Part shown: positions 1 to 64,000 of the stretch, one piece after another | How the letters are laid out: each line of letters begins with the position of its first letter | How positions within the stretch are numbered: the first letter of the stretch is position 1 | Origin: Sphaerotilus montanus | Lineage (GTDB): Bacteria; Pseudomonadota; Gammaproteobacteria; Burkholderiales; Burkholderiaceae_C | Reading direction: 5' to 3' | Length of the DNA stretch: 64,000 nt | Assembly: GCF_013410775.1 (NCBI RefSeq) | Contig: NZ_JACCFH010000001.1 | Location: 1-64,000, forward strand | The notes under the pieces: generated by a model | The model's input: only the letters and a program-made list of their open reading frames with translations | What the model was told of the DNA's origin: nothing | The model's database searches: none | Program-made: the position numbers and the translations under genes

Positions 1-3000
1 CCGTCAGCGTCGCCGTGCGGAAGTCCAGCAGGTTCGCGTCTCCCGTGTCCAGCAGCCGCACCGCGCCCGTCGTGCCCGTCGCGTCGACCTGCTCGATGCC
101 GGTTGCGCTCCAGCCCTTGATGCCGATGTCCACCGCCAGCGTCCCGCCCGTCACCACGATCTTGTCCGTGCCGGCCGTCCCGCTGTCCTTGTACGTGTCG
201 TAGCCCTGGAAATCCAGGGTCGTGTTGCCCGAGACGCGGAAGGTGTCGCTGCCCCCGGCACCGTCCAGCACATCGTCGCCCTGGTTGTTGGCGATCGTGT
301 CGTTGCCAGCACTGCCGTACACCGTGTCGTTGCCCCAGCCCGCGTCCAGCACGATGTTGCTGCCGACCAGCGTCGTCGTGCGCAGATCGAACACATCGGC
401 CGCGTTGGTGCTGATCAGGCGCACGGTGCCGGCCGCGCCCGTGGCGTCGATGGTCTCGATGCCGGTGCCGCTCCAGCCACGGGTGCCGATGTCCACGTCC
501 CCCGTGCCCAGCGCCACGATCTGGTCCGTGCCGCTCGTGCCGCTGTCCTTGTACGTGTCGTAGCCCTGGAATCCTGCCAGCAGATTGCCGGTCACCCGGA
601 AGGTGTCGCTGCCACCCGCGCCGTCCAGCACATCGTCGCCCTGGTTGTTGGCGATCGTGTCGTTGCCGGCACTGCCGTACACCGTGTCGTTGCCCCAGCC
701 CGCGTCGATGACCAGATTGCTGCCCGTCAGCGTCGTCGTGCGCAGGTCGAACAGTTCTGCGCCGTTCGTGCCGATCAGCCGCACTGCGCCGGTCGCTCCC
801 GTGGCATCGATCGTCTCGATGCCCGTCGCGCTCCAGCCCTTGACGCCGATGTCCACGTCGGCGCCGGCCACCACGATCCGGTCGGTGCCGCTCGTGCCGC
901 TGTCCTTGTAGATGTCGTAACCCTGGAACGCGGTCGTCGTGTTGCCCGTGACACGGAAGGTGTCGCTGCCGCCCGCGCCGTCCAGCACATCGTCACCGTG
1001 GCTGGTGAGGATGGTGTCCGCGCCCGCCGTGCCGTAGACCGTGTCGTTGCCGTAGTTGCTGTCGATCACGGCGTTGCTGCCGGTGACGGTGACGCCGCGG
1101 AAGTCCAGCGTCGAGCCGCTGCCGTCGCCGTAGATCCGCACCGTGCCGGTCGCGCCGGTGGCATCGATCGCCTCGATGCCGCTGGTCGCACCGAAGTTGC
1201 CCAGCAGGCCGATGTCCACGTTGCCCGTGCCCAGCGCCACGATCTTGTCCGTGCCGCTGGTGCCGGTATCCGCGTAGGTGTCGAAGTTCTGGAAACTGCT
1301 CCAGCCCCCCGCCTCGTTGCCGGTGACGCGGTAGGTGTCACCGCCCGCGCCGCCATCAACCACGTCGTTGCCACCGCCGCTGACGAGGGTGTCCGCCGCC
1401 GCGCTGCCGTACACCGTGTCGTTGCCGAAACTCGCATCGATCACGAGGTTGCTGCCGGTCAGGGTCGTCGTGCGCAGATCGATCAGGTTGGCGTCGTAGG
1501 TATCGAGCAGGCGGACCGCACCGGTCGTGCCGGTCGCGTCGACCTGCTCGATGCCGGTTGCGCTCCAGCCCTTGATGCCGATGTCCACCGCCAGCGTCCC
1601 GCCCGTCACCACGATCTTGTCCGTGCCGGCCGTCCCGCTGTCCTTGTACGTGTCGTGGCCCTGGAACGCGGTGGTCGCGTTGCCGCTGACCCGGTAGGTG
1701 TCGCTGCCGCCCGCACCATCGAACACGTCGTCGCCCCAGCTGGCGAGGATCGTGTCCGCACCCGCACTGCCATGGACGGTGTCGTTGCCGTAGCTGCTGT
1801 CGATCACCACGTTGCCGCCGGTGATCGTGACGTTGCGGAAGTCCAGCGTCGAGCCGCTGCCTTCGCCATACAGCCGCACCGTGCCGGTCACCCCGGTGGC
1901 ATCGATCTCCTCGATGCCGCTGCTGGCGCCGAAGCTGCCCAGGAAACCCACGTCCACATCCCCCGTGCCCAGTGCCACGATCCTGTCGATGCCGCTGGTG
2001 CCGGTGTCGGCGTAGGTGTCGAAGCTGTGGAAGCTGCTCCAGCCGCCGGCCTCGTTGCCGGTGACGCGGTAGGTGTCGCCACCGGCACCGCCGTCCAGCA
2101 GGTCGTTGCCGCTGGCGCCCACGATGGTGTCTGCCGCAGCACTGCCGTGGACCGTGTCGTTGCCGTAGTTGCCGTCGATGACGAGGTTGCTGCCCGTCAG
2201 CATCGTCGTCCGCAGGTCGATCAGGTTCGAATCCCCGGTGTCGAGCAGGCGCACCACGCCGGTCGTGCCGGTCGCGTCGATCTGCTCGATGCCGGTCGCG
2301 CTCCAGCCCTTGATGCCGATGTCCACCGCACCCGTCGTCGTCCCCGCCACCACGATCTGGTCGGTCCCGGCGGAACCCGTGTCCTTGTAGGTGTCGTGAT
2401 TCTGGAAAACGCCCCAGCCAGCAGCCTCGTTGCCGCTGATGCGGTAGGTGTCGCCGCCCTCGCCGCCATCCACGACATCGTGGCCAAAACTGGCGACGAT
2501 GGTGTCGCCGGCCGCGCTGCCGTAGATGGTGTCGTCGCCGTAGTTGCCGTCGATGACGAGGTTGCTGCCGGTCAGCGTCGTCGTGCGCAGATCGATCAGG
2601 TTGGCGTCGCCCGTGTCCAGCAGGCGCACCGCACCGGTCGTGCCGGTCGCATCGATCTGCTCGATGCCGGTCGCGCTCCAGCCCTTGATGCCGATGTCCA
2701 CCGCGCCCGTGCCGACCACGACGACCCTGTCGACACCACTGGAGCCGGTGTCCGCATAGGTGTCGTGGCCGCCGAATCCGCTCGCGGCATTGCCTGTGAC
2801 ACGGTAGGTGTCGCTGCCCAGGCCGCCATCCAGACGGTCGTTCCCACCTTCGCCGACCAGCAGGTCGTCACCCGCACCACCGTTCAGCGTGTCGTCACCG
2901 TTACCGCCCCACAGCGTGTCATTTGCGTCGCCGGCGTTGATCAGGTCGTTCTGACCGTAGCCGAATATCTCGTCCGTACCGGCCGTGCCGCCGAGGGTTT

Positions 3001-3123
3001 CCGCCGCAGACGTGCCTGAAATCAGGCTGGAGACCAGCGCGGCAGCGGCGGGCATGGCGACAGCGGTGGCGCCAGTGGTGCTGGCAGATGCAGCGATGGA
3101 AGCAGTGATCGTTCTGGAACTCA
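1..3123 (-). CDS. RTX-like tandem-repeat surface/secreted protein (C-terminus beyond the left edge)
   Basis: An open frame of 1,041 codons starts with ATG at 3121-3123 and has no stop before the window edge, so the C-terminus is missing. The N-terminus is Ala/Thr/Ser-rich (MSSRTITASIAASAS) and weakly hydrophobic. From about residue 55 it carries RTX-type glycine/aspartate motifs such as GGNGDDTLNGGAGDDLLVG. It then continues as about eight near-identical units of 120-125 residues, a DNA period of roughly 359-375 nt. Each unit has an NDTVYGSAGNDTI-like and a DDVLDGAGGSDTYRV-like motif, followed by a beta-rich segment with DIGIKGWSATGIEQIDATG. Such proteins normally bind calcium and leave by a type I system using a C-terminal signal, which cannot be seen here. 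No ABC exporter of that type is adjacent. The RTX-like class is fairly secure; the exact role (adhesin, S-layer or sheath-associated protein) is unknown. Confidence 0.85.
78..201. repeat. 124-nt block repeated identically at 1533-1656
   Basis: Bases 78-201 and 1533-1656 read identically over all 124 positions, although they lie in repeat units four periods apart. The intervening units have diverged. The block encodes the DATGTTGA-to-GTDK part of the unit in the RTX-like gene. Identity restricted to a non-adjacent pair suggests recent gene conversion or unequal recombination. Confidence 0.85.
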
Positions 3124-3623
3124 TTGGGGGAACCTAGTCGCTTGTTTTTGATGCATCCCGATTTACGGGATTTCCCGAATAACCAGCGATTCTTATTCGG
3201 TCTTGTTTTATCTGCGCAAGGCGAAGATAAGAAGCCGAAATGAAAATCGACTCCAATTTATAAGCGAAAGCACCCCCTGCAACGAGGCCAAGAGCACCTC
3301 GAACAAGGGGCCCGCATCGGCATGAACCGTGAATTAAACACGATCATCCGCCGCTTGTGCTGGTCCCGTCTGGAACCAGAATGCAAATCCGATACCAGGT
3401 CACGCAGAGGAACGACGCTGGCGGCCAGTATCCAAGTAATTTCCAGATCGCCCAGGCCGAGTCAGGATTCAGTCAGGATTGACAAAAGTCGGCTCTTCAT
3501 GCGGGGCATCCAGAAAGTTTCGCGTCAGATATTTGCCCGCATTCTGGTCAGTATTTGGTCAGACTCCGATCCTAGACTGCATTTCGAATTATCTGATTCA
3601 CCTGTATTTAATAGGAGCAATCC
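3124..3623. promoter_or_regulatory. AT-rich divergent intergenic region with several dyads
   Basis: About 500 nt separate the RTX-like gene (minus) from yjcH (plus), and the base composition is clearly more AT-rich than the flanks. Three dyads lie near the RTX-like start. The first is ATCCCG/CGGGAT at 3155-3171. The second is CCGAATAA, 10 nt, TTATTCGG at 3175-3200. The third is TTATCT/AGATAA at 3208-3230. Closer to yjcH there is a direct repeat AGTCAGGATT (3460-3480) and a GGTCAGTATTTGGTCAGA pair near 3546. Short open frames here have no credible protein character. Both divergent promoters should lie here, but no consensus -35/-10 pair stands out. Confidence 0.5.
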
Positions 3624-3932
3624 ATGGCAGATCCTGTGATCGCCCGCATCAGGTCAAACCCTAAGTATGCGGAACTAAAACAAAAGCGCGGCGGATTCGG
3701 CTGGATGCTGACACTGCTGATGATGGTCGTGTACTACGGCTACATCGCGCTGATCGCGTTCAACAAGGAATTCCTCGCGCAGCCCATCGGCGCAGGTGTG
3801 ACGACGATCGGCATCCCCATCGGGATGGGCATCATCGTCTTCACGATCATCATCACCGGCATCTACGTGCGTCGTGCGAACGACGAGTTCGATCGCCTGA
3901 CCCGCGAAATCCTGCAGGAGGTCTCGAAGTGA
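3624..3932 (+). CDS. yjcH: DUF485 inner-membrane protein YjcH
   Basis: A 102-residue membrane protein with two hydrophobic segments (about residues 27-47 and 58-82), separated by a short loop, and a charged C-terminus ending [18 protein letters not shown]. This matches DUF485 (YjcH), the small companion encoded directly before the acetate permease ActP. The ATG follows a GGAG ribosome-binding site about 8 nt upstream (AATAGGAGCAATCC). Its stop overlaps the GTG start of actP by 4 nt (GTGA), so the two are translationally coupled. Its biochemical role is unknown; it is presumed to assist or regulate the symporter. Confidence 0.92.
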
Positions 3933-5743
3933 GCCGCACATTCAAAACCCTGATGGCCCTGGTCGGGCTGCTGGGCGCGGGGGCCGCGCTGGCCGCTGGT
4001 GCCGACATGGGCCAGATCGCCAAGCAAGAGACCAACTGGACCGCGATCGGCATGTTCGCGGCGTTCGTGGCGGGCACGCTCTACATCACGAAGTGGGCAG
4101 CCAGCAAGACCAAGTCGGCGGCTGACTTCTACACCGGCGGTGGCGGCATCACCGGCTTCCAGAACGGTCTGGCGATTGCGGGCGACTACATGTCGGCCGC
4201 CTCCTTCCTGGGCATTTCCGCGGCAGTGATGGCCACTGGCTACGACGGCCTGATCTACTCGATCGGCCTCCTGGTCGGCTGGCCCGTCATCACCTTCCTG
4301 ATGGCAGAACGCCTGCGCAACCTCGGCAAGTTCACCTTTGCCGACGTGGCCGGCTACCGCTTCAAGCCGGGTCCGATCCGCGCGTTCGCGGCCTCGGGCA
4401 CGCTGGTCGTGGTGGCGTTCTACCTGATCGCCCAGATGGTCGGTGCCGGCCAGCTCATCAAGCTGCTGTTCGGTCTCGAATACTGGATGGCGGTCGTGAT
4501 CGTCGGCGCGCTGATGATGATCTACGTGCTGTTCGGCGGCATGACGGCCACCACCTGGGTGCAGATCATCAAGGCCTGCCTGCTGCTGTCGGGCGTGACC
4601 TTCATGGCCATCATGGTGCTGTCGCAGTTCGGCTTCTCGCCGGAAGCGCTGTTCGCCAAGGGTGTCGCCGTCAAGACCGCGATCGCCGTGAACGCCAAGG
4701 CAGCGGCTGTGGCCGGTGCTGCCGCGTCCGCTGCCGCTGCCATGACGCCGGAAGCCGCCTCGGCGGCTTCGGTCGCGATGGCCAAGGCAGAAGCGATGAA
4801 CCCGGAGAAGATCGGCCTGTCGCTGATGGGCCCTGGCGGCTTCATCAAGGACCCGATCTCGGCCATCAGCTTCGGCATGGCGCTGATGTTCGGTACCGCC
4901 GGTCTCCCGCACATCCTCATGCGCTTCTTCACCGTCCCTGACGCGAAGGAAGCCCGCAAGTCGGTGTTCTGGGCGACGACCTGGATCGGCTACTTCTATG
5001 TGCTGATCTTCATCATCGGCTTCGGTGCGATCACGCTGGTGCTGACCAACCCCGAGTACGCCAATGTCGCCAAGGGCGTCATCAATGGTGGCGCGGGCAC
5101 GGCCAACATGGCGGCCGTGCTGGTGGCCAAGGCCGTCGGTGGCAACGTGTTCTACGGCTTCATCTCGGCCGTGGCCTTCGCGACCATCCTGGCGGTCGTG
5201 GCTGGTCTGACGCTGTCGGGCGCATCGGCGGTGTCGCATGACATCTACGCCACGCTGATCAAGAAGGGCAAGGCGGACAGTGCGGCGGAGCTGAAGGTTT
5301 CGCGCATCACCACGCTGTGCCTGGGTGTGCTGGCCGTGACGCTGGGCATCGTGTTCGAGAAGCAGAACATCGCCTTCATGGTGTCGCTGGCCTTCGCGAT
5401 CGCGGCCTCGGCCAACTTCCCGGTGCTCTTCATGAGCGTGCTGTGGAAGGACTGCACCACCAAGGGTGCTGTCGCTGGTGGTTTCATGGGCCTGATCTCG
5501 TCGGTCGTGCTGACCGTCGTGTCGCCGTCGGTGTGGGAAGCCACGCTCGGCAACCCGAAGGGCTCGGCCTGGTTCCCGTACAGCTCGCCTGCGCTGTTCT
5601 CGATGACCATCGCCTTCGTGGTGATCTGGATCGTGTCGATCATGGACCGCAGCGCGCAAGCGACTTCGGAACGTGCGGCCTTCGAAGCACAGCAAGTGCG
5701 CTCGGAAACCGGCCTGGGTGCCGACGGCGCATCGGGTCACTGA
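3929..5743 (+). CDS. actP: Cation/acetate symporter ActP (sodium:solute symporter family)
   Basis: A 604-residue SSS-family transporter that takes up acetate and similar short monocarboxylates with a cation. After a hydrophobic N-terminal segment it shows about a dozen further membrane spans. Family landmarks include [20 protein letters not shown] and the [18 protein letters not shown] segment. An Ala-rich insert of about 50 residues (roughly residues 250-300) sits between transmembrane helices. I believe it is common in proteobacterial ActP, though I could not align it. Translation starts with GTG overlapping the yjcH stop. The gene ends 14 nt before a tandem hairpin cluster and a strong terminator. 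The convergent DUF294 and exonuclease genes are known neighbours of this transporter in Pseudomonas and Burkholderiales. Confidence 0.95.
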
Positions 5744-5752
5744 TCCCCTGCT

Positions 5753-5808
5753 GTCATTCCCGCGCAAGCGGGAACCCACCGGCCGCTGACCTTCCCGGTC
5801 CAGCGGCC
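5753..5808. repeat. REP-like palindromic element after actP
   Basis: Two hairpins follow each other. TTCCCGC/GCGGGAA lies at 5757-5774 with a GCAA loop, and GGCCGCTG/CAGCGGCC at 5781-5808. The first, with its flanks (GTCATTCCCGCGCAAGCGGG), closely resembles one arm of the 81-nt inverted repeat at 26504-26584, so it appears to belong to a dispersed palindromic family. It may also protect the 3' end of the actP mRNA. Confidence 0.7.
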
Positions 5809-5810
5809 AC

Positions 5811-5839
5811 AAAAAACCCGGCATCCGCCGGGTTTTTTT
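5811..5839. terminator. Bidirectional intrinsic terminator
   Basis: The stem CCCGGC/GCCGGG with loop ATCC is flanked by six A on the left and seven T on the right. It can therefore end transcription of actP on the plus strand and of the converging exonuclease gene on the minus strand. The exonuclease stop codon lies at the right flank (5838-5840). Confidence 0.9.
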
Positions 5840-6485
5840 ATGGAAGCTGCCGCAGCTTGATGAACGCCAGTGCCGCCATGACCGCGTCGTTGAGCGCGTC
5901 ATGCGCGTCCCGCCGCGGCAGGTCCAGCTCGGTCATCACCGTGTCGAAGCGCAGATCGATGTGCCGGTCCTGTTCGTGGCCGTGGAACTGGCGGAACTTG
6001 TATTCGTAAAACAACGTCGAGATCTCGATCTTCGGCTGCGGCAGCGCCACGCCCAGCATCGGCCAGAGCACGCGGTTGATCATGGCCACGTCGAATTCCA
6101 GAAAATAGCCCACCAGCGGCCGGCTGCCGATGAAGGTCAGCAACTGCCGCATCGCCTCCTCGGGCGCCAGTCCATCGGCCACATCCTGGTCGCGCAGGCG
6201 GTGCACCCGCACGCTGTCGGCCGTGAGCGCCTTGCTCGGCCGGACCAGCAGCGACAGCGCCTCGCTGGTCATCACCCGGTCGCCGACGATGCGCACGGCG
6301 CCGATGGAAATGATGTCGTCGCGCCGGGTATCCAGCCCGGTGGTTTCGCAATCCACCGACACCCATTCATTCGGTGGCGGTTCGTCATACAGGAACCGCA
6401 GCCGCTGGTCCGCCAGATGCCAGAGCATCCACGCCCGCTTGAGCGCCGCCCACTGGCCGAACAACCCTCCAGGACCGCCGCGCAT
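5838..6485 (-). CDS. DnaQ-like 3'-5' exonuclease
   Basis: A 215-residue protein of the DEDD exonuclease superfamily (RNase T/Pol III epsilon type). Motif Exo I is VSVDCETTGLDT, Exo II is GYFLEFDVAMIN, and the C-terminal motif is HDALNDAVMAALAF with the expected His and Asp. A segment RHIDLRFDTVMTELDLPRRDAHDA precedes the last motif in separate stretches. The ATG at 6483-6485 shares one base with the TGA of the upstream DUF294 gene (TGATG), which fixes the start and implies co-translation. In Pseudomonas and Burkholderiales this exonuclease is encoded with the DUF294 protein and ActP. It is not the replicative epsilon subunit by context; its substrate is unknown. Confidence 0.88.
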   Translation of the reverse strand: MRGGPGGLFGQWAALKRAWMLWHLADQRLRFLYDEPPPNEWVSVDCETTGLDTRRDDIISIGAVRIVGDRVMTSEALSLLVRPSKALTADSVRVHRLRDQDVADGLAPEEAMRQLLTFIGSRPLVGYFLEFDVAMINRVLWPMLGVALPQPKIEISTLFYEYKFRQFHGHEQDRHIDLRFDTVMTELDLPRRDAHDALNDAVMAALAFIKLRQLP

Positions 6486-8311
6486 CAGATCACGTCCAGG
6501 TGAAAGTGCTGGCGCAGGTAGACCTTGAAGCGCTTGACCACGGCGAGCGTGTCCTTCAGCAGATCGCGGTCCAGGCTGCCCAGCTTGTCCAGCGCGATGC
6601 CGGAACCGGCCACGCGTCCCTGCTCCAGCGCCTGCAGTCCCGCACGCAGCTTGAGGCCCATGAAAAAGTGCAGGCTCTCGACCAGGACCGGCCCCAGATC
6701 GGCCGGCAGGTGCCCGCCGGCGAGCAGCGCCTCGATGCGCTCCACCGTGCCCGTCGCGGGGATCCGGTATTCGAACGCCAGACTGCGCACGCCATGCACG
6801 AGCGGAAAGATGCCCGCCTTCTTCAGATCCAGCTGTTCCTTGCCACCATCCCCCCGGTGCAGGATGCGGTTCCACCAGCCGCTGTCGGTGCTGAAGGCGT
6901 CGATGGCACCGGCGAAACGCCCGAGCGTGCCCGCGTTGTCGCTGGCAAACCGCCAGATCTGCTCGCGCACCCCCGCCAGCAGCGCCGCGTCACCCGCCAC
7001 GCTGTGCGCGTCCAGGAAGATTGCCAGCGACATCAGGTGGTCGGCCGTCGGCGTGAACAGCCAGTCGCGCACCGTGCGGGCGAAATCGTCCTCGCTGTGG
7101 CGCCAGTCCGGGTTGCTCACCATGATGCGGCCCGGGCATGGCGGATAGCCGAACTCGGCCAGCGCGGACGAGAACCGATCGCAGAGTTCGGCCAGATCGT
7201 GCGTGCATTGGTAGCCATTGCGCAGGATCAGTCCGTTGTCCTGGTCCGTCTTGAGCAGCTGCTCCCCGCGGCCCTCGCTGCCCATGACAAAGAGGCAGCT
7301 GTTGGCGATCAGGTCGGCGGGCGCGATGAGCTGCCAGGCGCGCTCGAACAGCGTCGCGTTCAGCTCCTGCACCAGCCGGGCGATCATGCCGACCTTGGTG
7401 CCGCTGTGTTCCAGCACACCGATGAGCCGGGTGATCTGCTCGGCCGCAGTCCGCAGGGTGGCGATGTCGGTCGCCTCCAGGATCTGCAGCGTGATGAGGT
7501 AGGAGTGGTTGGAGAGGTAGCTCAGCAGGTCCAGCTGCTGCAGGAAACCCAGGATCTGCTCGCCCTCGGCCACCACCAGCCGGTGGATGCGGTGCCGGAT
7601 CATCAGCGCCAGCGCGTCGAACAGCGGCGTGCTCGGCCGGATCGTCACCAGCTTGAAATTGGCCAGTTCACGCACCGGCAACTGGTCCAGCGGCACACCG
7701 CTCATGATCGCCTTGGGCAGGCTGGTCACGGTGAAGATGCCGAGCCGGGGCGGCGTGCAGGCGGTGTCGCGCACCAGCACATTGGTCGTGCGCTGCTCGT
7801 GGAAGGCCCGCGCCACCGTCGCGATGTCATCGTCGGCATCCACGAAGTACACCGGGCGCAGGTAGGCCTGATCGACCCGCGCCATGGTCAGCGACTGCAG
7901 TTCGTGCTGGCTGCGGCGCTCGGCCAGCGCGCCGAGCTTGTTCGACAGGTCGGCGAACAGCAGCGCGCCGAAGGTGGCATTGCTGGCGATCAGCGTCGAC
8001 ACCGCCGCCTTGGCCAGCCGGTAGACGACCACCTCCTCGCTGGCGATGAAGCGGCTGCTGACCTGCCCGGCCACCAGGCCACGGCCATCGAAGCAGTCGT
8101 CGGGGCCGAAGCTGGTCTGCTGCTCGTCGCCATCCCACTGCTGGACATGGCCCTTGATGACCACGAACAGGTGGGTCGGCTCGGTGCCCGGCGACAGGAT
8201 GACGGCCCCCTCGCGGAAATACTCGATGTCCACGCTGCGCCGCACCAGCTGGCGCTCGTCGGGGTGGAGCGCATCGAAGGGCGATGCGTCGAAATTGAAG
8301 GCACTGGGCAC
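6485..8311 (-). CDS. Cyclic-nucleotide-binding/CBS/DUF294 nucleotidyltransferase-like protein
   Basis: A signal-sensing protein of about 608 residues. The order is an N-terminal cNMP-binding beta-roll (about 15-125), a CBS pair (about 145-270), a GlnD-like nucleotidyltransferase segment with GSEGRGEQLLKTDQDNGL, and a DUF294 C-terminal domain. The family is linked to acetate-permease loci and is thought to sense nucleotides and regulate, but its activity is unproven. I chose the GTG at 8309-8311, preceded by GAAAGG, because the 25 residues upstream of it (from an alternative start at 8386) are not family-like. The downstream exonuclease gene overlaps by one base. It is probably an operon with that gene. 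Confidence 0.85.
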   Translation of the reverse strand: MPSAFNFDASPFDALHPDERQLVRRSVDIEYFREGAVILSPGTEPTHLFVVIKGHVQQWDGDEQQTSFGPDDCFDGRGLVAGQVSSRFIASEEVVVYRLAKAAVSTLIASNATFGALLFADLSNKLGALAERRSQHELQSLTMARVDQAYLRPVYFVDADDDIATVARAFHEQRTTNVLVRDTACTPPRLGIFTVTSLPKAIMSGVPLDQLPVRELANFKLVTIRPSTPLFDALALMIRHRIHRLVVAEGEQILGFLQQLDLLSYLSNHSYLITLQILEATDIATLRTAAEQITRLIGVLEHSGTKVGMIARLVQELNATLFERAWQLIAPADLIANSCLFVMGSEGRGEQLLKTDQDNGLILRNGYQCTHDLAELCDRFSSALAEFGYPPCPGRIMVSNPDWRHSEDDFARTVRDWLFTPTADHLMSLAIFLDAHSVAGDAALLAGVREQIWRFASDNAGTLGRFAGAIDAFSTDSGWWNRILHRGDGGKEQLDLKKAGIFPLVHGVRSLAFEYRIPATGTVERIEALLAGGHLPADLGPVLVESLHFFMGLKLRAGLQALEQGRVAGSGIALDKLGSLDRDLLKDTLAVVKRFKVYLRQHFHLDVI

Positions 8312-8385
8312 GGGACGGGCCTTTCGCAGGCAGGGGATGCCGTGATTGTCCCGGCCCGGCAGGTCGCAGGACCTGCGCGACATCA

Positions 8386-8413
8386 AGGCCCGGGCCGGAT
8401 GCGGCCCGGGCCT
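8386..8413. terminator. Strong GC hairpin after the serralysin gene
   Basis: Perfect 11-bp arms, AGGCCCGGGCC and GGCCCGGGCCT, flank a six-base loop and lie 10 nt beyond the serralysin stop codon. There is no clear U-tract on either strand, so this may be a stability hairpin or a Rho-assisted terminator. Confidence 0.55.
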
Positions 8414-8422
8414 GCGCCAGCG

Positions 8423-11400
8423 TCAGGCCGCCACCACCTGGAGGTCTCCGGCCACCAGCGTGCGGAAGCCGGATGCCAGCGTCGCCACCACCGCAGTCCC
8501 GCCCGCACCGGAGCCGTTGCTGTCGAACGTGAGGACGCCGGTCGTCGCGTTGTAGAGGAACACGGCATTCGCATCCAGCGCCACCGGCGCGCTGCCCGAC
8601 ACGAAACGCGTGCTGGCCAGCGTTCCCACCGGCAGCGCACCGAAGTTCGCGCTGACGACCTGGATCTTGTCGCTGCCACTGGTGAAGTCGGTCAGCGTGT
8701 CGCCGCCCTGGGCGGTGGTGACAAAGCGGAACACGTCGGCGCCAGCGCCGCCCGTCAGCGTGTCCGCCCCCGCGCCACCGGTCAGCACATTGGCCTTGGC
8801 GTTGCCGATCAGCGCATCGGCGACGCCTGTGCCAATGGCGTTCTCGATGCGGCTGTCGACGGTCGCCGTCACCACATCGAACGCGATGCCCAGGCTGTCG
8901 CGCACCTGGGCCGCCTGGTTGGAGTAGCTGGAGCCGATGGTCGACCAGGTACCGCCATTCAGGTTGAGCGTGACACCGAGCGTCTGGCTGCTGGCGTCGA
9001 CCGTGTCATTGCCGCCGGTGTCCCAGAGGCATTCGTACACCTTGCTGCCCGCGGTCCAGGCGTAGACGGTGTCCCCCTGGTTGGACGTCCCGTTGATGCC
9101 GTACATGTACTGCAGCGCCGCGATGTCGTTGAGCATGTAGGACGTCGGGAAGTACGAGGATCCGTAGCCATCGTTGGTGTCGGTGGCGTTGTCCTTGTAG
9201 CTCATGACGCTGTACTTCAGCTGGTCCTCGCCGACGACCGGCGCGGGCGATCCGTCGTGCGGATGCTCCAGCCCGACCGCATGGCCGAGTTCATGGATGA
9301 AGGTGTGGTAGCTGTAGCCGCCAACCACCGGCGTGGTGTAGGAGCCGCTCGGGCCGAACCAGATGTCGCCACCCGCCGCGCTGGTCGAGGGGTAGTAGGC
9401 GTGGGCGGTGGACAGCGTGCTGTTCTGCGACAGGGTCCAGCGGATGTCGCCGGCACCGACCGCCGTGTCGGCCACCTCGGTGAACGTGATGTTGCAGACC
9501 GAGGACAGCGCGTTCATCGCCATGCGGGCCGCCGCCTGCTGGTTGACGTTCAGGGCGGTGTAGGGGTCGTGGGTCGAGTTCGAGTAGGTGAAGACCGAGG
9601 CCGAGGTCGAGAAACTGTAGGTCAGCTGCGCGCCCGTGCCGATCGCGCCGCCCCACTTGGCTCCATCCACCAGGTTTTCGATGTTGTCGGACACCGAGGT
9701 CGGCACCGTGATGTAGGTGACCTGCGAGACGGAGCTGTTGATGCCACCCGTGCCACCCGAGTCGTCGTTGCGGATGGTGCCCGCGGCGGTCGCGGTACTG
9801 ATCGTGGCGTTGCTGGCCCCGGACAAGGCCACGCTGAAGGTCTCGTTGCCCTCGCCCACCGTGTCACCCACCACGTTCAGCGTGATGACCTTGCTCGTCT
9901 CGCCATCGGCGAAGCTGACGGTGCCGGTGGTGCTGCCGCTGAAGTCGGCGGCGCTGGTGGAGCCATGCACCACCGCATAGCCGACGGAGGACACGCCCGT
10001 GCCGACGTTGCGCGTCACGGTGAAGGTGAACGGCGTCGTGCCGGTGTTGCCTTCGACCTTGTCGGCGCTGGTCGCGGACAGGCTCAGGACCGGCACGTCG
10101 TCGTTGACGAGGCGGCCCGCCGCAGTCGCCGTGCCCAGCGTGGCACCCACCGGTGCCGACAGCGCGACACTGAAGGTCTCGTTGCCTTCGATCACCGTGT
10201 CGGCCACCGCGTAGACGGTGATGACCTTGCTGGTCTCGCCGGCGACAAAGCTCACCGTTCCCGTGGTGGTGCCGCTGAAGTCGGCGGCGACCGTCGTGCC
10301 ATGGACCAGCGCGTAACCGACGGACGAGGTGCCGACACCGCTGCTGCGCGTCACCGTGAAGGTGAACGCGGTCGTGCCGCCGGTCGAACCCTCGGCCTTG
10401 TCGGCGCTGGTAGCGGCGATGCTCACCGTCGGCAGGTCGTCGTTGGTGACCTGCCCGGCGGCCGTTGCCGTGCCGAGCTTCGCCCCCACGGCCGAGGACA
10501 GCACCACGTTGAAGGCCTCGCTCAGCTCGATCGTGGTGTCGCCCACCACGTTCAGCGTGATGACCTTGCTCGTCTCACCCGCCAGGAAACTCACCGTGCC
10601 GCTGGTCGCTCCGCTGAAATCGTCCGCGCTGGTGCCGACATGCGCCACCGCGTAGTTGACCGACGAGGTGCCGACCCCGCTGCTGCGGGTCACGGTGAAG
10701 GTGAACGGGGTCGTGCCGGTGCTGCCTTCGACCTTGCTCGCGCTGGTGGCCGCGATGCTCACGGTCGGCAGGTCGTCGTTGACGATGGTGCCGGTGGCAG
10801 TGGCCGTGCCCAGCAGGGCGCCGGTCGGGCTGGACAGCACGACGCTGAAATTCTCGTTCAGCTCGATCGTGGTCTCGCCCACCACGCTGATGGTGAGGAC
10901 CCGGCTCAGCTCGCCAGCGGCAAACACGACGGTGCCGCTGGTCGCCCCCGAGAAGTCAGCGGCCACCGTGCCGGTGTTGGCCACGGCCCAGTTCACCGAC
11001 GACGTGCCCACGCTGCTGGTGCGGGTCACGGTGAAGGTGAACCCGGTCGTGCCGGTATTGCCTTCGCCCTTGTTCGCGCTGGTGGCCGCGATGCTCACGG
11101 TCGGCAGGTCGTCGTTGAAGATGGTGCCGGCGGCGGTGGCCGTGCCCAGCAAGGCGCCCGTCGGGCCGGACAGCACCACGTTGAACCCTTCGTTCAGCTC
11201 GATCGTCGTGTCGCCCACCACGTTGACCGTGACGGTCTTGCTGGTCTCGCCCGCCAGGAAGCTGACCGCGCCGCTGGTGGCGCCACTGAAGTCCGTGGAG
11301 GAGGTGGACGTGTGGGCCACCGCCCAGTTCACCGCCGAAGCACCGACCCCGCTGCTGCGGGTCACGGTGAAGGTGAACGGCGTCGTGCCGGTGCTGCCTT

Positions 11401-14248
11401 CGGACAGGTTCGCGCTCGTGGCGACGATGCTCACGGTCGGCAGGTCGTCGTTGACCACGGTGCCGGTGGCCGTCGCCGTGCCCAGCGTGGCGCCCACCGG
11501 GTTGGTCAACGCGACGCTGAAGGTCTCGTTCAGCTCGATCGTGGTGTCGCCCACCACGTTGATCGTCACCACCTTGCTCGTTTCGCCCGAGGCGAAGCTC
11601 ACCGTGCCCGACGTGGTGCCGCTGACGTCGTCCGCCGTGGTGGTGCCGTGGGCGAGCGCGTAGTTGACCGACGAGGTGCCCAGGCTGCTGCTGCGGGTGA
11701 CCGTGAAGGTGAAGGCGGTCGTGCCGGTGCTGCCTTCGGCCTTGCTCGCGCTGGTGGCGGCGATGCTCACCGTCGGCACGTCATCGGCCTGGACCACGCC
11801 TGCGGCGGTCGTCGTCCCGAGCAGCGCGTTGGTCGGCGCGGACAGCACGACATTGAAGCCCTCGTTCAGCTCGACCGCGGTGTCGCCCACCACGTTCAGC
11901 GTGAGCACCTTGCTCGTCTCGCCCGCCAGGAAGCTCACCGTGCCGCTGGTGGCGCCCGAGAAGTCGGCCGCCACCGTGCCGACATGGGCCACCGCCCAGC
12001 CGACCGAGGCCGTACCCACGCCGCTGGTGCGGGTCACGGTGAAGGTGAAGGGCGTCGTGCCGGTGCTGCCTTCGGCCTTGTCGGCGCTGGTCGCGGCGAT
12101 GCTCACCGTCGGCAGGTCGTCGTTGACGAGGGTGCCGGTGGCCGACGAGGTGCCGAGCTTCGCACCCACGGGGGTCGAGAGCACGACACTGAAGTTCTCG
12201 CTCAGCTCGATCGTCGCGTCACCCACCGCGGTGACCGTGATGACCTTGCTCGTCTCGCCGGCGGCAAAGGCCACGCTGCCCGACAGGGCGCCCGTGAAAT
12301 CATCGGCGGCCGTGCCGACATGGGCCACCGCCCAGTTCACCGACGAGACCCCCACGCCACTGTTGCGGGAGATGGTGAAGGTGTAGGGCGTCGTGCCGCC
12401 GGTCGCACCCTCCGCGACCACGGCCGCCGTGGCGGCGATGCCCACGATCGGCAGATCGTCGTTGGCGATGGTGCCCGCGGCGGTCGCCGTGCCGAGCAGC
12501 GCGCCGACCGGCGCGGACAGCACCACGCTGAAGGTCTCGGCCAGCTCGATCGTGCTGTCCGCGGCCACGTTGACCGTCACCGTCTTGCTCGACTCGCCGG
12601 ACGCGAAGCTCACGGTGCCGGTCGTGGCGCCGCTGAAGTCGTCGGCGGTGGCCGTGCCGAGCACCAGCGCGTAGTTCACCGACGAGGTGCCCAGCGTGGT
12701 GTTGCGGCTGACGGTGAAGGTGAAGGCGGTCGTCGCCCCGACCAGGGTGGAGGTTCCTTCGGACTTGCTCGCGCTGGCGGCGGCGATGCCCACCGTCGGC
12801 AGGTCGTCCGCCCGGATCAGGCCGGCGGCGCTTGCCGTGCCCAGCTGGGCACCACCTGGCGCCGAAAGCACCACGTTGAACGCCTCGTCCAGCTCGACCG
12901 CCGTCTCGCCGACCGCCGTCAGGGTGATGACCTTGCTCGTCTCGCCGGCCAGGAAGCTCACCGTGCCATTGGTCGCGCCGGTGAAATCGGCCGCGCTGGT
13001 GCCGACGTGCTGCACCGCCCAGTTCACGCTCGACGCGCCCACCGCGCTGCTGCGGGTCACGGTGAAGGTGAACGGCGTCGTGCCGCTGTTGCCCTCGATC
13101 AGGCTGGCACTGGTGGCGGCGATGCTCACCGTCGGCAGGTCATCGTTGGCGATGGTGGTCGTGGCCACGCTGACCGTGCCCAGCGCGGAGCCGCGCGTCC
13201 CGGACAGGCGCACGCTGAAACTCTCGTTCAGCTCGATGGTGCTGTCGGCGACCACGTTGACGGTGATGGTCTTGCTGGTCTCGCCCGCCAGGAAGCTGAC
13301 CACGCCACTCGTGGCGCCGCTGAAGTCGGCGGCAGTGGTCGTGCCATGCAGCACCGTCCACGACACCAGCGAGGTGCCGAGCGCGTTGTTGCGGCTGACG
13401 GTGAAGGTGAACGGCGTCGTGCCACCCGTGCCCTCGGCCTTGCTGGCGGCGGTCGCGACGATGGACACCGCGGGCAGGTCGTCGTTCAGGATGGTGCCGG
13501 CCGCCGACGCCGTGCCCAGCGTCGCACCGACCGCGCCCGACAACACGACGTTGAACGCCTCGTTCGACTCGACCACCGTGTCGCCGAGTGCGCTCACCGT
13601 GACCAGCTTGACCATCTCGCCCGCCGCGAAGGTCACCGTGCCGCTGGTGGCGCCGCTGAAATCGGCCGCCACCGTGGTGCCATGGGCCACGGCCCAGTTC
13701 ACCGAGGCGGTGCCGACATCGGTCGTGCGCGTCACGGCGTAGGTGAAGGCAGATGCGCCGCTCTGCCCTTCCTGGCGGCTGCCGACCACGGCGGCAATGC
13801 CGATGCTGCCGAAGTCGTCGTTGAGGATGGTGCCGGTGGCCGTTGCCGTGCCGAGCGTGGCCCCTTCCGGACCCGACAGCATGACGCTGAAGGCGCCATC
13901 CAGCTCGATCGCCGTGTCACCGACCACGTTCAGCGTGATCACCTTGCTCGTCTCGCCCGCGGCGAACGTGACGTCACCGTTGGTCAGCCCGCTGAAATCC
14001 GTGTCTGCGGTGGTGCCGTGGACCAGCGACCAGCTCACCGATGACACGCCCTCGCCGCTGTCGCGGGTGACGGTGAAGGTGAACGCCGTCGTGCCGGACA
14101 AGCCCTCGGCCTTGCCCGCGCTGGTGGCGGCGATGCTGATCACGGGCGGGATGGCGGCTGCACCCACCGCCCCTGTCGCGAGGATCGCGGCGGGCAGATC
14201 CACGGTGGCAAGAGGGCGAGAAATCGGGGAAGTGGGGCGGATGGTCAT
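8423..14248 (-). CDS. Giant serralysin-type metalloprotease with 13 Calx-beta repeats
   Basis: A predicted 1,941-residue protein. After a short Ala/Pro-rich N-terminus, residues about 33-1490 form 13 Calx-beta-like repeats of 105-115 residues. Each runs from SIAATSAxKAEGxTGTTPFTFTVTR through FSGATSGTVSF and GETSK to NDDLPTV. The C-terminal part is an M10B metalloprotease. The zinc motif HELGHAVGLEHPH begins at about residue 1652, and the Met-turn YSVMSY follows. RTX nonapeptides (LTGGAGADTLTGGAGADVF) come near residue 1810, and a final beta-rich tail resembles type I secretion targets. The ATG at 14246-14248 is the first in frame; a TTG at 14293 is possible but lacks family support. Calcium probably orders both the repeats and the RTX part. 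No ABC/MFP/TolC exporter is encoded nearby. Ordinary serralysins are about 450-600 residues, so the N-terminal array is a large addition. Confidence 0.92.
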   Translation of the reverse strand: MTIRPTSPISRPLATVDLPAAILATGAVGAAAIPPVISIAATSAGKAEGLSGTTAFTFTVTRDSGEGVSSVSWSLVHGTTADTDFSGLTNGDVTFAAGETSKVITLNVVGDTAIELDGAFSVMLSGPEGATLGTATATGTILNDDFGSIGIAAVVGSRQEGQSGASAFTYAVTRTTDVGTASVNWAVAHGTTVAADFSGATSGTVTFAAGEMVKLVTVSALGDTVVESNEAFNVVLSGAVGATLGTASAAGTILNDDLPAVSIVATAASKAEGTGGTTPFTFTVSRNNALGTSLVSWTVLHGTTTAADFSGATSGVVSFLAGETSKTITVNVVADSTIELNESFSVRLSGTRGSALGTVSVATTTIANDDLPTVSIAATSASLIEGNSGTTPFTFTVTRSSAVGASSVNWAVQHVGTSAADFTGATNGTVSFLAGETSKVITLTAVGETAVELDEAFNVVLSAPGGAQLGTASAAGLIRADDLPTVGIAAASASKSEGTSTLVGATTAFTFTVSRNTTLGTSSVNYALVLGTATADDFSGATTGTVSFASGESSKTVTVNVAADSTIELAETFSVVLSAPVGALLGTATAAGTIANDDLPIVGIAATAAVVAEGATGGTTPYTFTISRNSGVGVSSVNWAVAHVGTAADDFTGALSGSVAFAAGETSKVITVTAVGDATIELSENFSVVLSTPVGAKLGTSSATGTLVNDDLPTVSIAATSADKAEGSTGTTPFTFTVTRTSGVGTASVGWAVAHVGTVAADFSGATSGTVSFLAGETSKVLTLNVVGDTAVELNEGFNVVLSAPTNALLGTTTAAGVVQADDVPTVSIAATSASKAEGSTGTTAFTFTVTRSSSLGTSSVNYALAHGTTTADDVSGTTSGTVSFASGETSKVVTINVVGDTTIELNETFSVALTNPVGATLGTATATGTVVNDDLPTVSIVATSANLSEGSTGTTPFTFTVTRSSGVGASAVNWAVAHTSTSSTDFSGATSGAVSFLAGETSKTVTVNVVGDTTIELNEGFNVVLSGPTGALLGTATAAGTIFNDDLPTVSIAATSANKGEGNTGTTGFTFTVTRTSSVGTSSVNWAVANTGTVAADFSGATSGTVVFAAGELSRVLTISVVGETTIELNENFSVVLSSPTGALLGTATATGTIVNDDLPTVSIAATSASKVEGSTGTTPFTFTVTRSSGVGTSSVNYAVAHVGTSADDFSGATSGTVSFLAGETSKVITLNVVGDTTIELSEAFNVVLSSAVGAKLGTATAAGQVTNDDLPTVSIAATSADKAEGSTGGTTAFTFTVTRSSGVGTSSVGYALVHGTTVAADFSGTTTGTVSFVAGETSKVITVYAVADTVIEGNETFSVALSAPVGATLGTATAAGRLVNDDVPVLSLSATSADKVEGNTGTTPFTFTVTRNVGTGVSSVGYAVVHGSTSAADFSGSTTGTVSFADGETSKVITLNVVGDTVGEGNETFSVALSGASNATISTATAAGTIRNDDSGGTGGINSSVSQVTYITVPTSVSDNIENLVDGAKWGGAIGTGAQLTYSFSTSASVFTYSNSTHDPYTALNVNQQAAARMAMNALSSVCNITFTEVADTAVGAGDIRWTLSQNSTLSTAHAYYPSTSAAGGDIWFGPSGSYTTPVVGGYSYHTFIHELGHAVGLEHPHDGSPAPVVGEDQLKYSVMSYKDNATDTNDGYGSSYFPTSYMLNDIAALQYMYGINGTSNQGDTVYAWTAGSKVYECLWDTGGNDTVDASSQTLGVTLNLNGGTWSTIGSSYSNQAAQVRDSLGIAFDVVTATVDSRIENAIGTGVADALIGNAKANVLTGGAGADTLTGGAGADVFRFVTTAQGGDTLTDFTSGSDKIQVVSANFGALPVGTLASTRFVSGSAPVALDANAVFLYNATTGVLTFDSNGSGAGGTAVVATLASGFRTLVAGDLQVVAA
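9770..14150 (-). repeat. Array of 13 Calx-beta coding repeats
   Basis: Thirteen tandem units of about 320-345 nt lie inside the serralysin gene. Many short stretches are identical between units, for example those encoding TTPFTFTVTR and GETSKVITLNVVGD. Boundaries follow the conserved NDD-[LV]-P-[TAI]-V junctions. The pattern fits expansion by unequal recombination. Confidence 0.85.
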
Positions 14249-14343
14249 GTGGATCTCGGGAACTGGACGGGAAACTTCGGGTTGTTCGCTCAATCTATAT
14301 TCAGATTTTTTATTTGGGGGTGCGCTGGTTCAACTTCAGACAC

Positions 14344-14366
14344 CACCCCCCGCGAACAGGGGGGTG
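14344..14366. promoter_or_regulatory. Perfect GC-rich hairpin upstream of the methyltransferase gene
   Basis: CACCCCCC and GGGGGGTG arms flank a seven-base loop, 48 nt before the ATG at 14414. The preceding 14295-14330 stretch is AT-rich (TCTATATTCAGATTTTTTAT) and probably holds the divergent promoters. The hairpin could lie in the 5' leader of the plus-strand mRNA. Confidence 0.45.
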
Positions 14367-14413
14367 CCATGGCCTCCCGCGGCCGTCCAGGGCGATGCGG
14401 GACAATCCGCCCC

Positions 14414-15694
14414 ATGTTCTCGAATCTGATCACCCCCCCTGTCGAGCCGACCGCACGCGCCCGGTTCCTGCAACTGCTGGAGACGGCGCTGGCCACCCGG
14501 CAATTCGTGCGCCTGACACTGGGCAAGTACCGTGGCAGCGAGGCGGGGCTGGAGCGGCTGCTGGTGCGGCCGGTGCAACTGCGTGGCGAGGCGCATCTGC
14601 AGCTGGTCTACCGCCACACCACCAAGGACATCACCAAGAACCACCCGGTCGCCGAGGCACTGGCGGTGCTCGACGCCCTGCTCGGGCCGTCGTTCCAGAA
14701 CGCCCACCTGCACACCCGCACGCAGGAGGTGCAGCTCACCGTCAAGGAAAAGGGCGGGCGCGACAAGAGCCTGCTGCGGGTCGGCAAGGCCGCTGCCACC
14801 GAGGGAGCCGTGGCAGACGACACGCCCGAGGACGAGGACGGCGCGCCCGCGCACAACCGCGAGAAACACCGCCTGCTGTCACTCGACCGCCCCTTCTGGG
14901 CCGACCTGGGTGTCACCACCGCGCAGCACCAGCTCATCCCGGCCATGTCGCGCAAGTGGCGCCAGATCAACAAGTTCACCGAGGTCTTCGCCAGCGCGAT
15001 GGCCGCGTCCCCGCTGGCGGGTGCGGCCAAGGAGCGACCGGTCGGCGTGTTCGACTTCGGCTGCGGCAAGGGCTACCTGACCTTCGCGATGCACGACTGG
15101 CTGCGCGCGCAGGGGCGCGTGCCGCAGGTCACCGGCGTGGAACTGCGCGAGGAACTGGTCGCGCTGTGCAACGACTCTGCGGCGCGCCACGGACTGGACG
15201 GGTTGCGCTTCGACGCGGGCGATGTGCGGCACTACACGCCGGTCGGGCTGGACGTGATGGTCGCGCTGCACGCCTGCGACATCGCCACCGACTACGCCAT
15301 CGACTTCGGGCTGCGCGCCGGGGCGTCGATCATCATGTGCTCGCCGTGCTGCCACAAGCAGGTCCGCCCGCAGATGAAGACGCCACCGCTGCTGCGCCCG
15401 ATGCTGCAGCACGGTGTCCATCTGGGGCAGGAAGCCGAGATGGTCACCGACAGCCTGCGCGCGCTGCTGCTGGACGCCGCCGGCTACGACACGCAGGTCT
15501 TCGAGTTCGTCTCGCTGGAGCACACGAACAAGAACAAGATGATCCTGGCCGTGAAGCGCAGCGAGACGCCGGATGGCCATGCCGACGCCGTGCGCGCGCA
15601 GATCCGGGACATCAAGCAGTTCTACGGGATCCGGGAGCAGTGTCTGGAGACGCTGATCGCGGCCCGCACCCTCCCCTCCTCACCACTCCAATGA
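14414..15694 (+). CDS. SAM-dependent methyltransferase (METTL25/RRNAD1-like domain)
   Basis: A protein of about 426 residues. The first 150 or so residues form an unrecognised N-terminal domain (LTLGKYRGSEAGLERLLVRP, then VYRHTTKDITKNHP). The C-terminal Rossmann methyltransferase has the SAM motif FDFGCGKGYLTFAMHDWL, an acidic residue after strand 2 (TGVELREEL), and an SPCCHKQ segment. That segment is typical of the Methyltransf_32 family, which includes eukaryotic METTL25 and RRNAD1. The substrate is not known; rRNA or protein is possible. I chose the ATG at 14414 because sequence upstream of it is not conserved-looking and lies over the promoter region. The DUF4337 gene follows 15 nt later. 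Confidence 0.8.
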   Translation: MFSNLITPPVEPTARARFLQLLETALATRQFVRLTLGKYRGSEAGLERLLVRPVQLRGEAHLQLVYRHTTKDITKNHPVAEALAVLDALLGPSFQNAHLHTRTQEVQLTVKEKGGRDKSLLRVGKAAATEGAVADDTPEDEDGAPAHNREKHRLLSLDRPFWADLGVTTAQHQLIPAMSRKWRQINKFTEVFASAMAASPLAGAAKERPVGVFDFGCGKGYLTFAMHDWLRAQGRVPQVTGVELREELVALCNDSAARHGLDGLRFDAGDVRHYTPVGLDVMVALHACDIATDYAIDFGLRAGASIIMCSPCCHKQVRPQMKTPPLLRPMLQHGVHLGQEAEMVTDSLRALLLDAAGYDTQVFEFVSLEHTNKNKMILAVKRSETPDGHADAVRAQIRDIKQFYGIREQCLETLIAARTLPSSPLQ

Positions 15695-15709
15695 CGGAAA
15701 ACGCACCCC

Positions 15710-16288
15710 ATGTCCGGTAACCATTTCCACGTCCACGGACCCCACGACCACGAACTGGAGCACGTCGCCCACCACGGCAGCAGCGATGCCTCGACCAATT
15801 CGATCGCGGTGGCCACTGCGGTGATCGCCACGGTCGGCGCACTGTTCTCCTACATGGGCGGGGCGACGCAAGCGAACGCGGGCCTGTACAAGAACAACGC
15901 CGCGATCAAGAAGACCGAGGCCAGCAACCAGTGGAACTACTACCAGGCCAAGAGCAGCAAGCAGAACCTGGCCGAACTGGGCGTGCAGCTGACGCAGGGC
16001 GACGTGCGGGACAGCTACGCCAAGGAAATCCAGCGCTACAAGGCGGAAAAGGACGACATCAAGGTCCGGGCCGACGCGCTGGAAAAGGAATCCGCCGACT
16101 GGGACCACCGGTCCGACGAGCAGATGCACCTGCACCACCGCTGGGCGCAGGCGACCACCGCGCTGCAGGTCTCGATCGCGCTGGCGGCCATCTCGCTGCT
16201 CACGAAGCAGGGCTGGCTCAAGGTCGCCATGTACGCCGTGGCTGGCGGCGGGGTGCTGCTGGGCGGGGCCGCCTGGATGCACCTTTGA
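15710..16288 (+). CDS. DUF4337 membrane protein
   Basis: A 192-residue protein. It has a His-rich N-terminus (NHFHVHGPHDHELEHVAHH), one transmembrane helix near residues 31-50, and a charged, probably coiled-coil middle (AIKKTEASNQWNYYQAKSSK onward). Two more hydrophobic helices lie at the C-terminus (about 145-190). This arrangement matches the DUF4337 family, whose function is unknown. The His-rich start could bind metal, but that is inference. It is 15 nt downstream of the methyltransferase and probably co-transcribed. Confidence 0.85.
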   Translation: MSGNHFHVHGPHDHELEHVAHHGSSDASTNSIAVATAVIATVGALFSYMGGATQANAGLYKNNAAIKKTEASNQWNYYQAKSSKQNLAELGVQLTQGDVRDSYAKEIQRYKAEKDDIKVRADALEKESADWDHRSDEQMHLHHRWAQATTALQVSIALAAISLLTKQGWLKVAMYAVAGGGVLLGGAAWMHL

Positions 16289-16300
16289 CGCCGGATCCGC

Positions 16301-17029
16301 TCAATTGCGCCCGCAGCAGGCCTTGAACTTCTTGCTGCTGCCGCAGGTGCAGGGGTCGTTGCGCCCGGGTTTGGCGCCTGTGCGGCGGAAGGTCAGCGCC
16401 TGACGGTCGGCGCGGGATGCGGCCCGGCGGGCCGGCGCGAAATGGCGGTAGAGCTGCGCCGCGCCCATCACCATCGCCTCGATCACCTCGGCGCGCACCG
16501 CGTCGTCGAACGGCGGCGGGCGCATGGCCTCGTTGGGGTCGTGTTCGTGGTGCAGCATCATCATCGGGACCAGCACCTCGCCGGCCTCGTCGTCGCCCAG
16601 CACCTCCTGCCAGCCCTCCGGCGACACGTGCATCCCGCGCGTGAAGCCGGTCGCCCAGGCATTGCCGGTGACGCGGCCATCCGTGCCGGCGCTCAGGCGC
16701 GGCACGCGCGGGGTGTCGGCCGCATCGGCCTCGACCAGCTCTTCGGCCACCGCGCTCCAGTGGCGCGTCACCAGTCCGACGATCGTGCGGGCCTGGCCTT
16801 CGTCGTCGAACGAGGCTTCGGCGTCCGCGGTCTCGCCCCAGACCAGCGGCAGCCACACGGCCGGGCCGACGAGGTCGGGCGTGCAGTGCAGCGCGCAGAA
16901 GAAACCGTCGAGCATCTCGACGTTCATCGCCCCGGTGGGCAGGCTGGCGAGGAAGGCGTCGAGCTGGTCGAGTTCGGTGGCGGACAGCGGCTCGGTGCGG
17001 GTGGAATCAGTCTGGATGGGGGCGTTCAT
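16301..17029 (-). CDS. UPF0149/YecA-family protein with C-terminal SEC-C zinc motif
   Basis: About 242 residues. The N-terminal part (ELDQLDAFLASLPTGAMNVEMLDGFFCALHCTP) is the UPF0149/YgfB-YecA domain. The C-terminus GRNDPCTCGSSKKFKACCG is a SEC-C zinc-binding motif like that at the SecA tail (CxC plus CC). Such proteins may contact ribosomes or SecB-like partners; none is proven here. I prefer the ATG at 17027-17029 over one six codons upstream because MNAPIQ gives a typical N-terminus. It converges with the DUF4337 gene with a 12-nt gap. Confidence 0.85.
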   Translation of the reverse strand: MNAPIQTDSTRTEPLSATELDQLDAFLASLPTGAMNVEMLDGFFCALHCTPDLVGPAVWLPLVWGETADAEASFDDEGQARTIVGLVTRHWSAVAEELVEADAADTPRVPRLSAGTDGRVTGNAWATGFTRGMHVSPEGWQEVLGDDEAGEVLVPMMMLHHEHDPNEAMRPPPFDDAVRAEVIEAMVMGAAQLYRHFAPARRAASRADRQALTFRRTGAKPGRNDPCTCGSSKKFKACCGRN

Positions 17030-17133
17030 GGGCCGCGAGCGTATCACCCGCCGCCAGGACCTTCGCCGTGCCGTCGGTGCCGGTGTCGGCGGCGTCAGTG
17101 GACGGCCGCAGGCTTCGGATTTATGCTGAAACG

Positions 17134-17574
17134 ATGCACACCAACTACGACACCGACATCGTCGCCTGGGCGGCCGAACAGGCGCGCCTGATCCGGGCGG
17201 GTCGTTTCGATCAGGTCGATCTGGAACACATCGCCGAGGAGATTGAAGACGTGGGCAAGAGCGAACAGCGGGAACTCGCCAACCGGATGGCCGTCCTGCT
17301 GGCCCATCTGCTCAAGTGGTTGCACCAGCCCGAGCGGCGCGGCAGCAGCTGGGACAGCACGATCCGGGAGCAGCGCAAGGCACTCGCCCGCCGGCTGCAG
17401 AAGACGCCCAGCCTGCAGCACTGTCTGAACGACAAGGAATGGTGGGAAGATGCTTGGCTGGACGCCCGCACCGAGGCCGCCAGGGAAACCGGCATCGGGT
17501 TTGATCGGTACCCGGACGTGTGCCCGTGGACCAGCGCGGAGATCCTGTCCAGCGACTGGCTTCCATCGAACTGA
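17134..17574 (+). CDS. DUF29 family protein
   Basis: A 146-residue soluble protein starting MHTNYDTDIVAWAAEQARLI, with the DUF29 core LEHIAEEIEDVGKSEQRELA, HLLKWLHQPERR and W-rich C-terminal segments. DUF29 proteins are common in cyanobacteria and proteobacteria, frequently in multiple copies, and have no assigned function. The ATG at 17134 is chosen because the family begins at this Tyr-Asp segment. The gene stands alone between opposite-strand neighbours and ends 18 nt from the histidine-kinase stop. Confidence 0.85.
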   Translation: MHTNYDTDIVAWAAEQARLIRAGRFDQVDLEHIAEEIEDVGKSEQRELANRMAVLLAHLLKWLHQPERRGSSWDSTIREQRKALARRLQKTPSLQHCLNDKEWWEDAWLDARTEAARETGIGFDRYPDVCPWTSAEILSSDWLPSN

Positions 17575-17592
17575 ACGTCCTGCGTAGGCGGC

Positions 17593-18981
17593 TCACGCCA
17601 GCGCCATCGGCATCCGCACGGTGACCTCCAGCCCCGGCGCGGCCGCCCGCGCCACCAGCCGCCCGCCGTGGGCCTGCGCCACCAGCCGGCACAGGTACAG
17701 CCCCAGCCCCACCCCGCCACTGCTGCGACCGCGCGCGGCATCGGGCCGGTAGAAGGCCTCGCCGAGCTGGGCGAGCGCCTCGGGAGCGACACCCGGTCCG
17801 TGGTCGCGCACCGTGAAGACCAGCTCGTCCGCTTCCCGGCGCAAGCGGATCTGCAGCGGCGGCTGGCCATGGCGCAGCGCATTGCCGACGAGGTTGCGCA
17901 CCAGCAGCCGCCAGCGCGCCGGGTCGACCGCCACGGGACCGAGGTCCGCGTCCAGATCGAGTTCCAGCGCCACGTCCGCCGGCACCTGCTCGTGCACGGC
18001 GATCTCGACCAGTGCGGCCAGATCGACCGGCTCGCGCTGCAGCGCCGCGTGCCCGGCAGCCAGGCGCTCGCTCTCCAGCAGGTCGCTGATGAGTTCGCGC
18101 ATCTCGCCCAGGTCGCGCAGCAGCGCATCGCGCGAGGGGCCTTCGTCGACCAGTTCGGCATTCAGCCGCGCCCGCGTGAGCGGCGAACGCAGCTCGTGGC
18201 TGATCGACAGCAGCAGCGCCCGCTTGGCGTCCAGCATGTGGCGCAGCTCGCCCGCCATGGTGTTGATCTGCCCGGCGAGCCGGCCGAGCTCGTCGTCGCT
18301 GCGCACGGGAATCGGCGGGTCGAACTGGCCCTGTCCATAGCGCACCGCCCCGGCGCGGATGTCGCCGAGCGGCCGCAGCCAGTGCCGCATCACGAGGTAG
18401 GCGAGCCCGGTCAGCACCAGCAGCAGCCCGAGCGTGAACCAGCCGATCGCGCGCGGCCGGTGGCGCCAGGGCACGTCGCCGAGGCCGAATTCGAGCGTGT
18501 GGCCGTCGGCGGTGGTGCGGGTGAGCAGCAGCCAGCCGCGCTCGGTGTCGTCGCCGGCCGTGGGGGCCTCGTCGTCCTCGGGATGCATCCTGCGGTGCAT
18601 CGGCGGCATGGGCAACGGCCGCGGCGGCTCGCTCGCCATCCACGGCGGCAACAGGCCCTGGCGCTGCGCACGCAGCGCGCGCAGATGGGGGTGTGAATCC
18701 CACTGGACCTGCGGCCCGGCGATGCGCACCGACAGTGGCAGGCGCTCGACCAGGGCCTTGGCGCGCTCGACGTCCGGCGGAGAGCCCAGCTCGTCGGCAA
18801 GCCGGTCCACGTAATCGGCCACCAGCGGACGCACCAGCGCCCGCCAGCCACCGCCGATGGCGCGCTGCATCCCGCCGGTGAACACCGCCGTCAGCGCGAG
18901 TGCCAGCACCAGGAACAGCAGCACCAGCCGCACGCCGAGCGCGCCGGTCACGCGCCGGAATGCCTGCAGCGCCGCGTTCAT
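17593..18981 (-). CDS. Two-component sensor histidine kinase
   Basis: A 462-residue membrane kinase. A transmembrane helix (about 16-36) leads to a periplasmic domain of about 140 residues containing a Met/Pro/His-rich stretch (PLPMPPMHRRMHPEDDE). A second helix (about 180-197) and a HAMP region follow. The phosphoacceptor is His262 in SISHELRSPL, and the ATPase has N, G1 and G2 boxes (NALRHG, DHGPGV, GGVGLGLYL). It overlaps the response-regulator stop by 4 nt. The Met/His stretch next to a Spy-like gene suggests sensing of metal or envelope stress, by inference only. Confidence 0.92.
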   Translation of the reverse strand: MNAALQAFRRVTGALGVRLVLLFLVLALALTAVFTGGMQRAIGGGWRALVRPLVADYVDRLADELGSPPDVERAKALVERLPLSVRIAGPQVQWDSHPHLRALRAQRQGLLPPWMASEPPRPLPMPPMHRRMHPEDDEAPTAGDDTERGWLLLTRTTADGHTLEFGLGDVPWRHRPRAIGWFTLGLLLVLTGLAYLVMRHWLRPLGDIRAGAVRYGQGQFDPPIPVRSDDELGRLAGQINTMAGELRHMLDAKRALLLSISHELRSPLTRARLNAELVDEGPSRDALLRDLGEMRELISDLLESERLAAGHAALQREPVDLAALVEIAVHEQVPADVALELDLDADLGPVAVDPARWRLLVRNLVGNALRHGQPPLQIRLRREADELVFTVRDHGPGVAPEALAQLGEAFYRPDAARGRSSGGVGLGLYLCRLVAQAHGGRLVARAAAPGLEVTVRMPMALA

Positions 18982-19682
18982 GGCTGGCGCGCCCCGGCGA
19001 AGGTGTAGCCGGCGTTGCGCAGGGTCTTGATGCAGTCCAGCGGCTCCAGCTTCCTGCGGATGCGGCTGACGAGGATGTCGATGGCGCGGGTGTAGACGTC
19101 GGCGTCGTGGCCACGCAGCCGGGAGAGGATCTCGTCGCGGGTGAAGACCTTGTGGGGCTCGCCGGCCAGCAGCGCCAGCAGCTCGAACTCGGTGCCGGTC
19201 AGCTCGACCTCGGCCCCGTCGCGCAGCACCTGCCGGCGGTCCAGGTCGATCTCGATGCCGTCGAAGACCAGGCGCCGGCCGTTTTCAGGCGGCACCACGG
19301 CGGGCGCCGCCGGTTGACGGCGGCGCAGGATGGTCTGCAGGCGGGCGGCGAGTTCGCGCGGCTCGAAGGGCTTGGGCAGGTAGTCGTCGGCGCCGAGTTC
19401 GAGGCCGATGACGCGGTCCATCACGTCGCCACGCGCGGTGAGCATCAGGATGGGCAGGCCGGCCAGCGCCGGGTCGCGCCGGATCGCGCGGCAGACGTCG
19501 AAGCCGTCCATCTCGGGCAGCATCACGTCGAGGATGACCGCGTCGAAGCCGCCCTCGCGCAGGCGCGCCAGGCCCACGCTCGGGCGCAGCGCGCTCTCCA
19601 GCGTGAGGTCGAAGCGTTTCAGGTAGGCCGCCAGCGGGGCGGCCAGGTGTTCGTCGTCGTCGATGAGCAGCAGGCGGGGCAT
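18978..19682 (-). CDS. OmpR-family response regulator
   Basis: A 234-residue protein with an N-terminal receiver domain (acidic pocket DDD at 8-10, phosphoacceptor Asp52 in VILDVMLPEMDG, Thr/Lys positions in MLTARG and LPKPF). A C-terminal winged-helix DNA-binding domain contains ELTGTEFELLALLA and DILVSRIRRKLEP. It is encoded directly before its kinase with a 4-nt overlap, and 52 nt after the Spy-like gene on the same strand. The expected target is its own operon including the lipoprotein gene. Confidence 0.94.
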   Translation of the reverse strand: MPRLLLIDDDEHLAAPLAAYLKRFDLTLESALRPSVGLARLREGGFDAVILDVMLPEMDGFDVCRAIRRDPALAGLPILMLTARGDVMDRVIGLELGADDYLPKPFEPRELAARLQTILRRRQPAAPAVVPPENGRRLVFDGIEIDLDRRQVLRDGAEVELTGTEFELLALLAGEPHKVFTRDEILSRLRGHDADVYTRAIDILVSRIRRKLEPLDCIKTLRNAGYTFAGARQP

Positions 19683-19734
19683 GGCGGGATCCTAGCGCCG
19701 TGCGCGCGTCTGCTGTCGGCTTGTGGACGGTCGA

Positions 19735-20361
19735 TCAGCCGCCGTGGCGACCCATCATGCCGCGGCCCATCGGACCACGCTCCATGAAGGCGCGGACCTT
19801 GGCCTGCTGCTCGGGCTTGAGGCTGTCGTAGAAGTCACCCATGGCGGTGATGACGTCGGGCGCGGAGGAGCGCATGGCGTTGGCCTTCTGGTCGACGAGG
19901 GCCTGGGCGCCGGCGCGGTCGAATTTCTCGCCCTTGATGAGCGCCTGCATCTCGGCGCGCGGCATCATGCCGCCGCCCATGCCACCGGGGCCGCCATGGC
20001 CTTCGTGGCCCTTCATCTCACCCTTGCCCTGGCCCTGCCCCTGGCCCATCTGCCCGCCGCTGGCGGCCATCATGGCCATGCGCTTGGCGTGCATGGTGTC
20101 CATCAGGGTGACGAGCCGGGCCTTCTGGGCAGCGTCGAGCGACAGCTCGGTGGTGGCGCGCTCGATCATGCGGTCGCGGTGCTTCTGCATGTCGGCCGGG
20201 CTGTGTTGGCCGTGGCCCATCATGCCCATGTGGTGCTCGCGGCCGCCGCGGCCTTCGCCACGGCCGTCGCTGTTGAACGGGTTGTGTCCACAAGCGGACA
20301 GACCGACCACGAGACCGGCCGTGGCCAGGGCGAACAGGGAGCGCTTGATCAGGGGACGCAT
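19735..20361 (-). CDS. Spy/CpxP-like periplasmic lipoprotein, Met/His/Gly-rich
   Basis: About 208 residues. The N-terminal lipoprotein signal ends LVVGLSAC (Cys24). The mature part contains His/Met/Gly-rich stretches (REHHMGMMGHGQHS; later HEGHGGPGGMGGGMM) and two LTxxQ-like repeats (LSLDAAQKARL and LKPEQQAKV), the hallmark of Spy/CpxP chaperones and metal-binding CnrX-like proteins. The ATG at 20359-20361 is chosen because the signal peptide starts there. Co-orientation with the regulator and kinase genes suggests a CpxP-like sensor or chaperone for that system. Copper or other metal binding is plausible but unproven. Confidence 0.85.
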   Translation of the reverse strand: MRPLIKRSLFALATAGLVVGLSACGHNPFNSDGRGEGRGGREHHMGMMGHGQHSPADMQKHRDRMIERATTELSLDAAQKARLVTLMDTMHAKRMAMMAASGGQMGQGQGQGKGEMKGHEGHGGPGGMGGGMMPRAEMQALIKGEKFDRAGAQALVDQKANAMRSSAPDVITAMGDFYDSLKPEQQAKVRAFMERGPMGRGMMGRHGG

Positions 20362-20493
20362 GGTGAGAATTCCTTCTTCGGTATGGACTGGCTGGAGACG
20401 TGTCGCCCGGTCGGGGACCGGCTGCAACATGGACTCCATCGTGCCTGCCCGATGCTGCGCTGTCCTTTCTCGCAGGTATCGTCGTGTTTCGTT

Positions 20494-21600
20494 TTATGTC
20501 GCCGCCGGGTCGGCGCCCACGCGGTGGCGCGCCATGAAGCCGCGGTCGATCCGGTCCTTCCAGCGCCAGACCCAGCGCCCCTGCACCGCCAGCGGCCCCC
20601 AGGCAGCGATGGCGCGGCGCTCGCCGAGCGACAGCAGGTTCAGCGTGCGCACGGGGGCATCCCAGGGCACCGGCGCCCGCCCCGCCAGCCGCCCGAGCAC
20701 ATTCGCCGCCAGCGTGGCACCCGCCCGCACCGCGTAGACCCCGCTCTTCGGCAGCGGCCGGTCCAGCCGGCTGGCGACGTCGCCCGCGGCGAACACCGCC
20801 GGGTGCGACACGCTCTGCAGCGTCGGCAAGGTCGCCAGCCCGCCGTCTGGTGCCAGCGCCAGCCCGCTGCCCTGCAGCCAGCGCGGCGCGACCGTGCCGG
20901 TGGCCAGCACGACTTCGTCGGCGGGCCAGATCCGCCCGTCCGCGGTCACCACGGCGTCGGCGGCGATCTCGCGTGCGGCACCCTCGATGCAGCGCACGCC
21001 CCGGTCCGCCAGGGCCTGCGCCCCCAGCCGCCGCACGGCCGCGGGGTAGTTCGCCAGCAGCCCGGAGGCGCCCGCCACGAGGACCACCTCGGCCGCCGCC
21101 CCCAGCCGGTGCCGCCACGCCAGCGCCAGCTCGAAGCCCGCCGCGCCACCGCCGACCACGACCACCCGCCGCGGCGAGGCCTCGGCCAGCCGGCGCGTGG
21201 TGCGGGCCAGCCAGTCCTCGATCGGCCGCAGCGTGGGCACGCCGCCACCGAACCGACCGGCGTCCTGCACCGGGCCGGTGTTGACCGACAGCACGTCGTA
21301 GCCGAGCACGCCACCGTCGTCCAGCCGCACCGTGCGCGCCGCGGCATCCAGCCCCACGGCGGCGGCCAGCCGCAGCGTCACCCCGGCCGCAGCGGCCAGC
21401 GGCGCCAGCGCGATCACGCACTGCGCCTCGGTGTAGTGCCCGGCCAGCCAGCCGGGCAACATGCCGGAGTAGACCTGCCGCGGCGCCGGGGTGACGAGCA
21501 CCACCTCGACCTGCGCCGGCCGCTGCCGCGCCAGGGCCTGCAGCACCGCGAGCTGCGCGTGACCGCCACCGAGCAGGACGAGGCGTTGCGCCGCCTTCAC
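20494..21600 (-). CDS. FAD-dependent NADH-dehydrogenase-like oxidoreductase (SelD-N-terminal type)
   Basis: A 368-residue pyridine-nucleotide-disulfide-type flavoprotein. The N-terminal FAD motif is LVLLGGGHAQLAVL, the NAD motif is RVVVVGGGAAGFELALAW, and the second FAD contact is PAVFAAGDVA. It has no redox-active Cys pair. The GGGHAQL start and the YSGMLPGWLAGHY segment resemble the oxidoreductase domain found fused to selenophosphate synthetase in some bacteria. No selD is in the window. Translation begins with GTG overlapping the DUF3047 stop (GTGA). The 132-nt gap to the Spy-like gene ends this minus-strand run. Confidence 0.82.
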   Translation of the reverse strand: MKAAQRLVLLGGGHAQLAVLQALARQRPAQVEVVLVTPAPRQVYSGMLPGWLAGHYTEAQCVIALAPLAAAAGVTLRLAAAVGLDAAARTVRLDDGGVLGYDVLSVNTGPVQDAGRFGGGVPTLRPIEDWLARTTRRLAEASPRRVVVVGGGAAGFELALAWRHRLGAAAEVVLVAGASGLLANYPAAVRRLGAQALADRGVRCIEGAAREIAADAVVTADGRIWPADEVVLATGTVAPRWLQGSGLALAPDGGLATLPTLQSVSHPAVFAAGDVASRLDRPLPKSGVYAVRAGATLAANVLGRLAGRAPVPWDAPVRTLNLLSLGERRAIAAWGPLAVQGRWVWRWKDRIDRGFMARHRVGADPAAT

Positions 21601-22334
21601 GGCTGCCACGCCAGTGTGGCGACGTAGCCCAGGCTGTCCGCGCCGGTGTTGTCGGCATCGCCCGACACGGCCACCGCGCTCAGCGGCGGCAGCACGGTCC
21701 CCAGCTCGTCCGCAAACAGGCGGCGGAGATCCGCCGCCACATCGCGCCGCTCGTCTGCCCACGCCCCCAGCGGATCGCCCTGCCCGCGCACGACGACCAT
21801 GCGCAGGCGCCGGCTGTAGACGTTGTCGAGCACGGTGCCGACCGGCAGCGATGGATCCCAGACATAGCAGACCGTGGCCGCCGGCAGCGCCTGCCCGGTG
21901 CGGCTGCGCGCCAGACGCAGCACCTGGCGCTCGATGAACGGCACCTGCGTCAGCGGCAAGTCGAAGGAGGCGCACACCTTGAGCGCCACATCGTCGCCCG
22001 ACTTCTGGCGAAGATCGACGCGGGGATTGGGCCTGTCCAGCCGCCAGCGCCAGACCAGCTGGCCGGCAGCCGGCACGGTGCGCGGCGAGAGGTCGTGGAC
22101 CAGATGGCCGTAGCTGCCCCGGGCCTCGACACGCAGCACGCGCTGGCCATCGAGCAGCACGCTGTCGTACTGGGTCGACGGCAACTGCTGACGAGGCAGG
22201 CCGTTGAATTGCCAGCCGGCGCCGACCCGGTCCCCCGTGACCAGCGGCGGCAACACCGTCTGCTGCGCGTCCGCCGTGCTCACCAAGCCCGCGAACGCGA
22301 GCACCCACCCCGTGCACCAAGTGCGTCCAGCCAT
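21597..22334 (-). CDS. DUF3047 exported protein
   Basis: A 245-residue protein with a signal peptide (MAGRTWCTGWVLAFAGLVSTADA). The DUF3047 body contains LPSTQYDSVLLDGQRVLRVE, LVWRWRLDRPNPRVDLRQKS and TVCYVWDPSLPVGTVLDNVY. The family has unknown function and a predicted beta-sandwich fold. Only one base separates it from the upstream oxidoreductase stop, and its own stop overlaps the next start by 4 nt, so it is part of one transcription unit. Location is probably periplasmic. Confidence 0.85.
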   Translation of the reverse strand: MAGRTWCTGWVLAFAGLVSTADAQQTVLPPLVTGDRVGAGWQFNGLPRQQLPSTQYDSVLLDGQRVLRVEARGSYGHLVHDLSPRTVPAAGQLVWRWRLDRPNPRVDLRQKSGDDVALKVCASFDLPLTQVPFIERQVLRLARSRTGQALPAATVCYVWDPSLPVGTVLDNVYSRRLRMVVVRGQGDPLGAWADERRDVAADLRRLFADELGTVLPPLSAVAVSGDADNTGADSLGYVATLAWQP

Positions 22335-22335
22335 C

Positions 22336-24489
22336 TCAGCCTCCCCTGCGCCACGCGTGGTAACGCGCCAGCCAGCGCAGGGCGCCTTCCGGCTTGTGCG
22401 CGTCCTTCCAGCGCCCGGCGGTGAGCTTGGCTGCGTCGGACCAGCTCGGATACGGGTGGACCGTGCCGAGGATCTTGTTCAACCCCAGCCCGTGTTGCAT
22501 CGCCAGCGTGAATTCGGCGAGCAACTCGCCCGCGTGGGCGCCGACGATGGTGACGCCGAGCATCCGGTCGCGGCCTGGTTCGGTCAGCACTTGAATGAAG
22601 CCGGTGGTCTCGCGCTCGACGATGGCGCGGTCCAGATCGCCGAGCGGGTAGCGCGTCACCTCGACCGCCACGCCCTGCGCCGCCGCCTCGCGCTCGTTCA
22701 GACCGACGCGGGCGATCTCGGGATCCAGGAAGGTGACCGCCGGCATCACCCGGCCATCGACACGGAAGCGCCTGAACTGCCCGAACAGCGCGTTGACCGC
22801 CGCCGACCACGCCTGGTGACCCGCCGCGTGCGTGAACTGCCACGGCCCGGCCACGTCTCCGCAGGCATAGATGTTGGGGTGCAGCGTTTCGAGGTATTCA
22901 TTCGTCTCGATGGTGCGGCCCGCCGGGATGCCGAGCGCCTCCAGCCCGAAGCCCTGCAACCGCGCCGAGCGGCCGACCGCGACCAGCAGCCGGTCAAAGG
23001 CCACCGCCGCGCCGTCCGCCAGCTGCAGCACGCCGTCCGGCGCGCCGGCCGCGCTGGCCTCCGCGCGCTGCACGGCCACACCCAGCCGCAGGTCGACGCC
23101 CGCCGCACGCAGGCTGTCGGCGGCCAGCGCGCTTACCGCATCGTCCTCGCGCGCCAGCAGCCGCGGCGCCTGCTCGACCAGCGTGACCCCGCAGCCCAGC
23201 CGCGCCAGCGCCAGCGCGAGTTCGCAGCCGATCGGGCCGCCACCCAGCACCGCGAGCCGCCGCGGCGCCGTGCGCAGTCCCCACAGCGTGTCGCTGGTCA
23301 GGAAGGCCACGTCCTGCAGCCCCGGCAGCGGCGGCACCGTCGGCGCAGCGCCCGTGGCGATGACGATGGCGCGGGTGCTCAGCACCTCGCGCGTGCCGTC
23401 CGCGGCCGTGATCTCGACATGCCACGGATCGACCAGCCGCGCGTGGCCCTGCCGCACATCGACGCCCAGCGCCGTGTAGCGCTCGACCGAGTCGTGCGGC
23501 GCCACGCCCCGCACGGCGTCGGCGACCCGGTCCATCACGGCCGCGAAATCGACCGTGGCCGGCGCCGCCGTCAGGCCGAACTCGTTGGCCCGCGTCACCT
23601 CGTGGGCGAGTTTCGCGGCGCGGATGAGCGCCTTGCTCGGCACGCAGCCGGTGTTCAGGCAGTCGCCGCCCATCTGGTGCGCCTCGACCAGCGTCACCTT
23701 GGCCCGCACGGCGGCGGCGATGTAGCTCGTCACCAGCCCCGCCGCACCGGCGCCGATGACGACCAGATTGCGGTCGTACTGCTTCGGCCGCTGCGCCGCC
23801 CAGGGCTGCTGCACCCGGCGCGCCTGCCAGCCGGCGAGCACCGCCCGCGCGATCCACGGAAACACCGCCAGCAGCGCAAACGCCCCGAGCAGCTGCGGCG
23901 ACACGATGCCCGACAGCGACTGCAGACCACCCAGCGCCGTGCCCGCGTTCACGTAGACCAGCGTGCCCGGCAACATGCCGAGCTGGCTCACCCAGGCGTA
24001 GCGGCGTGCGGGCATCTTCGTCAGGCCCATCACCAGATTGATCACGAAGAACGGCACCAGCGGCACCAGGCGCAGCGTGAAGAGGTAAAAGGCGCCGTTG
24101 CGGTCCATGCCGCGGTGGACTTCGTCCAGCCGCGCGCCGAAGCGGCGGGAGACGCTGTCACGCAGCAGGTAGCGTGCGGCGAGGAAGGCCAGCGTCGCGC
24201 CCGCGGTGGACGCCAGCGACACCACCACCAGCCCGGTCCACAGCCCGAACAGCGCCCCGCCGGCCAGCGTCAGGATCACCGCGCCGGGCAGCGACAGCGC
24301 GGTGACGGTGACGTAGACCGCCATGTAGACAGCGATCACCGTCAGCGGGCGGGCGTCGTAGAGGGCGAGCAGTTCGGTCTGACGGGCCTTCAGCGTCTCC
24401 AGCCGCAGCCAGTGGCCGAGGTCAAAGAACCAGAACGCGGCGGCCAGCGCCACCACGGTCAGCAGGATCAGCCATTGGCGTCGGGTCAT
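22336..24489 (-). CDS. TVP38/VTT membrane domain fused to a MerA-like disulfide oxidoreductase
   Basis: A 718-residue fusion. Residues 1-230 form a TVP38/TMEM64 (VTT) domain with several transmembrane helices and the landmarks LSLPGAVILTLAGGALFG and FFVINLVMGLTKMPARRYAW. Residues about 240-718 are a class I disulfide oxidoreductase. It has the FAD motif VVIGAGAAGL, the redox pair Cys277/Cys282 in CLNTGC, an NAD motif with RRLAVLGGGPIGCELA, and the C-terminal dimerisation part ending with HPYPSWSDA. The N-terminal HMA domain of mercuric reductase is absent. The ATG at 24487-24489 follows CCCCCTCCC, and it overlaps the YnjF-like stop by 4 nt (ATGA). It may pass electrons to a membrane or periplasmic substrate; the substrate is unknown. 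Confidence 0.88.
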   Translation of the reverse strand: MTRRQWLILLTVVALAAAFWFFDLGHWLRLETLKARQTELLALYDARPLTVIAVYMAVYVTVTALSLPGAVILTLAGGALFGLWTGLVVVSLASTAGATLAFLAARYLLRDSVSRRFGARLDEVHRGMDRNGAFYLFTLRLVPLVPFFVINLVMGLTKMPARRYAWVSQLGMLPGTLVYVNAGTALGGLQSLSGIVSPQLLGAFALLAVFPWIARAVLAGWQARRVQQPWAAQRPKQYDRNLVVIGAGAAGLVTSYIAAAVRAKVTLVEAHQMGGDCLNTGCVPSKALIRAAKLAHEVTRANEFGLTAAPATVDFAAVMDRVADAVRGVAPHDSVERYTALGVDVRQGHARLVDPWHVEITAADGTREVLSTRAIVIATGAAPTVPPLPGLQDVAFLTSDTLWGLRTAPRRLAVLGGGPIGCELALALARLGCGVTLVEQAPRLLAREDDAVSALAADSLRAAGVDLRLGVAVQRAEASAAGAPDGVLQLADGAAVAFDRLLVAVGRSARLQGFGLEALGIPAGRTIETNEYLETLHPNIYACGDVAGPWQFTHAAGHQAWSAAVNALFGQFRRFRVDGRVMPAVTFLDPEIARVGLNEREAAAQGVAVEVTRYPLGDLDRAIVERETTGFIQVLTEPGRDRMLGVTIVGAHAGELLAEFTLAMQHGLGLNKILGTVHPYPSWSDAAKLTAGRWKDAHKPEGALRWLARYHAWRRGG

Positions 24490-25118
24490 GGGAGGGGGTC
24501 CTTGTTCGGTGCCGCGTCGAGCAGCGTCCATCCCGCGAGCAGCCGGGTGCCAATCGTCAGGCCGCAGAGCGCCGCAAAGCCCAGCGCCAGTGCGGGGAAC
24601 GCCGCCGGCCACAGGCACATCGCCGCGAAGCACAGCAGCGTCTCGGTGCCTTCGGTCAGGCCACCAAGGTAATAGAAGCCTTTTTGCGGATAGGCCGCGC
24701 TGTTCAGGCCCTGCCGCTCGGCCAGGATGGCGAAGGCGAGAAAGCTCGACCCGGTGCCGATGAACGCGGCCAGCAGCACGGCGGCGGCCAGCGCGTTGTG
24801 CGCCGGATCCAGCACCGCGAAGGCCAGCGGCACGCTGGCGTAGAACAGGAAATCGAGCGCGATGTCGAGGAAGGCGCCGCGCGGTGTCGGCGTGGTCAGC
24901 CGTGCAACCGCGCCGTCCAGCCCGTCGGCCAGCCGGCCCAGCGCCATCAGCAGCAGCCCCGCCAGCGGATGCCCCAGCGCCACCAGCCCGCTGCCCGACA
25001 GGCCGACCACCGCACCCGCCAGCGTCACCGCGTCCGCCGACACGCCACGCCGCACCAGCGCCCCGGCGAGCCGCTGCACCGCGGGCGTGAGCCAGGAGAG
25101 CACCAGTCGATCAAGCAT
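24486..25118 (-). CDS. CDP-alcohol phosphatidyltransferase (YnjF-like)
   Basis: A 210-residue integral membrane enzyme with the CDP-OH-P motif spread over DGLDGAVAR, then PRGAFLDIALD, which provides the metal-binding aspartates. Hydrophobic helices flank it on both sides. Such enzymes transfer a phosphatidyl or related group from a CDP-linked donor to an alcohol. YnjF in E. coli sits next to the ynjBCD transporter genes, matching the neighbourhood here. The start overlaps the 3' end of the ATPase gene by 8 nt, and the stop overlaps the fusion-gene start by 4 nt. The acceptor is unknown. Confidence 0.86.
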   Translation of the reverse strand: MLDRLVLSWLTPAVQRLAGALVRRGVSADAVTLAGAVVGLSGSGLVALGHPLAGLLLMALGRLADGLDGAVARLTTPTPRGAFLDIALDFLFYASVPLAFAVLDPAHNALAAAVLLAAFIGTGSSFLAFAILAERQGLNSAAYPQKGFYYLGGLTEGTETLLCFAAMCLWPAAFPALALGFAALCGLTIGTRLLAGWTLLDAAPNKDPLP

Positions 25119-25770
25119 CCGGGCCTCCATGGAAATCGGGGCCCAGATCCGGCAAGGCCAGCACCTGCGCGCCGGGCGGGATGTCGGCCGGATCGTGCGT
25201 GACCAGCACGGCCGGCAGGCCGTGGCGGGCCAGCGTCTGCCAGACCAGCGCCCGCATGGCGGCCCGCAGCGACACATCCAGCCGCGAGAACGGCTCGTCC
25301 AGCAGCAGCGCCCGCGGCGCGGCCAGCAAGGTGCGCAGCAAGGCGACCCGCTGCCGCTGGCCGCCGGACAACTGGTGCGGGCGCTTGGCCGCGTGCGCGG
25401 ACAGGCCGGCCTCGGCCAGCGCTGCCTCGGCGCGGGCGACACGCTCGGCACGCCAGCCGGCGGGCACGGCAAAGAGCAGGTTGTCGAGCGCGGTCAGGTG
25501 CGGAAACAGCAGGTCGTCCTGGAACATCAGCCCGAGCCGGCGGGCCTCGACCGGCAGCGTGTGCAAGGGCAGGTCGTCCAGCCACAGCCCGCCACTGGCC
25601 TGCAGCGGCGGTGCGGCCAGCCCGGCCAGTGCCTGCAGCAGCGAACTCTTGCCGCAGCCGCTCGGCCCGGTGACCACCAGCACCTCGCCGGGCGCCACCA
25701 CCGCATTCACCGGCCCGACCAGCACCCGGCCGTGCAGCGTGACGGTCACATCGACCAGCCGCAGCGTCAT
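25111..25770 (-). CDS. ABC transporter ATP-binding protein (YnjD-like)
   Basis: A 219-residue ABC ATPase with Walker A GPSGCGKSS, Q-loop MFQDDLLFPHL, signature LSGGQRQRVAL, Walker B RALLLDEPF and H-loop VTHDP. Its length is close to E. coli YnjD (217). It starts with ATG overlapping the permease stop by 4 nt. Together with the permease and Tat-exported binding protein it forms a complete importer. Its substrate is unassigned; thiamine or metal has been suggested for related systems, without evidence here. Confidence 0.9.
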   Translation of the reverse strand: MTLRLVDVTVTLHGRVLVGPVNAVVAPGEVLVVTGPSGCGKSSLLQALAGLAAPPLQASGGLWLDDLPLHTLPVEARRLGLMFQDDLLFPHLTALDNLLFAVPAGWRAERVARAEAALAEAGLSAHAAKRPHQLSGGQRQRVALLRTLLAAPRALLLDEPFSRLDVSLRAAMRALVWQTLARHGLPAVLVTHDPADIPPGAQVLALPDLGPDFHGGPDA

Positions 25771-27488
25771 GGCCGCACCGCCTGCGCGCGACCGACCATG
25801 CCGGCCAGCGCAAATCCCAGCAGCGGCAGCAGCGCCTGCAGCACCGCGAACGCTGCCCCGGTCGCCCGCTGTCCACCGGCGGACAGCGTGACCGCCTCGG
25901 TCGTCACGGTGGCGAGCCGGCCGGCGCCGATGAAGAGCGTCGGCAGGTACTGCCCCACGCTGACCGCGAAGCCCACCGCCAGCGCCGAGGCCAGCGGCGC
26001 GGCCAGCAGCGGGCCCTTCACCTGCCACGCCAACGCCAGCCGCGAACGGCCGAGGGTCTGCGCCACCCAGGCGTGCCGCGGGTCGAAGCGCCGCCACGCC
26101 GGCAGCAGCGTCACCAGCACATAGGGCAGCGCCATCCAGGCGTGGACCAGTGCCAGCCCGGCGAAGGTGCCGTCCAGCCGCAGCGCCAGCGCGATCCGGT
26201 AGACGCCCACCATCAGCAGCAGGCCCGGCACGACGACCGGCACCAGCGCGACAGCGGTCGCGGCACGGTCCCAGGCGGGCGGGGTCGCCTCCAGCCACAG
26301 CACCACCAGGGCCACCGACAGCGCGGACGCCACCAGCGCCACGGCCAGCGTCGTCCACAGCGTGCCGGCCGCGGCGCCGACCTGCGTCCACGCGGCCAGC
26401 GTCCACACGGTCGGCCACAGCGCCGGAAAGCGCCACACGCCGCTGACCGAGGCGACGACCAGCGCCAGCCCCGCCGCCAGCCAGAGCGCTGCCAGCCCCC
26501 CTTCCGTCATCCCCGCGCAAGCGGGGACCCACGATCTCCAGCGTCCGTTCCTTGCGTGGGTCCCCGCTTGCGCGGGGATGACGGAGTGGCGAGGTCCGCG
26601 CACGGACCAGGCCTGGCGCACTGGACGCAGTACACGCCACAGCGCCAGCCCCACCCCCGCGCCCACCGCCATCACGCCCACCAGCACACACGCCGCTGCT
26701 GCGCCTTGCGCATTGCGCAGCGGATCGGCATCCAGCAGCCACTGCCAGGCCAGCACCGCCAGCGTCGGCGGTGCCCCCGGCCCGAGGACCAGCGCCATGT
26801 CCACCACCGTCAGCCCGTACGCGGCGACCGCCGCCACCGGCCACACCAGCGCCCCGCCCCACCCCGGCCACACCACGCGCCACCAGACCTGCGCCGGCGT
26901 GTAGCCCAGGCTGCGGCCGAGCGCGAGCTGCTGGCGCAGCCGCGGCGCGACGTCCGGCCGCGCCAGCAGCGCCGCGATCGTCCAGAGCAGGAACGGTGTC
27001 TCCTTCAGCACCAGCGCCAGCGTCAGCGCCAGTGCGTGCGGATCGTTCACGGTGGTCCAGTCCGGCGGCACGTCCCAGCCTGCCAGCGGCGCCAGCAGCC
27101 GGGCGATCCAGCCGCCCGGCATCCACAGCAGCAGCAGCCCGATGGCCAGCGCCGCGTGCGGCACGGCCAGCATCGCAGGCAGGCGCCGCTGCAGCGCCGT
27201 CCAGCGCGGATGCGCCCAGAGGCAGGTCGTCAGCCACAGGCTCAGTGCGGTGGCGATCAGCGTGCTGCCCAGGCCAGACACCAGCGAGGAACGCAGGGCG
27301 GGCCCTGTCTGCGGATCGTCCCGCAGCGCCTGCCACGCCGCGGGCTGCCCCGCTTCGCTTAAGGCCACCGCCAGGGCCAGACCCAGCGGCAACGCCACCA
27401 ACCCGATGCCCGCCCCCCGTGCCGCCCAGCGCGCCAGGCGCCACGCGACCGGCGACGGCGCGCTCAGCGCCCGTAACGCCGCAGCCAT
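25767..27488 (-). CDS. ABC transporter double permease (YnjC-like) interrupted in frame by a palindromic repeat
   Basis: A 573-residue permease made of two modules with about six transmembrane helices each, matching the fused architecture of YnjC (about 510 residues). The first module's EAA-like region includes LALGRSLGYTPAQVWWRVVW. The second includes VAQTLGRSRLALAWQVKGPL. Residues about 302-329, at the linker between modules, read VIPAQAGTHARN and WVPACAGMTE, the translation of an inserted 81-nt inverted repeat (27 codons, frame kept). The ATG at 27486-27488 overlaps the binding-protein gene by 25 nt. The insertion lies in a cytoplasmic or periplasmic linker, so function is probably kept. 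Confidence 0.86.
   Translation of the reverse strand: MAAALRALSAPSPVAWRLARWAARGAGIGLVALPLGLALAVALSEAGQPAAWQALRDDPQTGPALRSSLVSGLGSTLIATALSLWLTTCLWAHPRWTALQRRLPAMLAVPHAALAIGLLLLWMPGGWIARLLAPLAGWDVPPDWTTVNDPHALALTLALVLKETPFLLWTIAALLARPDVAPRLRQQLALGRSLGYTPAQVWWRVVWPGWGGALVWPVAAVAAYGLTVVDMALVLGPGAPPTLAVLAWQWLLDADPLRNAQGAAAACVLVGVMAVGAGVGLALWRVLRPVRQAWSVRGPRHSVIPAQAGTHARNGRWRSWVPACAGMTEGGLAALWLAAGLALVVASVSGVWRFPALWPTVWTLAAWTQVGAAAGTLWTTLAVALVASALSVALVVLWLEATPPAWDRAATAVALVPVVVPGLLLMVGVYRIALALRLDGTFAGLALVHAWMALPYVLVTLLPAWRRFDPRHAWVAQTLGRSRLALAWQVKGPLLAAPLASALAVGFAVSVGQYLPTLFIGAGRLATVTTEAVTLSAGGQRATGAAFAVLQALLPLLGFALAGMVGRAQAVRP
26504..26584. repeat. 81-nt perfect inverted repeat (REP/MITE-like) inside the permease gene
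   Basis: The arms 26504-26533 and 26555-26584 are perfect 30-nt reverse complements separated by 21 nt. Each arm contains CCCCGC GCAA GCGGGG-type hairpins. It resembles the element after actP (5753-5774). The total length of 81 nt is a multiple of three and adds 27 codons without a stop. Confidence 0.92.
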
Positions 27489-28702
27489 TCCTGCTCGATC
27501 GGATCGACCCACGAGCCATGCGGCTCCGGCCACACCGGCGCGACACGCTGCACGATGCCCGGCACCGGGTTCGCCTGGAACAGCGCCCGCTCGGCCGGCG
27601 TGAGCCGGTTCATCGCCAGCACGGTCGGATCGCCCCACTGCCGCACGTCCGCCTTGCGCGCCTGCGCCGCGGGCGAGAGCAGGAAGTTCGCCACCACCTG
27701 CGCGCCCGCCCTGGCGCGGGCGTTGAACGGGATCGCGACGAAGTGCGTGTTGCCGACCGTGCCGCCGCTGTGCTGGTAGCTCACCACCGAGGACGACAGC
27801 TTGCCTGCCAGCATCTCGCTGGCCGCCTCGTTCGGGTTGAAGGTCAGGCTGATCCACAGCTCGCCATCGGCCAGCATCTGCCGCGCCACCGCGTCGCTGG
27901 CAGGGAACAGCCGGCCCTGGCGCCACAGGTGCGGGTGCAGCGCGTCGAGCGCCTTCCACAGCGGCGCCGTGACGCGGCCGAAGGCCTCGGCGCTGTAGGG
28001 CTTGCCGAGCGCGGCACGGTCGGCGGTGGTTTCCATCAGCACCTGCTTGACGAAGGTGGTGCCATGGAACTGCGGCAGCCGCGGATAGGTGAAGCGCCCC
28101 GGGTGGCGCAGCGCCCAGGCGGTCAGCTCGGTGATGTTGTCGGGCACGGTTGTCACGCGCTGGCCGTCGGCGAAGAAGGTGAGCTGCGCCATGCCCCAGG
28201 GCGCTTCCAGGCCGTCCACCGGCTCGGAGAAGTCCAGCCGCGTCGTCGGCTTGCCGACCACGTCCACGGCGGCAAATGCCGGCAGCGCCTCCGCCCAGGG
28301 ACCGAACAGCAGCGCCTCGCGCTTCATGGTCAGGAAGTTCTCGCCGTTGATCCACAGCAGATCGACCGAGCCGTCTGCCGTGCGCCCCGCCGCCTTCTCC
28401 GCCCGCACGCGGCGCACCACTTCGGCCGCGTCGGTGATCTTGACGTGCTGGAGCGTCACGCCATGCAGTCGCTGCACCTCGCCCGCGACCCACTGCAGGT
28501 AGGCGTTGATGCGCTCGCTGCCGGCCCAGGCGTTGAAGTAGACCGTCTGGCCGCGCGCGTCGGCCTCGGTGCGTTTCCATGCAGCCGAATCGGCAGGCGC
28601 GGCCCAGGCTGGCCAGGCACCGGAGGCGACCGCAGCAGACAGGAAGGTACGGCGGGACAGTGCACGGGCAGCAGAAAGTCGGTTCACGGAATCCTCGAGC
28701 AT
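27464..28702 (-). CDS. Tat-exported ABC substrate-binding protein (YnjB-like)
   Basis: A 412-residue extracytoplasmic solute-binding protein of the iron/polyamine/thiamine-type fold. The N-terminus LSRRTFLSAAVASGAWPAWA is a twin-arginine signal (SRRTFL), so export is probably by Tat in a folded state. Body landmarks are VYFNAWAGSERINAYLQWVA, DGSVDLLWINGENFLTMK and DAVARQMLADGELWISLTFN, which fit YnjB (388 residues in E. coli). The ATG at 28700-28702 starts the signal peptide; upstream in-frame sequence is not conserved-looking. It is the first gene of the importer operon, 35 nt after the DoxX gene on the same strand. Confidence 0.9.
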   Translation of the reverse strand: MLEDSVNRLSAARALSRRTFLSAAVASGAWPAWAAPADSAAWKRTEADARGQTVYFNAWAGSERINAYLQWVAGEVQRLHGVTLQHVKITDAAEVVRRVRAEKAAGRTADGSVDLLWINGENFLTMKREALLFGPWAEALPAFAAVDVVGKPTTRLDFSEPVDGLEAPWGMAQLTFFADGQRVTTVPDNITELTAWALRHPGRFTYPRLPQFHGTTFVKQVLMETTADRAALGKPYSAEAFGRVTAPLWKALDALHPHLWRQGRLFPASDAVARQMLADGELWISLTFNPNEAASEMLAGKLSSSVVSYQHSGGTVGNTHFVAIPFNARARAGAQVVANFLLSPAAQARKADVRQWGDPTVLAMNRLTPAERALFQANPVPGIVQRVAPVWPEPHGSWVDPIEQEWLRRYGR

Positions 28703-28737
28703 GGAAAAACGCCGGCTGATCGGACACCGGCGGTCGA

Positions 28738-29211
28738 TCATGCCAGTGCCGGACGGCCAGGGACGAAGCGCGGCCCGATGACCGCATCCGCCGACCACCG
28801 ACCCGGCCCCCACAGCACCAGCCCGGCCAGCAGGCTGCCCCAGAACACGTGCAGTGCAAACGCCGCTTCCGGCATCTCCGGCACGCTCAGCACCGCGACC
28901 ACGTTCATCACCGACAGCCCCAGCGCCGCGAAGCGCCCGCCCAGCCCGAGCACCAGCAGGACGGGCAGGACGATCTCGCCCGCCGTGCCGGCGAAGGCCG
29001 CCACCTCGGGCGACAGCAGCGGCACGTGGTACTCCTCGCTGAACAGCGCGAGCGTCGTCTCCCAGTCGCGCAGCTTGGTCAGGCCGGACAGGAAGAAGAC
29101 CTTGGCGACGAACAGCCGCGCCGCCAGCTGCGCCAGCGGCTGCAGCGATTCGCAGAGATCGATCAGGCGGGCATGGCCGCGGCGAAGGGTGGGGAGGAGG
29201 TCGGTCAGCAT
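28738..29211 (-). CDS. DoxX-family membrane protein (BufD-like)
   Basis: A 157-residue protein with four hydrophobic helices and the DoxX core LAARLFVAKVFFLSGLTKLR followed by EIVLPVLLVLGLGGRFAALG. DoxX proteins are regularly encoded as the last gene of DUF2282-DUF692-DUF2063 (bufferin) operons, and this one lies 27 nt after the DUF2063 gene. It is expected in the inner membrane, possibly with an electron-transfer or modification role; that is inference from context. Confidence 0.88.
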   Translation of the reverse strand: MLTDLLPTLRRGHARLIDLCESLQPLAQLAARLFVAKVFFLSGLTKLRDWETTLALFSEEYHVPLLSPEVAAFAGTAGEIVLPVLLVLGLGGRFAALGLSVMNVVAVLSVPEMPEAAFALHVFWGSLLAGLVLWGPGRWSADAVIGPRFVPGRPALA

Positions 29212-29238
29212 GGGGGTCTCCAGACAGGGGTCAGGTGC

Positions 29239-30045
29239 TCACGGGGTCACGTCGATGTGCACCAGCAGGCCATCGGCCACCGCAGGCGCGAGCCAGTGCG
29301 CAAAATCAAAATCGGGCACCTCCAGCGCCCCGGCCAGCGCCTGCCCTTGCAGCAGGGTGCGGCGCAGGAAATCCGTGGTCGGCACATCGACCGCGGCCAC
29401 CCGCACGACCCAGCCCTGGCGCCAGACCAGCGCCGTCTCGGCACGCTGCTCCGCCAGGGCCAGACGGGCCTCGGCAAAGGGATCGGCCAAGGCGGTCTGC
29501 TGCGGGTCGTGGTGGGCGCGCCAGACCGTGACGACCGGGTGGGCGCTTTCCACCAGCGCCAGCCCGGGCGCCGGGCGCAGCACGAGGCGCTCCGGATCGG
29601 TGTCGCCCAGCCGCATCAGCGTGGACAGGTCCGGCGCCACATCGGCCGCGCCCTCGCCTCGCGCGACTGCGTCGTCCAGCCGCGCCGCGTCGGCCAGATA
29701 CGGCAGCTCGGCCAGTTGCGCGGCGTCGGCAAGGAAGGCGGGCAAGTCGTCGCCCCACTGCGCCAGATCGCCCCGCGCGGGCGGCGAGTGGCGCCAGAAG
29801 GCGCGGGCCATCGGCGCGAAGGTCTCGTCGCCCAGCATCGCTTGCACCGTCGGGTAGCGGGCCGCCAGCGCCTGCTCCGCGTTGACGGCGGCGTTGGCGG
29901 CGTAGACCGTGAGTCCGCGGGCCAGATCGGCACGCGCCGGGGCGCGGGTCCAGCCGGTGAGCGCACCGGGCTGGCCCGTGCGCAGCGCCTGCATCAGCAT
30001 CCGCTGGCGGATCTGCTCGCGCCGGCGTGCGTCGTCGGGGCTCAT
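29239..30045 (-). CDS. DUF2063 partner protein (BufC-like)
   Basis: A 268-residue protein. The N-terminal DUF2063 'putative DNA-binding' domain contains [40 protein letters not shown] and [10 protein letters not shown] variable C-terminal beta-rich domain follows. In MNIO systems this protein assists the enzyme and probably recognises the leader of the precursor peptide, despite the old DNA-binding name. The start overlaps the MNIO stop by 4 nt (ATGA), which is typical of an obligate pair. Confidence 0.9.
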
Positions 30046-30899
30046 GCGCGGGCCCCCTGCTGCACGGCGTCGGCCTGCGCCGCTTCGGCCAGCAGCACGT
30101 CGAGCGTCGGCAGGTCGGTGTCCCACTCGATCAGCGTCGGCACCGGACCATGGCGCCGCACGGCGTGCGCGTAGACCTGCCAGACGGGCGGGTGCACGCG
30201 GCTGCCGTGGTCGTCGATGACCAGCGTGTCGGTCTCGACATAGCCGGCGAGGTGGATCTCGCCGGCCACACCGGGCGCGAGCCGGTCGACCCAGGCGCAG
30301 GCGCGGCGCACGGCGGCAGCCTCGTCGTCGCCCGCGTTGAGCGCGTTGACAACGAGGTTGTTCACGTCGAGCAGCACGCCGCAGCCGCTGCGCTGCGCCA
30401 GGGCGTTGAAGAAATCGGGTTCGGTCAGACCATCGTCGGCCCAGGCCAGGTAGGCGCTCAGGTTCTCGACCAGGATCGGGCGGCGCAGGCGCTCCTGCAC
30501 CTGCTGCACGTTGCTGACCATGATCGCCAGCGCAGCGTCGGTGAAGGCGATCGGCAGCAGGTCGCTGCCATGCCAGACCGGCGCGCCCCGCCCCGGATCC
30601 ACCCGGGCGAAGCTGGCGTGGTCGGACACCCGCACCGGCTCGACGGCGGCGACCAGCTCGGCCAGCCGGTCCAGGTGCCACGCATCCAGCCCGCAGGCGC
30701 TGCCGAGCGACAGGCCGACCCCGTGCAGGCTGACGGCGTAGTCCTGGCGCAGATCGGCGAGCACGGCGCGGGCGGCGCCACCCGGCGCGAAGTAGTTTTC
30801 ACTGTGGACTTCGAGGAAGCCCAGCGGCGGGCGCTGCTGCCGGAGCAGCGCCGCGTGGGGCTGGCGCAGGCCGATGCCCGCAGCGGTCGGTGCAGGCAT
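30042..30899 (-). CDS. MNIO enzyme (DUF692/UPF0276), BufB-like
   Basis: A 285-residue TIM-barrel multinuclear non-heme iron oxidative enzyme. Conserved metal-ligand and active-site stretches are [55 protein letters not shown] and [13 protein letters not shown]. In bufferin systems the enzyme modifies cysteines of the small precursor. Here the probable precursor is encoded 10 nt upstream and the DUF2063 partner overlaps by 4 nt. The precise chemistry on this substrate is not visible from sequence. Confidence 0.93.
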
Positions 30900-30909
30900 G
30901 GCGGGCTCC

Positions 30910-31185
30910 TTACTTCTTCATGCCCATCTTGGCCTCGTCGGCCGTCATGCCCTTCATGTCCTTGCAGGTGCCCTTGGGCACGTACTTCCATTCGTCGGCG
31001 CCCATGTCGGCCTTGCTCTGGCCGGCGCAGGAGTGGGTGCCCGAGAGGTTGGCGCAGTCGTTCTGGCCGGCCTTGGCGATGCCGTAGCACTTTTCCTTGG
31101 CCTTGTCCTGCGCGGCGGCCGGAGCGATGGCGCCCATGGCGAGCACGGAAGCGAGGGCGGAAGAGAGGATGAGGCGCTGGTTCAT
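30910..31185 (-). CDS. DUF2282 precursor peptide (BufA1-type bufferin)
   Basis: A 91-residue precursor. A Sec-type signal peptide (about residues 1-26, ending APAAAQ) precedes a mature part of about 65 residues. Four cysteines, Cys33, Cys44, Cys53 and Cys74, lie in [18 protein letters not shown] and PKGTC, the characteristic DUF2282/BufA1 pattern. The Lys-rich tail ends MGMKK. The ATG at 31183-31185 follows GGAG (CACCGGAGTTCCGAC). It is first in the operon, immediately before the MNIO enzyme. By analogy with Caulobacter bufferins the product would be a cysteine-modified, secreted copper-binding peptide. The family match is strong; the copper role here is inferred. Confidence 0.92.
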
Positions 31186-31275
31186 GTCGGAACTCCGGTG
31201 AAAAGATGGCTGGTTGGTCAGGGAGAGCATCTCGCTGATCTGCCTGTGCGGCGGGAATGTTCAGCGGACAGGACT

Positions 31276-31304
31276 CTGTCGCACGGCACCCCGGAGTCCT
31301 TACA
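31276..31304 (-). promoter_or_regulatory. Candidate ECF sigma promoter for the bufferin operon
   Basis: Read on the minus strand, TGTAAGG (31304-31298) is followed after 16 nt by CGACAG (31281-31276). This resembles the GTAACC-N16-CGAA form I recall for SigF-type bufferin promoters. It lies about 90 nt before the bufA-like start and in the intergenic region shared with the ECF sigma gene. A dyad GGACTC/GAGTCC (31271-31276 and 31294-31299) overlaps it. Confidence 0.45.
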
Positions 31305-31347
31305 CTGCCGACAACAAATTTTTCGGCATGCGCCGATCCCGCCCCCC

Positions 31348-31914
31348 ATGAGTGACTTCGCCCGGCAGGTGCAAGCCCTGCGCCCGCAACTGCTGCGCTA
31401 CGCCCGCAACCAGCTGCGCAACGACGCCTGGGCGGAAGACGCCGTGTCCGAGACGCTGCTGGCCGCGCTGGAGAAGCCCCAGGCCTACACCGGCGCGGCC
31501 CAGCTGAAGACCTGGCTGATCGGCATCCTCAAGCACAAGGTGATCGACCAACTCCGCCGGCACCGGCGCGAGGTCTCGACCACCTCGGACGACGAGGACC
31601 GGGAGGATCTGGACGAGTGGCTGTTCCGGGCCGATGGCCACTGGCGGGAGATGCCTGCCGACTGGGGCAATCCGGGCGCGGCGCTGGGGCAGCGGCAGTT
31701 CTTCGAGGTGCTCGAAGCCTGCATGGAGCATCTGCCGGGTCAGCAGGGCCGTGTCTTCATGATGCGCGAGTGGCTGGAGCTGGACACCGACGAGATCTGT
31801 AAGGAAACCGGCGTGAGCGCGACCAACCTGTTTGTGCTGCTGCACCGCGCCAGGCTGCGCCTGCGCGAATGCCTCCAGGTGAACTGGTTCACCGGCCACC
31901 ACAAGCCGACCTGA
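31348..31914 (+). CDS. ECF RNA polymerase sigma factor
   Basis: A 188-residue extracytoplasmic-function sigma factor. Region 2 covers QLLRYARNQLRNDAWAEDAV and KTWLIGILKHKVIDQLRRHR. Region 4 covers LPGQQGRVFMMREWLELDTD and ETGVSATNLFVLLHRARLRL. The ATG at 31348 fits the start of sigma region 2. It is divergent from the bufferin operon and is followed 12 nt later by a small zinc-finger protein. The likely targets are the bufferin operon and its own gene. It is an inferred functional analogue of Caulobacter SigF. Confidence 0.92.
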   Translation: MSDFARQVQALRPQLLRYARNQLRNDAWAEDAVSETLLAALEKPQAYTGAAQLKTWLIGILKHKVIDQLRRHRREVSTTSDDEDREDLDEWLFRADGHWREMPADWGNPGAALGQRQFFEVLEACMEHLPGQQGRVFMMREWLELDTDEICKETGVSATNLFVLLHRARLRLRECLQVNWFTGHHKPT

Positions 31915-31926
31915 ACGGAACACGCC

Positions 31927-32142
31927 ATGCGACTGCTGCTGACCTGCAAGGAAACCACCCGCCTCGTGCTCGAAGGCGAAGACCGCACGCTGCCGCTGGG
32001 CGAGCGCGTCCTGATACACCTCCACCAGCGCATGTGCAAGGGCTGCACCCGCTTTTCCAGGCAGGTGCGGCTGATGCACGGCGCGCTGGACGACTGGCGC
32101 CGCTACGCCGACGGCAACGACCAGACTCCGCCCGCGCCCTGA
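31927..32142 (+). CDS. Small zinc-finger (zf-HC2) anti-sigma candidate
   Basis: A 71-residue soluble protein with Cys7 and a HxxxCxxC signature (His33, Cys37, Cys40 in HQRMCKGC), typical of zinc-binding anti-sigma domains. No transmembrane helix is present, unlike the membrane anti-sigma partners known for several bufferin loci. It is co-directional with and 12 nt behind the ECF sigma gene, so control of that sigma by thiol or metal chemistry at the zinc site is likely. It ends 1 nt before the converging glycosyltransferase stop. Confidence 0.82.
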   Translation: MRLLLTCKETTRLVLEGEDRTLPLGERVLIHLHQRMCKGCTRFSRQVRLMHGALDDWRRYADGNDQTPPAP

Positions 32143-32143
32143 G

Positions 32144-33412
32144 TCAGCGGGCGCGTGATTGCTGGAAACTGTCCAGCGCGGCGTCGGTCACCGTCTGTCC
32201 CTCGCCCTGCATCTGGTGCAGCGGCGCCGAGGGTTTCAGGACACGGCGCAGCGCCTTGCGCAAGGCCGTGGCAGGCGACAGGCGCCCGGTGAGCAGGCGC
32301 CGCAAGACATCGGTCCCCCGGATCCAGCCGCTGTAGAGGCGCCCCGCCGCCGCATCTCCGGGCACCAGCCGCGCCAGCGCCAGCCGCGGCCAGGCCACCC
32401 ACAGCCCCCGCTGCCACGCCGCCGCCTGGCGCAGATAGCCGATGGCGTCCTGCCGGAGTCCCAGCGCCAGGGCGCGGTGACCGGCCGCCAGACAGTAGTG
32501 ACGGCGCAATCGCAGCGTCTCCTCGTCGGTGCAGTCCGGCCCGGCAAACAGCTCGTCGAAGAACCCCAGCTTGTTCACCTCGAACCGGTAGGCTCCGCTG
32601 CCCGTGGCCAGATGGGCCTGCGCCAGCGGCTGGTTGCCAGCGGCACGCTCGTACTTGATCGCCGAGGGCACCGCGATCATGCTGGCCGGAAACTCGCGCG
32701 CCAGCCGGGCGAGAAAGTGGTAATCGGCCGCACTGCGCGTGCGGGTGGCGAACGGGCCGATCTGCGCGATGGCCTCGCGCCGGCACATGGTCACCGGGAG
32801 CCAGTTCAGATAGCCCCAGCGCATGTGCTGGAACAACATGCCCTCGTAGACCATCGCATCCGGCCGCCCGAGCGACTCGACGATCGCGCGGCCCCAGGCC
32901 CCGACGATGCGCTTGCGGTCGTAGACGCGCAGGTAGTCATCCTTCACGCCCGTCGGCAGCAGCAACGCACGCGAACGGATCGCCCGGGCAAATCCGTCAT
33001 AAAGAACGCCGATGTCATGCCGATCATGGAGGATAGGAGGCGAACCATCGCCCAGGTCCTCGACAAACTCGGTGGTCACCCAATGCCGGTCCGGATGCGC
33101 GTTCAGGAATGCCGTGGTCAGCGCCAGAAAGTGCGGCAACCACTCGTCGTCGGAATCCATGAAGGTCACGAATCGTCCGCGCGCAGCGCGCAAGCCCGTG
33201 TTGCGGGCGACGTACACGCCCTGATTGGATTGCTCGATGTAGCGGATGCGCGGGTCGAGCGACTCGATGCGGGCGCGTGTGCCGTCGGTCGAGCCATCAT
33301 CGACCACGATCAGCTCCCAGTCTTGGTGGGACTGCATCAGGATGCTGGCCACGGCGCGCCCGATCACGTCCAACCGATTGAACGTTGGAAGGACTATAGA
33401 TACTTCAATCAC
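32144..33412 (-). CDS. Family 2 glycosyltransferase
   Basis: A 422-residue GT-A enzyme. The N-terminus SIVLPTFNRLDVIGRAVASI, the metal/nucleotide motifs VVDDGSTDGT and FMDSDDEW, and the acceptor region are typical of GT2. A long C-terminal helical extension of about 150 residues (from about residue 270) has no recognised domain. It is the left flank of a surface-polysaccharide block and faces away from the deacetylase and flippase genes, sharing the roughly 500-nt leader region with them. Donor and acceptor sugars are unknown. Confidence 0.88.
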   Translation of the reverse strand: MIEVSIVLPTFNRLDVIGRAVASILMQSHQDWELIVVDDGSTDGTRARIESLDPRIRYIEQSNQGVYVARNTGLRAARGRFVTFMDSDDEWLPHFLALTTAFLNAHPDRHWVTTEFVEDLGDGSPPILHDRHDIGVLYDGFARAIRSRALLLPTGVKDDYLRVYDRKRIVGAWGRAIVESLGRPDAMVYEGMLFQHMRWGYLNWLPVTMCRREAIAQIGPFATRTRSAADYHFLARLAREFPASMIAVPSAIKYERAAGNQPLAQAHLATGSGAYRFEVNKLGFFDELFAGPDCTDEETLRLRRHYCLAAGHRALALGLRQDAIGYLRQAAAWQRGLWVAWPRLALARLVPGDAAAGRLYSGWIRGTDVLRRLLTGRLSPATALRKALRRVLKPSAPLHQMQGEGQTVTDAALDSFQQSRAR

Positions 33413-33917
33413 TTGTCAAGCTCGCAATCACCAATCATCAGGCTCATTCGAGAACCCGGTCACAAGCAAGTTACTTTTCTTGCCTGAGACGATGCTAATC
33501 TCAACAAATGTTGCGGTCTACAATGGAATGGCACTCAATCAAACGCTTCATTTTGGAGTCAGCTTTGCAGCAGCCGGATCTGTCACGATTCGACACCAAA
33601 AAGCGAATACAGGTGCATGCAAGCGCGAATTTCATGACCGTTTCAACGTCCGACTGGCTGGCAAGCTTCACAATACGGCCGGCCGACTGGCCAACGCACG
33701 TTCAGTTCGGGTCGCGGCGGTCAGGCATTTTCAGCAAACACGGCCCAAGGCAGTCCCGATCCTGCATGCACGGATGTGTAATTTTCATTTACATCGCATG
33801 TCAAGGCGATTCAGCGCTCGACTTGCAGGATCTGGCTTGCCAAGTGGAAACATCAAGTTACGTTACGCATAATATGAATGCTACGGGTACGCAACCCGGG
33901 GAGTGGGAGCACCTCTG
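33413..33917. promoter_or_regulatory. AT-rich divergent leader of the polysaccharide block
   Basis: About 505 nt without a credible gene. The base composition is lower in GC than the flanks, with a GCAAG/CTTGC dyad near 3346x-3348x (around 33465-33482) and an AT-rich CGCATAATATGAATG near 33865. A 136-residue open frame over part of it lacks any domain character. Promoters for the glycosyltransferase (minus) and the deacetylase gene (plus) probably lie here; none can be assigned with certainty. Confidence 0.45.
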
Positions 33918-34898
33918 ATGATCAGGATTTCACGTCCGATTGCACGCTGGTTCGTGCAGGCCCGGTATCCATCGGGCACCAATCTGTTGCCCATCCTGAT
34001 GTACCACCGGGTGTTGACCGAACCCGATCCGCTGCAGCCTGATGTGCCGCACCAGGCGCTGCTGGCGGAGCAGTTCCGCACGCTGGCCGGCGCCTTCAAT
34101 GTGCTCCCGCTGCACGAGGCAGCGGAACTCCTGCGCAACGGCGGCTTGCCGCCGGGCGCGGCCTGCATCACCTTCGACGACGGCTACCGCGACAACCACG
34201 ATCTGGCACTGCCGCTGCTGCGCGAGTACAAGCTGCCCGCCACCGTGTTCGTGGCCTCCGGCTTTCTCAATGGCGGTCGCATGTTCAACGACTCGGTGGT
34301 CGAGACGGTGCGGCGACTCGACACCGGCGAGATCGACCTGTCGCGCGTCGGACTCGGCAAGCGTCTGGTGAGCGACATGGCCTCGCGCCGCACACTGATC
34401 GGCGAGCTGACCAAGGCGGTCAAGTACCTGGACCCGGTCGAACGCGACGATTTCTGCGAAGACCTGTGCCGCCGCGCCGGATCGCGCCTGCCAACCGACC
34501 TCATGATGGACGACAGGCACGTCAAGGCGATGTCCGATGCGGGCGTCGACATCGGCGGGCACACGGTCAGCCATCCCATCCTGGCCCGCGTCGATGGCCC
34601 GGCGGCCCAGCGCGAGATCGAGAGCAACCGCGACCACCTCACCGCACTGACCGGCCGGCAGCCGCTGTGCTTCGCCTACCCGAACGGCAAGCCGAACCTG
34701 GACTACACCTCCGCGCACGCACGCATGGTGAACGGTGCCGGCTACAAGGCGGCGGTTTCCACGGCGGTCGGCGTGGCATCCGACGATGCGGACACCTTCC
34801 AGTTGCCCCGCTTCATGCCACGCGAACGCAGTGCCGCACAGTTCGTGGCACGCATGGTGCGCATGGCCACCCACCGACATCGACAGGTCGCCGATTGA
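33918..34898 (+). CDS. Polysaccharide deacetylase (NodB domain)
   Basis: A 326-residue carbohydrate-esterase-4 protein. Motif 1 is ITFDDGYRDN (catalytic Asp pair). Motif 2 is GGHTVSHPIL (metal His pair). The late motif is CFAYPNGKP. YHR near the N-terminus (ILMYHRVLTEPD) is typical of exopolysaccharide-locus deacetylases. The ATG at 33918, after GGAGCACCTCTG, is preferred over one five codons upstream. It probably trims N-acetyl groups from a surface glycan made by the adjacent transferases. Confidence 0.9.
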   Translation: MIRISRPIARWFVQARYPSGTNLLPILMYHRVLTEPDPLQPDVPHQALLAEQFRTLAGAFNVLPLHEAAELLRNGGLPPGAACITFDDGYRDNHDLALPLLREYKLPATVFVASGFLNGGRMFNDSVVETVRRLDTGEIDLSRVGLGKRLVSDMASRRTLIGELTKAVKYLDPVERDDFCEDLCRRAGSRLPTDLMMDDRHVKAMSDAGVDIGGHTVSHPILARVDGPAAQREIESNRDHLTALTGRQPLCFAYPNGKPNLDYTSAHARMVNGAGYKAAVSTAVGVASDDADTFQLPRFMPRERSAAQFVARMVRMATHRHRQVAD

Positions 34899-35006
34899 CC
34901 TACACTTCTGCGCTTTCAGAGTTCACGGAGACCGTCAGGTCCGATTGATGGCAGGGTTTTCTATTGCACCGGGCTGGATGACGCCCCTGCCAGTCGGAGT
35001 GAAGCG

Positions 35007-36551
35007 ATGAGCAACCAGTTCGGTGCCAAGGCCATGCTGCGCTCGGCATTGCTGATGACGGGGTCGACCTACGTCGCGTACGCCGCCGGTCTGGTGGCGA
35101 GCATGCTGGTGGCGCGTGGACTCGGTCCGGCCGACTTCGGCCGCTATGCCTACCTGATCTGGCTGTCAGGCGTGCTGGTGCTGCTGATGAACCACGGCCT
35201 CACCACGTCCGCGATCCGCTTCGTCTCCGAGTCCCTTGGTCGCGACGACCTCGCGGGAGCGCAGGCGCTGCACCGCTGGTTCCAGAAGCGCCAGGGCTGG
35301 TCGATCCTCCTGATCGGTGCGCTTTTCCTGCTCGGGGTGCCCATCCTCAAGCCCGCGGGCTGGGAAGGCCACCTGACCTACTTCGCCTTCGTGGCGCTGG
35401 TGGCCTCCGCGACCAAGGCCTGGTACCTGTTCAGCATCTCGGTCGCCAAAGGCCACGGGCGCTTCGGCGTCGAGGCCAGCTCGGTGAGCGCCCTCAGTCT
35501 GGTGAACCTCGTCGGTGCCGGCATTCTGGCGATGATGGGGGTGCCGCTGGAAGGCTTCATGCTGCTGTTCCTGCTGGTTTCGGTGGCCCACCCGGTCATG
35601 GCCACCCTGCAGTTGCGCCGCGCAGACATCCGCAAGGGCGGGCGAGACTGCCAGGAGACCCTGCTGCAGCGGGTTCGCCCCCATCTCTTCTGGACCATGG
35701 TGTCCACCTTCGTCTTCGCCTTCAGCAACAAGGCGGTCGAGACCTTCCTGTTGAACAAGCTGGCCGGCGCGGAGGCCGTGGGCTTCTTCACCATCGCGGC
35801 CACCCTGACACGCGGAGGAGTCGAATTGCTGTCCACCGGGCTCACCACGGTGCTGATGCCGATGATGGCCAATGCCTTCGGGGCGGGCGGGCGCGAGCGG
35901 GTCAACCGCATCGCCGGCGATGCCGTCCGGTACTTCCATTTTCTCGGACTCCTGCTCACGGGCGTGGGCTTCTTCTGGGCCACGCCGGTCATTGCGCTGA
36001 TGTATGGCGACAAGTACGCGCCCGCCGCGTTTGCCCTGCAGATGATGGTGATCATCCGAGGCTTCACCCTGTCGCACGCGGCCTTCGGCGCACTGCTGTC
36101 GATCACCGACAACCAGCGCCTGCGGGCGGCCGAATCGATCTTCGCGGTCATCGTCAGCGCGGCGGCTGCGCTGTGGCTGGTGCCGCTCTACGGTCTGCAG
36201 GGCGCCATCCTTGCGCACATGCTGTCGACCGCGGCCGTGTTCCTCTTCTCGTTCGGCTGTGTGCGGGTGGTGCTGAAGGTGCCATTGCCCTATGGCGACG
36301 CCGCCCGCATGACCGCCGCAGCCCTCAGCGCTGCCGCCGTGTCGATGGGGGCGCTGATCGCCACCGACTCGCCCTCGTCGCTGCACCAGATTCTGGTCGG
36401 CATCCTCTACGTCCTGACTTACCTGGCGTGCACCTTGATCTTCAAGGTCTGGAACCAGTACGATCTGGCCATGCTCGGTAATCTCGGCCATCGGATTCCC
36501 GCATTCAAGCGACTGGCTTTCCTGCTGATTCCCTGGGTCCGCCATGTCTGA
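35007..36551 (+). CDS. Polysaccharide flippase (Wzx/MATE-like oligosaccharide flippase)
   Basis: A 514-residue integral membrane protein with about 12-14 hydrophobic helices, beginning MLRSALLMTGSTYVAYAAGLVASMLVARGLGPADFGRYAY, given here in overlapping parts of the usual flippase N-terminus (LVARGLGPADFGRYAYLIWL). The central KAVETFLLNKLAGAEAVGFF matches the family. It exports lipid-linked sugar units across the inner membrane. It lies between the deacetylase gene and a glycosyltransferase gene, all on the same strand. Confidence 0.88.
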   Translation: MSNQFGAKAMLRSALLMTGSTYVAYAAGLVASMLVARGLGPADFGRYAYLIWLSGVLVLLMNHGLTTSAIRFVSESLGRDDLAGAQALHRWFQKRQGWSILLIGALFLLGVPILKPAGWEGHLTYFAFVALVASATKAWYLFSISVAKGHGRFGVEASSVSALSLVNLVGAGILAMMGVPLEGFMLLFLLVSVAHPVMATLQLRRADIRKGGRDCQETLLQRVRPHLFWTMVSTFVFAFSNKAVETFLLNKLAGAEAVGFFTIAATLTRGGVELLSTGLTTVLMPMMANAFGAGGRERVNRIAGDAVRYFHFLGLLLTGVGFFWATPVIALMYGDKYAPAAFALQMMVIIRGFTLSHAAFGALLSITDNQRLRAAESIFAVIVSAAAALWLVPLYGLQGAILAHMLSTAAVFLFSFGCVRVVLKVPLPYGDAARMTAAALSAAAVSMGALIATDSPSSLHQILVGILYVLTYLACTLIFKVWNQYDLAMLGNLGHRIPAFKRLAFLLIPWVRHV

Positions 36552-36629
36552 ATCTCGAAGACAGGCCGCCAACCTTTGATGAATCTGAATGTCGGGCCCT
36601 GCGGTGTTTGATCTGCGCTGATTCGAAGT

Positions 36630-36646
36630 GGGAAAACTTCCCTTTT
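36630..36646 (+). terminator. Weak hairpin-T4 terminator candidate
   Basis: GGGAA-AAC-TTCCC is followed by TTTT between the flippase and the next glycosyltransferase. The 5-bp stem is short, so this could only attenuate transcription. Confidence 0.3.
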
Positions 36647-36723
36647 CGCGTGACTTCTGAAATCATCCGCGAGAATAGACGTAGTACCACACTGCCCTCA
36701 AGGGCATTCCGGAGCCCGAAGCC

Positions 36724-37797
36724 ATGTCAGGAGTTTCCGTCAGTCCACCCGGGCTGATCAGCGTCGTCATACCGGCCTACAACGCGCAGCAGTCCTTGCC
36801 GGCAACGCTGGACAGCCTCTTTGCCCAGACCTGGCCAACACTCGAAATCATCGTCGTGGACGATGGGTCCACCGACCGCACGGCCGACGTTCTCGCCAGC
36901 TACGGAGACCGCATCCGCACGATCCGCCAACCGAACGGTGGCCTCGCCAGCGCGCGCCGCACCGGCGTGGCCGCGGCCGGCGGTCAATGGATCGCCATCA
37001 TGGATGCAGATGACCTGTGCCGACCGGAACGCCTGGCCGTGCAGGCGCGGGTGCTGCAGCGGTGGCCGGAGGTCGTGCTGTGCTGCAGCGACTTCGATGC
37101 GTTCAATGAACAGGGCGTGGTCGGCACCGCCTACGCAAGCCGTTACTACGCCAGCATCGGGCGTGCACCGGAGGGCGTGAAGTCGCTGCTGGGCCAGGCC
37201 GAAGTCCTGGACCTGAAGGGCTGCCTGCCGGCTTCTCCAGCCGCCACCGAATCCGACCGACAGACCACCGTCCACCGTGGCAACGCCTACCGTGCGCTGG
37301 CACATGGCAACTTCGTCCATCCACCGACGATCATGTTCCGGCGCACACTGCTCGACACGGCCGGCACCTTCGACACCGAAGCCGGCTCGATGTGCGACTG
37401 GGACTGGATCACGCGCGTGGCCGCCGTGGGTTCGATCGCCTTCGTGGAACGCCCGCTGCTGGAATACCGGCTGTCCTCGACCCAGATGTCGTCAGCACGC
37501 CACCGCATCCGGGCCAGCCAGGACACGCTGCGGGTAGCCGAGCGCATCTGCCGCCGTGACGAGGCGCTCTACCTGGCCGAACTCCCCCGCTTCCGGGCTG
37601 ATCTGGGCTTCTTCTGTGCCGATGCCGCAGATGCCGAAGTCGACCACGACAAGTGGCAAGCGGCCCAGCTGCTGACCCGCAGCGTGGTGCGGTTCGGGCG
37701 CGTCGATGCGCTGACGCTGCGGGTGCTGCTCAAGATCCTGACCCCCGCCTGGGCCCTGGCGGCCAAGCGCAGCCGCCAGGCCCTGCACACAGCCTGA
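36724..37797 (+). CDS. Family 2 glycosyltransferase
   Basis: A 357-residue GT2 enzyme with ISVVIPAYNAQQSLPATLDSL, VVDDGSTDRT, GGLASARRTGV and MDADDLC motifs. The acceptor region contains HPPTIMFRR and WDWITRVAAVG. The C-terminus includes a basic segment but no transmembrane helix. It sits 173 nt after the flippase gene. It probably adds a sugar to the same glycan; the linkage cannot be deduced. Confidence 0.88.
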   Translation: MSGVSVSPPGLISVVIPAYNAQQSLPATLDSLFAQTWPTLEIIVVDDGSTDRTADVLASYGDRIRTIRQPNGGLASARRTGVAAAGGQWIAIMDADDLCRPERLAVQARVLQRWPEVVLCCSDFDAFNEQGVVGTAYASRYYASIGRAPEGVKSLLGQAEVLDLKGCLPASPAATESDRQTTVHRGNAYRALAHGNFVHPPTIMFRRTLLDTAGTFDTEAGSMCDWDWITRVAAVGSIAFVERPLLEYRLSSTQMSSARHRIRASQDTLRVAERICRRDEALYLAELPRFRADLGFFCADAADAEVDHDKWQAAQLLTRSVVRFGRVDALTLRVLLKILTPAWALAAKRSRQALHTA

Positions 37798-37822
37798 CGC
37801 AGCCAGCCCGGCGCAGGATGGA

Positions 37823-39025
37823 TCAGTCGGCGGACGGCGCCTCGGCCACGGCAGGCGTGGCATCCGCTGCTGCTGCCGCCTTGCGCTGGCGTCGCCGCCG
37901 CAGTGCGGCTTCCAGATCGAAGCGCCAGGCCGAGGTGCGCAGCGTCGTCCAGGTCATCTGCTCGTCCAGCGTGGCCAGATTGACCTTGTAGCGCGACTCG
38001 CCGGCCATGAAGTCATAGACACCGTGGCCTTGGGCCGCGTTGTACTGGGCGGCCAGCACATGGGCGACCAGACCGGGCCGCGCGTGCTTCTCGATCAGGC
38101 CGTACTCCAGCCCCGACTGGTAGAAATACACCCGGCCGCCGCGCACGAAGCTGTAAAGGAACGCCAGGTCGTGTTCGCCCACGGCGACGCGCAGCAACTG
38201 CACCCCGCCGTCCAGCAGATGCCGCTCCACCAGGGTGCGGTGGAAGCGGGTGAAGAACGCATTGCTGAACGCCCCCGGCTCGCCCTGCGCCACCCAGTGC
38301 GCCTGGTGCAGCGCCGCCAGCCGGTCCAGCCAGTCGAGGCCCTGCGCGACCGTGGTCGCGGCCTCCAGCGTGAGCGGGCCAAGGCGCGCGTACTCCTTCA
38401 TGCTGCGGCGGATCTGCGAGCGGCTGTTGGCGCTGATGAGCTTGAGGAAGTCGCCGCCCGCCTCGCGCACCGCCGGCAGGTCCACCGCGTAGGAGCGACG
38501 CACCCAGTCCTCGCGCGTCACCTGGCGCCGCCCGGTCTGCTCGGCACCGACCGGCCAGCCGCTGCCCGCCAGACCGGGCAGCGTCACCTCGGTCACGCCG
38601 CGCAGCTGCTCCAGCCAGTGGCCGAGCATGGCCGCGCGCACGGCGTCCGCCTGGTCAGCGTCCAGCAGAAAATCGTTGTGCTCGACGGTGAGGATGTCGA
38701 ACTCGGGCCGGCCGGTCGCATGCAGGAAGGCGGTGCTGCAGAAGCGCAGCCCGAAGCGCTGGCGGGCAGGGCCATCGACCACCAGCGCCAGTCCGACCAG
38801 CTGCGCGCCCTGTCGGGCCTGCAGCAGGCGCGGCTGCACCGTCGGCGGCAGCGTGTCCAGCCACACCCCGATCCAGGCCCAGGAGGTGAAGAAACTCGCG
38901 CGCGAGCGCGCTTCGAGCGCCAGCCAGTCGGCCTGCAGCCGGGAGCGCTCGGGCAGAGGCGTCAGGGACAGGGCGTACGCGGTTCGGGAATCGGAGGGCG
39001 AAGGAGTGGAGGTCCGAACAGTCAT
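37823..39025 (-). CDS. BcsL/FemAB-like GNAT acetyltransferase
   Basis: A 400-residue protein of the CelD/BcsL acetyltransferase family. The N-terminal part carries WLALEARSRASFFTSWAWIG. The C-terminal GNAT half has KLISANSRSQIRRSMKEYAR, LLRVAVGEHDLAFLYSFVRG, VYFYQSGLEYGLIEKHARPG and DFMAGESRYKVNLAT. The family is found in polysaccharide loci and probably acylates sugars or lipids. The ATG at 39023-39025 is chosen as the N-terminus before LSLTPLPERSRLQ; an upstream start adds 14 unsupported residues. It converges with the glycosyltransferase gene. Confidence 0.84.
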   Translation of the reverse strand: MTVRTSTPSPSDSRTAYALSLTPLPERSRLQADWLALEARSRASFFTSWAWIGVWLDTLPPTVQPRLLQARQGAQLVGLALVVDGPARQRFGLRFCSTAFLHATGRPEFDILTVEHNDFLLDADQADAVRAAMLGHWLEQLRGVTEVTLPGLAGSGWPVGAEQTGRRQVTREDWVRRSYAVDLPAVREAGGDFLKLISANSRSQIRRSMKEYARLGPLTLEAATTVAQGLDWLDRLAALHQAHWVAQGEPGAFSNAFFTRFHRTLVERHLLDGGVQLLRVAVGEHDLAFLYSFVRGGRVYFYQSGLEYGLIEKHARPGLVAHVLAAQYNAAQGHGVYDFMAGESRYKVNLATLDEQMTWTTLRTSAWRFDLEAALRRRRQRKAAAAADATPAVAEAPSAD

Positions 39026-39144
39026 GCGCAATCGTGGATGAGAAAGGGCCCCCAGAGCAGAGGCCATCCGGGGATTGTCGCCGCGCTGTCCGTCGTCCCG
39101 ATGACGTCAGGCTTGGCCAGCGCCTCGGACTCGCTGCAAGCCCC

Positions 39145-40077
39145 TCACTTGCGCATCAGGGTGCTCTTGCCGAACAGGCTTTCGATCAGATCGACGGCGA
39201 GTTCAGCCGTCCGGTTGCGGTGGTCGAAGGCCGGATTCAGCTCGACCACGTCCAGCGAGGCCAGACGCCCGGTGTCGGCGATCATCTCCATGCAGAGCTG
39301 CGCCTCGCGGTAGGTCGGCCCGCCCGGCACGGTGGTGCCCACGCCGGGTGCGATGTCCGGATCGAGGAAATCGACGTCGAAGCTCACGTGCAGGTGGGTG
39401 TGGTCATCGAGCGTGGCCAGCGCCAGCTCCATGGCGTGTCGCATGCCCATCTCGTCGATGTAGCGCATGTCGAAGACTTCGAGGTCCTGCTGGTGCACGA
39501 AGCGCTTCTCGCCCTCGTCCACGCTGCGGATGCCGATCTGGCGGATCACCTTGGGCGAGATCGCTGGCACGTGGCCGCCGATGCGGGTCAGCTCGTCCGG
39601 GCCGAACCCGCAGAGGCACGCCACGGGCATGCCATGGATGTTGCCACTCGGGGTGATGGTGCTGGTGTTGAAGTCGGCGTGGGCATCCAGCCACAGCACA
39701 CGCAGCTTGCGGCCCTGTTCGCGGCAATGGCGCGCCACGGCACTGATCGAGCCGATGCCCAGGCAGTGGTCACCGCCCAGCATGATCGGCAGGTGGCCTG
39801 CCGCCAGTTCGGCATGCACGGCCTCGTGCGTCAGGCGATTCCATTCGGCGACTTCGGCCAGATGGCGGTAGCCATCGACCGGTGGTTGCCAGGGATTGGG
39901 CGGGCCGGCGAGGTTGCCGGTGTCGCGCACCGACAGCCCGTGGGCCTCCAGACGCTCGCGCAGTCCGGCGACCCGCAAGGCTTCGGGCCCCATCGAAGCG
40001 CCGCGGGCCGAGGCTCCGGCATCCGTCGGTACACCGATCAGGGACACCACGGTCTTGCGGGTCTGCACCATGCTCAC
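39145..40077 (-). CDS. rocF: Arginase
   Basis: A 310-residue ureohydrolase that splits arginine to ornithine and urea with two Mn ions. The metal-binding motifs are all present: GGDHCLG, WLDAHADFNT, and SFDVDFLDPDIAPGVGT. MVELNPAFDHRN-like sequence (DVVELNPAFDHRNRTAELAV) closes the active site. It starts with GTG overlapping the LOG gene stop (GTGA); the ATG two codons later is an alternative. The start coupling suggests co-expression with the LOG-moeB-ctpA genes upstream, although a metabolic link is not obvious. Confidence 0.94.
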   Translation of the reverse strand: MSMVQTRKTVVSLIGVPTDAGASARGASMGPEALRVAGLRERLEAHGLSVRDTGNLAGPPNPWQPPVDGYRHLAEVAEWNRLTHEAVHAELAAGHLPIMLGGDHCLGIGSISAVARHCREQGRKLRVLWLDAHADFNTSTITPSGNIHGMPVACLCGFGPDELTRIGGHVPAISPKVIRQIGIRSVDEGEKRFVHQQDLEVFDMRYIDEMGMRHAMELALATLDDHTHLHVSFDVDFLDPDIAPGVGTTVPGGPTYREAQLCMEMIADTGRLASLDVVELNPAFDHRNRTAELAVDLIESLFGKSTLMRK

Positions 40078-40979
40078 ATGTCCTCGGCGAACTTGCCGGT
40101 CTGCGTGTCGGGGAGATCGAAGCCATAGTGGCTCGACAGGTAGGCCCAGGCCTCTTCGGCGGTCTCGACGAACTGGAACAGTTCGGTGTCGCGCGGGCCG
40201 ATCATGCCGGTCTCGATCAGCCAGTCGAAGTCGATCAGCCGGCTCCAGAAGTCACGCCCGAACAGCAGGATCGGCCGCCGGCGGGACTTGCCGGTCTGGA
40301 TCAGGGTCATCGTCTCGAACAGCTCGTCGAGCGTGCCGAAGCCGCCGGGGAAGCACACCAGCGCGATGCTGCGCATCAGGAAATGCATCTTGCGCAGCGC
40401 GAAGTAGTGGAACTGGAAGCACAGTTCGGGCGTGATGTAGGCGTTCGGCTCCTGCTCGTGCGGCAGCACGATGTTCAGGCCGATGCTGCGGCCGCCCACC
40501 TCGTGTGCGCCACGGTTGCCCGCCTCCATGATGCCGGGGCCACCGCCCGTGACGACATGGATGGGCGTGTCGAGCTGCGCCGATTCGCGCGTGACGATGG
40601 CGGCGAAGGCCCGCGCCTCCTCGTAATAGCGGCTCATCTGCACCTGCGTGCGCGCACGGGCCGTCGCCGCAGCATCCCCGCTGGCATCGGCCGCGTCCAG
40701 GCGGGCGGCAGCGATGTCCAGCGGCAGGATGCGGGCGCTGCCGAAGATGACGATGGTGGATTCGATGCCCTGCTCGCGCTGCACCAGCTCCGGCTTGAGC
40801 AGCTCCAGCTGCATGCGGACCGGGCGCAGTTCATCGCGCAGCAGGAAGTCGTTGTCGGTGAACGCCAGCCGGTAGGCGCTTTCCGGTCCGCTGTAGCGGG
40901 ACACCGGCTGAGCGGCAAGGGCTTCTTCCTCCGCGCTGGGGAAGTTGCGGGCTTTCAGGTCAGGATGAAGTTGGTCCAT
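40074..40979 (-). CDS. LOG-family protein (TIGR00730)
   Basis: A 301-residue Rossmann-fold protein with the LOG nucleotide-binding motif GGGPGIMEAGNRGA and the catalytic PGGFGTLDELFE. LOG proteins are phosphoribohydrolases for nucleoside 5'-monophosphates. The older annotation as lysine decarboxylase is misleading. Its N-terminal extension of about 100 residues is longer than in the small LOG type. The 5' end overlaps moeB by 20 nt. Confidence 0.9.
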   Translation of the reverse strand: MDQLHPDLKARNFPSAEEEALAAQPVSRYSGPESAYRLAFTDNDFLLRDELRPVRMQLELLKPELVQREQGIESTIVIFGSARILPLDIAAARLDAADASGDAAATARARTQVQMSRYYEEARAFAAIVTRESAQLDTPIHVVTGGGPGIMEAGNRGAHEVGGRSIGLNIVLPHEQEPNAYITPELCFQFHYFALRKMHFLMRSIALVCFPGGFGTLDELFETMTLIQTGKSRRRPILLFGRDFWSRLIDFDWLIETGMIGPRDTELFQFVETAEEAWAYLSSHYGFDLPDTQTGKFAEDM

Positions 40980-41739
40980 GTTCTTCGGTGTGACGACCCG
41001 CGCAGACGGGGCACGCGGGGTCGCGGCCCATGCGGATCTCGGTCCATTCCATGCGGCGCACGTCGAGCATCTGCAGGCGTCCGGCCAGCGAGGTGCCGAA
41101 ACCGGCCAGGATCTTCAGTGCCTCGGCCACCTGCATCGTGCCGATGATGCCGACCAGCGGCGCGAACACGCCCATCGTGGCGCAGCGCACCTCGGGCACC
41201 TCCGCCGACGGCGGAAACACGCAGGCGTAGCACGGGTCGGCTGCACCACGCGGATCCCAGACCGAGATCTGGCCATCCAGCCCGATCGCCGCGCCCGAGA
41301 CCAGCGGCTTGCCGTGGCGCACGCAGGCCGCGTTGACGGCGTGCCGGGTGGGGAAGTTGTCGCTGCAGTCCAGCACCACGTCGGCCCGGGCCACCAGCGT
41401 GTCGAGCATCGCAGCATCCGCGCGCTCGGCGATGGTGTGGACGCGCACCTCCGGGTTGATCGCCGCCATCGAGGCCGCGGCGGACAGCACCTTGGGCTGG
41501 CCGACACGCTCCTCGGTGTGGGCGATCTGGCGCTGCAGGTTGGTGCGGTCCACCGTGTCGTGGTCGACCACGGTGACCGTGCCGACGCCCGCGCTGGCCA
41601 GGTAGAGCAGCACCGGCGAGCCCAGCCCGCCGGCGCCGATCACCAGCACGTGTCCCGCCAGGAGCCGCTGCTGGCCTTCCACCCCGATCTCGTCGAGCAG
41701 GATGTGGCGGCTGTAGCGCAGCAGCTGGTTGTCGTTCAT
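40960..41739 (-). CDS. moeB: MoeB/ThiF-type adenylyltransferase
   Basis: A 259-residue E1-like enzyme that adenylates the C-terminus of a small sulfur-carrier protein (MoaD/ThiS type). Landmarks are RYSRHILLDEIGVEGQ, the nucleotide loop VIGAGGLGSP, VDHDTVDRTNLQRQ, the DCSDNFPTRH segment, and zinc cysteines in CYAC and CPVC. No rhodanese domain is attached. The ATG at 41737-41739 gives a MoeB-like N-terminus. Upstream TTG (41781) and GTG (41775) starts are possible, and the first would overlap the ctpA stop. Confidence 0.88.
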   Translation of the reverse strand: MNDNQLLRYSRHILLDEIGVEGQQRLLAGHVLVIGAGGLGSPVLLYLASAGVGTVTVVDHDTVDRTNLQRQIAHTEERVGQPKVLSAAASMAAINPEVRVHTIAERADAAMLDTLVARADVVLDCSDNFPTRHAVNAACVRHGKPLVSGAAIGLDGQISVWDPRGAADPCYACVFPPSAEVPEVRCATMGVFAPLVGIIGTMQVAEALKILAGFGTSLAGRLQMLDVRRMEWTEIRMGRDPACPVCAGRHTEEHGPTSS

Positions 41740-41777
41740 CTCGTCGAGGGTATCCAAACGCAGGCTCCCGCTCACGC

Positions 41778-43241
41778 TCAATTCGGCTTCGGCTCGTCGG
41801 CCTTGCGCTCGACCTGCGTCTTCGACGCCACCACCGGCTTGCCCTTCAGGCGGTTGAGCGCCTGCTGCAGCGGGAAGTCATCGGGTGCGCCGTACTCGGG
41901 CAGCCGGGCGACCGGCTTGTCCTTGTCCTTCGCATCCTTGGCCTTCGCGTTGGCCTCTTCCAGCTTCTTGAGCGCCTCCTCGCGGGCCTTCTCGCGGGCG
42001 GCATCCTTCTTGTCGGCTTCCGGGCCGTTGATCAGGTGCTTGTCCAGATCGGCCTCGCGCAGACGCAGCGCGGCATACGGACTGCCTTCTGCGGTCTCGT
42101 CCACGGGGATGTCCGGCAGGATGCCCTTGGCCTGGATCGACTGGCCGGACGGCGTGTAGTAGCGCGCGGTCGTGATCTTCAGCGAGGTGTTGGGCATCGG
42201 CAGGCGCGCCATCTCGCTCTGCACCGAGCCCTTGCCGAAGGTCTGCGAGCCCATGATGATGGCCCGCTTGTGGTCCTTGAGCGCGCCAGCCACGATCTCG
42301 CTGGCGGAGGCCGACCCTTCATTGACCAGGACCACCACCGGCACCGACTTGATCAGCGCCGGCAGGCCCGCCAGCACGTCGCTGCCGTCCCGCGAATAGA
42401 ACATCGGCGAGGCCTTGAGCACGCTGCGCGACTCGGCGATCTGGCCGTTGGTCGACACCACCACCGCGTCCTTGGGCAGGAAGGCCGCCGAGATGCCCAC
42501 CGCGCTGTCGAGCAGGCCGCCCGGGTCGTTGCGCAGGTCGAGCACCAGGCCCTTCAGGTTCGGCTCGGCGCGGAAGATCTCCTTCAGCTGCTCGACGAAG
42601 TCGCGCAGCGTCGGCTCCTGGAACTGGTTGACGCGGATCCAGGCATAGCCCGGCTCCATCACCTTCGAGCGCACGCTCTTGGTCTTGATCTCCTCGCGGA
42701 TGATCGTGACCGGGAAGGTGCGGTTCTCGGCCTTGCGGTAGACGGTCAGCAGCACCTTGGAGCCGCTCGGGCCACGCATGCGCTTGATGGCCTGGTCCAT
42801 GTTCAGGCCCTTGACGGCGGTCTCGTCGATGCGGGTGATCAGGTCGCCCGTCTGCAGACCGGCACGGAAGGCCGGCGAGCCCTCGATCGGCGAGACCACC
42901 TTGACGAGGCCCTCTTCCATCTCGATCTGGATGCCCACGCCCGTGAACTTGCCGCTGATGCCTTCGTGGAATTCCTTGTAGGCCTGGCCTTCGAAGTAGG
43001 CCGAGTGCGGGTCCAGCCCGGACACCATGCCGCCGATCGCGTCACGGATCAGCTTCTTCTCGTCCACCGGCTCGACGTACGAACGCTTGACGAGGTCGAA
43101 CACCGCGGCGAGCTGCTGCATGTCCTCCAGCGGCAGCGGCGACAGCGCGCTGCGCGCCGTGGCCTGCAACTGCATCGTGGCCAGCGCACCGGCGACGGCC
43201 CCGACAGCCACCCAACCCGCAACCTTCAATTTGCTACCCAT
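41778..43241 (-). CDS. ctpA: Carboxyl-terminal processing protease (S41, CtpA-like)
   Basis: A 487-residue exported serine protease. The order is an N-terminal membrane anchor (KVAGWVAVGAVAGALATMQL), helices with RDAIGGMVSGLDPHSAYF, a PDZ domain (GVGIQIEMEEGLVKVVSPIE to LITRIDETAVKG), and the S41 core. The catalytic Ser is in EGSASASEI and the Lys in TFGKGSVQ. A Lys/Ala-rich charged tail (about 420-470) is predicted coiled-coil. It acts in the periplasm on C-termini of envelope proteins. I chose the ATG at 43239-43241, which follows AGAGGTG. Confidence 0.93.
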   Translation of the reverse strand: MGSKLKVAGWVAVGAVAGALATMQLQATARSALSPLPLEDMQQLAAVFDLVKRSYVEPVDEKKLIRDAIGGMVSGLDPHSAYFEGQAYKEFHEGISGKFTGVGIQIEMEEGLVKVVSPIEGSPAFRAGLQTGDLITRIDETAVKGLNMDQAIKRMRGPSGSKVLLTVYRKAENRTFPVTIIREEIKTKSVRSKVMEPGYAWIRVNQFQEPTLRDFVEQLKEIFRAEPNLKGLVLDLRNDPGGLLDSAVGISAAFLPKDAVVVSTNGQIAESRSVLKASPMFYSRDGSDVLAGLPALIKSVPVVVLVNEGSASASEIVAGALKDHKRAIIMGSQTFGKGSVQSEMARLPMPNTSLKITTARYYTPSGQSIQAKGILPDIPVDETAEGSPYAALRLREADLDKHLINGPEADKKDAAREKAREEALKKLEEANAKAKDAKDKDKPVARLPEYGAPDDFPLQQALNRLKGKPVVASKTQVERKADEPKPN

Positions 43242-43516
43242 TTCGGACACCTCTTGCGTTGCAGGCCACGCCAGCCTGCACACCATGAATCGATCGGGCA
43301 GTATAGGACGGGCCATGTGCACGGCCCCTGAACAAGCCGGCATGCCCCTGCCTCCATCTGGCGAGAACCGGCGGAAATCAGGAGGAATGCGGATATTGAC
43401 CGGCATGGCCTGACGCGCGGGCGCTGCCGGCCGCCGGTGAAGAACTCGCTAAACTTCACACACGCTTCACGCCTGTCCCCGTCCTCCACCGACCGACCCA
43501 CGTCCGAGTCACCCCG

Positions 43517-43813
43517 ATGCACACCGCCAGCCTCTCCAGCAAGGGCCAGATCGTCATCCCCAAGGCGCTGCGCAACGAGTTGAACCTGCTGCCCGGCACC
43601 CGGTTCGCGCTGAGTGTCGACGCCGGCCGCCTCGTGCTGGAGCCGCTGCGCGAGCCGGAGTTCGACCTGGACGCCATCCACGCGGCGGTCGACCAGCTCG
43701 CGGGCTGCCTGTACCGCCCGGACGCCGTGCCGACCAGCGCCCCCGAGGACGAGGCGGCCATCGTCGCCCTGCTGGGCAGCGAAGACCGCCGCCTGGGCCG
43801 GGGCCAGCCATGA
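43517..43813 (+). CDS. vapB: AbrB/MazE-type antitoxin (VapB-like)
   Basis: A 98-residue protein whose N-terminal half ([20 protein letters not shown], then [10 protein letters not shown]) is the SpoVT/AbrB swapped-hairpin DNA-binding fold of VapB and MazE antitoxins. The acidic C-terminal part would bind the toxin. Its stop overlaps the start of the PIN-domain gene by 4 nt (ATGA), the classical antitoxin-first arrangement. It should repress its own promoter in the 275-nt divergent gap to ctpA. Confidence 0.88.
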
Positions 43814-44226
43814 TCTTCCTCGACAGCTCCGTGCTGGCACGGCTCATCCTGCGCGACCAGCCCGCCGCCTACCTCGCCGCACGCGAGCTGCTGCGCCAGC
43901 CGAAGCGCTACGGCGTCACCGGCACCGTGCTGCTGGAACTGGTCTGGCTGCTCAAGAGCAAGCGCATCGGCAACAACGACCTCAGCCGCGCCATCGCCGC
44001 CATCCTGGCGCTGCCCAACCTGCACTGCCCCGACATCGAAGCCGTCTGGACCGCCCAGATGGCCCACACCGCCGGCATGGACTTCGCAGACGCGCTGCAC
44101 CTGGCGATCAGCGCCGAGGCGGGCGCGACCGGCTTTGTCACCGCCGATCCCCTGCTGGCCCGCCACGCCCAGCGCCTGGGCCTGCAGCCGCCGGTCGAGC
44201 TGCTTGGCTACCATCCCGAACCATGA
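43810..44226 (+). CDS. vapC: PIN-domain ribonuclease toxin (VapC-like)
   Basis: A 138-residue PIN domain. The acidic cluster includes Asp5 in [13 protein letters not shown], a Glu in [10 protein letters not shown], and Asp in [16 protein letters not shown] and TADPLLA. VapC toxins cut tRNA or rRNA and are kept in check by VapB. The gene overlaps both the antitoxin before it and queF after it by 4 nt each, so it is embedded in a translationally coupled chain. Activity against a specific RNA is not deducible. Confidence 0.88.
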
Positions 44227-45089
44227 CCGACCAAGCCCACGCCCACAGCGACCCCGACGCCTCGCCCCTCGGCAAGGTGGTGGCCACCTACCGCGACACC
44301 TACGCCCCCGAGCTGCTGTATCCGATCTCGCGCACGCCCAAGCGCGAGGAGATCGGCCTCACCACCGACAACACCAGAGGCCACCTGCCTTTCATGGGCG
44401 CCGACCTCTGGACCGCATACGAGCTGTCCTGGCTCACGCTGCGCGGCAAGCCCGAGGTGGCACTGGCAACGTTCACGGTGCCCTGCGAATCGCCGAACAT
44501 CATCGAGAGCAAGTCGCTCAAGCTCTACCTCAACAGCTTCAACATGACCCGCTTCGCGTCGATCGACGCGGTGCGCGAGGTGCTGGTGCGCGACCTGAGC
44601 GCGGCCACCGGCGTGCGGGTCGGCGTGAAGCTGGTGCTGCCCGAGGCCTTCGACGCGCAGCCGATCCACGAACTCTCCGGCCTGTGCCTGGACCGCATGG
44701 ACATCGACTGCGACGTCTTCCAGCCCGCACCCGAGCTGCTCACGGCGGCGCTCGACGAGCTGCCCGTCACCGAGACACTCACCTCCAACCTGCTCAAGAG
44801 CAACTGCCTGGTCACCGGCCAGCCAGACTGGGGCAGCGTGCAGATCACCTACAGCGGCCCGCAGATCGACCAGGCCGGCCTGCTGCGCTACCTGGTGAGC
44901 TTCCGCGGGCACAACGAGTTCCACGAGCAGTGCGTCGAGCGGATCTACATGGACATCCTGACCCGCTGCCAGCCCGTCAAGCTGCAGGTCTACGCCCGCT
45001 ACACCCGCCGCGGCGGCCTGGACATCAACCCCTGGCGCACCAGCCACCCCGCGGCTGCGCCCGTCAACGTCCGGACGGCGCGCCAATGA
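44223..45089 (+). CDS. queF: NADPH-dependent 7-cyano-7-deazaguanine reductase (long-type QueF)
   Basis: A 288-residue T-fold enzyme that reduces preQ0 to preQ1 in queuosine biosynthesis. The N-terminal half has [17 protein letters not shown], the substrate-binding QueF motif. The C-terminal half has the catalytic Cys195 in [15 protein letters not shown] and nearby Asp202, by analogy with E. coli Cys190. Its start codon overlaps the toxin stop by 4 nt (ATGA), and its own stop overlaps the ArsC-like start. Other queuosine genes are not in the window. Confidence 0.95.
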
Positions 45090-45451
45090 GCCACCCGGTC
45101 GCCCTCACGCTGTACGGCATCCCGAACTGCGACACCGTCAAGAAGGCCCGCGCCTGGCTGGCCGAGCGCGGCGTGGCGGTCACCTTCCACGACTTCAAGA
45201 AACAGGGCGTGCCCGAAGCGGCGCTGGACACCTGGCTCGCCCAGATCGGCTGGGAAACGCTGCTCAACCGCAGCGGCACGACCTGGCGCCGGCTCGATGA
45301 CGCCACCCGGGCCGCGGTCACCGATGCCGCCAGCGCCCGGGCACTGATGCTGGCGCAGGCGAGTGTCATCAAGCGCCCGGTCGTGCAGTGGCCGGACGGC
45401 CGCCACACCGTCGGCTTCAGCCCGGAGCGCTTCGGCCAGTTGCTGGCGTGA
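45086..45451 (+). CDS. ArsC/Spx-family protein (YffB-like)
   Basis: A 121-residue thioredoxin-fold protein with [20 protein letters not shown] (Cys15) and the ArsC-family C-terminal segment [20 protein letters not shown]. It resembles YffB rather than a proven arsenate reductase, and glutathione-linked thiol chemistry is likely. The start overlaps the queF stop by 4 nt, ending a chain of four coupled genes. Its 3' end overlaps the converging DNA-repair gene by 35 nt. Confidence 0.88.
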
Positions 45452-46589
45452 AGCCACCCGGCACGCGCAGCTCGAAGACGGCGGAGGCCACCACGGCGCC
45501 GTTGACCTGCAAGTCCACCCGGTGCGCGCCGGGGTAGTAGACCCGGGTCGTGATCGGCCGCACCGCGTGCTGCTTCGCCAGCGTGCGCGTCTCGCCCGGT
45601 GCCAGCGTCAGGTTCCAGCCCTTGAAGACCTTGGGGGAGGTGCTGCCGTTGGCCTTCACATGGTGGATCACGACGTCGACCACCAGCGCCTGCGGCCGGC
45701 GTGACAGCGAGGTCAGCGTGGCCAAGAGCTGCACGCGTTCGCCCAGCGTGATCTGCGCCGGGGTGATGGCCAGCTCGGCACGGCCCAGCAGCGCCTCGCC
45801 CTGCCCCCAGGCAGCCAGCACCGCCGCGTCACCCGCCTTGATCAGCGACCGGCTGGCATGGCGCAGCAGCGCACGGCGCTCGACCGAGGCCTCCGGCAGG
45901 TGGCGCTGCAGCCAGTCCGCGATGACCGCGGGGTGGTCCTTGGCGATGTCGTTGAGGTGGTTCGCCACCGAGCGGCGCACGCAGGGGCTCGGATCGTCCT
46001 GCAGGGCCGCCAGCAGCGGCAGCGTCGGTGCCGGATCGGCGATCAGCGGGCGCAGTTGCAGGCCCCATGGGAGACGCGGCCGGCTGCCTTCGCTGACGAG
46101 GCGGCGCACGTGCGGGCTGGGATCGGCGCACCAGCGCTGCAGCGTGGCGAAGACCGTGTCCGGATGCCGCAGCAGCAAGGGTCGGATCGCCCACTCGGCG
46201 GTGAAGCGCTGCGTCAGGGCGTGCAGCGCCTGCAGCGCGCGGTGCGGATCGTCCAGCCCGCGGCGCGCCACCCACTCGCCCACCGGCCAGAGCGCCCAGC
46301 CGGCCAGGCCCTCCGGGCCGGTGCGCACGCCGCCGGGTGCATCACCGACGGTCACTGGCGCAAGGGCCGCTTCCAGCAGTTCCGCGCCCGCCGCGAAGTT
46401 GGCGGGCAGCGTCGATTCCAGCGCATCGGCGAGCTGCATCGCTCGGGCCTTCAGCTCCAGCGCGTCCAGCCCGTCGAGCGCCAGCTGCTCGAACCGGGGG
46501 CGGTCAAACGTGGGGGCCACCCGCTGGAGGTGCGCCCCGATGGCCCGGACCACGGCAGGGTCCAGCAACAGCTTGAAAGGCTCGGTCAT
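45417..46589 (-). CDS. DNA alkylation repair-like protein (HEAT repeats)
   Basis: A 390-residue alpha-helical protein of the AlkC/AlkD HEAT-repeat type. Landmarks are LALDGLDALELKARAMQLAD, WPVGEWVARRGLDDPHRALQ, RFTAEWAIRPLLLRHPDTVF, SPHVRRLVSEGSRPRLPWGL and SVANHLNDIAKDHPA. The C-terminal 100 residues are beta-rich and include WNLTLAPGETRTLAKQH. Such proteins remove alkylated bases without base flipping. The ATG at 46587-46589 is the natural family start. The tail is longer than in AlkD. Confidence 0.85.
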   Translation of the reverse strand: MTEPFKLLLDPAVVRAIGAHLQRVAPTFDRPRFEQLALDGLDALELKARAMQLADALESTLPANFAAGAELLEAALAPVTVGDAPGGVRTGPEGLAGWALWPVGEWVARRGLDDPHRALQALHALTQRFTAEWAIRPLLLRHPDTVFATLQRWCADPSPHVRRLVSEGSRPRLPWGLQLRPLIADPAPTLPLLAALQDDPSPCVRRSVANHLNDIAKDHPAVIADWLQRHLPEASVERRALLRHASRSLIKAGDAAVLAAWGQGEALLGRAELAITPAQITLGERVQLLATLTSLSRRPQALVVDVVIHHVKANGSTSPKVFKGWNLTLAPGETRTLAKQHAVRPITTRVYYPGAHRVDLQVNGAVVASAVFELRVPGGFTPATGRSAPG

Positions 46590-46724
46590 CGGTGTAGGCG
46601 GAAAATGGGCTCCAGTGTGTACTGAAAAACCCTCATCCCATTCCTTAGGCGAGGATCGGCCCACAGCACGGACGGCTACAGTCGGTGTGCCAACCCACTC
46701 CTGCCACACCAGCCGCGCCCTGCC

Positions 46725-49085
46725 GTGAAGTCGATTTCCCCCACGCCCCGGCGCCGGTGGCAGGCTGTGCGCACGACGGGCAAGATCGTGTTTGGTCTTG
46801 TGCTGGCCGTGGCACTGGTCGCCGCGCTCGGACTCGGCCTGGCCGTCGCCCGCCTGTGGCCCGACCTGCCTCCGCTCGACAAGGTCACCCACTACGAACC
46901 CCAGCAGCCCCTGATCGTCTACACCGCCGACGGCGTGCAGATCGGGCAGTTCGGTGCCGAGCGGCGCCAGTTCGTGCCGATCGGAGCCATCCCGGCGATG
47001 CTGCAGGGCGCCGTGCTCGCGATCGAGGACACCCGCTTCGAGCAGCACTTCGGCATCGACCCGATCGGCATCGCGCGGGCCCTGCTGGCCAACGTCGGCG
47101 GCGGCATGCGCCAGGGGGCATCGACCATCACGCAGCAGGTGGCGCGCAATTTCTTCCTCTCGCCCAGCAAGACGCTGGAGCGCAAGCTCAAGGAAGTCCT
47201 GCTGGCCCTGCAGATCGAGCGCAGGCTCAGCAAGGCGCAGATCCTGGAGCTGTACATGAACCAGATCTACCTCGGCCAGCGCGCCTATGGCTTCGCCGCT
47301 GCAGCGCAGGTCTACTTCGGCAAGCCGCTGTCGGCGCTGTCGATCGCCGAATCCGCGATGCTCGCCGGACTGCCGCAGAACCCGAGCTACGCCAACCCGG
47401 TCACCAACTTCGCGCGTGCCCGTGCCCGGCAGGCACTGGTGCTCGCCCGGATGGAAAAGATCGGCCTGATCACCCCGGACGAGCGCACCGCCGCACTGGC
47501 CGAGACGCTGGCCATCCAGTTGCCCACGCACACCGAGGTCCACGCCGAATACCTCGCCGAAATGGTGCGCCAGGCGGTGGTGGCCCGCTTCGGCGAGACC
47601 GCGAACACGCAGGGCTACAAGGTCTACACCACCGTGCGCGCCGCCGAGCAGCAGGCCGCCTACGCCGCATTGCGCGCCACCGTGCTGGACCACGAGCGCC
47701 ACCAGCCCTGGCGCGGCCCCGAAGCGCACGAGACGCTGCCTTTCCTGCGCGGTGTCGAACTGGAGCGCGCTGCGGCCCAGGCCTTGCGCGACCACCAGGA
47801 TGACACCGACCTGCGCCTGGCCATCGTCACCGAGTCCACCCAGCGAGTCGTGACCGCACAGCTTGCCACCGGCGAAACCATCCAGCTGACCGGCGCCGGG
47901 ATCGCCCGCGTGCGGGCCGCGCTGTTGCCGGACGCCCCCGAAGAGCGTGCGATCCGCCGTGGCGCCGTCGTCCGGCTGGAGCGGCGGGACTTCGGCTGGG
48001 CCATCGCGCAGTGGCCACAGGTGCAGGCCGCGTTCGTCGCGCTGGAACCAGCCAGCGGGCGGCTGCAGGCCCTCGTCGGCGGTTTCGATTTCACGCGCAG
48101 CCCCTTCAACCGGGCGACGCAGGCCTGGCGACAGGCGGGCTCCAGCATCAAGCCCTTCCTGTATTCCGCTGCACTGGAACAGGGCGTCATGCCGGACACC
48201 CTGGTCAACGATGCGCCGCTGCTCCCCACCGGCACCGGCGACACCGAAACCGCCGTCACCGGCTGGCAGCCACGCAATGCCGACGGCCAGTTTGATGGCC
48301 CGATCACCGTGCGGCAGGGGCTGGTGCGCTCGAAGAACCTTGTCAGCCTGCGCCTGCTGCAGCAGATCGGCCTGGGCAGCGCCCGCGACTGGATCCACCG
48401 CTTCGGTTTCGACCCGGCACGCCTGCCGAATGACCTGACACTGGCGCTCGGCTCGGGCAGCACCACACCGCTGCAACTGGCGCAGGCCTACGCCCTGCTG
48501 GCCAACGGCGGTCGGGAGACGACCCCGGTCTTCATCGACCGCATCACGAATGCACAGGGCGTGGTCGTGTTCCAGCCACCGCCTCTGCCTCCCCACGAAG
48601 CCGACAGCCTCGCCATTCCGGCGCGCAACGCCTTCCTCGTCAACTCGATGCTGCTGGACGTCACCCGCGCTGGCGGCACCGCTGCGCTCGCCCAGCGCAC
48701 CCTGCAGCGCGGCGACCTCCACGGCAAGACCGGCACGACCAACGACGCCGTCGACGCCTGGTTCGCGGGCTTCCACCCCAGTGTCGCCGCGGTGGCCTGG
48801 GTGGGTTTCGACGAGCCGCGCAGCCTGGGCGAGCAGGCCTCCGGCAGCGCGCTGGCCCTGCCGATCTGGATCGGCTTCATGGACAAGGCCCTGGCCGGGG
48901 TGCCGGAAGCCACGCCGGTCGTGCCGGACGGCCTCGTGCGCGTCGGCGACGACTGGCGCTATGCCGAATGGGCGCAGGGTGGTCAGGTCGCGCGGATTGG
49001 CATCGACGCCGTACCCGCTGCGGCAAGCGCACCGCTGGCGGAGCCCGCTGCCTCCGCAGTGTCGGCCGCCGCAACGGCCCCTTGA
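46725..49085 (+). CDS. mrcA: Penicillin-binding protein 1A (bifunctional)
   Basis: A 786-residue class A PBP that polymerises and crosslinks peptidoglycan in the periplasm. After an N-terminal membrane anchor (VFGLVLAVALVAALGLGLAV), the glycosyltransferase domain has EDTRFEQHFGID, GASTITQQVARN and ALQIERRLSKAQILELYMN. The transpeptidase has catalytic Ser473 (SSIKPF), SKN near residue 536 and KTGTT near residue 668. A GTG start is used. The last 103 nt overlap the convergent metalloprotease gene. The Ala-rich tail ends AASAVSAAATAP. Confidence 0.95.
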   Translation: MKSISPTPRRRWQAVRTTGKIVFGLVLAVALVAALGLGLAVARLWPDLPPLDKVTHYEPQQPLIVYTADGVQIGQFGAERRQFVPIGAIPAMLQGAVLAIEDTRFEQHFGIDPIGIARALLANVGGGMRQGASTITQQVARNFFLSPSKTLERKLKEVLLALQIERRLSKAQILELYMNQIYLGQRAYGFAAAAQVYFGKPLSALSIAESAMLAGLPQNPSYANPVTNFARARARQALVLARMEKIGLITPDERTAALAETLAIQLPTHTEVHAEYLAEMVRQAVVARFGETANTQGYKVYTTVRAAEQQAAYAALRATVLDHERHQPWRGPEAHETLPFLRGVELERAAAQALRDHQDDTDLRLAIVTESTQRVVTAQLATGETIQLTGAGIARVRAALLPDAPEERAIRRGAVVRLERRDFGWAIAQWPQVQAAFVALEPASGRLQALVGGFDFTRSPFNRATQAWRQAGSSIKPFLYSAALEQGVMPDTLVNDAPLLPTGTGDTETAVTGWQPRNADGQFDGPITVRQGLVRSKNLVSLRLLQQIGLGSARDWIHRFGFDPARLPNDLTLALGSGSTTPLQLAQAYALLANGGRETTPVFIDRITNAQGVVVFQPPPLPPHEADSLAIPARNAFLVNSMLLDVTRAGGTAALAQRTLQRGDLHGKTGTTNDAVDAWFAGFHPSVAAVAWVGFDEPRSLGEQASGSALALPIWIGFMDKALAGVPEATPVVPDGLVRVGDDWRYAEWAQGGQVARIGIDAVPAAASAPLAEPAASAVSAAATAP

Positions 49086-49612
49086 CTGGAGCTTGACCGC
49101 GGACCAGCGCGCTGGTCCAGGTGCGTCAGGTAGAGCCGCAGGTCGAACTCCAGCTGGTGGTAGTCCGGCGCCATGTGGCAGCACAGCGCGTAGAAGGCCT
49201 TGTCGTGCTCGCGCTCCTTCAGGTGCGCGAGTTCATGCACGACGATCATCTTCAGGAAGGCCGCCGGTGCCTCGCGGAACAGGCTGGCGATGCGGATCTC
49301 GCGCTTGGCCTTGAGCTTGCCACCCTGCACGCGCGAGATGGTGGTGTGGGTGCCGAGCGCGTGCTGGATGACCTTGAGCTTCTGGTCGTAGAGCACCTTG
49401 GTGACCGGCTCGGCGCTGCGCAGGTAGCGGCTCCGGAGTTCCTGGGTGTAGTCGTAGAGCGCCCGGTCGGTGCGGACCTCGTGCGGCTCGGGATGGCGCC
49501 GGGCCAGCAGCGCGCCCAGCTTGTCCTCGGCGACCAGTTCGAGCACCTGCGCCTGCAGCTCGGCCGGGTAGCCGCGCAGGTACTTGAGTGTGGTGGTGGC
49601 ACTGGCGCTCAT
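48983..49612 (-). CDS. YgjP-like metallopeptidase (M48/DUF45)
   Basis: A 209-residue protein with the zinc motif MIVVHELAHLKEREHDKAFY, in which HELAH and a downstream His form the site, typical of YgjP/DUF45. Its C-terminal 40 residues are Ser/Ala-rich and lie antisense to the PBP1A gene, so they may be a low-information extension. The start overlaps the bamE stop by 4 nt. Confidence 0.85.
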   Translation of the reverse strand: MSASATTTLKYLRGYPAELQAQVLELVAEDKLGALLARRHPEPHEVRTDRALYDYTQELRSRYLRSAEPVTKVLYDQKLKVIQHALGTHTTISRVQGGKLKAKREIRIASLFREAPAAFLKMIVVHELAHLKEREHDKAFYALCCHMAPDYHQLEFDLRLYLTHLDQRAGPRSSSSQGAVAAADTAEAAGSASGALAAAGTASMPIRAT

Positions 49613-50118
49613 CGGGTGCCGTTCTGGGAAAGGTCGCGCGGGTCATCGAGCGACGCGGCGTTCAGCACCTTGCCCTCGAAGTCATAGGTGACGCGGAAGA
49701 CCTTGCGCGTCTGGCCATCGAGCCAGCGCCAGTCCCAGACCTCTTCCTTCTTGAGCTGGAAGGCCTGCTTCTCGGCGGGCTGGCCCAGCAGCCGGCGCAC
49801 CTCGGCCACGGTCATGCCCGGCTGGACCTTGGCGAAGTAGCTCGGGTGCAGCACCTGGCGCAGGCCGGTCATCTTGCCATCCTGGCCGATGGTGATGAAG
49901 TAGTTGGTGCTGCCTTCGGGCTGACGGGTGTACTCGAAGACCCGCGTGCCATCGTCCAGGCGCTGGATGTCGAGCGGCGTGCCGAACTCGCGCATCACGT
50001 CCATCTCGGTCGCGACGCCCTCTTCGAGCTTCGCAATTTTCTGCTGATCGCAGCCGGCCAGCAGCGCCGCGGCGGCCAGCAGGAGCGGCAGCACGCCGCG
50101 GGTGAACAGGTGTTTCAT
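49609..50118 (-). CDS. bamE: BamE-family outer-membrane assembly lipoprotein
   Basis: A 169-residue lipoprotein with a signal LLLAAAALLAGC. A SmpA/OmlA fold contains VQPGMTVAEVRRLLGQPAEK and VWDWRWLDGQTRKVFRVTYD. Beta-proteobacterial proteins of this type assist beta-barrel assembly with BamA. It is encoded between the metallopeptidase and PPK2 genes rather than near fur, where bamE often sits, so a paralogue is possible. Confidence 0.82.
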   Translation of the reverse strand: MKHLFTRGVLPLLLAAAALLAGCDQQKIAKLEEGVATEMDVMREFGTPLDIQRLDDGTRVFEYTRQPEGSTNYFITIGQDGKMTGLRQVLHPSYFAKVQPGMTVAEVRRLLGQPAEKQAFQLKKEEVWDWRWLDGQTRKVFRVTYDFEGKVLNAASLDDPRDLSQNGTR

Positions 50119-50131
50119 GGTGGTGGTGCGT

Positions 50132-50950
50132 TCAGAAAGACGGAATCGGCTTCAGCGGCCCGGTGAACGACTCTCGCGCCGGGGGACCGGGCAACGGTTC
50201 GAACTCGATGCGCTGTTCCGGCACGTCGCAGTCGGGCAACTGGTCCAGCAAGTGCCGGATCAGCGTCAGCCGGCCGCGGCGCTGGTCGTTGAAGTCCACC
50301 AGCGTCCAGGGGGCGGACTTCGTGTGGGTGGCGTCCAGCATCGCGTCGCGGGCGGCGCCGTATTCGCGGTACTTCAGGCGCGCCTTCAGGTCGATCGGCG
50401 ACAGCTTCCAGCGCTTGAGCGGGTCGCTGCGGCGCTCGGCGAAGCGCTCTTCCTGCTCGGCCTGGTCCACGGTGAGCCAGTACTTGAACAGCAGGATGCC
50501 GTCGTCGACCAGCTGCTGCTCGAACACGGGCACCTGCTTCAGGAAGCGCTGCACCTCGTCCTCGCTGCAGTAGCCCATCACCTTCTCGACGCCGGCGCGG
50601 TTGTACCAGCTGCGGTCGAACAGCACGATCTCGCCGGCCGCGGGCAGGTGCGCGGTGTAGCGCTGGAAGTACCACTGCGTGCGCTCGACCTCGGTCGGCT
50701 TGGCCAGCGCGACGACACGGCACTGGCGCGGATTCAGGCAGTCGCTGACCGCGCTGATCGCCCCGCCCTTGCCGGCGGTGTCGCGGCCCTCGAAGATCAC
50801 CAGCACGCGCTTGCCGTGGTGCGCGACCCAGCGGGCCAGGCGGTCGAGTTCCACCTCCAGCGGCTCCAGTGCGTCGGCGTAGTCCGACTTGCCGAGGCGG
50901 TCCTGGTCGGGGTGGTCGTCCGACTTCTTGCCGTTCTTGTCCTTGCCCAT
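50132..50950 (-). CDS. ppk2: Polyphosphate kinase 2
   Basis: A 272-residue PPK2-family enzyme that transfers phosphate between polyphosphate and nucleotides. It has Walker A FEGRDTAGKGGAIS, Walker B-like LFDRSWYNRAGVEKVMG, and the lid segment LTVDQAEQEERFAERRSDPL. It has a single PPK2 domain. The ATG at 50948-50950 is the natural start with a Lys-rich N-terminus; further upstream in-frame sequence has no family match. The direction of reaction (NTP or polyP synthesis) cannot be read from sequence. Confidence 0.9.
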   Translation of the reverse strand: MGKDKNGKKSDDHPDQDRLGKSDYADALEPLEVELDRLARWVAHHGKRVLVIFEGRDTAGKGGAISAVSDCLNPRQCRVVALAKPTEVERTQWYFQRYTAHLPAAGEIVLFDRSWYNRAGVEKVMGYCSEDEVQRFLKQVPVFEQQLVDDGILLFKYWLTVDQAEQEERFAERRSDPLKRWKLSPIDLKARLKYREYGAARDAMLDATHTKSAPWTLVDFNDQRRGRLTLIRHLLDQLPDCDVPEQRIEFEPLPGPPARESFTGPLKPIPSF

Positions 50951-51003
50951 GGTCTGCGCTCCTTGTGTGCGTCCGTCCGTCAGTCCATCAGTCTGCCCGG
51001 CGG

Positions 51004-52440
51004 TCAACCGCGTGCGGCCGATTCGGCCAGCACGTCCTTGAGCAGCCGCGCCTTCGCCTTGCGGCCCTTGATGTTGCCCTTGCTCAGGCGCTCGGCCGCC
51101 TGGCGCGCCACCTTGGTGTCCACGGCCACATAGGTGTGGAAGTCGGTGACGTTGATCTTGCCGATCTGCGCTGACACATAGCCGGCCTCGCCGGTCAGTG
51201 CACCCAGCACGTCGCCTGGGCGGATCTTGTCCTTGCGGCCGCCCAGGATCTGGATGGTCTGCATCGGCGGCACCAGCGGGGGCGCATCCTCGACCTCGGC
51301 GTTGAACAGCTCCGCCAGCGGCGACCACACCGTCTCGCGGCCCTGCAGCACCTCGATGCGGCCGACGCGGCCCATCTCGTCCAGGCTGGCGAGGCTGAAG
51401 GCCAGGCCTTCCTCGTCCGCACGGCCGGTGCGGCCGACGCGGTGGATGTGCACCTCGGTGTCCGGCGTGATGTCGACGTTGATCACCGCGCCGAGCTGCG
51501 CGATGTCCAACCCGCGAGCGGCCACATCGGTCGCCACCAGCACCGAGGCACTGCGGTTGGCGAACTGGATCAGCACCTGGTCGCGGTCACGCTGCTCCAG
51601 ATCGCCGTGCAGCGCCAGCGCCTCGAAGCCGGACGCCACCAGCACATCCACCAGATCGCGACAGCGCTGCTTGGTGTTGCAGAAGGCGATCGCGCTGTCC
51701 GGGCGGTATTTCTTCAGCAGCAGCGTCACGGCGTGCAGGCGCTGGTCCTCGGCGATCTCGTACCAGTGCTGGCGGATCTTGGACGGCGCGTGGACCTCCT
51801 TCAGCTTGATCTCCTGCGGCGACCGCATGAACTCGCGGCTCAGGTTGGCGATGCCTTCCGGGTAGGTGGCCGAGAACAGCAGGGTCTGGCGCTGGCGCGG
51901 GCACTGGCGGGCGATGGAGGCGATGTCGTCGTGGAAGCCCATGTCGAGCATCCGGTCGGCCTCGTCCAGCACCAGCGTGTTGAGCACGCCCAGCACCAGG
52001 CTGCCGCGCTCCAGGTGGTCGCCGATGCGGCCGGGCGTGCCGACGACGATGTGCGCGCCGTGGGCCAGGCTGTCGATCTGCGGGCGCATGGTCGAGCCGC
52101 CACACAGGGTCAGGATCTTGATGTTGTCCTGCGCGCGGGCCAGCCGGCGGATCTCCTGGGTAACCTGGTCGGCGAGTTCGCGGGTGGGGCACAGGACCAT
52201 GGCCTGCACGTCCTGGCGCGCGACGTCCAGCCGCGCCAGCAGCGCCAGCGCGAAGGCCGCCGTCTTGCCGCTGCCGGTCTTGGCCTGCGCGATCAGGTCG
52301 TGGCCGGCGAGCGCGAGCGGCAGGCTCGCGGCCTGGATCGGGGTCATCCGGGTGTAGCCGAGCTGCTCCAGATTGGCCAGCATCGCCGGCGAGAGCGGCA
52401 GGCGCGAAAAGGAATCGGGGGCGTTCGTAGGTTCTTGCAT
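51004..52440 (-). CDS. dbpA: ATP-dependent RNA helicase DbpA
   Basis: A 478-residue DEAD-box helicase. Motifs are Q (TPIQAASLPLALAG), I (AKTGSGKTAAF), II given as DEAD, III (SAT), and VI (HRVGRTGRA). The C-terminal RNA-binding domain (residues about 395-478) contains QILGGRKDKIRPGDVLGALT and INVTDFHTYVAVD. This domain binds helix 92 of 23S rRNA in DbpA during 50S assembly. A 35-nt gap separates it from the divergent acyltransferase gene. Confidence 0.94.
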   Translation of the reverse strand: MQEPTNAPDSFSRLPLSPAMLANLEQLGYTRMTPIQAASLPLALAGHDLIAQAKTGSGKTAAFALALLARLDVARQDVQAMVLCPTRELADQVTQEIRRLARAQDNIKILTLCGGSTMRPQIDSLAHGAHIVVGTPGRIGDHLERGSLVLGVLNTLVLDEADRMLDMGFHDDIASIARQCPRQRQTLLFSATYPEGIANLSREFMRSPQEIKLKEVHAPSKIRQHWYEIAEDQRLHAVTLLLKKYRPDSAIAFCNTKQRCRDLVDVLVASGFEALALHGDLEQRDRDQVLIQFANRSASVLVATDVAARGLDIAQLGAVINVDITPDTEVHIHRVGRTGRADEEGLAFSLASLDEMGRVGRIEVLQGRETVWSPLAELFNAEVEDAPPLVPPMQTIQILGGRKDKIRPGDVLGALTGEAGYVSAQIGKINVTDFHTYVAVDTKVARQAAERLSKGNIKGRKAKARLLKDVLAESAARG

Positions 52441-52475
52441 GGGCGGATTATCCGGGCAGGCGAGAATGTCCCCCC

Positions 52476-53069
52476 ATGCACCGCACCATCTTCGACACCC
52501 CCGGCGTCAACCGCGTCTTCCGGGCCCTCTCCGCGGCCATCCTGCGACTGTCCGGCTGGAAGGTCGAGGGCCGGCTGCCGGCCGATGTCGGCAAGTGCGT
52601 GGTCATCGCCGCCCCGCACACCAGCAACTGGGACCTGCCCTACACGCTGATGGTGGCCTTCGTGCTGGATCTGCGCATCTACTGGATGGGCAAGTGGCAG
52701 ATCTTCCGCCCGCCCTTCGGTGGCCTGATGCGCTGGCTGGGGGGCATCGCGGTGCGCCGGGAAACCTCCAACAACCTGGTGGCCGAGGCGGCGCAGGCGC
52801 TGGTCGACGCCGACGGTCCGGTGCAGCTGATCGTGCCGCCCGAGGGCACCCGCAGCAAGGTGCGCTACTGGAAGACCGGCTTCTACTACATCGCCCTGCA
52901 GGCCCGGGTGCCGATCGTGCTGGCCTACCTCGACTACACGCGCAAGGTGGGCGGCGTCGGTCCGGTCTTTCACCCGACCGGGGACATCGACCGCGACATG
53001 GTCACCATCAAGGCCTTCTATGCCAACATCCGCGGGCGCCATGCCGACCAGTTCGATGCCCAAGCCTGA
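52476..53069 (+). CDS. Lysophospholipid acyltransferase-like protein (PlsC family)
   Basis: A 197-residue acyltransferase with the HX4D catalytic motif APHTSNWDLPYTL, the RRETSNN acceptor-side motif, and IVPPEGTRSKVRYWKTGFYY. It lacks the long N-terminal membrane region of PlsC. It is probably involved in membrane lipid or lipid A-like acylation; the substrate is unknown. Its stop codon overlaps the next gene start by 14 nt. Confidence 0.86.
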   Translation: MHRTIFDTPGVNRVFRALSAAILRLSGWKVEGRLPADVGKCVVIAAPHTSNWDLPYTLMVAFVLDLRIYWMGKWQIFRPPFGGLMRWLGGIAVRRETSNNLVAEAAQALVDADGPVQLIVPPEGTRSKVRYWKTGFYYIALQARVPIVLAYLDYTRKVGGVGPVFHPTGDIDRDMVTIKAFYANIRGRHADQFDAQA

Positions 53070-53469
53070 ACACACCCGCCTTGCCGCACTGGCTGCTGCC
53101 GCCCTGCTCCTCCCGCTGGGGGCCGGCGCGACAGACCGGGTGCGCTGCCACGTCGACTACGGCGGCGAGACCCGCACCATCGAGGCCACCCCGGTGGCCA
53201 GTGCGCTGTCGGTCGCGCCGGTCGAGATCGGCTCCTTCTTCCGCTTCCGGATCGTGCTGCAGCGCACGCGCGGCCTGCCCGACGACGTCCGCATCGAGAC
53301 CTTCGCCGACCGCGACGACGGGCCGGTGCTGATCCACCAGGGCCGCTACACCGCCCCGCAGCGCCAGGGCAGTCGCCCTGGCAGCGGCTTCACCGGACAC
53401 CATGCCGTCTACGAACCGGTCCGCGATGGCGAACTGCAATATTGGTGCGAATGGAAACCATCCCGATGA
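53056..53469 (+). CDS. Small exported protein of unknown function
   Basis: A 137-residue protein. The signal peptide is RLAALAAAALLLPLGAGA. The mature part is predicted beta-rich with DRVRCHVDYGGETRTIEATP and IGSFFRFRIVLQRTRGLPDD, and a single Cys pair (in DRVRCH and QYWCEW) could be disulfide-bonded. No family was recognised. It is translationally linked to both neighbours: the start lies within the acyltransferase end, and the stop overlaps capA by 4 nt. It may serve the same envelope process. Confidence 0.75.
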   Translation: MPKPEHTRLAALAAAALLLPLGAGATDRVRCHVDYGGETRTIEATPVASALSVAPVEIGSFFRFRIVLQRTRGLPDDVRIETFADRDDGPVLIHQGRYTAPQRQGSRPGSGFTGHHAVYEPVRDGELQYWCEWKPSR

Positions 53470-54479
53470 GGATCCCCCTGCCCCGACCCGTCGCCGTGCT
53501 GGTGCTGACTGCCGCCCTCTGTGCAGGGGCCCAGGCCGGCCAGCCCCGCGCGCAGGACACCAGCGTGCGCCTGGTCTTTGCCGGCGACGTCATGCTGGAC
53601 GATGGCCCAGGGCGGACCATCGCTGCGGGCGGCGATCCGCTGGCAGCCTTCGACGCCGTGCTGCGCGATGCCGACTACACGATCGGCAATCTGGAGTGCC
53701 CGATCGCCACCACCGGCCAGCCGATGGACAGCAAGATCTTCAACTTTCGCGCCGACCCGCGGGTGCTGCCGGTGCTGCAGGGTCGGTTTGACGCGCTCGC
53801 GGTGTCGAACAACCACGCCGGCGACTACGGCCGCGGCGCCTTCGTGGAAACCATGCAGCGCGTGAAGGCGGCGGGCATCGCGGTCTTCGGCGGTGGCGAG
53901 AACCTGCAGGCGGCGCACGCACCGCTGTGGATCGAGCGCAAGGGCCTGCGCATCGCCGTGCTGGGCTACAACGAGTTCAAGCCGCGGGCCTTCGAGGCCG
54001 GCGCCACCTGGCCGGGCGTCGCGTGGAGCGACGACCGCGAAGTCGTCGCCGACATCCGGGCCGCGCGGCGGGCGGGCGCCGATGTGGTGATTCCCTTCAT
54101 GCACTGGGGCTGGGAGCGCGAACCCCACACCAGTGCCCGCCAGCAGCAGCTCGCCCGGCGCCTGATCGACGCGGGCGCCGACGCGGTGGTCGGCGGGCAT
54201 CCCCATGTCACCCAGGGCGCCGACACCTACAAGGGCCGGCCGATCATCTGGAGTCTGGGGAATTTCGTGTTCGACGGTTTCGACCTGCCGCCAGCACGCA
54301 TCGGCTGGGTCCTGCGCATGACGGTGGACAGACGCGGCGTGCGCGCCTGGGACACGGTGGAAGCGCAGATGGACGACGCCGGAACACCCGCACCACGCTG
54401 GGACCGCTACACGCCCTGCGGCTGGCGAGGTGAAACGACGGTCATGCGTTGTCAGGCACCGCCGCCACCGGAGCGCTGA
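53466..54479 (+). CDS. CapA-family (poly-gamma-glutamate synthesis-like) exported protein
   Basis: A 337-residue exported CapA-family metallophosphatase. The signal peptide is [17 protein letters not shown]. Motifs are [38 protein letters not shown] and [11 protein letters not shown]. The homologue CapA (PgsA) acts in capsular poly-gamma-glutamate synthesis, but many relatives have no such role. The ATG at 53466 overlaps the preceding stop. The 3' end overlaps minE by 28 nt on the opposite strand. Confidence 0.88.
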
Positions 54480-54751
54480 CTGTCGAAACTGACACGGGGG
54501 CCTTCTGGCAACTCGATCTTGACTTCGAGCACCTCGAGGTTGTCGTGCCGCTCCAGATGGACCTTGATGTCGTTCGGATGGATGGAAACGTATTTGGTCA
54601 CCACGGCCAGCAGTTCGCGCTGCAGTGCGGGCAGGTAATCCGGGCTGGCACTGCGCGAGGTGCGCTCGTGCGCCAGGATGATCTGCAGACGTTCCTTGGC
54701 CACCGTCGCGGATTTCTGCTTTTCACCGAGCATGAATGATAGAAACCCCAT
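54452..54751 (-). CDS. minE: Cell division topological specificity factor MinE
   Basis: A 99-residue protein. The N-terminal membrane/MinD-binding part starts [20 protein letters not shown]. The dimerisation half is [20 protein letters not shown] and the family end is [10 protein letters not shown]. It drives MinCD oscillation to place FtsZ at mid-cell. It is 4 nt after the minD stop, last in the min operon. Confidence 0.97.
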
Positions 54752-54755
54752 GGGG

Positions 54756-55571
54756 TCACCTCGCGCCAAACAACCGCTTGAAGAAACCCGGCTTCACCAG
54801 TTCGATGAAGCGCATCGGCTTTTCTTCGCCCAGGAACCGCGCCACCACATCCTTGTAGGCCTCGGCAGCATCCGCTCCGGCCATGTGGATCACCGGCACG
54901 CCCTGGTTCGAGGCCTGCAGCACCACTTCCGACTCGGGAATCACGCCGATCAGCTTGATGCGCAGGATCTCGTGGATGTCCTCGATCGACAGCATCTCGC
55001 CGCCCTGGACCCGGGTGGGGTTGTAGCGGGTGATCAGCAGGTGCTCCTTGACGGGCTCACGGCCTTCGATCGCGCGCAGGGTCTTGGAGCTGAGCATGCC
55101 GAGGATGCGGTCCGAGTCCCGCACGGACGAGACTTCGGGGTTCGTCACCACCAGCGCCTCGTCGGCGAAATGCATGGCCATCATCGCACCCGTCTCGATG
55201 CCGGCCGGCGAATCGCAGACGATGTACTCGAAGTCCATCTCGGCAAGTTCCTGGAACACCCGGCCGACGCCTTCCTTGTTCAGCGCTTCCTTGTCCCGCG
55301 TCTGGGAGGCTGCCAGCACGAACAGGTTCTCGCAGTGCTTGTCCTTGATCAGGGCCTGCTGCAGATGCACTTCGCTGTTGATGACGTTGATGAGGTCATA
55401 CACCACGCGGCGCTCGCAGCCCATGATGAGGTCGAGATTGCGCAGACCGACATCGAAATCGATGACGACCGTCTTGTGTCCCCTGATCGCCAGTCCTGAA
55501 GCAAAGCTGGCGCTGGTGGTGGTTTTGCCGACGCCTCCCTTCCCGGAGGTCACCACAATGATCTTGGCCAT
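54756..55571 (-). CDS. minD: Septum site-determining ATPase MinD
   Basis: A 271-residue ParA/MinD ATPase. The deviant Walker A is [15 protein letters not shown]. The switch region and Walker [12 protein letters not shown] follow. The C-terminal amphipathic helix ends FFKRLFGAR. MinD binds membrane and MinC when ATP-bound. It lies between minC (80-nt gap) and minE (4 nt). Confidence 0.98.
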
Positions 55572-55651
55572 CCGTCGAGGTCCTTTCTGTTGACTTGTTT
55601 GTTATGTACTGACTTGGGGAAAACACCAGCCCTGAAAATGCAGCGCACGGT

Positions 55652-56374
55652 TCAGCCCTTGATGGGCTCGATGATCAGGGTGTCACCATCCAGCCGCACC
55701 TGGGCAGGTTTTCCGCGTACTTCCAGCGGCAGCGGCGGATCTGTCGTCTGGTATATCCCGGCAATGGAGATCAATTCCGGCTCCATGCACGTGGTGAATA
55801 TCCGCGCATTCACGTCCCCGGTCGCCCCGGCAATTGCCTTGCCGCGCAGCGGAGCATAGACATGGATGCTGCCGTCCGCGATCACTTCCGCACCATGGTT
55901 GACCAGCGCGAGAATGACCAGGTCAGAACCCTTGGCATAGACCTGCTGTCCGGAGCGCAAAGGCCGATCGATCACCATGGCCACCGATGAACGCAAGGCG
56001 ACCGGGGGCGCGATGGCGGGGGACCGCGCAGGCGACGGCCCCTCCTGCGGAGGCACCTCGCAGAGGCCTGCAGCCTGAGCTGCAGCCATCTGCGCGGGCG
56101 ATCCGCCCCGGACCGCCACCGGTACCATGCTGTAGTTGAGCAGGAGTTCGATCAGTCCGCGAAAATCGATCTCGTCCGGAGAATCATGGATGTGCGCCAG
56201 ATCGATCAGGACCGGGTCCTGATTGAAAAATTCGGTCGATGGCCCCAGGCGGGCCTTGAGTTGTTCTGCCAGTTCCGACAAGTGGGGCGACTTCACTACC
56301 AGAGCGACCAGCGTGAGCGTGGCGCTTTTCAGATCAAACACAGCAGGTGAATTTCCCGGAGAGGCTAGAGCCAT
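55652..56374 (-). CDS. minC: Septum site-determining protein MinC
   Basis: A 240-residue division inhibitor. The N-terminal FtsZ-interacting domain (about 1-110) contains FDLKSATLTLVALVVKS. The C-terminal beta-helical domain contains RPLRSGQQVYAKGSDLVILA, VNHGAEVIADGSIHVYAPLR and GDVNARIFTTCMEPELISIA. A Pro/Ala-rich linker separates them. First gene of minCDE. Confidence 0.97.
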   Translation of the reverse strand: MALASPGNSPAVFDLKSATLTLVALVVKSPHLSELAEQLKARLGPSTEFFNQDPVLIDLAHIHDSPDEIDFRGLIELLLNYSMVPVAVRGGSPAQMAAAQAAGLCEVPPQEGPSPARSPAIAPPVALRSSVAMVIDRPLRSGQQVYAKGSDLVILALVNHGAEVIADGSIHVYAPLRGKAIAGATGDVNARIFTTCMEPELISIAGIYQTTDPPLPLEVRGKPAQVRLDGDTLIIEPIKG

Positions 56375-56485
56375 GTGACATCAATCGACGGCAGGTAATT
56401 CGGCGAGTGTACCCATTCGATGGCACCGCAATGGCGCACCTTGCCACGCAAATGAGAACTGTAGCGAGAAGGGTCAACTGAATTA

Positions 56486-58420
56486 TCAAAGCGGTGAATT
56501 TTCACCGTTACATTCAGTTTCCTCTTCACCCAGAAACCCGCCGCTCTGCCGCGCCCAGAGCCGCGCATACAGCCCCCCCTGCGCCAGCAGGCTCTGGTGG
56601 TCGCCCTGCTCCACGATGCGGCCCTGGTCGAGCACGATGAGCCGGTCCATCGCGGCGATGGTGGACAGGCGGTGGGCAATCGCCACCACGGTCTTGCCCT
56701 CCATCAGGGCGTACAGGCTGGCCTGGATGGCCGCCTCGACCTCGGAATCCAGGGCACTCGTCGCCTCGTCGAGCAGCAGGATGGGCGCGTCCTTGAGCAT
56801 CACCCGGGCAATGGCGATGCGCTGGCGCTGCCCGCCCGAGAGCTTCACCCCGCGTTCGCCGACATGCGCGTCGAAGCCCTGGCGACCGGCAGGGTCGCTC
56901 AGCGTGCGGATGAACTCGCTGGCCTCGGCCCGGGCGGCGGCATCGACCATGGCAGCGTCTCCGGCATCGGGACGGCCATAGAGAATGTTGTCGCGCACCG
57001 AGCGGTGCAGCAGCGAGGTGTCCTGCGTGACCATGCCGATGTGCTCGCGCAGGCTGTCCTGCGCAACGCGGGCGATGTCCTGGCCGTCGATCACGATGCG
57101 CCCCGACTGCACGTCGTAGAAGCGCAGCAGCAGGTTGACGAGGGTCGACTTGCCGGCGCCGGAGCGGCCGACCACGCCGATCTTCTCGCCCGGGCGGATG
57201 CGCAGCTGCAGCCCCTCGATCACCGGGCGGTGCGGGCCGGAGGCGTCGTAGGAGAAGGTGACGTCATCGAACAGGATCTCGCCATGCGGCACCGCCAGCG
57301 GCGGCGCATCCGGCCGGTCGACCACGGTGCGCGGACGCGCGAGCGTGCCGATGCCATCCTGCACGGTGCCGATGTGCTCGAACAGCGAGGTCATCTCCCA
57401 CATCACCCAGTGCGACATGCCGTTCAGGCGCAGCGCCATCGCGGTGGACGCCGCGAGTGCCCCCACGCCGACCTCGCCGCGCATCCACAGCCACAGCGCC
57501 ACACCCGCGGTCGACACGATCAGGCCCATGCTCAGCAGGTGGTTGACCACCTCGAAGCCGCTGACCAGGCGCATCTGCCCGTGCACCGTGCCCAGGAATT
57601 CGCCCATCGCGCTGCGGGCAAAGCCGGCTTCGCGCCGCCCATGCGAGAACAGCTTGACGGTGGCGATGTTGGTGTAGGCGTCCGAGATGCGCCCGGTCAT
57701 CAGCGAACGCGCGTCCGCCTGCTTCTGCCCGATGCGGGACAGGCGCGGAACGAAGTAGCGCACCGACAGCGCATACAGCAGCAGCCAGACCGCGAACGGC
57801 CACAGCAACCAGAGGTCGAGCCGCCCGGCCAGCGTGGTCATGGTGACGAAGTAGATGACCACGAAGACCAGGATGTCGCAGGTGATCATGGCGGTGTCGC
57901 GCACCGCCAGCGCCGACTGCATCACCTTCGCCGCCACCCGGCCGGCGAACTCGTCCTGGTAGAAGGACATGCTCTGGCCGAGCATCAGCCGGTGGAAGTT
58001 CCAGCGCAGGCGCATCGGGAAGTTGCCCGCCAGCGTCTGGTGCTTGAACATGGTCTGCAGCAGCACCAGCACGGTGCTGCCCATCACCAGGGCGGCCAGC
58101 CCGAACAGGCGGCCCCGCTGTTCGGCCCAGAGCTGCTGCGGCGGCGTGCGGCCCAGCCAGTCGACCAGATCGCCGAGCACCCCGAACAGGTAGGCCTCGA
58201 AGGCACCCGTGCCCGCGGTCAGCAGTGCCATGGCCAGGATGTAGGGGCGCACGCCAGCGGTGCAGCTCCACATGAAGCGCAGGAATCCGCGGGGTGGCGT
58301 GGCCATCTCGGCCGCCGGAAACGGATCGACCAGGCGCTCGAATTTCTCTAAAGCGAAAAACACTTCTTGGTTCTCTCTGCAACGTTCAAGGGCGGATTGT
58401 GGGGGCTGCGACACCACCAT
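56486..58420 (-). CDS. ABC exporter with fused permease and ATPase domains
   Basis: A 644-residue half-transporter. About six transmembrane helices (residues 40-330) are followed by an ATPase with Walker A VVGRSGAGKSTLV, Q-loop VTQDTSLLHRSV, signature VKLSGGQRQRIAIARV and Walker B ILLLDEATSALDSE. It resembles lipid, peptide or multidrug exporters of the MsbA/CydD class, probably acting as a homodimer. The ATG at 58418-58420 is chosen because earlier in-frame sequence looks non-coding. The gene is divergent from the Tat-exported protein gene, with 59 nt between starts. Confidence 0.88.
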   Translation of the reverse strand: MVVSQPPQSALERCRENQEVFFALEKFERLVDPFPAAEMATPPRGFLRFMWSCTAGVRPYILAMALLTAGTGAFEAYLFGVLGDLVDWLGRTPPQQLWAEQRGRLFGLAALVMGSTVLVLLQTMFKHQTLAGNFPMRLRWNFHRLMLGQSMSFYQDEFAGRVAAKVMQSALAVRDTAMITCDILVFVVIYFVTMTTLAGRLDLWLLWPFAVWLLLYALSVRYFVPRLSRIGQKQADARSLMTGRISDAYTNIATVKLFSHGRREAGFARSAMGEFLGTVHGQMRLVSGFEVVNHLLSMGLIVSTAGVALWLWMRGEVGVGALAASTAMALRLNGMSHWVMWEMTSLFEHIGTVQDGIGTLARPRTVVDRPDAPPLAVPHGEILFDDVTFSYDASGPHRPVIEGLQLRIRPGEKIGVVGRSGAGKSTLVNLLLRFYDVQSGRIVIDGQDIARVAQDSLREHIGMVTQDTSLLHRSVRDNILYGRPDAGDAAMVDAAARAEASEFIRTLSDPAGRQGFDAHVGERGVKLSGGQRQRIAIARVMLKDAPILLLDEATSALDSEVEAAIQASLYALMEGKTVVAIAHRLSTIAAMDRLIVLDQGRIVEQGDHQSLLAQGGLYARLWARQSGGFLGEEETECNGENSPL

Positions 58421-58479
58421 TACCCGGCTCCGACCAGACCACACAGACACTTGCGCCGGACCCGTCCAGACTGCAAGGC

Positions 58480-59529
58480 ATGCAACACCACCACCCCCTC
58501 CCCACCGCTGCGGCACCCGACCTGCCGCGTCGCCAGATGCTGATGGCACTGGCCGCCATGGGCGCCGGCCCGGCCCTGTGGCCGACCACCGCCGCCGCGC
58601 AGGTCGCCCCGGTCTACGGCAACTTCCGCGGCGCCAGTCTGGGCGACAACGCCAACCTGAACGGCGCGGTCGCGTTCCCCGCGGGCCACGCCTTCAACAC
58701 CGACATCAGCCGGGCCGTGGTCGATCCCGCGTCGGCCTCCATCCTGACCAGCATCGGCCTGACCGCCAACCTGCGCCCGGACTTCGGCTCCGGCACCTGG
58801 GATGGCGGGCCGATCGGCATCCCGTACACCGTCGTCTCGGGCACGCAGGCCAAGGTCGCCATCCGCTTCACGGCCTACGGCAGCGAGAGCGACCCTGGCC
58901 CCTACCCGGTACCCCGCACGGCGCCGATCGAGGGCGGACCGAACAGTGCCGGTGACCGCCACGTGATCGTCATCGACCGCGACAACCAGCGGCTCTACGA
59001 GCTCTACCGGGCGTTCCTGCAAGCCGACGGCAGCTGGAATGCCGACTGCGGCGCTGTCTTCGCGCTCGACAACATGGTGATCCGCCCGGGCGCCAAACCC
59101 GGCTGGACCAGCGCCGACGCGGCGGGTCTGCCGATCCTGCCCGGCCTGATCCGCTACGAAGAAGCCAGCAAGGGCGCTGGCGGCATCCGCCATGCGCTGC
59201 GTTTCACGGTCTCGAAGACCCGCAAGGCCTATGTGCCACCGGCCAGCCACTGGGCGTCCAGCAACATCAGCACGGCCCTGCCGCCGATGGGGGCGCGCTT
59301 CCGGCTCAAGGCGGGCTTTGTCATCCCGAGCACCTTCAGCAACGAGGCCAAGGCCATCCTGACAGCGCTGAAGACCTACGGCATGTTCGTCGCCGACCAC
59401 GGCAGCAACTATTACCTCAGCGGCGTGCCAGATGCCCGGTGGAACAACAGCCGGCTGATCGCCGAACTGAAGACGGTCAAGGGCAGCCACTTCGACGTGG
59501 TCCAGATGACCGGACTCGTCAAGGGCTGA
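58480..59529 (+). CDS. Exported protein of unknown function with Tat-like signal
   Basis: A 349-residue protein. The N-terminus LPRRQMLMALAAMGAGPALW has paired Arg with a hydrophobic core, resembling a twin-arginine signal. The mature part has DRHVIVIDRDNQRLYELYRA, NADCGAVFALDNMVIRPGAK and TLKTYGMFVADHG-type segments (ALKTYGMFVADHGSNYYLSG). I recall similar unassigned exported proteins in other soil and aquatic bacteria but no family name. It faces the ABC exporter gene on the opposite strand. Function unknown. Confidence 0.75.
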   Translation: MQHHHPLPTAAAPDLPRRQMLMALAAMGAGPALWPTTAAAQVAPVYGNFRGASLGDNANLNGAVAFPAGHAFNTDISRAVVDPASASILTSIGLTANLRPDFGSGTWDGGPIGIPYTVVSGTQAKVAIRFTAYGSESDPGPYPVPRTAPIEGGPNSAGDRHVIVIDRDNQRLYELYRAFLQADGSWNADCGAVFALDNMVIRPGAKPGWTSADAAGLPILPGLIRYEEASKGAGGIRHALRFTVSKTRKAYVPPASHWASSNISTALPPMGARFRLKAGFVIPSTFSNEAKAILTALKTYGMFVADHGSNYYLSGVPDARWNNSRLIAELKTVKGSHFDVVQMTGLVKG

Positions 59530-59564
59530 ACCAACCGGGCCCGCCTCGGCGCCGGTCCGCGGCG

Positions 59565-61874
<2,310 letters not shown>

Positions 61875-62035
61875 GGTGGGGGCGGTCAGGGTGGCGGCCA
61901 AGGCAGGGCTCTCGATGCGTGAAGAAATCAACCTTCGATTGTCTTCGGTCGAGGCCCGCACCGCCAGCACGGATTGAATTCACCTTCCGAACCGGCGGGC
62001 ACCCGCCCGCCACCCAGGCCGGCCGCAGCGCCGCT

Positions 62036-63067
62036 TCAGACGCAGAGGTGGCGGCGCATCCGTGCGAGGCGCTTTTCACCGACACCCTTGATGTCGAGCA
62101 GGTCGTCGATCGACGCGAACGGACGCACGGCGATCACCGCCCGGGCCAGCGCGCGGTTGAGGCCGTCGATGGCCACCAGTTGCGCCTCGGTCGCGAGATT
62201 GACGTTCAGCAGATGCGCGTGCACGGGCCGGATCCTGGGCTTGGCCACCGGGAGCGGGGTCACTGCCAGTGCCGGTGCCGGTGCCGGTGCCGGTGCCGGT
62301 GCCGGTGCAGGCGCCGGTGCAGGCGCCAGCGCCACCGCACGGTGATCGCGCGTCAGCAGACCGTCCGGCGTCCATTCGCGCAGCATCAGCACCAGTTCGG
62401 ACGCTGCGTCGGTCGGCTCGGTCCAGAGGTGGTCGCCCAGGCCATCACAGCCGGTCTGTCCGCCGAGTTGCCCGACATGGAGGGTACCGAGGCACTGTCC
62501 GGCAAACGCGCCGCCCGCATAGGGTTGCGCCAGTGCCCACAGCTCCAGGCACAGGCTGCCGCTGAAGTTGTCCGCAGGGCGCGGATTGGTGACGGCCACG
62601 GGATCGATCTGCAACCCGCCCACCACCGGCCGGGCCACCAGCGCATGCGCGCCCACCAGGGTCGGCTGCAGGAACGACTGTGTCATCGCGAAGATGCGGG
62701 CATCCCACTCCACCGCCTGCCCGTCAGGGCCGGGCACCGACAGCGTGAACACCATCTGCCAGTCGGCCTGACCGGAAGGCACGGCCGCGGCGACCACCTC
62801 TTCGACCAGTGCAGTCCCTGCACCGTCCAGCCTGGCGCAGACCTGCGCGACGAGGATGCGCGATGCCGTCCCGGCGGCCTCGGCGGGCTGGGCCCACAGC
62901 GCCAGCAGCACCTCGGCAGGCCCCCCGGCGACCTCCGCCCAGAGCGTGATCTGGTCCCCGTCCAGGCGATAGCCGTGGGCGCCTGCGATGTACGGTGCAG
63001 TGCGCAGTGCGGCTTCGGCGTGGTCTGTGGCGAGTCCGGAAGAAAGTGGAGCGTTCAGGAAGGTCAT
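62036..63067 (-). CDS. Helix-hairpin-helix protein with an (Ala-Pro)n tract
   Basis: A 343-residue protein. The first 230 residues are unrecognised and mostly beta/alpha with ITLWAEVAGGPAEVLLALWA, GDHLWTEPTDAASELVLML and similar. Then comes an Ala-Pro dipeptide tract (about residues 245-270), encoded by the hexanucleotide repeat at 62271-62306. The C-terminal 60 residues form a ComEA/T2SK-like helix-hairpin-helix pair (VNLATEAQLVAIDGLNRALA, then SIDDLLDIKGVGEKRLARMR). The ATG at 63065-63067 is chosen; a TTG at 63181 would add 38 unsupported residues. DNA binding is suggested by the HHH; the rest is unknown. Confidence 0.7.
   Translation of the reverse strand: MTFLNAPLSSGLATDHAEAALRTAPYIAGAHGYRLDGDQITLWAEVAGGPAEVLLALWAQPAEAAGTASRILVAQVCARLDGAGTALVEEVVAAAVPSGQADWQMVFTLSVPGPDGQAVEWDARIFAMTQSFLQPTLVGAHALVARPVVGGLQIDPVAVTNPRPADNFSGSLCLELWALAQPYAGGAFAGQCLGTLHVGQLGGQTGCDGLGDHLWTEPTDAASELVLMLREWTPDGLLTRDHRAVALAPAPAPAPAPAPAPAPAPALAVTPLPVAKPRIRPVHAHLLNVNLATEAQLVAIDGLNRALARAVIAVRPFASIDDLLDIKGVGEKRLARMRRHLCV
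62271..62306. repeat. Hexanucleotide GCCGGT x6 microsatellite
   Basis: Six perfect copies of GCCGGT, followed by degenerate copies to about 62331. It encodes the Ala-Pro tract of the HHH gene in frame; slippage would change linker length by two residues without shifting the frame. Confidence 0.9.
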
Positions 63068-63467
63068 GTGCGGTGTCGAGCCGGAGGGCTCCCGATGGCT
63101 TGTCAAAGCGCTCAAGGGTAATCCCGAAGCGTGGTCATTTTCATGACTTGACGCGGACTCGTCATAAATAAATGCATTCAAATCGCACCAAGATAGTGCC
63201 TATTGATGACAAAACCAGATCAATACCGCCGATCGCACAAACAAGGTGCACGCACCGGGGGGATCGGGCCCGGACACCGGCATGCGTGCGATGCGCATCA
63301 CTGGAGTGCGGTCGCGGGGATGCCTTATGCTGCGAGCCACTTTTCGGCATCTCGCGCGAGGCCGGCCAACCGGTCGACACCGCGTTCCGACCACGGATCG
63401 CGACGCCGAGGCTGCGCCGGGTGATCCGCGGGGGATGCCTCGTCCACGCCACGCTCAGGAGCACGCC
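63068..63467. promoter_or_regulatory. 400-nt gap between the HHH and small-protein genes
   Basis: I see no credible gene here. The part near 63130-63190 is AT-rich (GTCATAAATAAATGCATTC at 63161-63179) and may hold the promoter for the minus-strand HHH gene. The rest is GC-rich and unassigned. Confidence 0.3.
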
Positions 63468-63659
63468 ATGGCAACACCCAACTATTCCTACGAAAAACGT
63501 CAGCGCGAACTCGCCAAGAAGCGGAAGACGGAAGAGAAGCGCAATCGCAAGTCCAACCCCGGCCGCGACGATGGCCAGGTCTCGGCCGATCCGTCAGCAC
63601 CCGCCGAGGGCGGCCCCCCGCCACAGTCCGGCACGGGCGAGACTGCCAGCGCAGGCTGA
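63468..63659 (+). CDS. Small basic protein of unknown function
   Basis: A 63-residue protein starting MATPNYSYEKRQRELAKKRK with a Lys/Arg-rich first half and a Pro/Gly/Ser-rich tail. I recall similar short proteins starting M-A-(T/N)-P-N-Y-S/G in Burkholderiales; their role is unknown. The ATG follows CAGGAGCACGCC, a good ribosome-binding site. Confidence 0.75.
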   Translation: MATPNYSYEKRQRELAKKRKTEEKRNRKSNPGRDDGQVSADPSAPAEGGPPPQSGTGETASAG

Positions 63660-63680
63660 TCCCCGGCCGGGGTGATCCGG

Positions 63681-64000
63681 TCAGGCCTGTCGACCGGCCT
63701 TGCGCCGGCCGAACAGCACCACGCCCAGTCCGGCCGCCAGCATCATCTCCAGTGCAGGTTCAGGGACGGGGGCGATGGTTTCCCCGATGCGAAGCACCTG
63801 GGTCACGTCCCAGCCCAGTTCCGCCAGACGGACCTGGGCGTGGTAGCCATCACTGAAGGTCACCTGCACATACGCATGGCGCAGCGAGGCGCCGCTGAAG
63901 TCCAGGTTCTGGCTGTCGACCTCCCCGGTCGGCGCATGCACGATGCGGTCCAGATCCAGCCCGTCGAAGGTCCAGGTCTCCTGACTCGCCAGTTGCAGGC
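63681..64000 (-). CDS. PEP-CTERM sorting-domain protein (N-terminus beyond the right edge)
   Basis: The last 106 codons of a minus-strand gene are open to the window edge. The C-terminus IAPVPEPALEMM, then AAGLGVVLFGRRKAGRQA, is a PEP-CTERM signal: the VPEP motif, a hydrophobic helix and a basic tail. Such proteins are cut by EpsH-type exosortase and sorted to the cell surface or exopolysaccharide. The mature part seen has a beta-rich segment (HAYVQVTFSDGYHAQVRLAE). No exosortase gene is in the window. Confidence 0.82.
   Translation of the reverse strand, partial: LQLASQETWTFDGLDLDRIVHAPTGEVDSQNLDFSGASLRHAYVQVTFSDGYHAQVRLAELGWDVTQVLRIGETIAPVPEPALEMMLAAGLGVVLFGRRKAGRQA

Follow-up and report, generated by a model that had tools for sequence, protein, structure and literature searches.

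A Buf1-type bufferin operon of Sphaerotilus montanus beside an ECF sigma factor with a soluble zinc-type anti-sigma, and a candidate feedback motif inside the sigma gene

The window, the whole stretch of 64,000 nucleotides of Sphaerotilus montanus analysed here, carries on its minus strand four tightly packed genes, for a small peptide, an MNIO enzyme, a DUF2063 partner and a DoxX-like protein, and divergently from them a sigma/anti-sigma gene pair (Table 1). The gap between bufA and the MNIO gene is 10 nt, the MNIO and DUF2063 genes overlap by 4 nt and 27 nt separate the latter from the DoxX gene, exactly as the earlier note had it when reading these genes as one unit. Its proposed families also hold: the bufA product scores 90.5 bits against DUF2282 (PF10048, cut-off 22.4), and the MNIO and DUF2063 proteins lie well above their Pfam cut-offs. 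The NCBIfam model for BufB (NF050167) was narrowly missed by the MNIO protein (298.5 bits against 310, short by 11.5), which has a relative of solved structure in PDB 3bww (E 2.4e-29), while the NCBIfam cut-offs for HvfX (56 against 80) and HvfC (13 against 142) were clearly unreached by the operon proteins. The region 28738-31185 is thus confirmed by sequence as a Buf1-type bufferin operon, a kind already known, and its peptide is probably copper-binding.

Table 1. Genes and sequence features of the bufferin locus (positions in the window).
Feature	Position	Strand	Basis or remark
GC hairpin with five T, 3' of doxX, possible operon terminator	28705..28732	-	folding energy
bufD, DoxX-like membrane protein	28738..29211	-	PF07681, 64.2 bits (cut-off 23.6)
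bufC, DUF2063 partner protein	29239..30045	-	PF09836, 68.7 bits (cut-off 27.2)
bufB, MNIO (DUF692) enzyme	30042..30899	-	PF05114, 297.9 bits (cut-off 25)
bufA, 91-aa DUF2282 (Buf1) precursor	30910..31185	-	Cys at 33, 44, 53, 74; by eye, a Sec-type signal peptide
Candidate ECF promoter motif of bufA, GTAAGG-N16-CGAC	31278..31303	-	kept upstream of bufA in relatives
ECF sigma factor, 188 aa	31348..31914	+	TIGR02943, 238 bits (cut-off 162); PRK12520, 302 (255)
Promoter-like copy GTAAGG-N15-CGAC in sigma gene (region 4)	31799..31823	+	104 nt before anti-sigma start
Soluble 71-aa ZAS-type anti-sigma	31927..32142	+	NF052368 'antisigmaE', 59 bits (cut-off 50)

The hairpin behind doxX may terminate the operon: its folding energy is -14.9 kcal/mol (z -1.22, equalled by 20 of 200 shuffles), and it is absent from the output of a terminator scan, which allows loops of at most 8, fewer than this hairpin has.

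For comparison we assembled a near set (the window and the top 80 among 381 relatives, all retained, although contig ends cut some stretches short), an order-level set of 89 loci (94 matches besides the window minus the five weakest) and a class sample of the best-scoring 30 loci; the counts for the window's own genus were made without L217, a further sigma match that is distant. Architecture was counted in 60 of the 89 order loci (3-kb flanks) and in all 80 near loci. Plasmid searches with the sigma factor and the DUF2282 peptide gave distant matches only, including one in Cupriavidus oxalaticus.

The four BufA cysteines are spaced 10-8-20 in 61 of 64 loci and 10-6-20 in the other 3, and all are invariant in an alignment of 41 of the 64 proteins. 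The structure model of BufA is poor (pLDDT 60.6), and a sequence comparison of BufA with solved structures gave no useful match. The earlier note had placed the four residues correctly, but they are not equal candidates for modification, since Buf1 peptides have their modifications on the two central cysteines and join the outer pair in a disulphide (PMC12452194). Conversion of the central residues to 5-thiooxazole and copper binding are known in relatives (PMC12452194, PMC13097082), and for a relative the mass loss is reported as 4 Da per site. By analogy, modification is expected at the two central cysteines only in Sphaerotilus BufA; copper binding, thiooxazoles and induction at this locus are likewise carried over from these relatives.

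The 71-residue protein next to the sigma gene has a candidate zinc site made of Cys7 and H33-x3-C37-x2-C40. The ZAS motif is present in all 81 homologues (window included); the N-terminal cysteine was found by strict pattern in 69 of them, and in the other 12 it follows an N-terminus that was assigned longer. C7, H33, C37 and C40 are invariant in an alignment of 55 of the 81. The threshold of Pfam zf-HC2 was not reached (13.3 against 22.2), a Pfam search gave no match to NrsF (PF06532), and comparison by sequence with solved structures returned nothing useful. Three helices are predicted (pLDDT 87); in Foldseek the model found RsiW (5wuq) as the second listed hit, with TM 0.63 and a weak E of 4.8, and no match at E <=0.001. 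No 19-residue stretch in any of the 81 homologues has a mean hydropathy above 1.46, therefore a membrane helix is not expected and the protein should be soluble. Since a ZAS anti-sigma of this sort is soluble, the signal is most likely sensed in the cytoplasm. We infer that the two proteins form a sigma/anti-sigma pair and that the inhibitor holds zinc.

In all 80 named loci, which are the top 80 out of 381 relatives by similarity, an anti-sigma gene adjoins the sigma gene, and 63 of these 80 have the same divergent bufA-MNIO arrangement, so the layout is not a product of chance. The divergent ECF sigma and the soluble HxxxCxxC inhibitor of the earlier note are therefore well founded. Its contrast with Caulobacter stands as far as a soluble protein differs from the membrane-bound NrsF, but this is no peculiarity of the window: among the best 80 relatives the soluble ZAS type prevails throughout, and it stands out only when Caulobacter SigF-NrsF is taken as the standard.

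Upstream of bufA, the motif GTAAG[GT]-N15/16-CGAC is found in 59 of 64 buf-linked loci. With the spacing set to 16, a relaxed form occurs in 46/64, against a mean of 2.07 and a maximum of 8 in mononucleotide shuffles. Two of the 5 loci without the strict motif have variants; the one in L096 lay outside the first scan, which reached 700 nt upstream. In the 5.07-Mb host genome TGTAAGK-N15/16-CGAC has only 2 exact matches, both at the buf/sigma locus, compared with 5 for the reversed control pattern. The motif fits the published promoters of Neisseria sigma-E (GTAAGGTT and CGTCTAA) and Caulobacter sigma-F (GTAACC-N16-CGAA), and is probably used as a promoter, as may be its intragenic counterpart. 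The inverted repeat AGGACTC-N17-GAGTCCT, lying over it at 31270-31300, was considered as an operator and treated as chance, because the bases 3' of CGAC are not conserved in the 59 aligned promoters. Classical autoregulation of the sigma gene is unsupported, as a motif directed towards it was seen in 0/64 buf-linked and 0/17 other loci. A sigma-70 promoter scan ahead of the sigma gene found none.

A second copy of the motif lies within the sigma gene and precedes the anti-sigma; both it and the bufA motif are new here and had escaped the earlier note. The copy is present in 52 of 64 buf-linked loci and in 21 of 35 sampled families. After synonymous recoding, 48/64 observed fell to 3.9 (maximum 12, 300 runs), and order-wide 43/89 fell to 4.1 (maximum 12, 400 runs); with one locus per family the values are 17.2 observed against 1.8, of 35. 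At the site, 59 of 81 genes spell the cysteine TGT, compared with 26 of the 222 cysteine codons elsewhere in these genes. The position supplying CG is NCG in 64/64 buf-linked genes, although the residue varies between P, S, A and T; it is likewise NCG in 48 of the 56 order-level genes, out of 89, that have a recognisable cysteine at the site. The family-wide motif is thus under constraint at the level of DNA. About half of the order-level loci (46/89) are without it, including all 5 in which the MNIO gene lies upstream and co-directional, an arrangement that would let an operon promoter reach the inhibitor; one of the 43 loci with the copy (L182) has no anti-sigma detected adjacent. Only 3 usable independent pairs are available for relating the motif to operon presence across the tree.

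The intact motif occurs in 0/9 other loci of the window's genus: six of them use TGC where the motif needs TGT, and in three TGT is present but the codons after it differ. TGT is expected from codon usage in about 12-16% of cases, so the window's own copy, uncertain in function, may be there by chance.

Gene content, protein families, layout, the soluble anti-sigma and the conservation of the bufA motif are read directly from the sequences, and they suggest to us a Buf1 bufferin cluster with a dedicated sigma switch and a cytoplasmic inhibitor, accompanied across the family by an intragenic feedback motif (probability of the whole about 0.72). At rest the small zinc-type anti-sigma would hold the ECF sigma factor. 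Thiol-active stress in the cytoplasm (copper, another soft metal or an oxidant; the inducer, like the modification chemistry, is our inference) would disturb Cys7/His33/Cys37/Cys40 and set the sigma free to read GTAAGG-N16-CGAC ahead of bufA, with transcription of bufABCD. BufB and BufC would then convert Cys44 and Cys53 of the precursor to 5-thiooxazoles, the peptide would be exported by Sec, the Cys33-Cys74 disulphide would form and the exported peptide would buffer periplasmic copper. Across the wider sigma family, the motif near the 3' end of the coding sequence would allow free sigma to raise its own inhibitor in a self-limiting loop. It is fairly probable that in TIGR02943-kind sigma factors (Burkholderiales and some other gammaproteobacterial orders) the DNA encoding region 4 doubles as a -35/-10 pair that the encoded sigma reads, driving the soluble zinc anti-sigma, or this together with the bufferin operon where co-directional, that the response is thereby self-limiting, and that the motif is lost where an upstream operon promoter covers the inhibitor.

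Could the intragenic motif be a by-product of protein sequence, with C-K-E and [PSAT]-T in region 4 combined with GC-rich codon choice? The genus of the window, with no intact copy elsewhere, fits such an origin, and the empty control spacings of the order-wide test say little, because with the coding frame given the spacing can only be 15. We nevertheless think it improbable: recoding keeps the protein and loses most copies in both sets, NCG stays constant though its residue changes, and TGT is enriched over the other cysteine codons in both sets (Fisher 3e-24 and 3e-14, with sequences treated as independent).

The feedback motif left aside, the anti-sigma might tune only the basal level, the main regulator being another one or the trigger being periplasmic and relayed by another protein. 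In Cupriavidus metallidurans, periplasmic copper is said to be the signal for the gig system, whose operon is similar, and the Neisseria MseR system was unresponsive to the oxidants tried. Since in N. meningitidis these were peroxide, diamide and singlet oxygen, a redox trigger is not a safe assumption. However, both the sigma of gig and its inhibitor, a membrane protein of NrsF type, differ from the pair in the window, to which gig is therefore no guide, while the invariable adjacency of anti-sigma and sigma in the best 80 relatives makes these alternatives quite unlikely. Somewhat less remote, but still doubtful, is that the peptide acts against another metal or oxidant stress instead of copper: hypochlorite is the signal for the Haemophilus sigma factor, which has a comparable inhibitor and msrAB under its control, chromium and cadmium act on Caulobacter SigF, and MerC-Buf1 fusions are known. 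Against this, the characterised bufferins and EGKCG products bind copper. Copper buffering under a cytoplasmic inhibitor remains our preferred reading.

The name bufferin was given only recently to this class of peptides that bind copper, and in the accessible part of the bufferin survey the regulators named for Buf1 clusters are of SigF/NrsF type only. The Sphaerotilus locus would represent another branch of regulation, also common, in which the inhibitor is small and cytoplasmic. The likely targets of this branch can be read from sequence: a motif before the peptide operon and, family-wide, one in the sigma gene that precedes the inhibitor. Promoter-like and kept in coding sequence in 21/35 sampled families, the latter motif offers an easy and clean test case for feedback design in sigma switches, as a single synonymous base change should destroy it with the protein unaltered.

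The Caulobacter SigF-NrsF Buf1 cluster shares with the window the order bufA-MNIO-DUF2063-DoxX, an adjacent ECF sigma and a GTAA..N16..CG promoter, but its inhibitor is the membrane protein NrsF, whereas the window has a soluble ZAS protein and a TIGR02943-kind sigma. The gigPABT-rpoQ-rsqA locus of C. metallidurans matches the window in its four genes and their order, and here too they diverge from the sigma/anti-sigma genes; unlike the ZAS protein of the window, RsqA is a 213-aa NrsF protein (245 bits). RpoQ reaches just 37 bits against the sigma profile built in this analysis, and GTAA[GC]N-N14..17-CGNC was not found in the 8-kb gig stretch. We therefore rejected gig as an exact precedent, its sigma and NrsF inhibitor being of another lineage; RsqA and Caulobacter NrsF represent another, membrane-type inhibitor on a similar operon.

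Closer in the inhibitor are the Neisseria sigma-E operon NMB2140-2145/MseR and Haemophilus RpoE2-HrsE, where a small soluble anti-sigma likewise accompanies MNIO/DUF2063/DoxX-type genes under the sigma. MseR is a soluble ZAS regulator of a sister operon (PMC2893595), as is the cytoplasmic, 67-aa HrsE (PMC7907618). The MseR residues Cys4/His30/Cys34/Cys37, of which the cysteines are important for activity, have the same spacing as in the window, and the Neisseria promoter GTAAGG..CGTC resembles the motif found here. In contrast, the Neisseria genes form a single long co-directional operon, and the precursor appears from context to be of the EGKCG class. No intragenic copy was found in L196 and L199, whose layout and promoter seem Neisseria-like.

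For the intragenic motif the nearest parallels are E. coli rseA P3, inside rpoE, and C. glutamicum PrshA, inside sigH, where an intragenic sigma-dependent promoter drives the anti-sigma without the sigma. The rpoE and sigH genes belong to sigma lineages other than that of the window. P3 and PrshA were proven by experiment, while the TIGR02943 motif is known from sequence alone; by analogy they indicate that wiring of the kind we propose exists.

The six genes of the locus (see table) add a new member to the bufferin clusters, and their type of regulator is already known from Neisseria and Haemophilus; the founding bufferin paper is reportedly that of Leprevost and others. Pfam and NCBIfam together supported all six assignments proposed in the earlier note for the operon, the ECF sigma and the anti-sigma, and its spacings for the minus-strand unit were also confirmed, with a 10-nt gap between the DUF2282 and MNIO genes, a 4-nt overlap between the MNIO and DUF2063 genes and a 27-nt gap before doxX. 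A genome search found a single DUF2282 match in the host. A hairpin followed by five T just after doxX, with a fold only modestly better than shuffles, may mark the end of the operon.

Genes and promoter-motif copy of the bufferin locus (window positions)
Feature	Position	Strand	Basis or remark
DUF2282 peptide, 91 aa (bufA)	30910-31185	-	Pfam
MNIO enzyme	30042-30899	-	Pfam; just below the curated NCBIfam BufB cut-off
DUF2063 protein	29239-30045	-	Pfam
DoxX protein	28738-29211	-	Pfam
ECF sigma	31348-31914	+	TIGR02943 and PRK12520
71-aa anti-sigma	31927-32142	+	NCBIfam NF052368 match; Pfam zf-HC2 not reached
Intragenic promoter-motif copy	31799-31823	+	in the region 4 coding part of the sigma gene; 104 nt before the anti-sigma gene

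Downstream of doxX lies an apparent ABC transporter set (25111-28702, minus strand), with a possible terminator in between; its solute-binding protein (27464-28702) was assigned by Pfam, and the permease and ATPase frames were judged by eye. The open frame of the apparent permease gene contains an inverted-repeat element at 26506-26582, made of GTCATCCCCGCGCAAGCGGG and its reverse complement, and a further copy of this arm is found at 5753-5772. To the right of the locus (32144-36551) a polysaccharide gene group starts, with a glycosyltransferase, a polysaccharide deacetylase and a polysaccharide-synthesis membrane protein.

A scan with the window sigma across named genomes gave 381 relatives, of which we kept the best 80 (near loci), from Sphaerotilus, Leptothrix, Roseateles, Pelomonas, Aquabacterium, Inhella and others. 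Among these best 80 of 381, a small anti-sigma adjoins the sigma in all 80 and the bufferin operon is divergent from it in 63, while no MNIO or DUF2282 match was found within the available stretch in 17. Across the family the anti-sigma is present in 91 of 200 genomes. Sequence features agree throughout with the earlier description of this protein as a soluble zinc-type anti-sigma without a membrane helix: H-x3-C-x2-C is found in 81/81 sequences (window included) and a membrane-helix-like stretch in none of them. Cys7, His33, Cys37 and Cys40 are invariant in the 55 of these 81 that were aligned. The window protein has a Cys/His pattern in common with Neisseria MseR, where Cys34 is essential and full activity needs Cys4 and Cys37 (PMC2893595), and the Haemophilus HrsE is a cytoplasmic anti-sigma of 67 aa (PMC7907618).

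Upstream of bufA, GTAAG[GT]-N15/16-CGAC is present in 59 of the 64 buf-linked loci (window included), 46 with N16 and 13 with N15, and the spacer sequence varies between loci; two of the remaining five (L096 and L080) have variants. A looser form at spacing 16 occurs in 46/64, against a mean of 2.07 and a maximum of 8 in mononucleotide shuffles. The motif fits the promoters of Neisseria sigma-E and Caulobacter sigma-F published in PMC2893595 and PMC3511200. No such motif is directed at the sigma gene in any of the 64 buf-linked or 17 other near loci.

A second copy sits inside the sigma gene, ahead of the anti-sigma gene. Across the whole host genome TGTAAG[GT]-N15/16-CGAC matches only twice, at the bufA motif and at the intragenic copy (the reversed pattern has five matches). 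The strict intragenic motif (GTAAG[GT]-N15-CGAC) is found in 48/64 buf-linked genes, against 3.9/64 when the genes are recoded synonymously according to local codon usage (maximum 12, 300 runs), and with a free base after GTAAG in 52/64, or 58/81 of all near genes. The Cys codon at the site is TGT in 52/64 buf-linked genes and 59/81 overall, compared with 26/222 for the other Cys codons of the same 81 genes, and the codon supplying CG is CCG, TCG, GCG or ACG in 64/64 buf-linked genes, while the residue changes.

The copy also occurs outside the near loci. A search of 200 genomes of the order matched the sigma (E up to 1e-20) in 90, the window's own among them. Besides the window's own this gave 94 matches, and we examined 89, leaving out the five weakest. 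The intragenic motif is found in 43/89, where synonymous recoding would yield 4.1 (maximum 12, 400 runs), and in 21 of 35 families; counted as one locus per family, 17.2 were observed and 1.8 expected, of 35. At spacings 12, 13, 14, 16, 17 and 18 it occurs in 0 of 89, a weak control since the reading frame fixes the spacing. By layout, it is present with a divergent operon in 51/63 near and 2/3 order loci, with a co-directional operon following in 10/17 order loci, with MNIO preceding it co-directionally (as in Neisseria) in 0/5, with a convergent arrangement in 0/3, and with no operon nearby in 6/17 near and 13/28 order loci. The anti-sigma was undetected in 4/89 order loci, one of which has the motif. 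Outside the order, 7/28 of the best-scoring class-level loci carry it (window and one family member left out). Judged from sequence, the putative promoter copy is statistically strong across much of the order and weakest in the window's own genus.

There the sigma is present in 10/13 genomes (window's included), and the bufA motif in 6/6 loci where bufA was seen, of nine besides the window. In none of these nine is the intragenic motif intact: TGC replaces TGT in six, and in the other three TGT is present but the codons after it differ. TGC is also found in the four named loci nearest to the window, which group with it in one clade (SH-aLRT 99). The window's copy would therefore either have survived or reflect a TGT that arose by chance.

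A sigma clade in Paucibacter/Roseateles (L063, L074, L087, L097) has no bufferin operon nearby, has C-K-E replaced (CQQ, CRE) and has lost the intragenic motif; it may have changed target. In L118 (minus strand from 1411), a locus of another family, a sigma-type promoter motif precedes genes for a cytochrome b561 and a molybdopterin oxidoreductase that are divergent from the sigma gene; the Caulobacter sigma-F regulon likewise includes a molybdopterin oxidoreductase gene, CC2748 (PMC3511200). Sigma-type motifs also precede a radical SAM/DUF3641 gene in L139 (2259, plus) and a gene alike by eye in L152 (4892, plus), followed there by a TVP38-like membrane protein (by eye). The L139 and L152 genes suggest that the sigma family may have further metal or metalloid targets.

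In BufA the cysteine spacing is 10-8-20 in 61/64 and 10-6-20 in 3/64, and the 41 of 64 that were aligned show no variation at E31-K32-C33, N42-D43-C44, H51, C53-A54-G55 or C74. In Buf1, modification falls on the central cysteines, and a disulphide joins the outer pair (PMC12452194). 5-Thiooxazole chemistry and copper binding, known from bufferin relatives (PMC13097082), would apply to the window peptide by analogy.

The open-access literature searched yielded no published report of an intragenic anti-sigma promoter in either this sigma family or bufferin clusters. Such promoters are described elsewhere: in C. glutamicum sigH-rshA a sigma-dependent promoter within the sigma gene drives the anti-sigma only (PMC3489674), and E. 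coli rseA P3, within rpoE, drives rseABC (PMC8595263). The gigPABT-rpoQ-rsqA locus of C. metallidurans shares the four operon genes of the window, and there too they diverge from a sigma pair. However, RpoQ is a distant sigma and RsqA, in contrast to the 71-aa inhibitor, is a 213-aa NrsF (245 bits), in agreement with its predicted membrane-bound location in PMC10304878; the gig signal is placed in the periplasm in PMC11022561. Similar operons therefore appear to be found under two unlike types of inhibitor.
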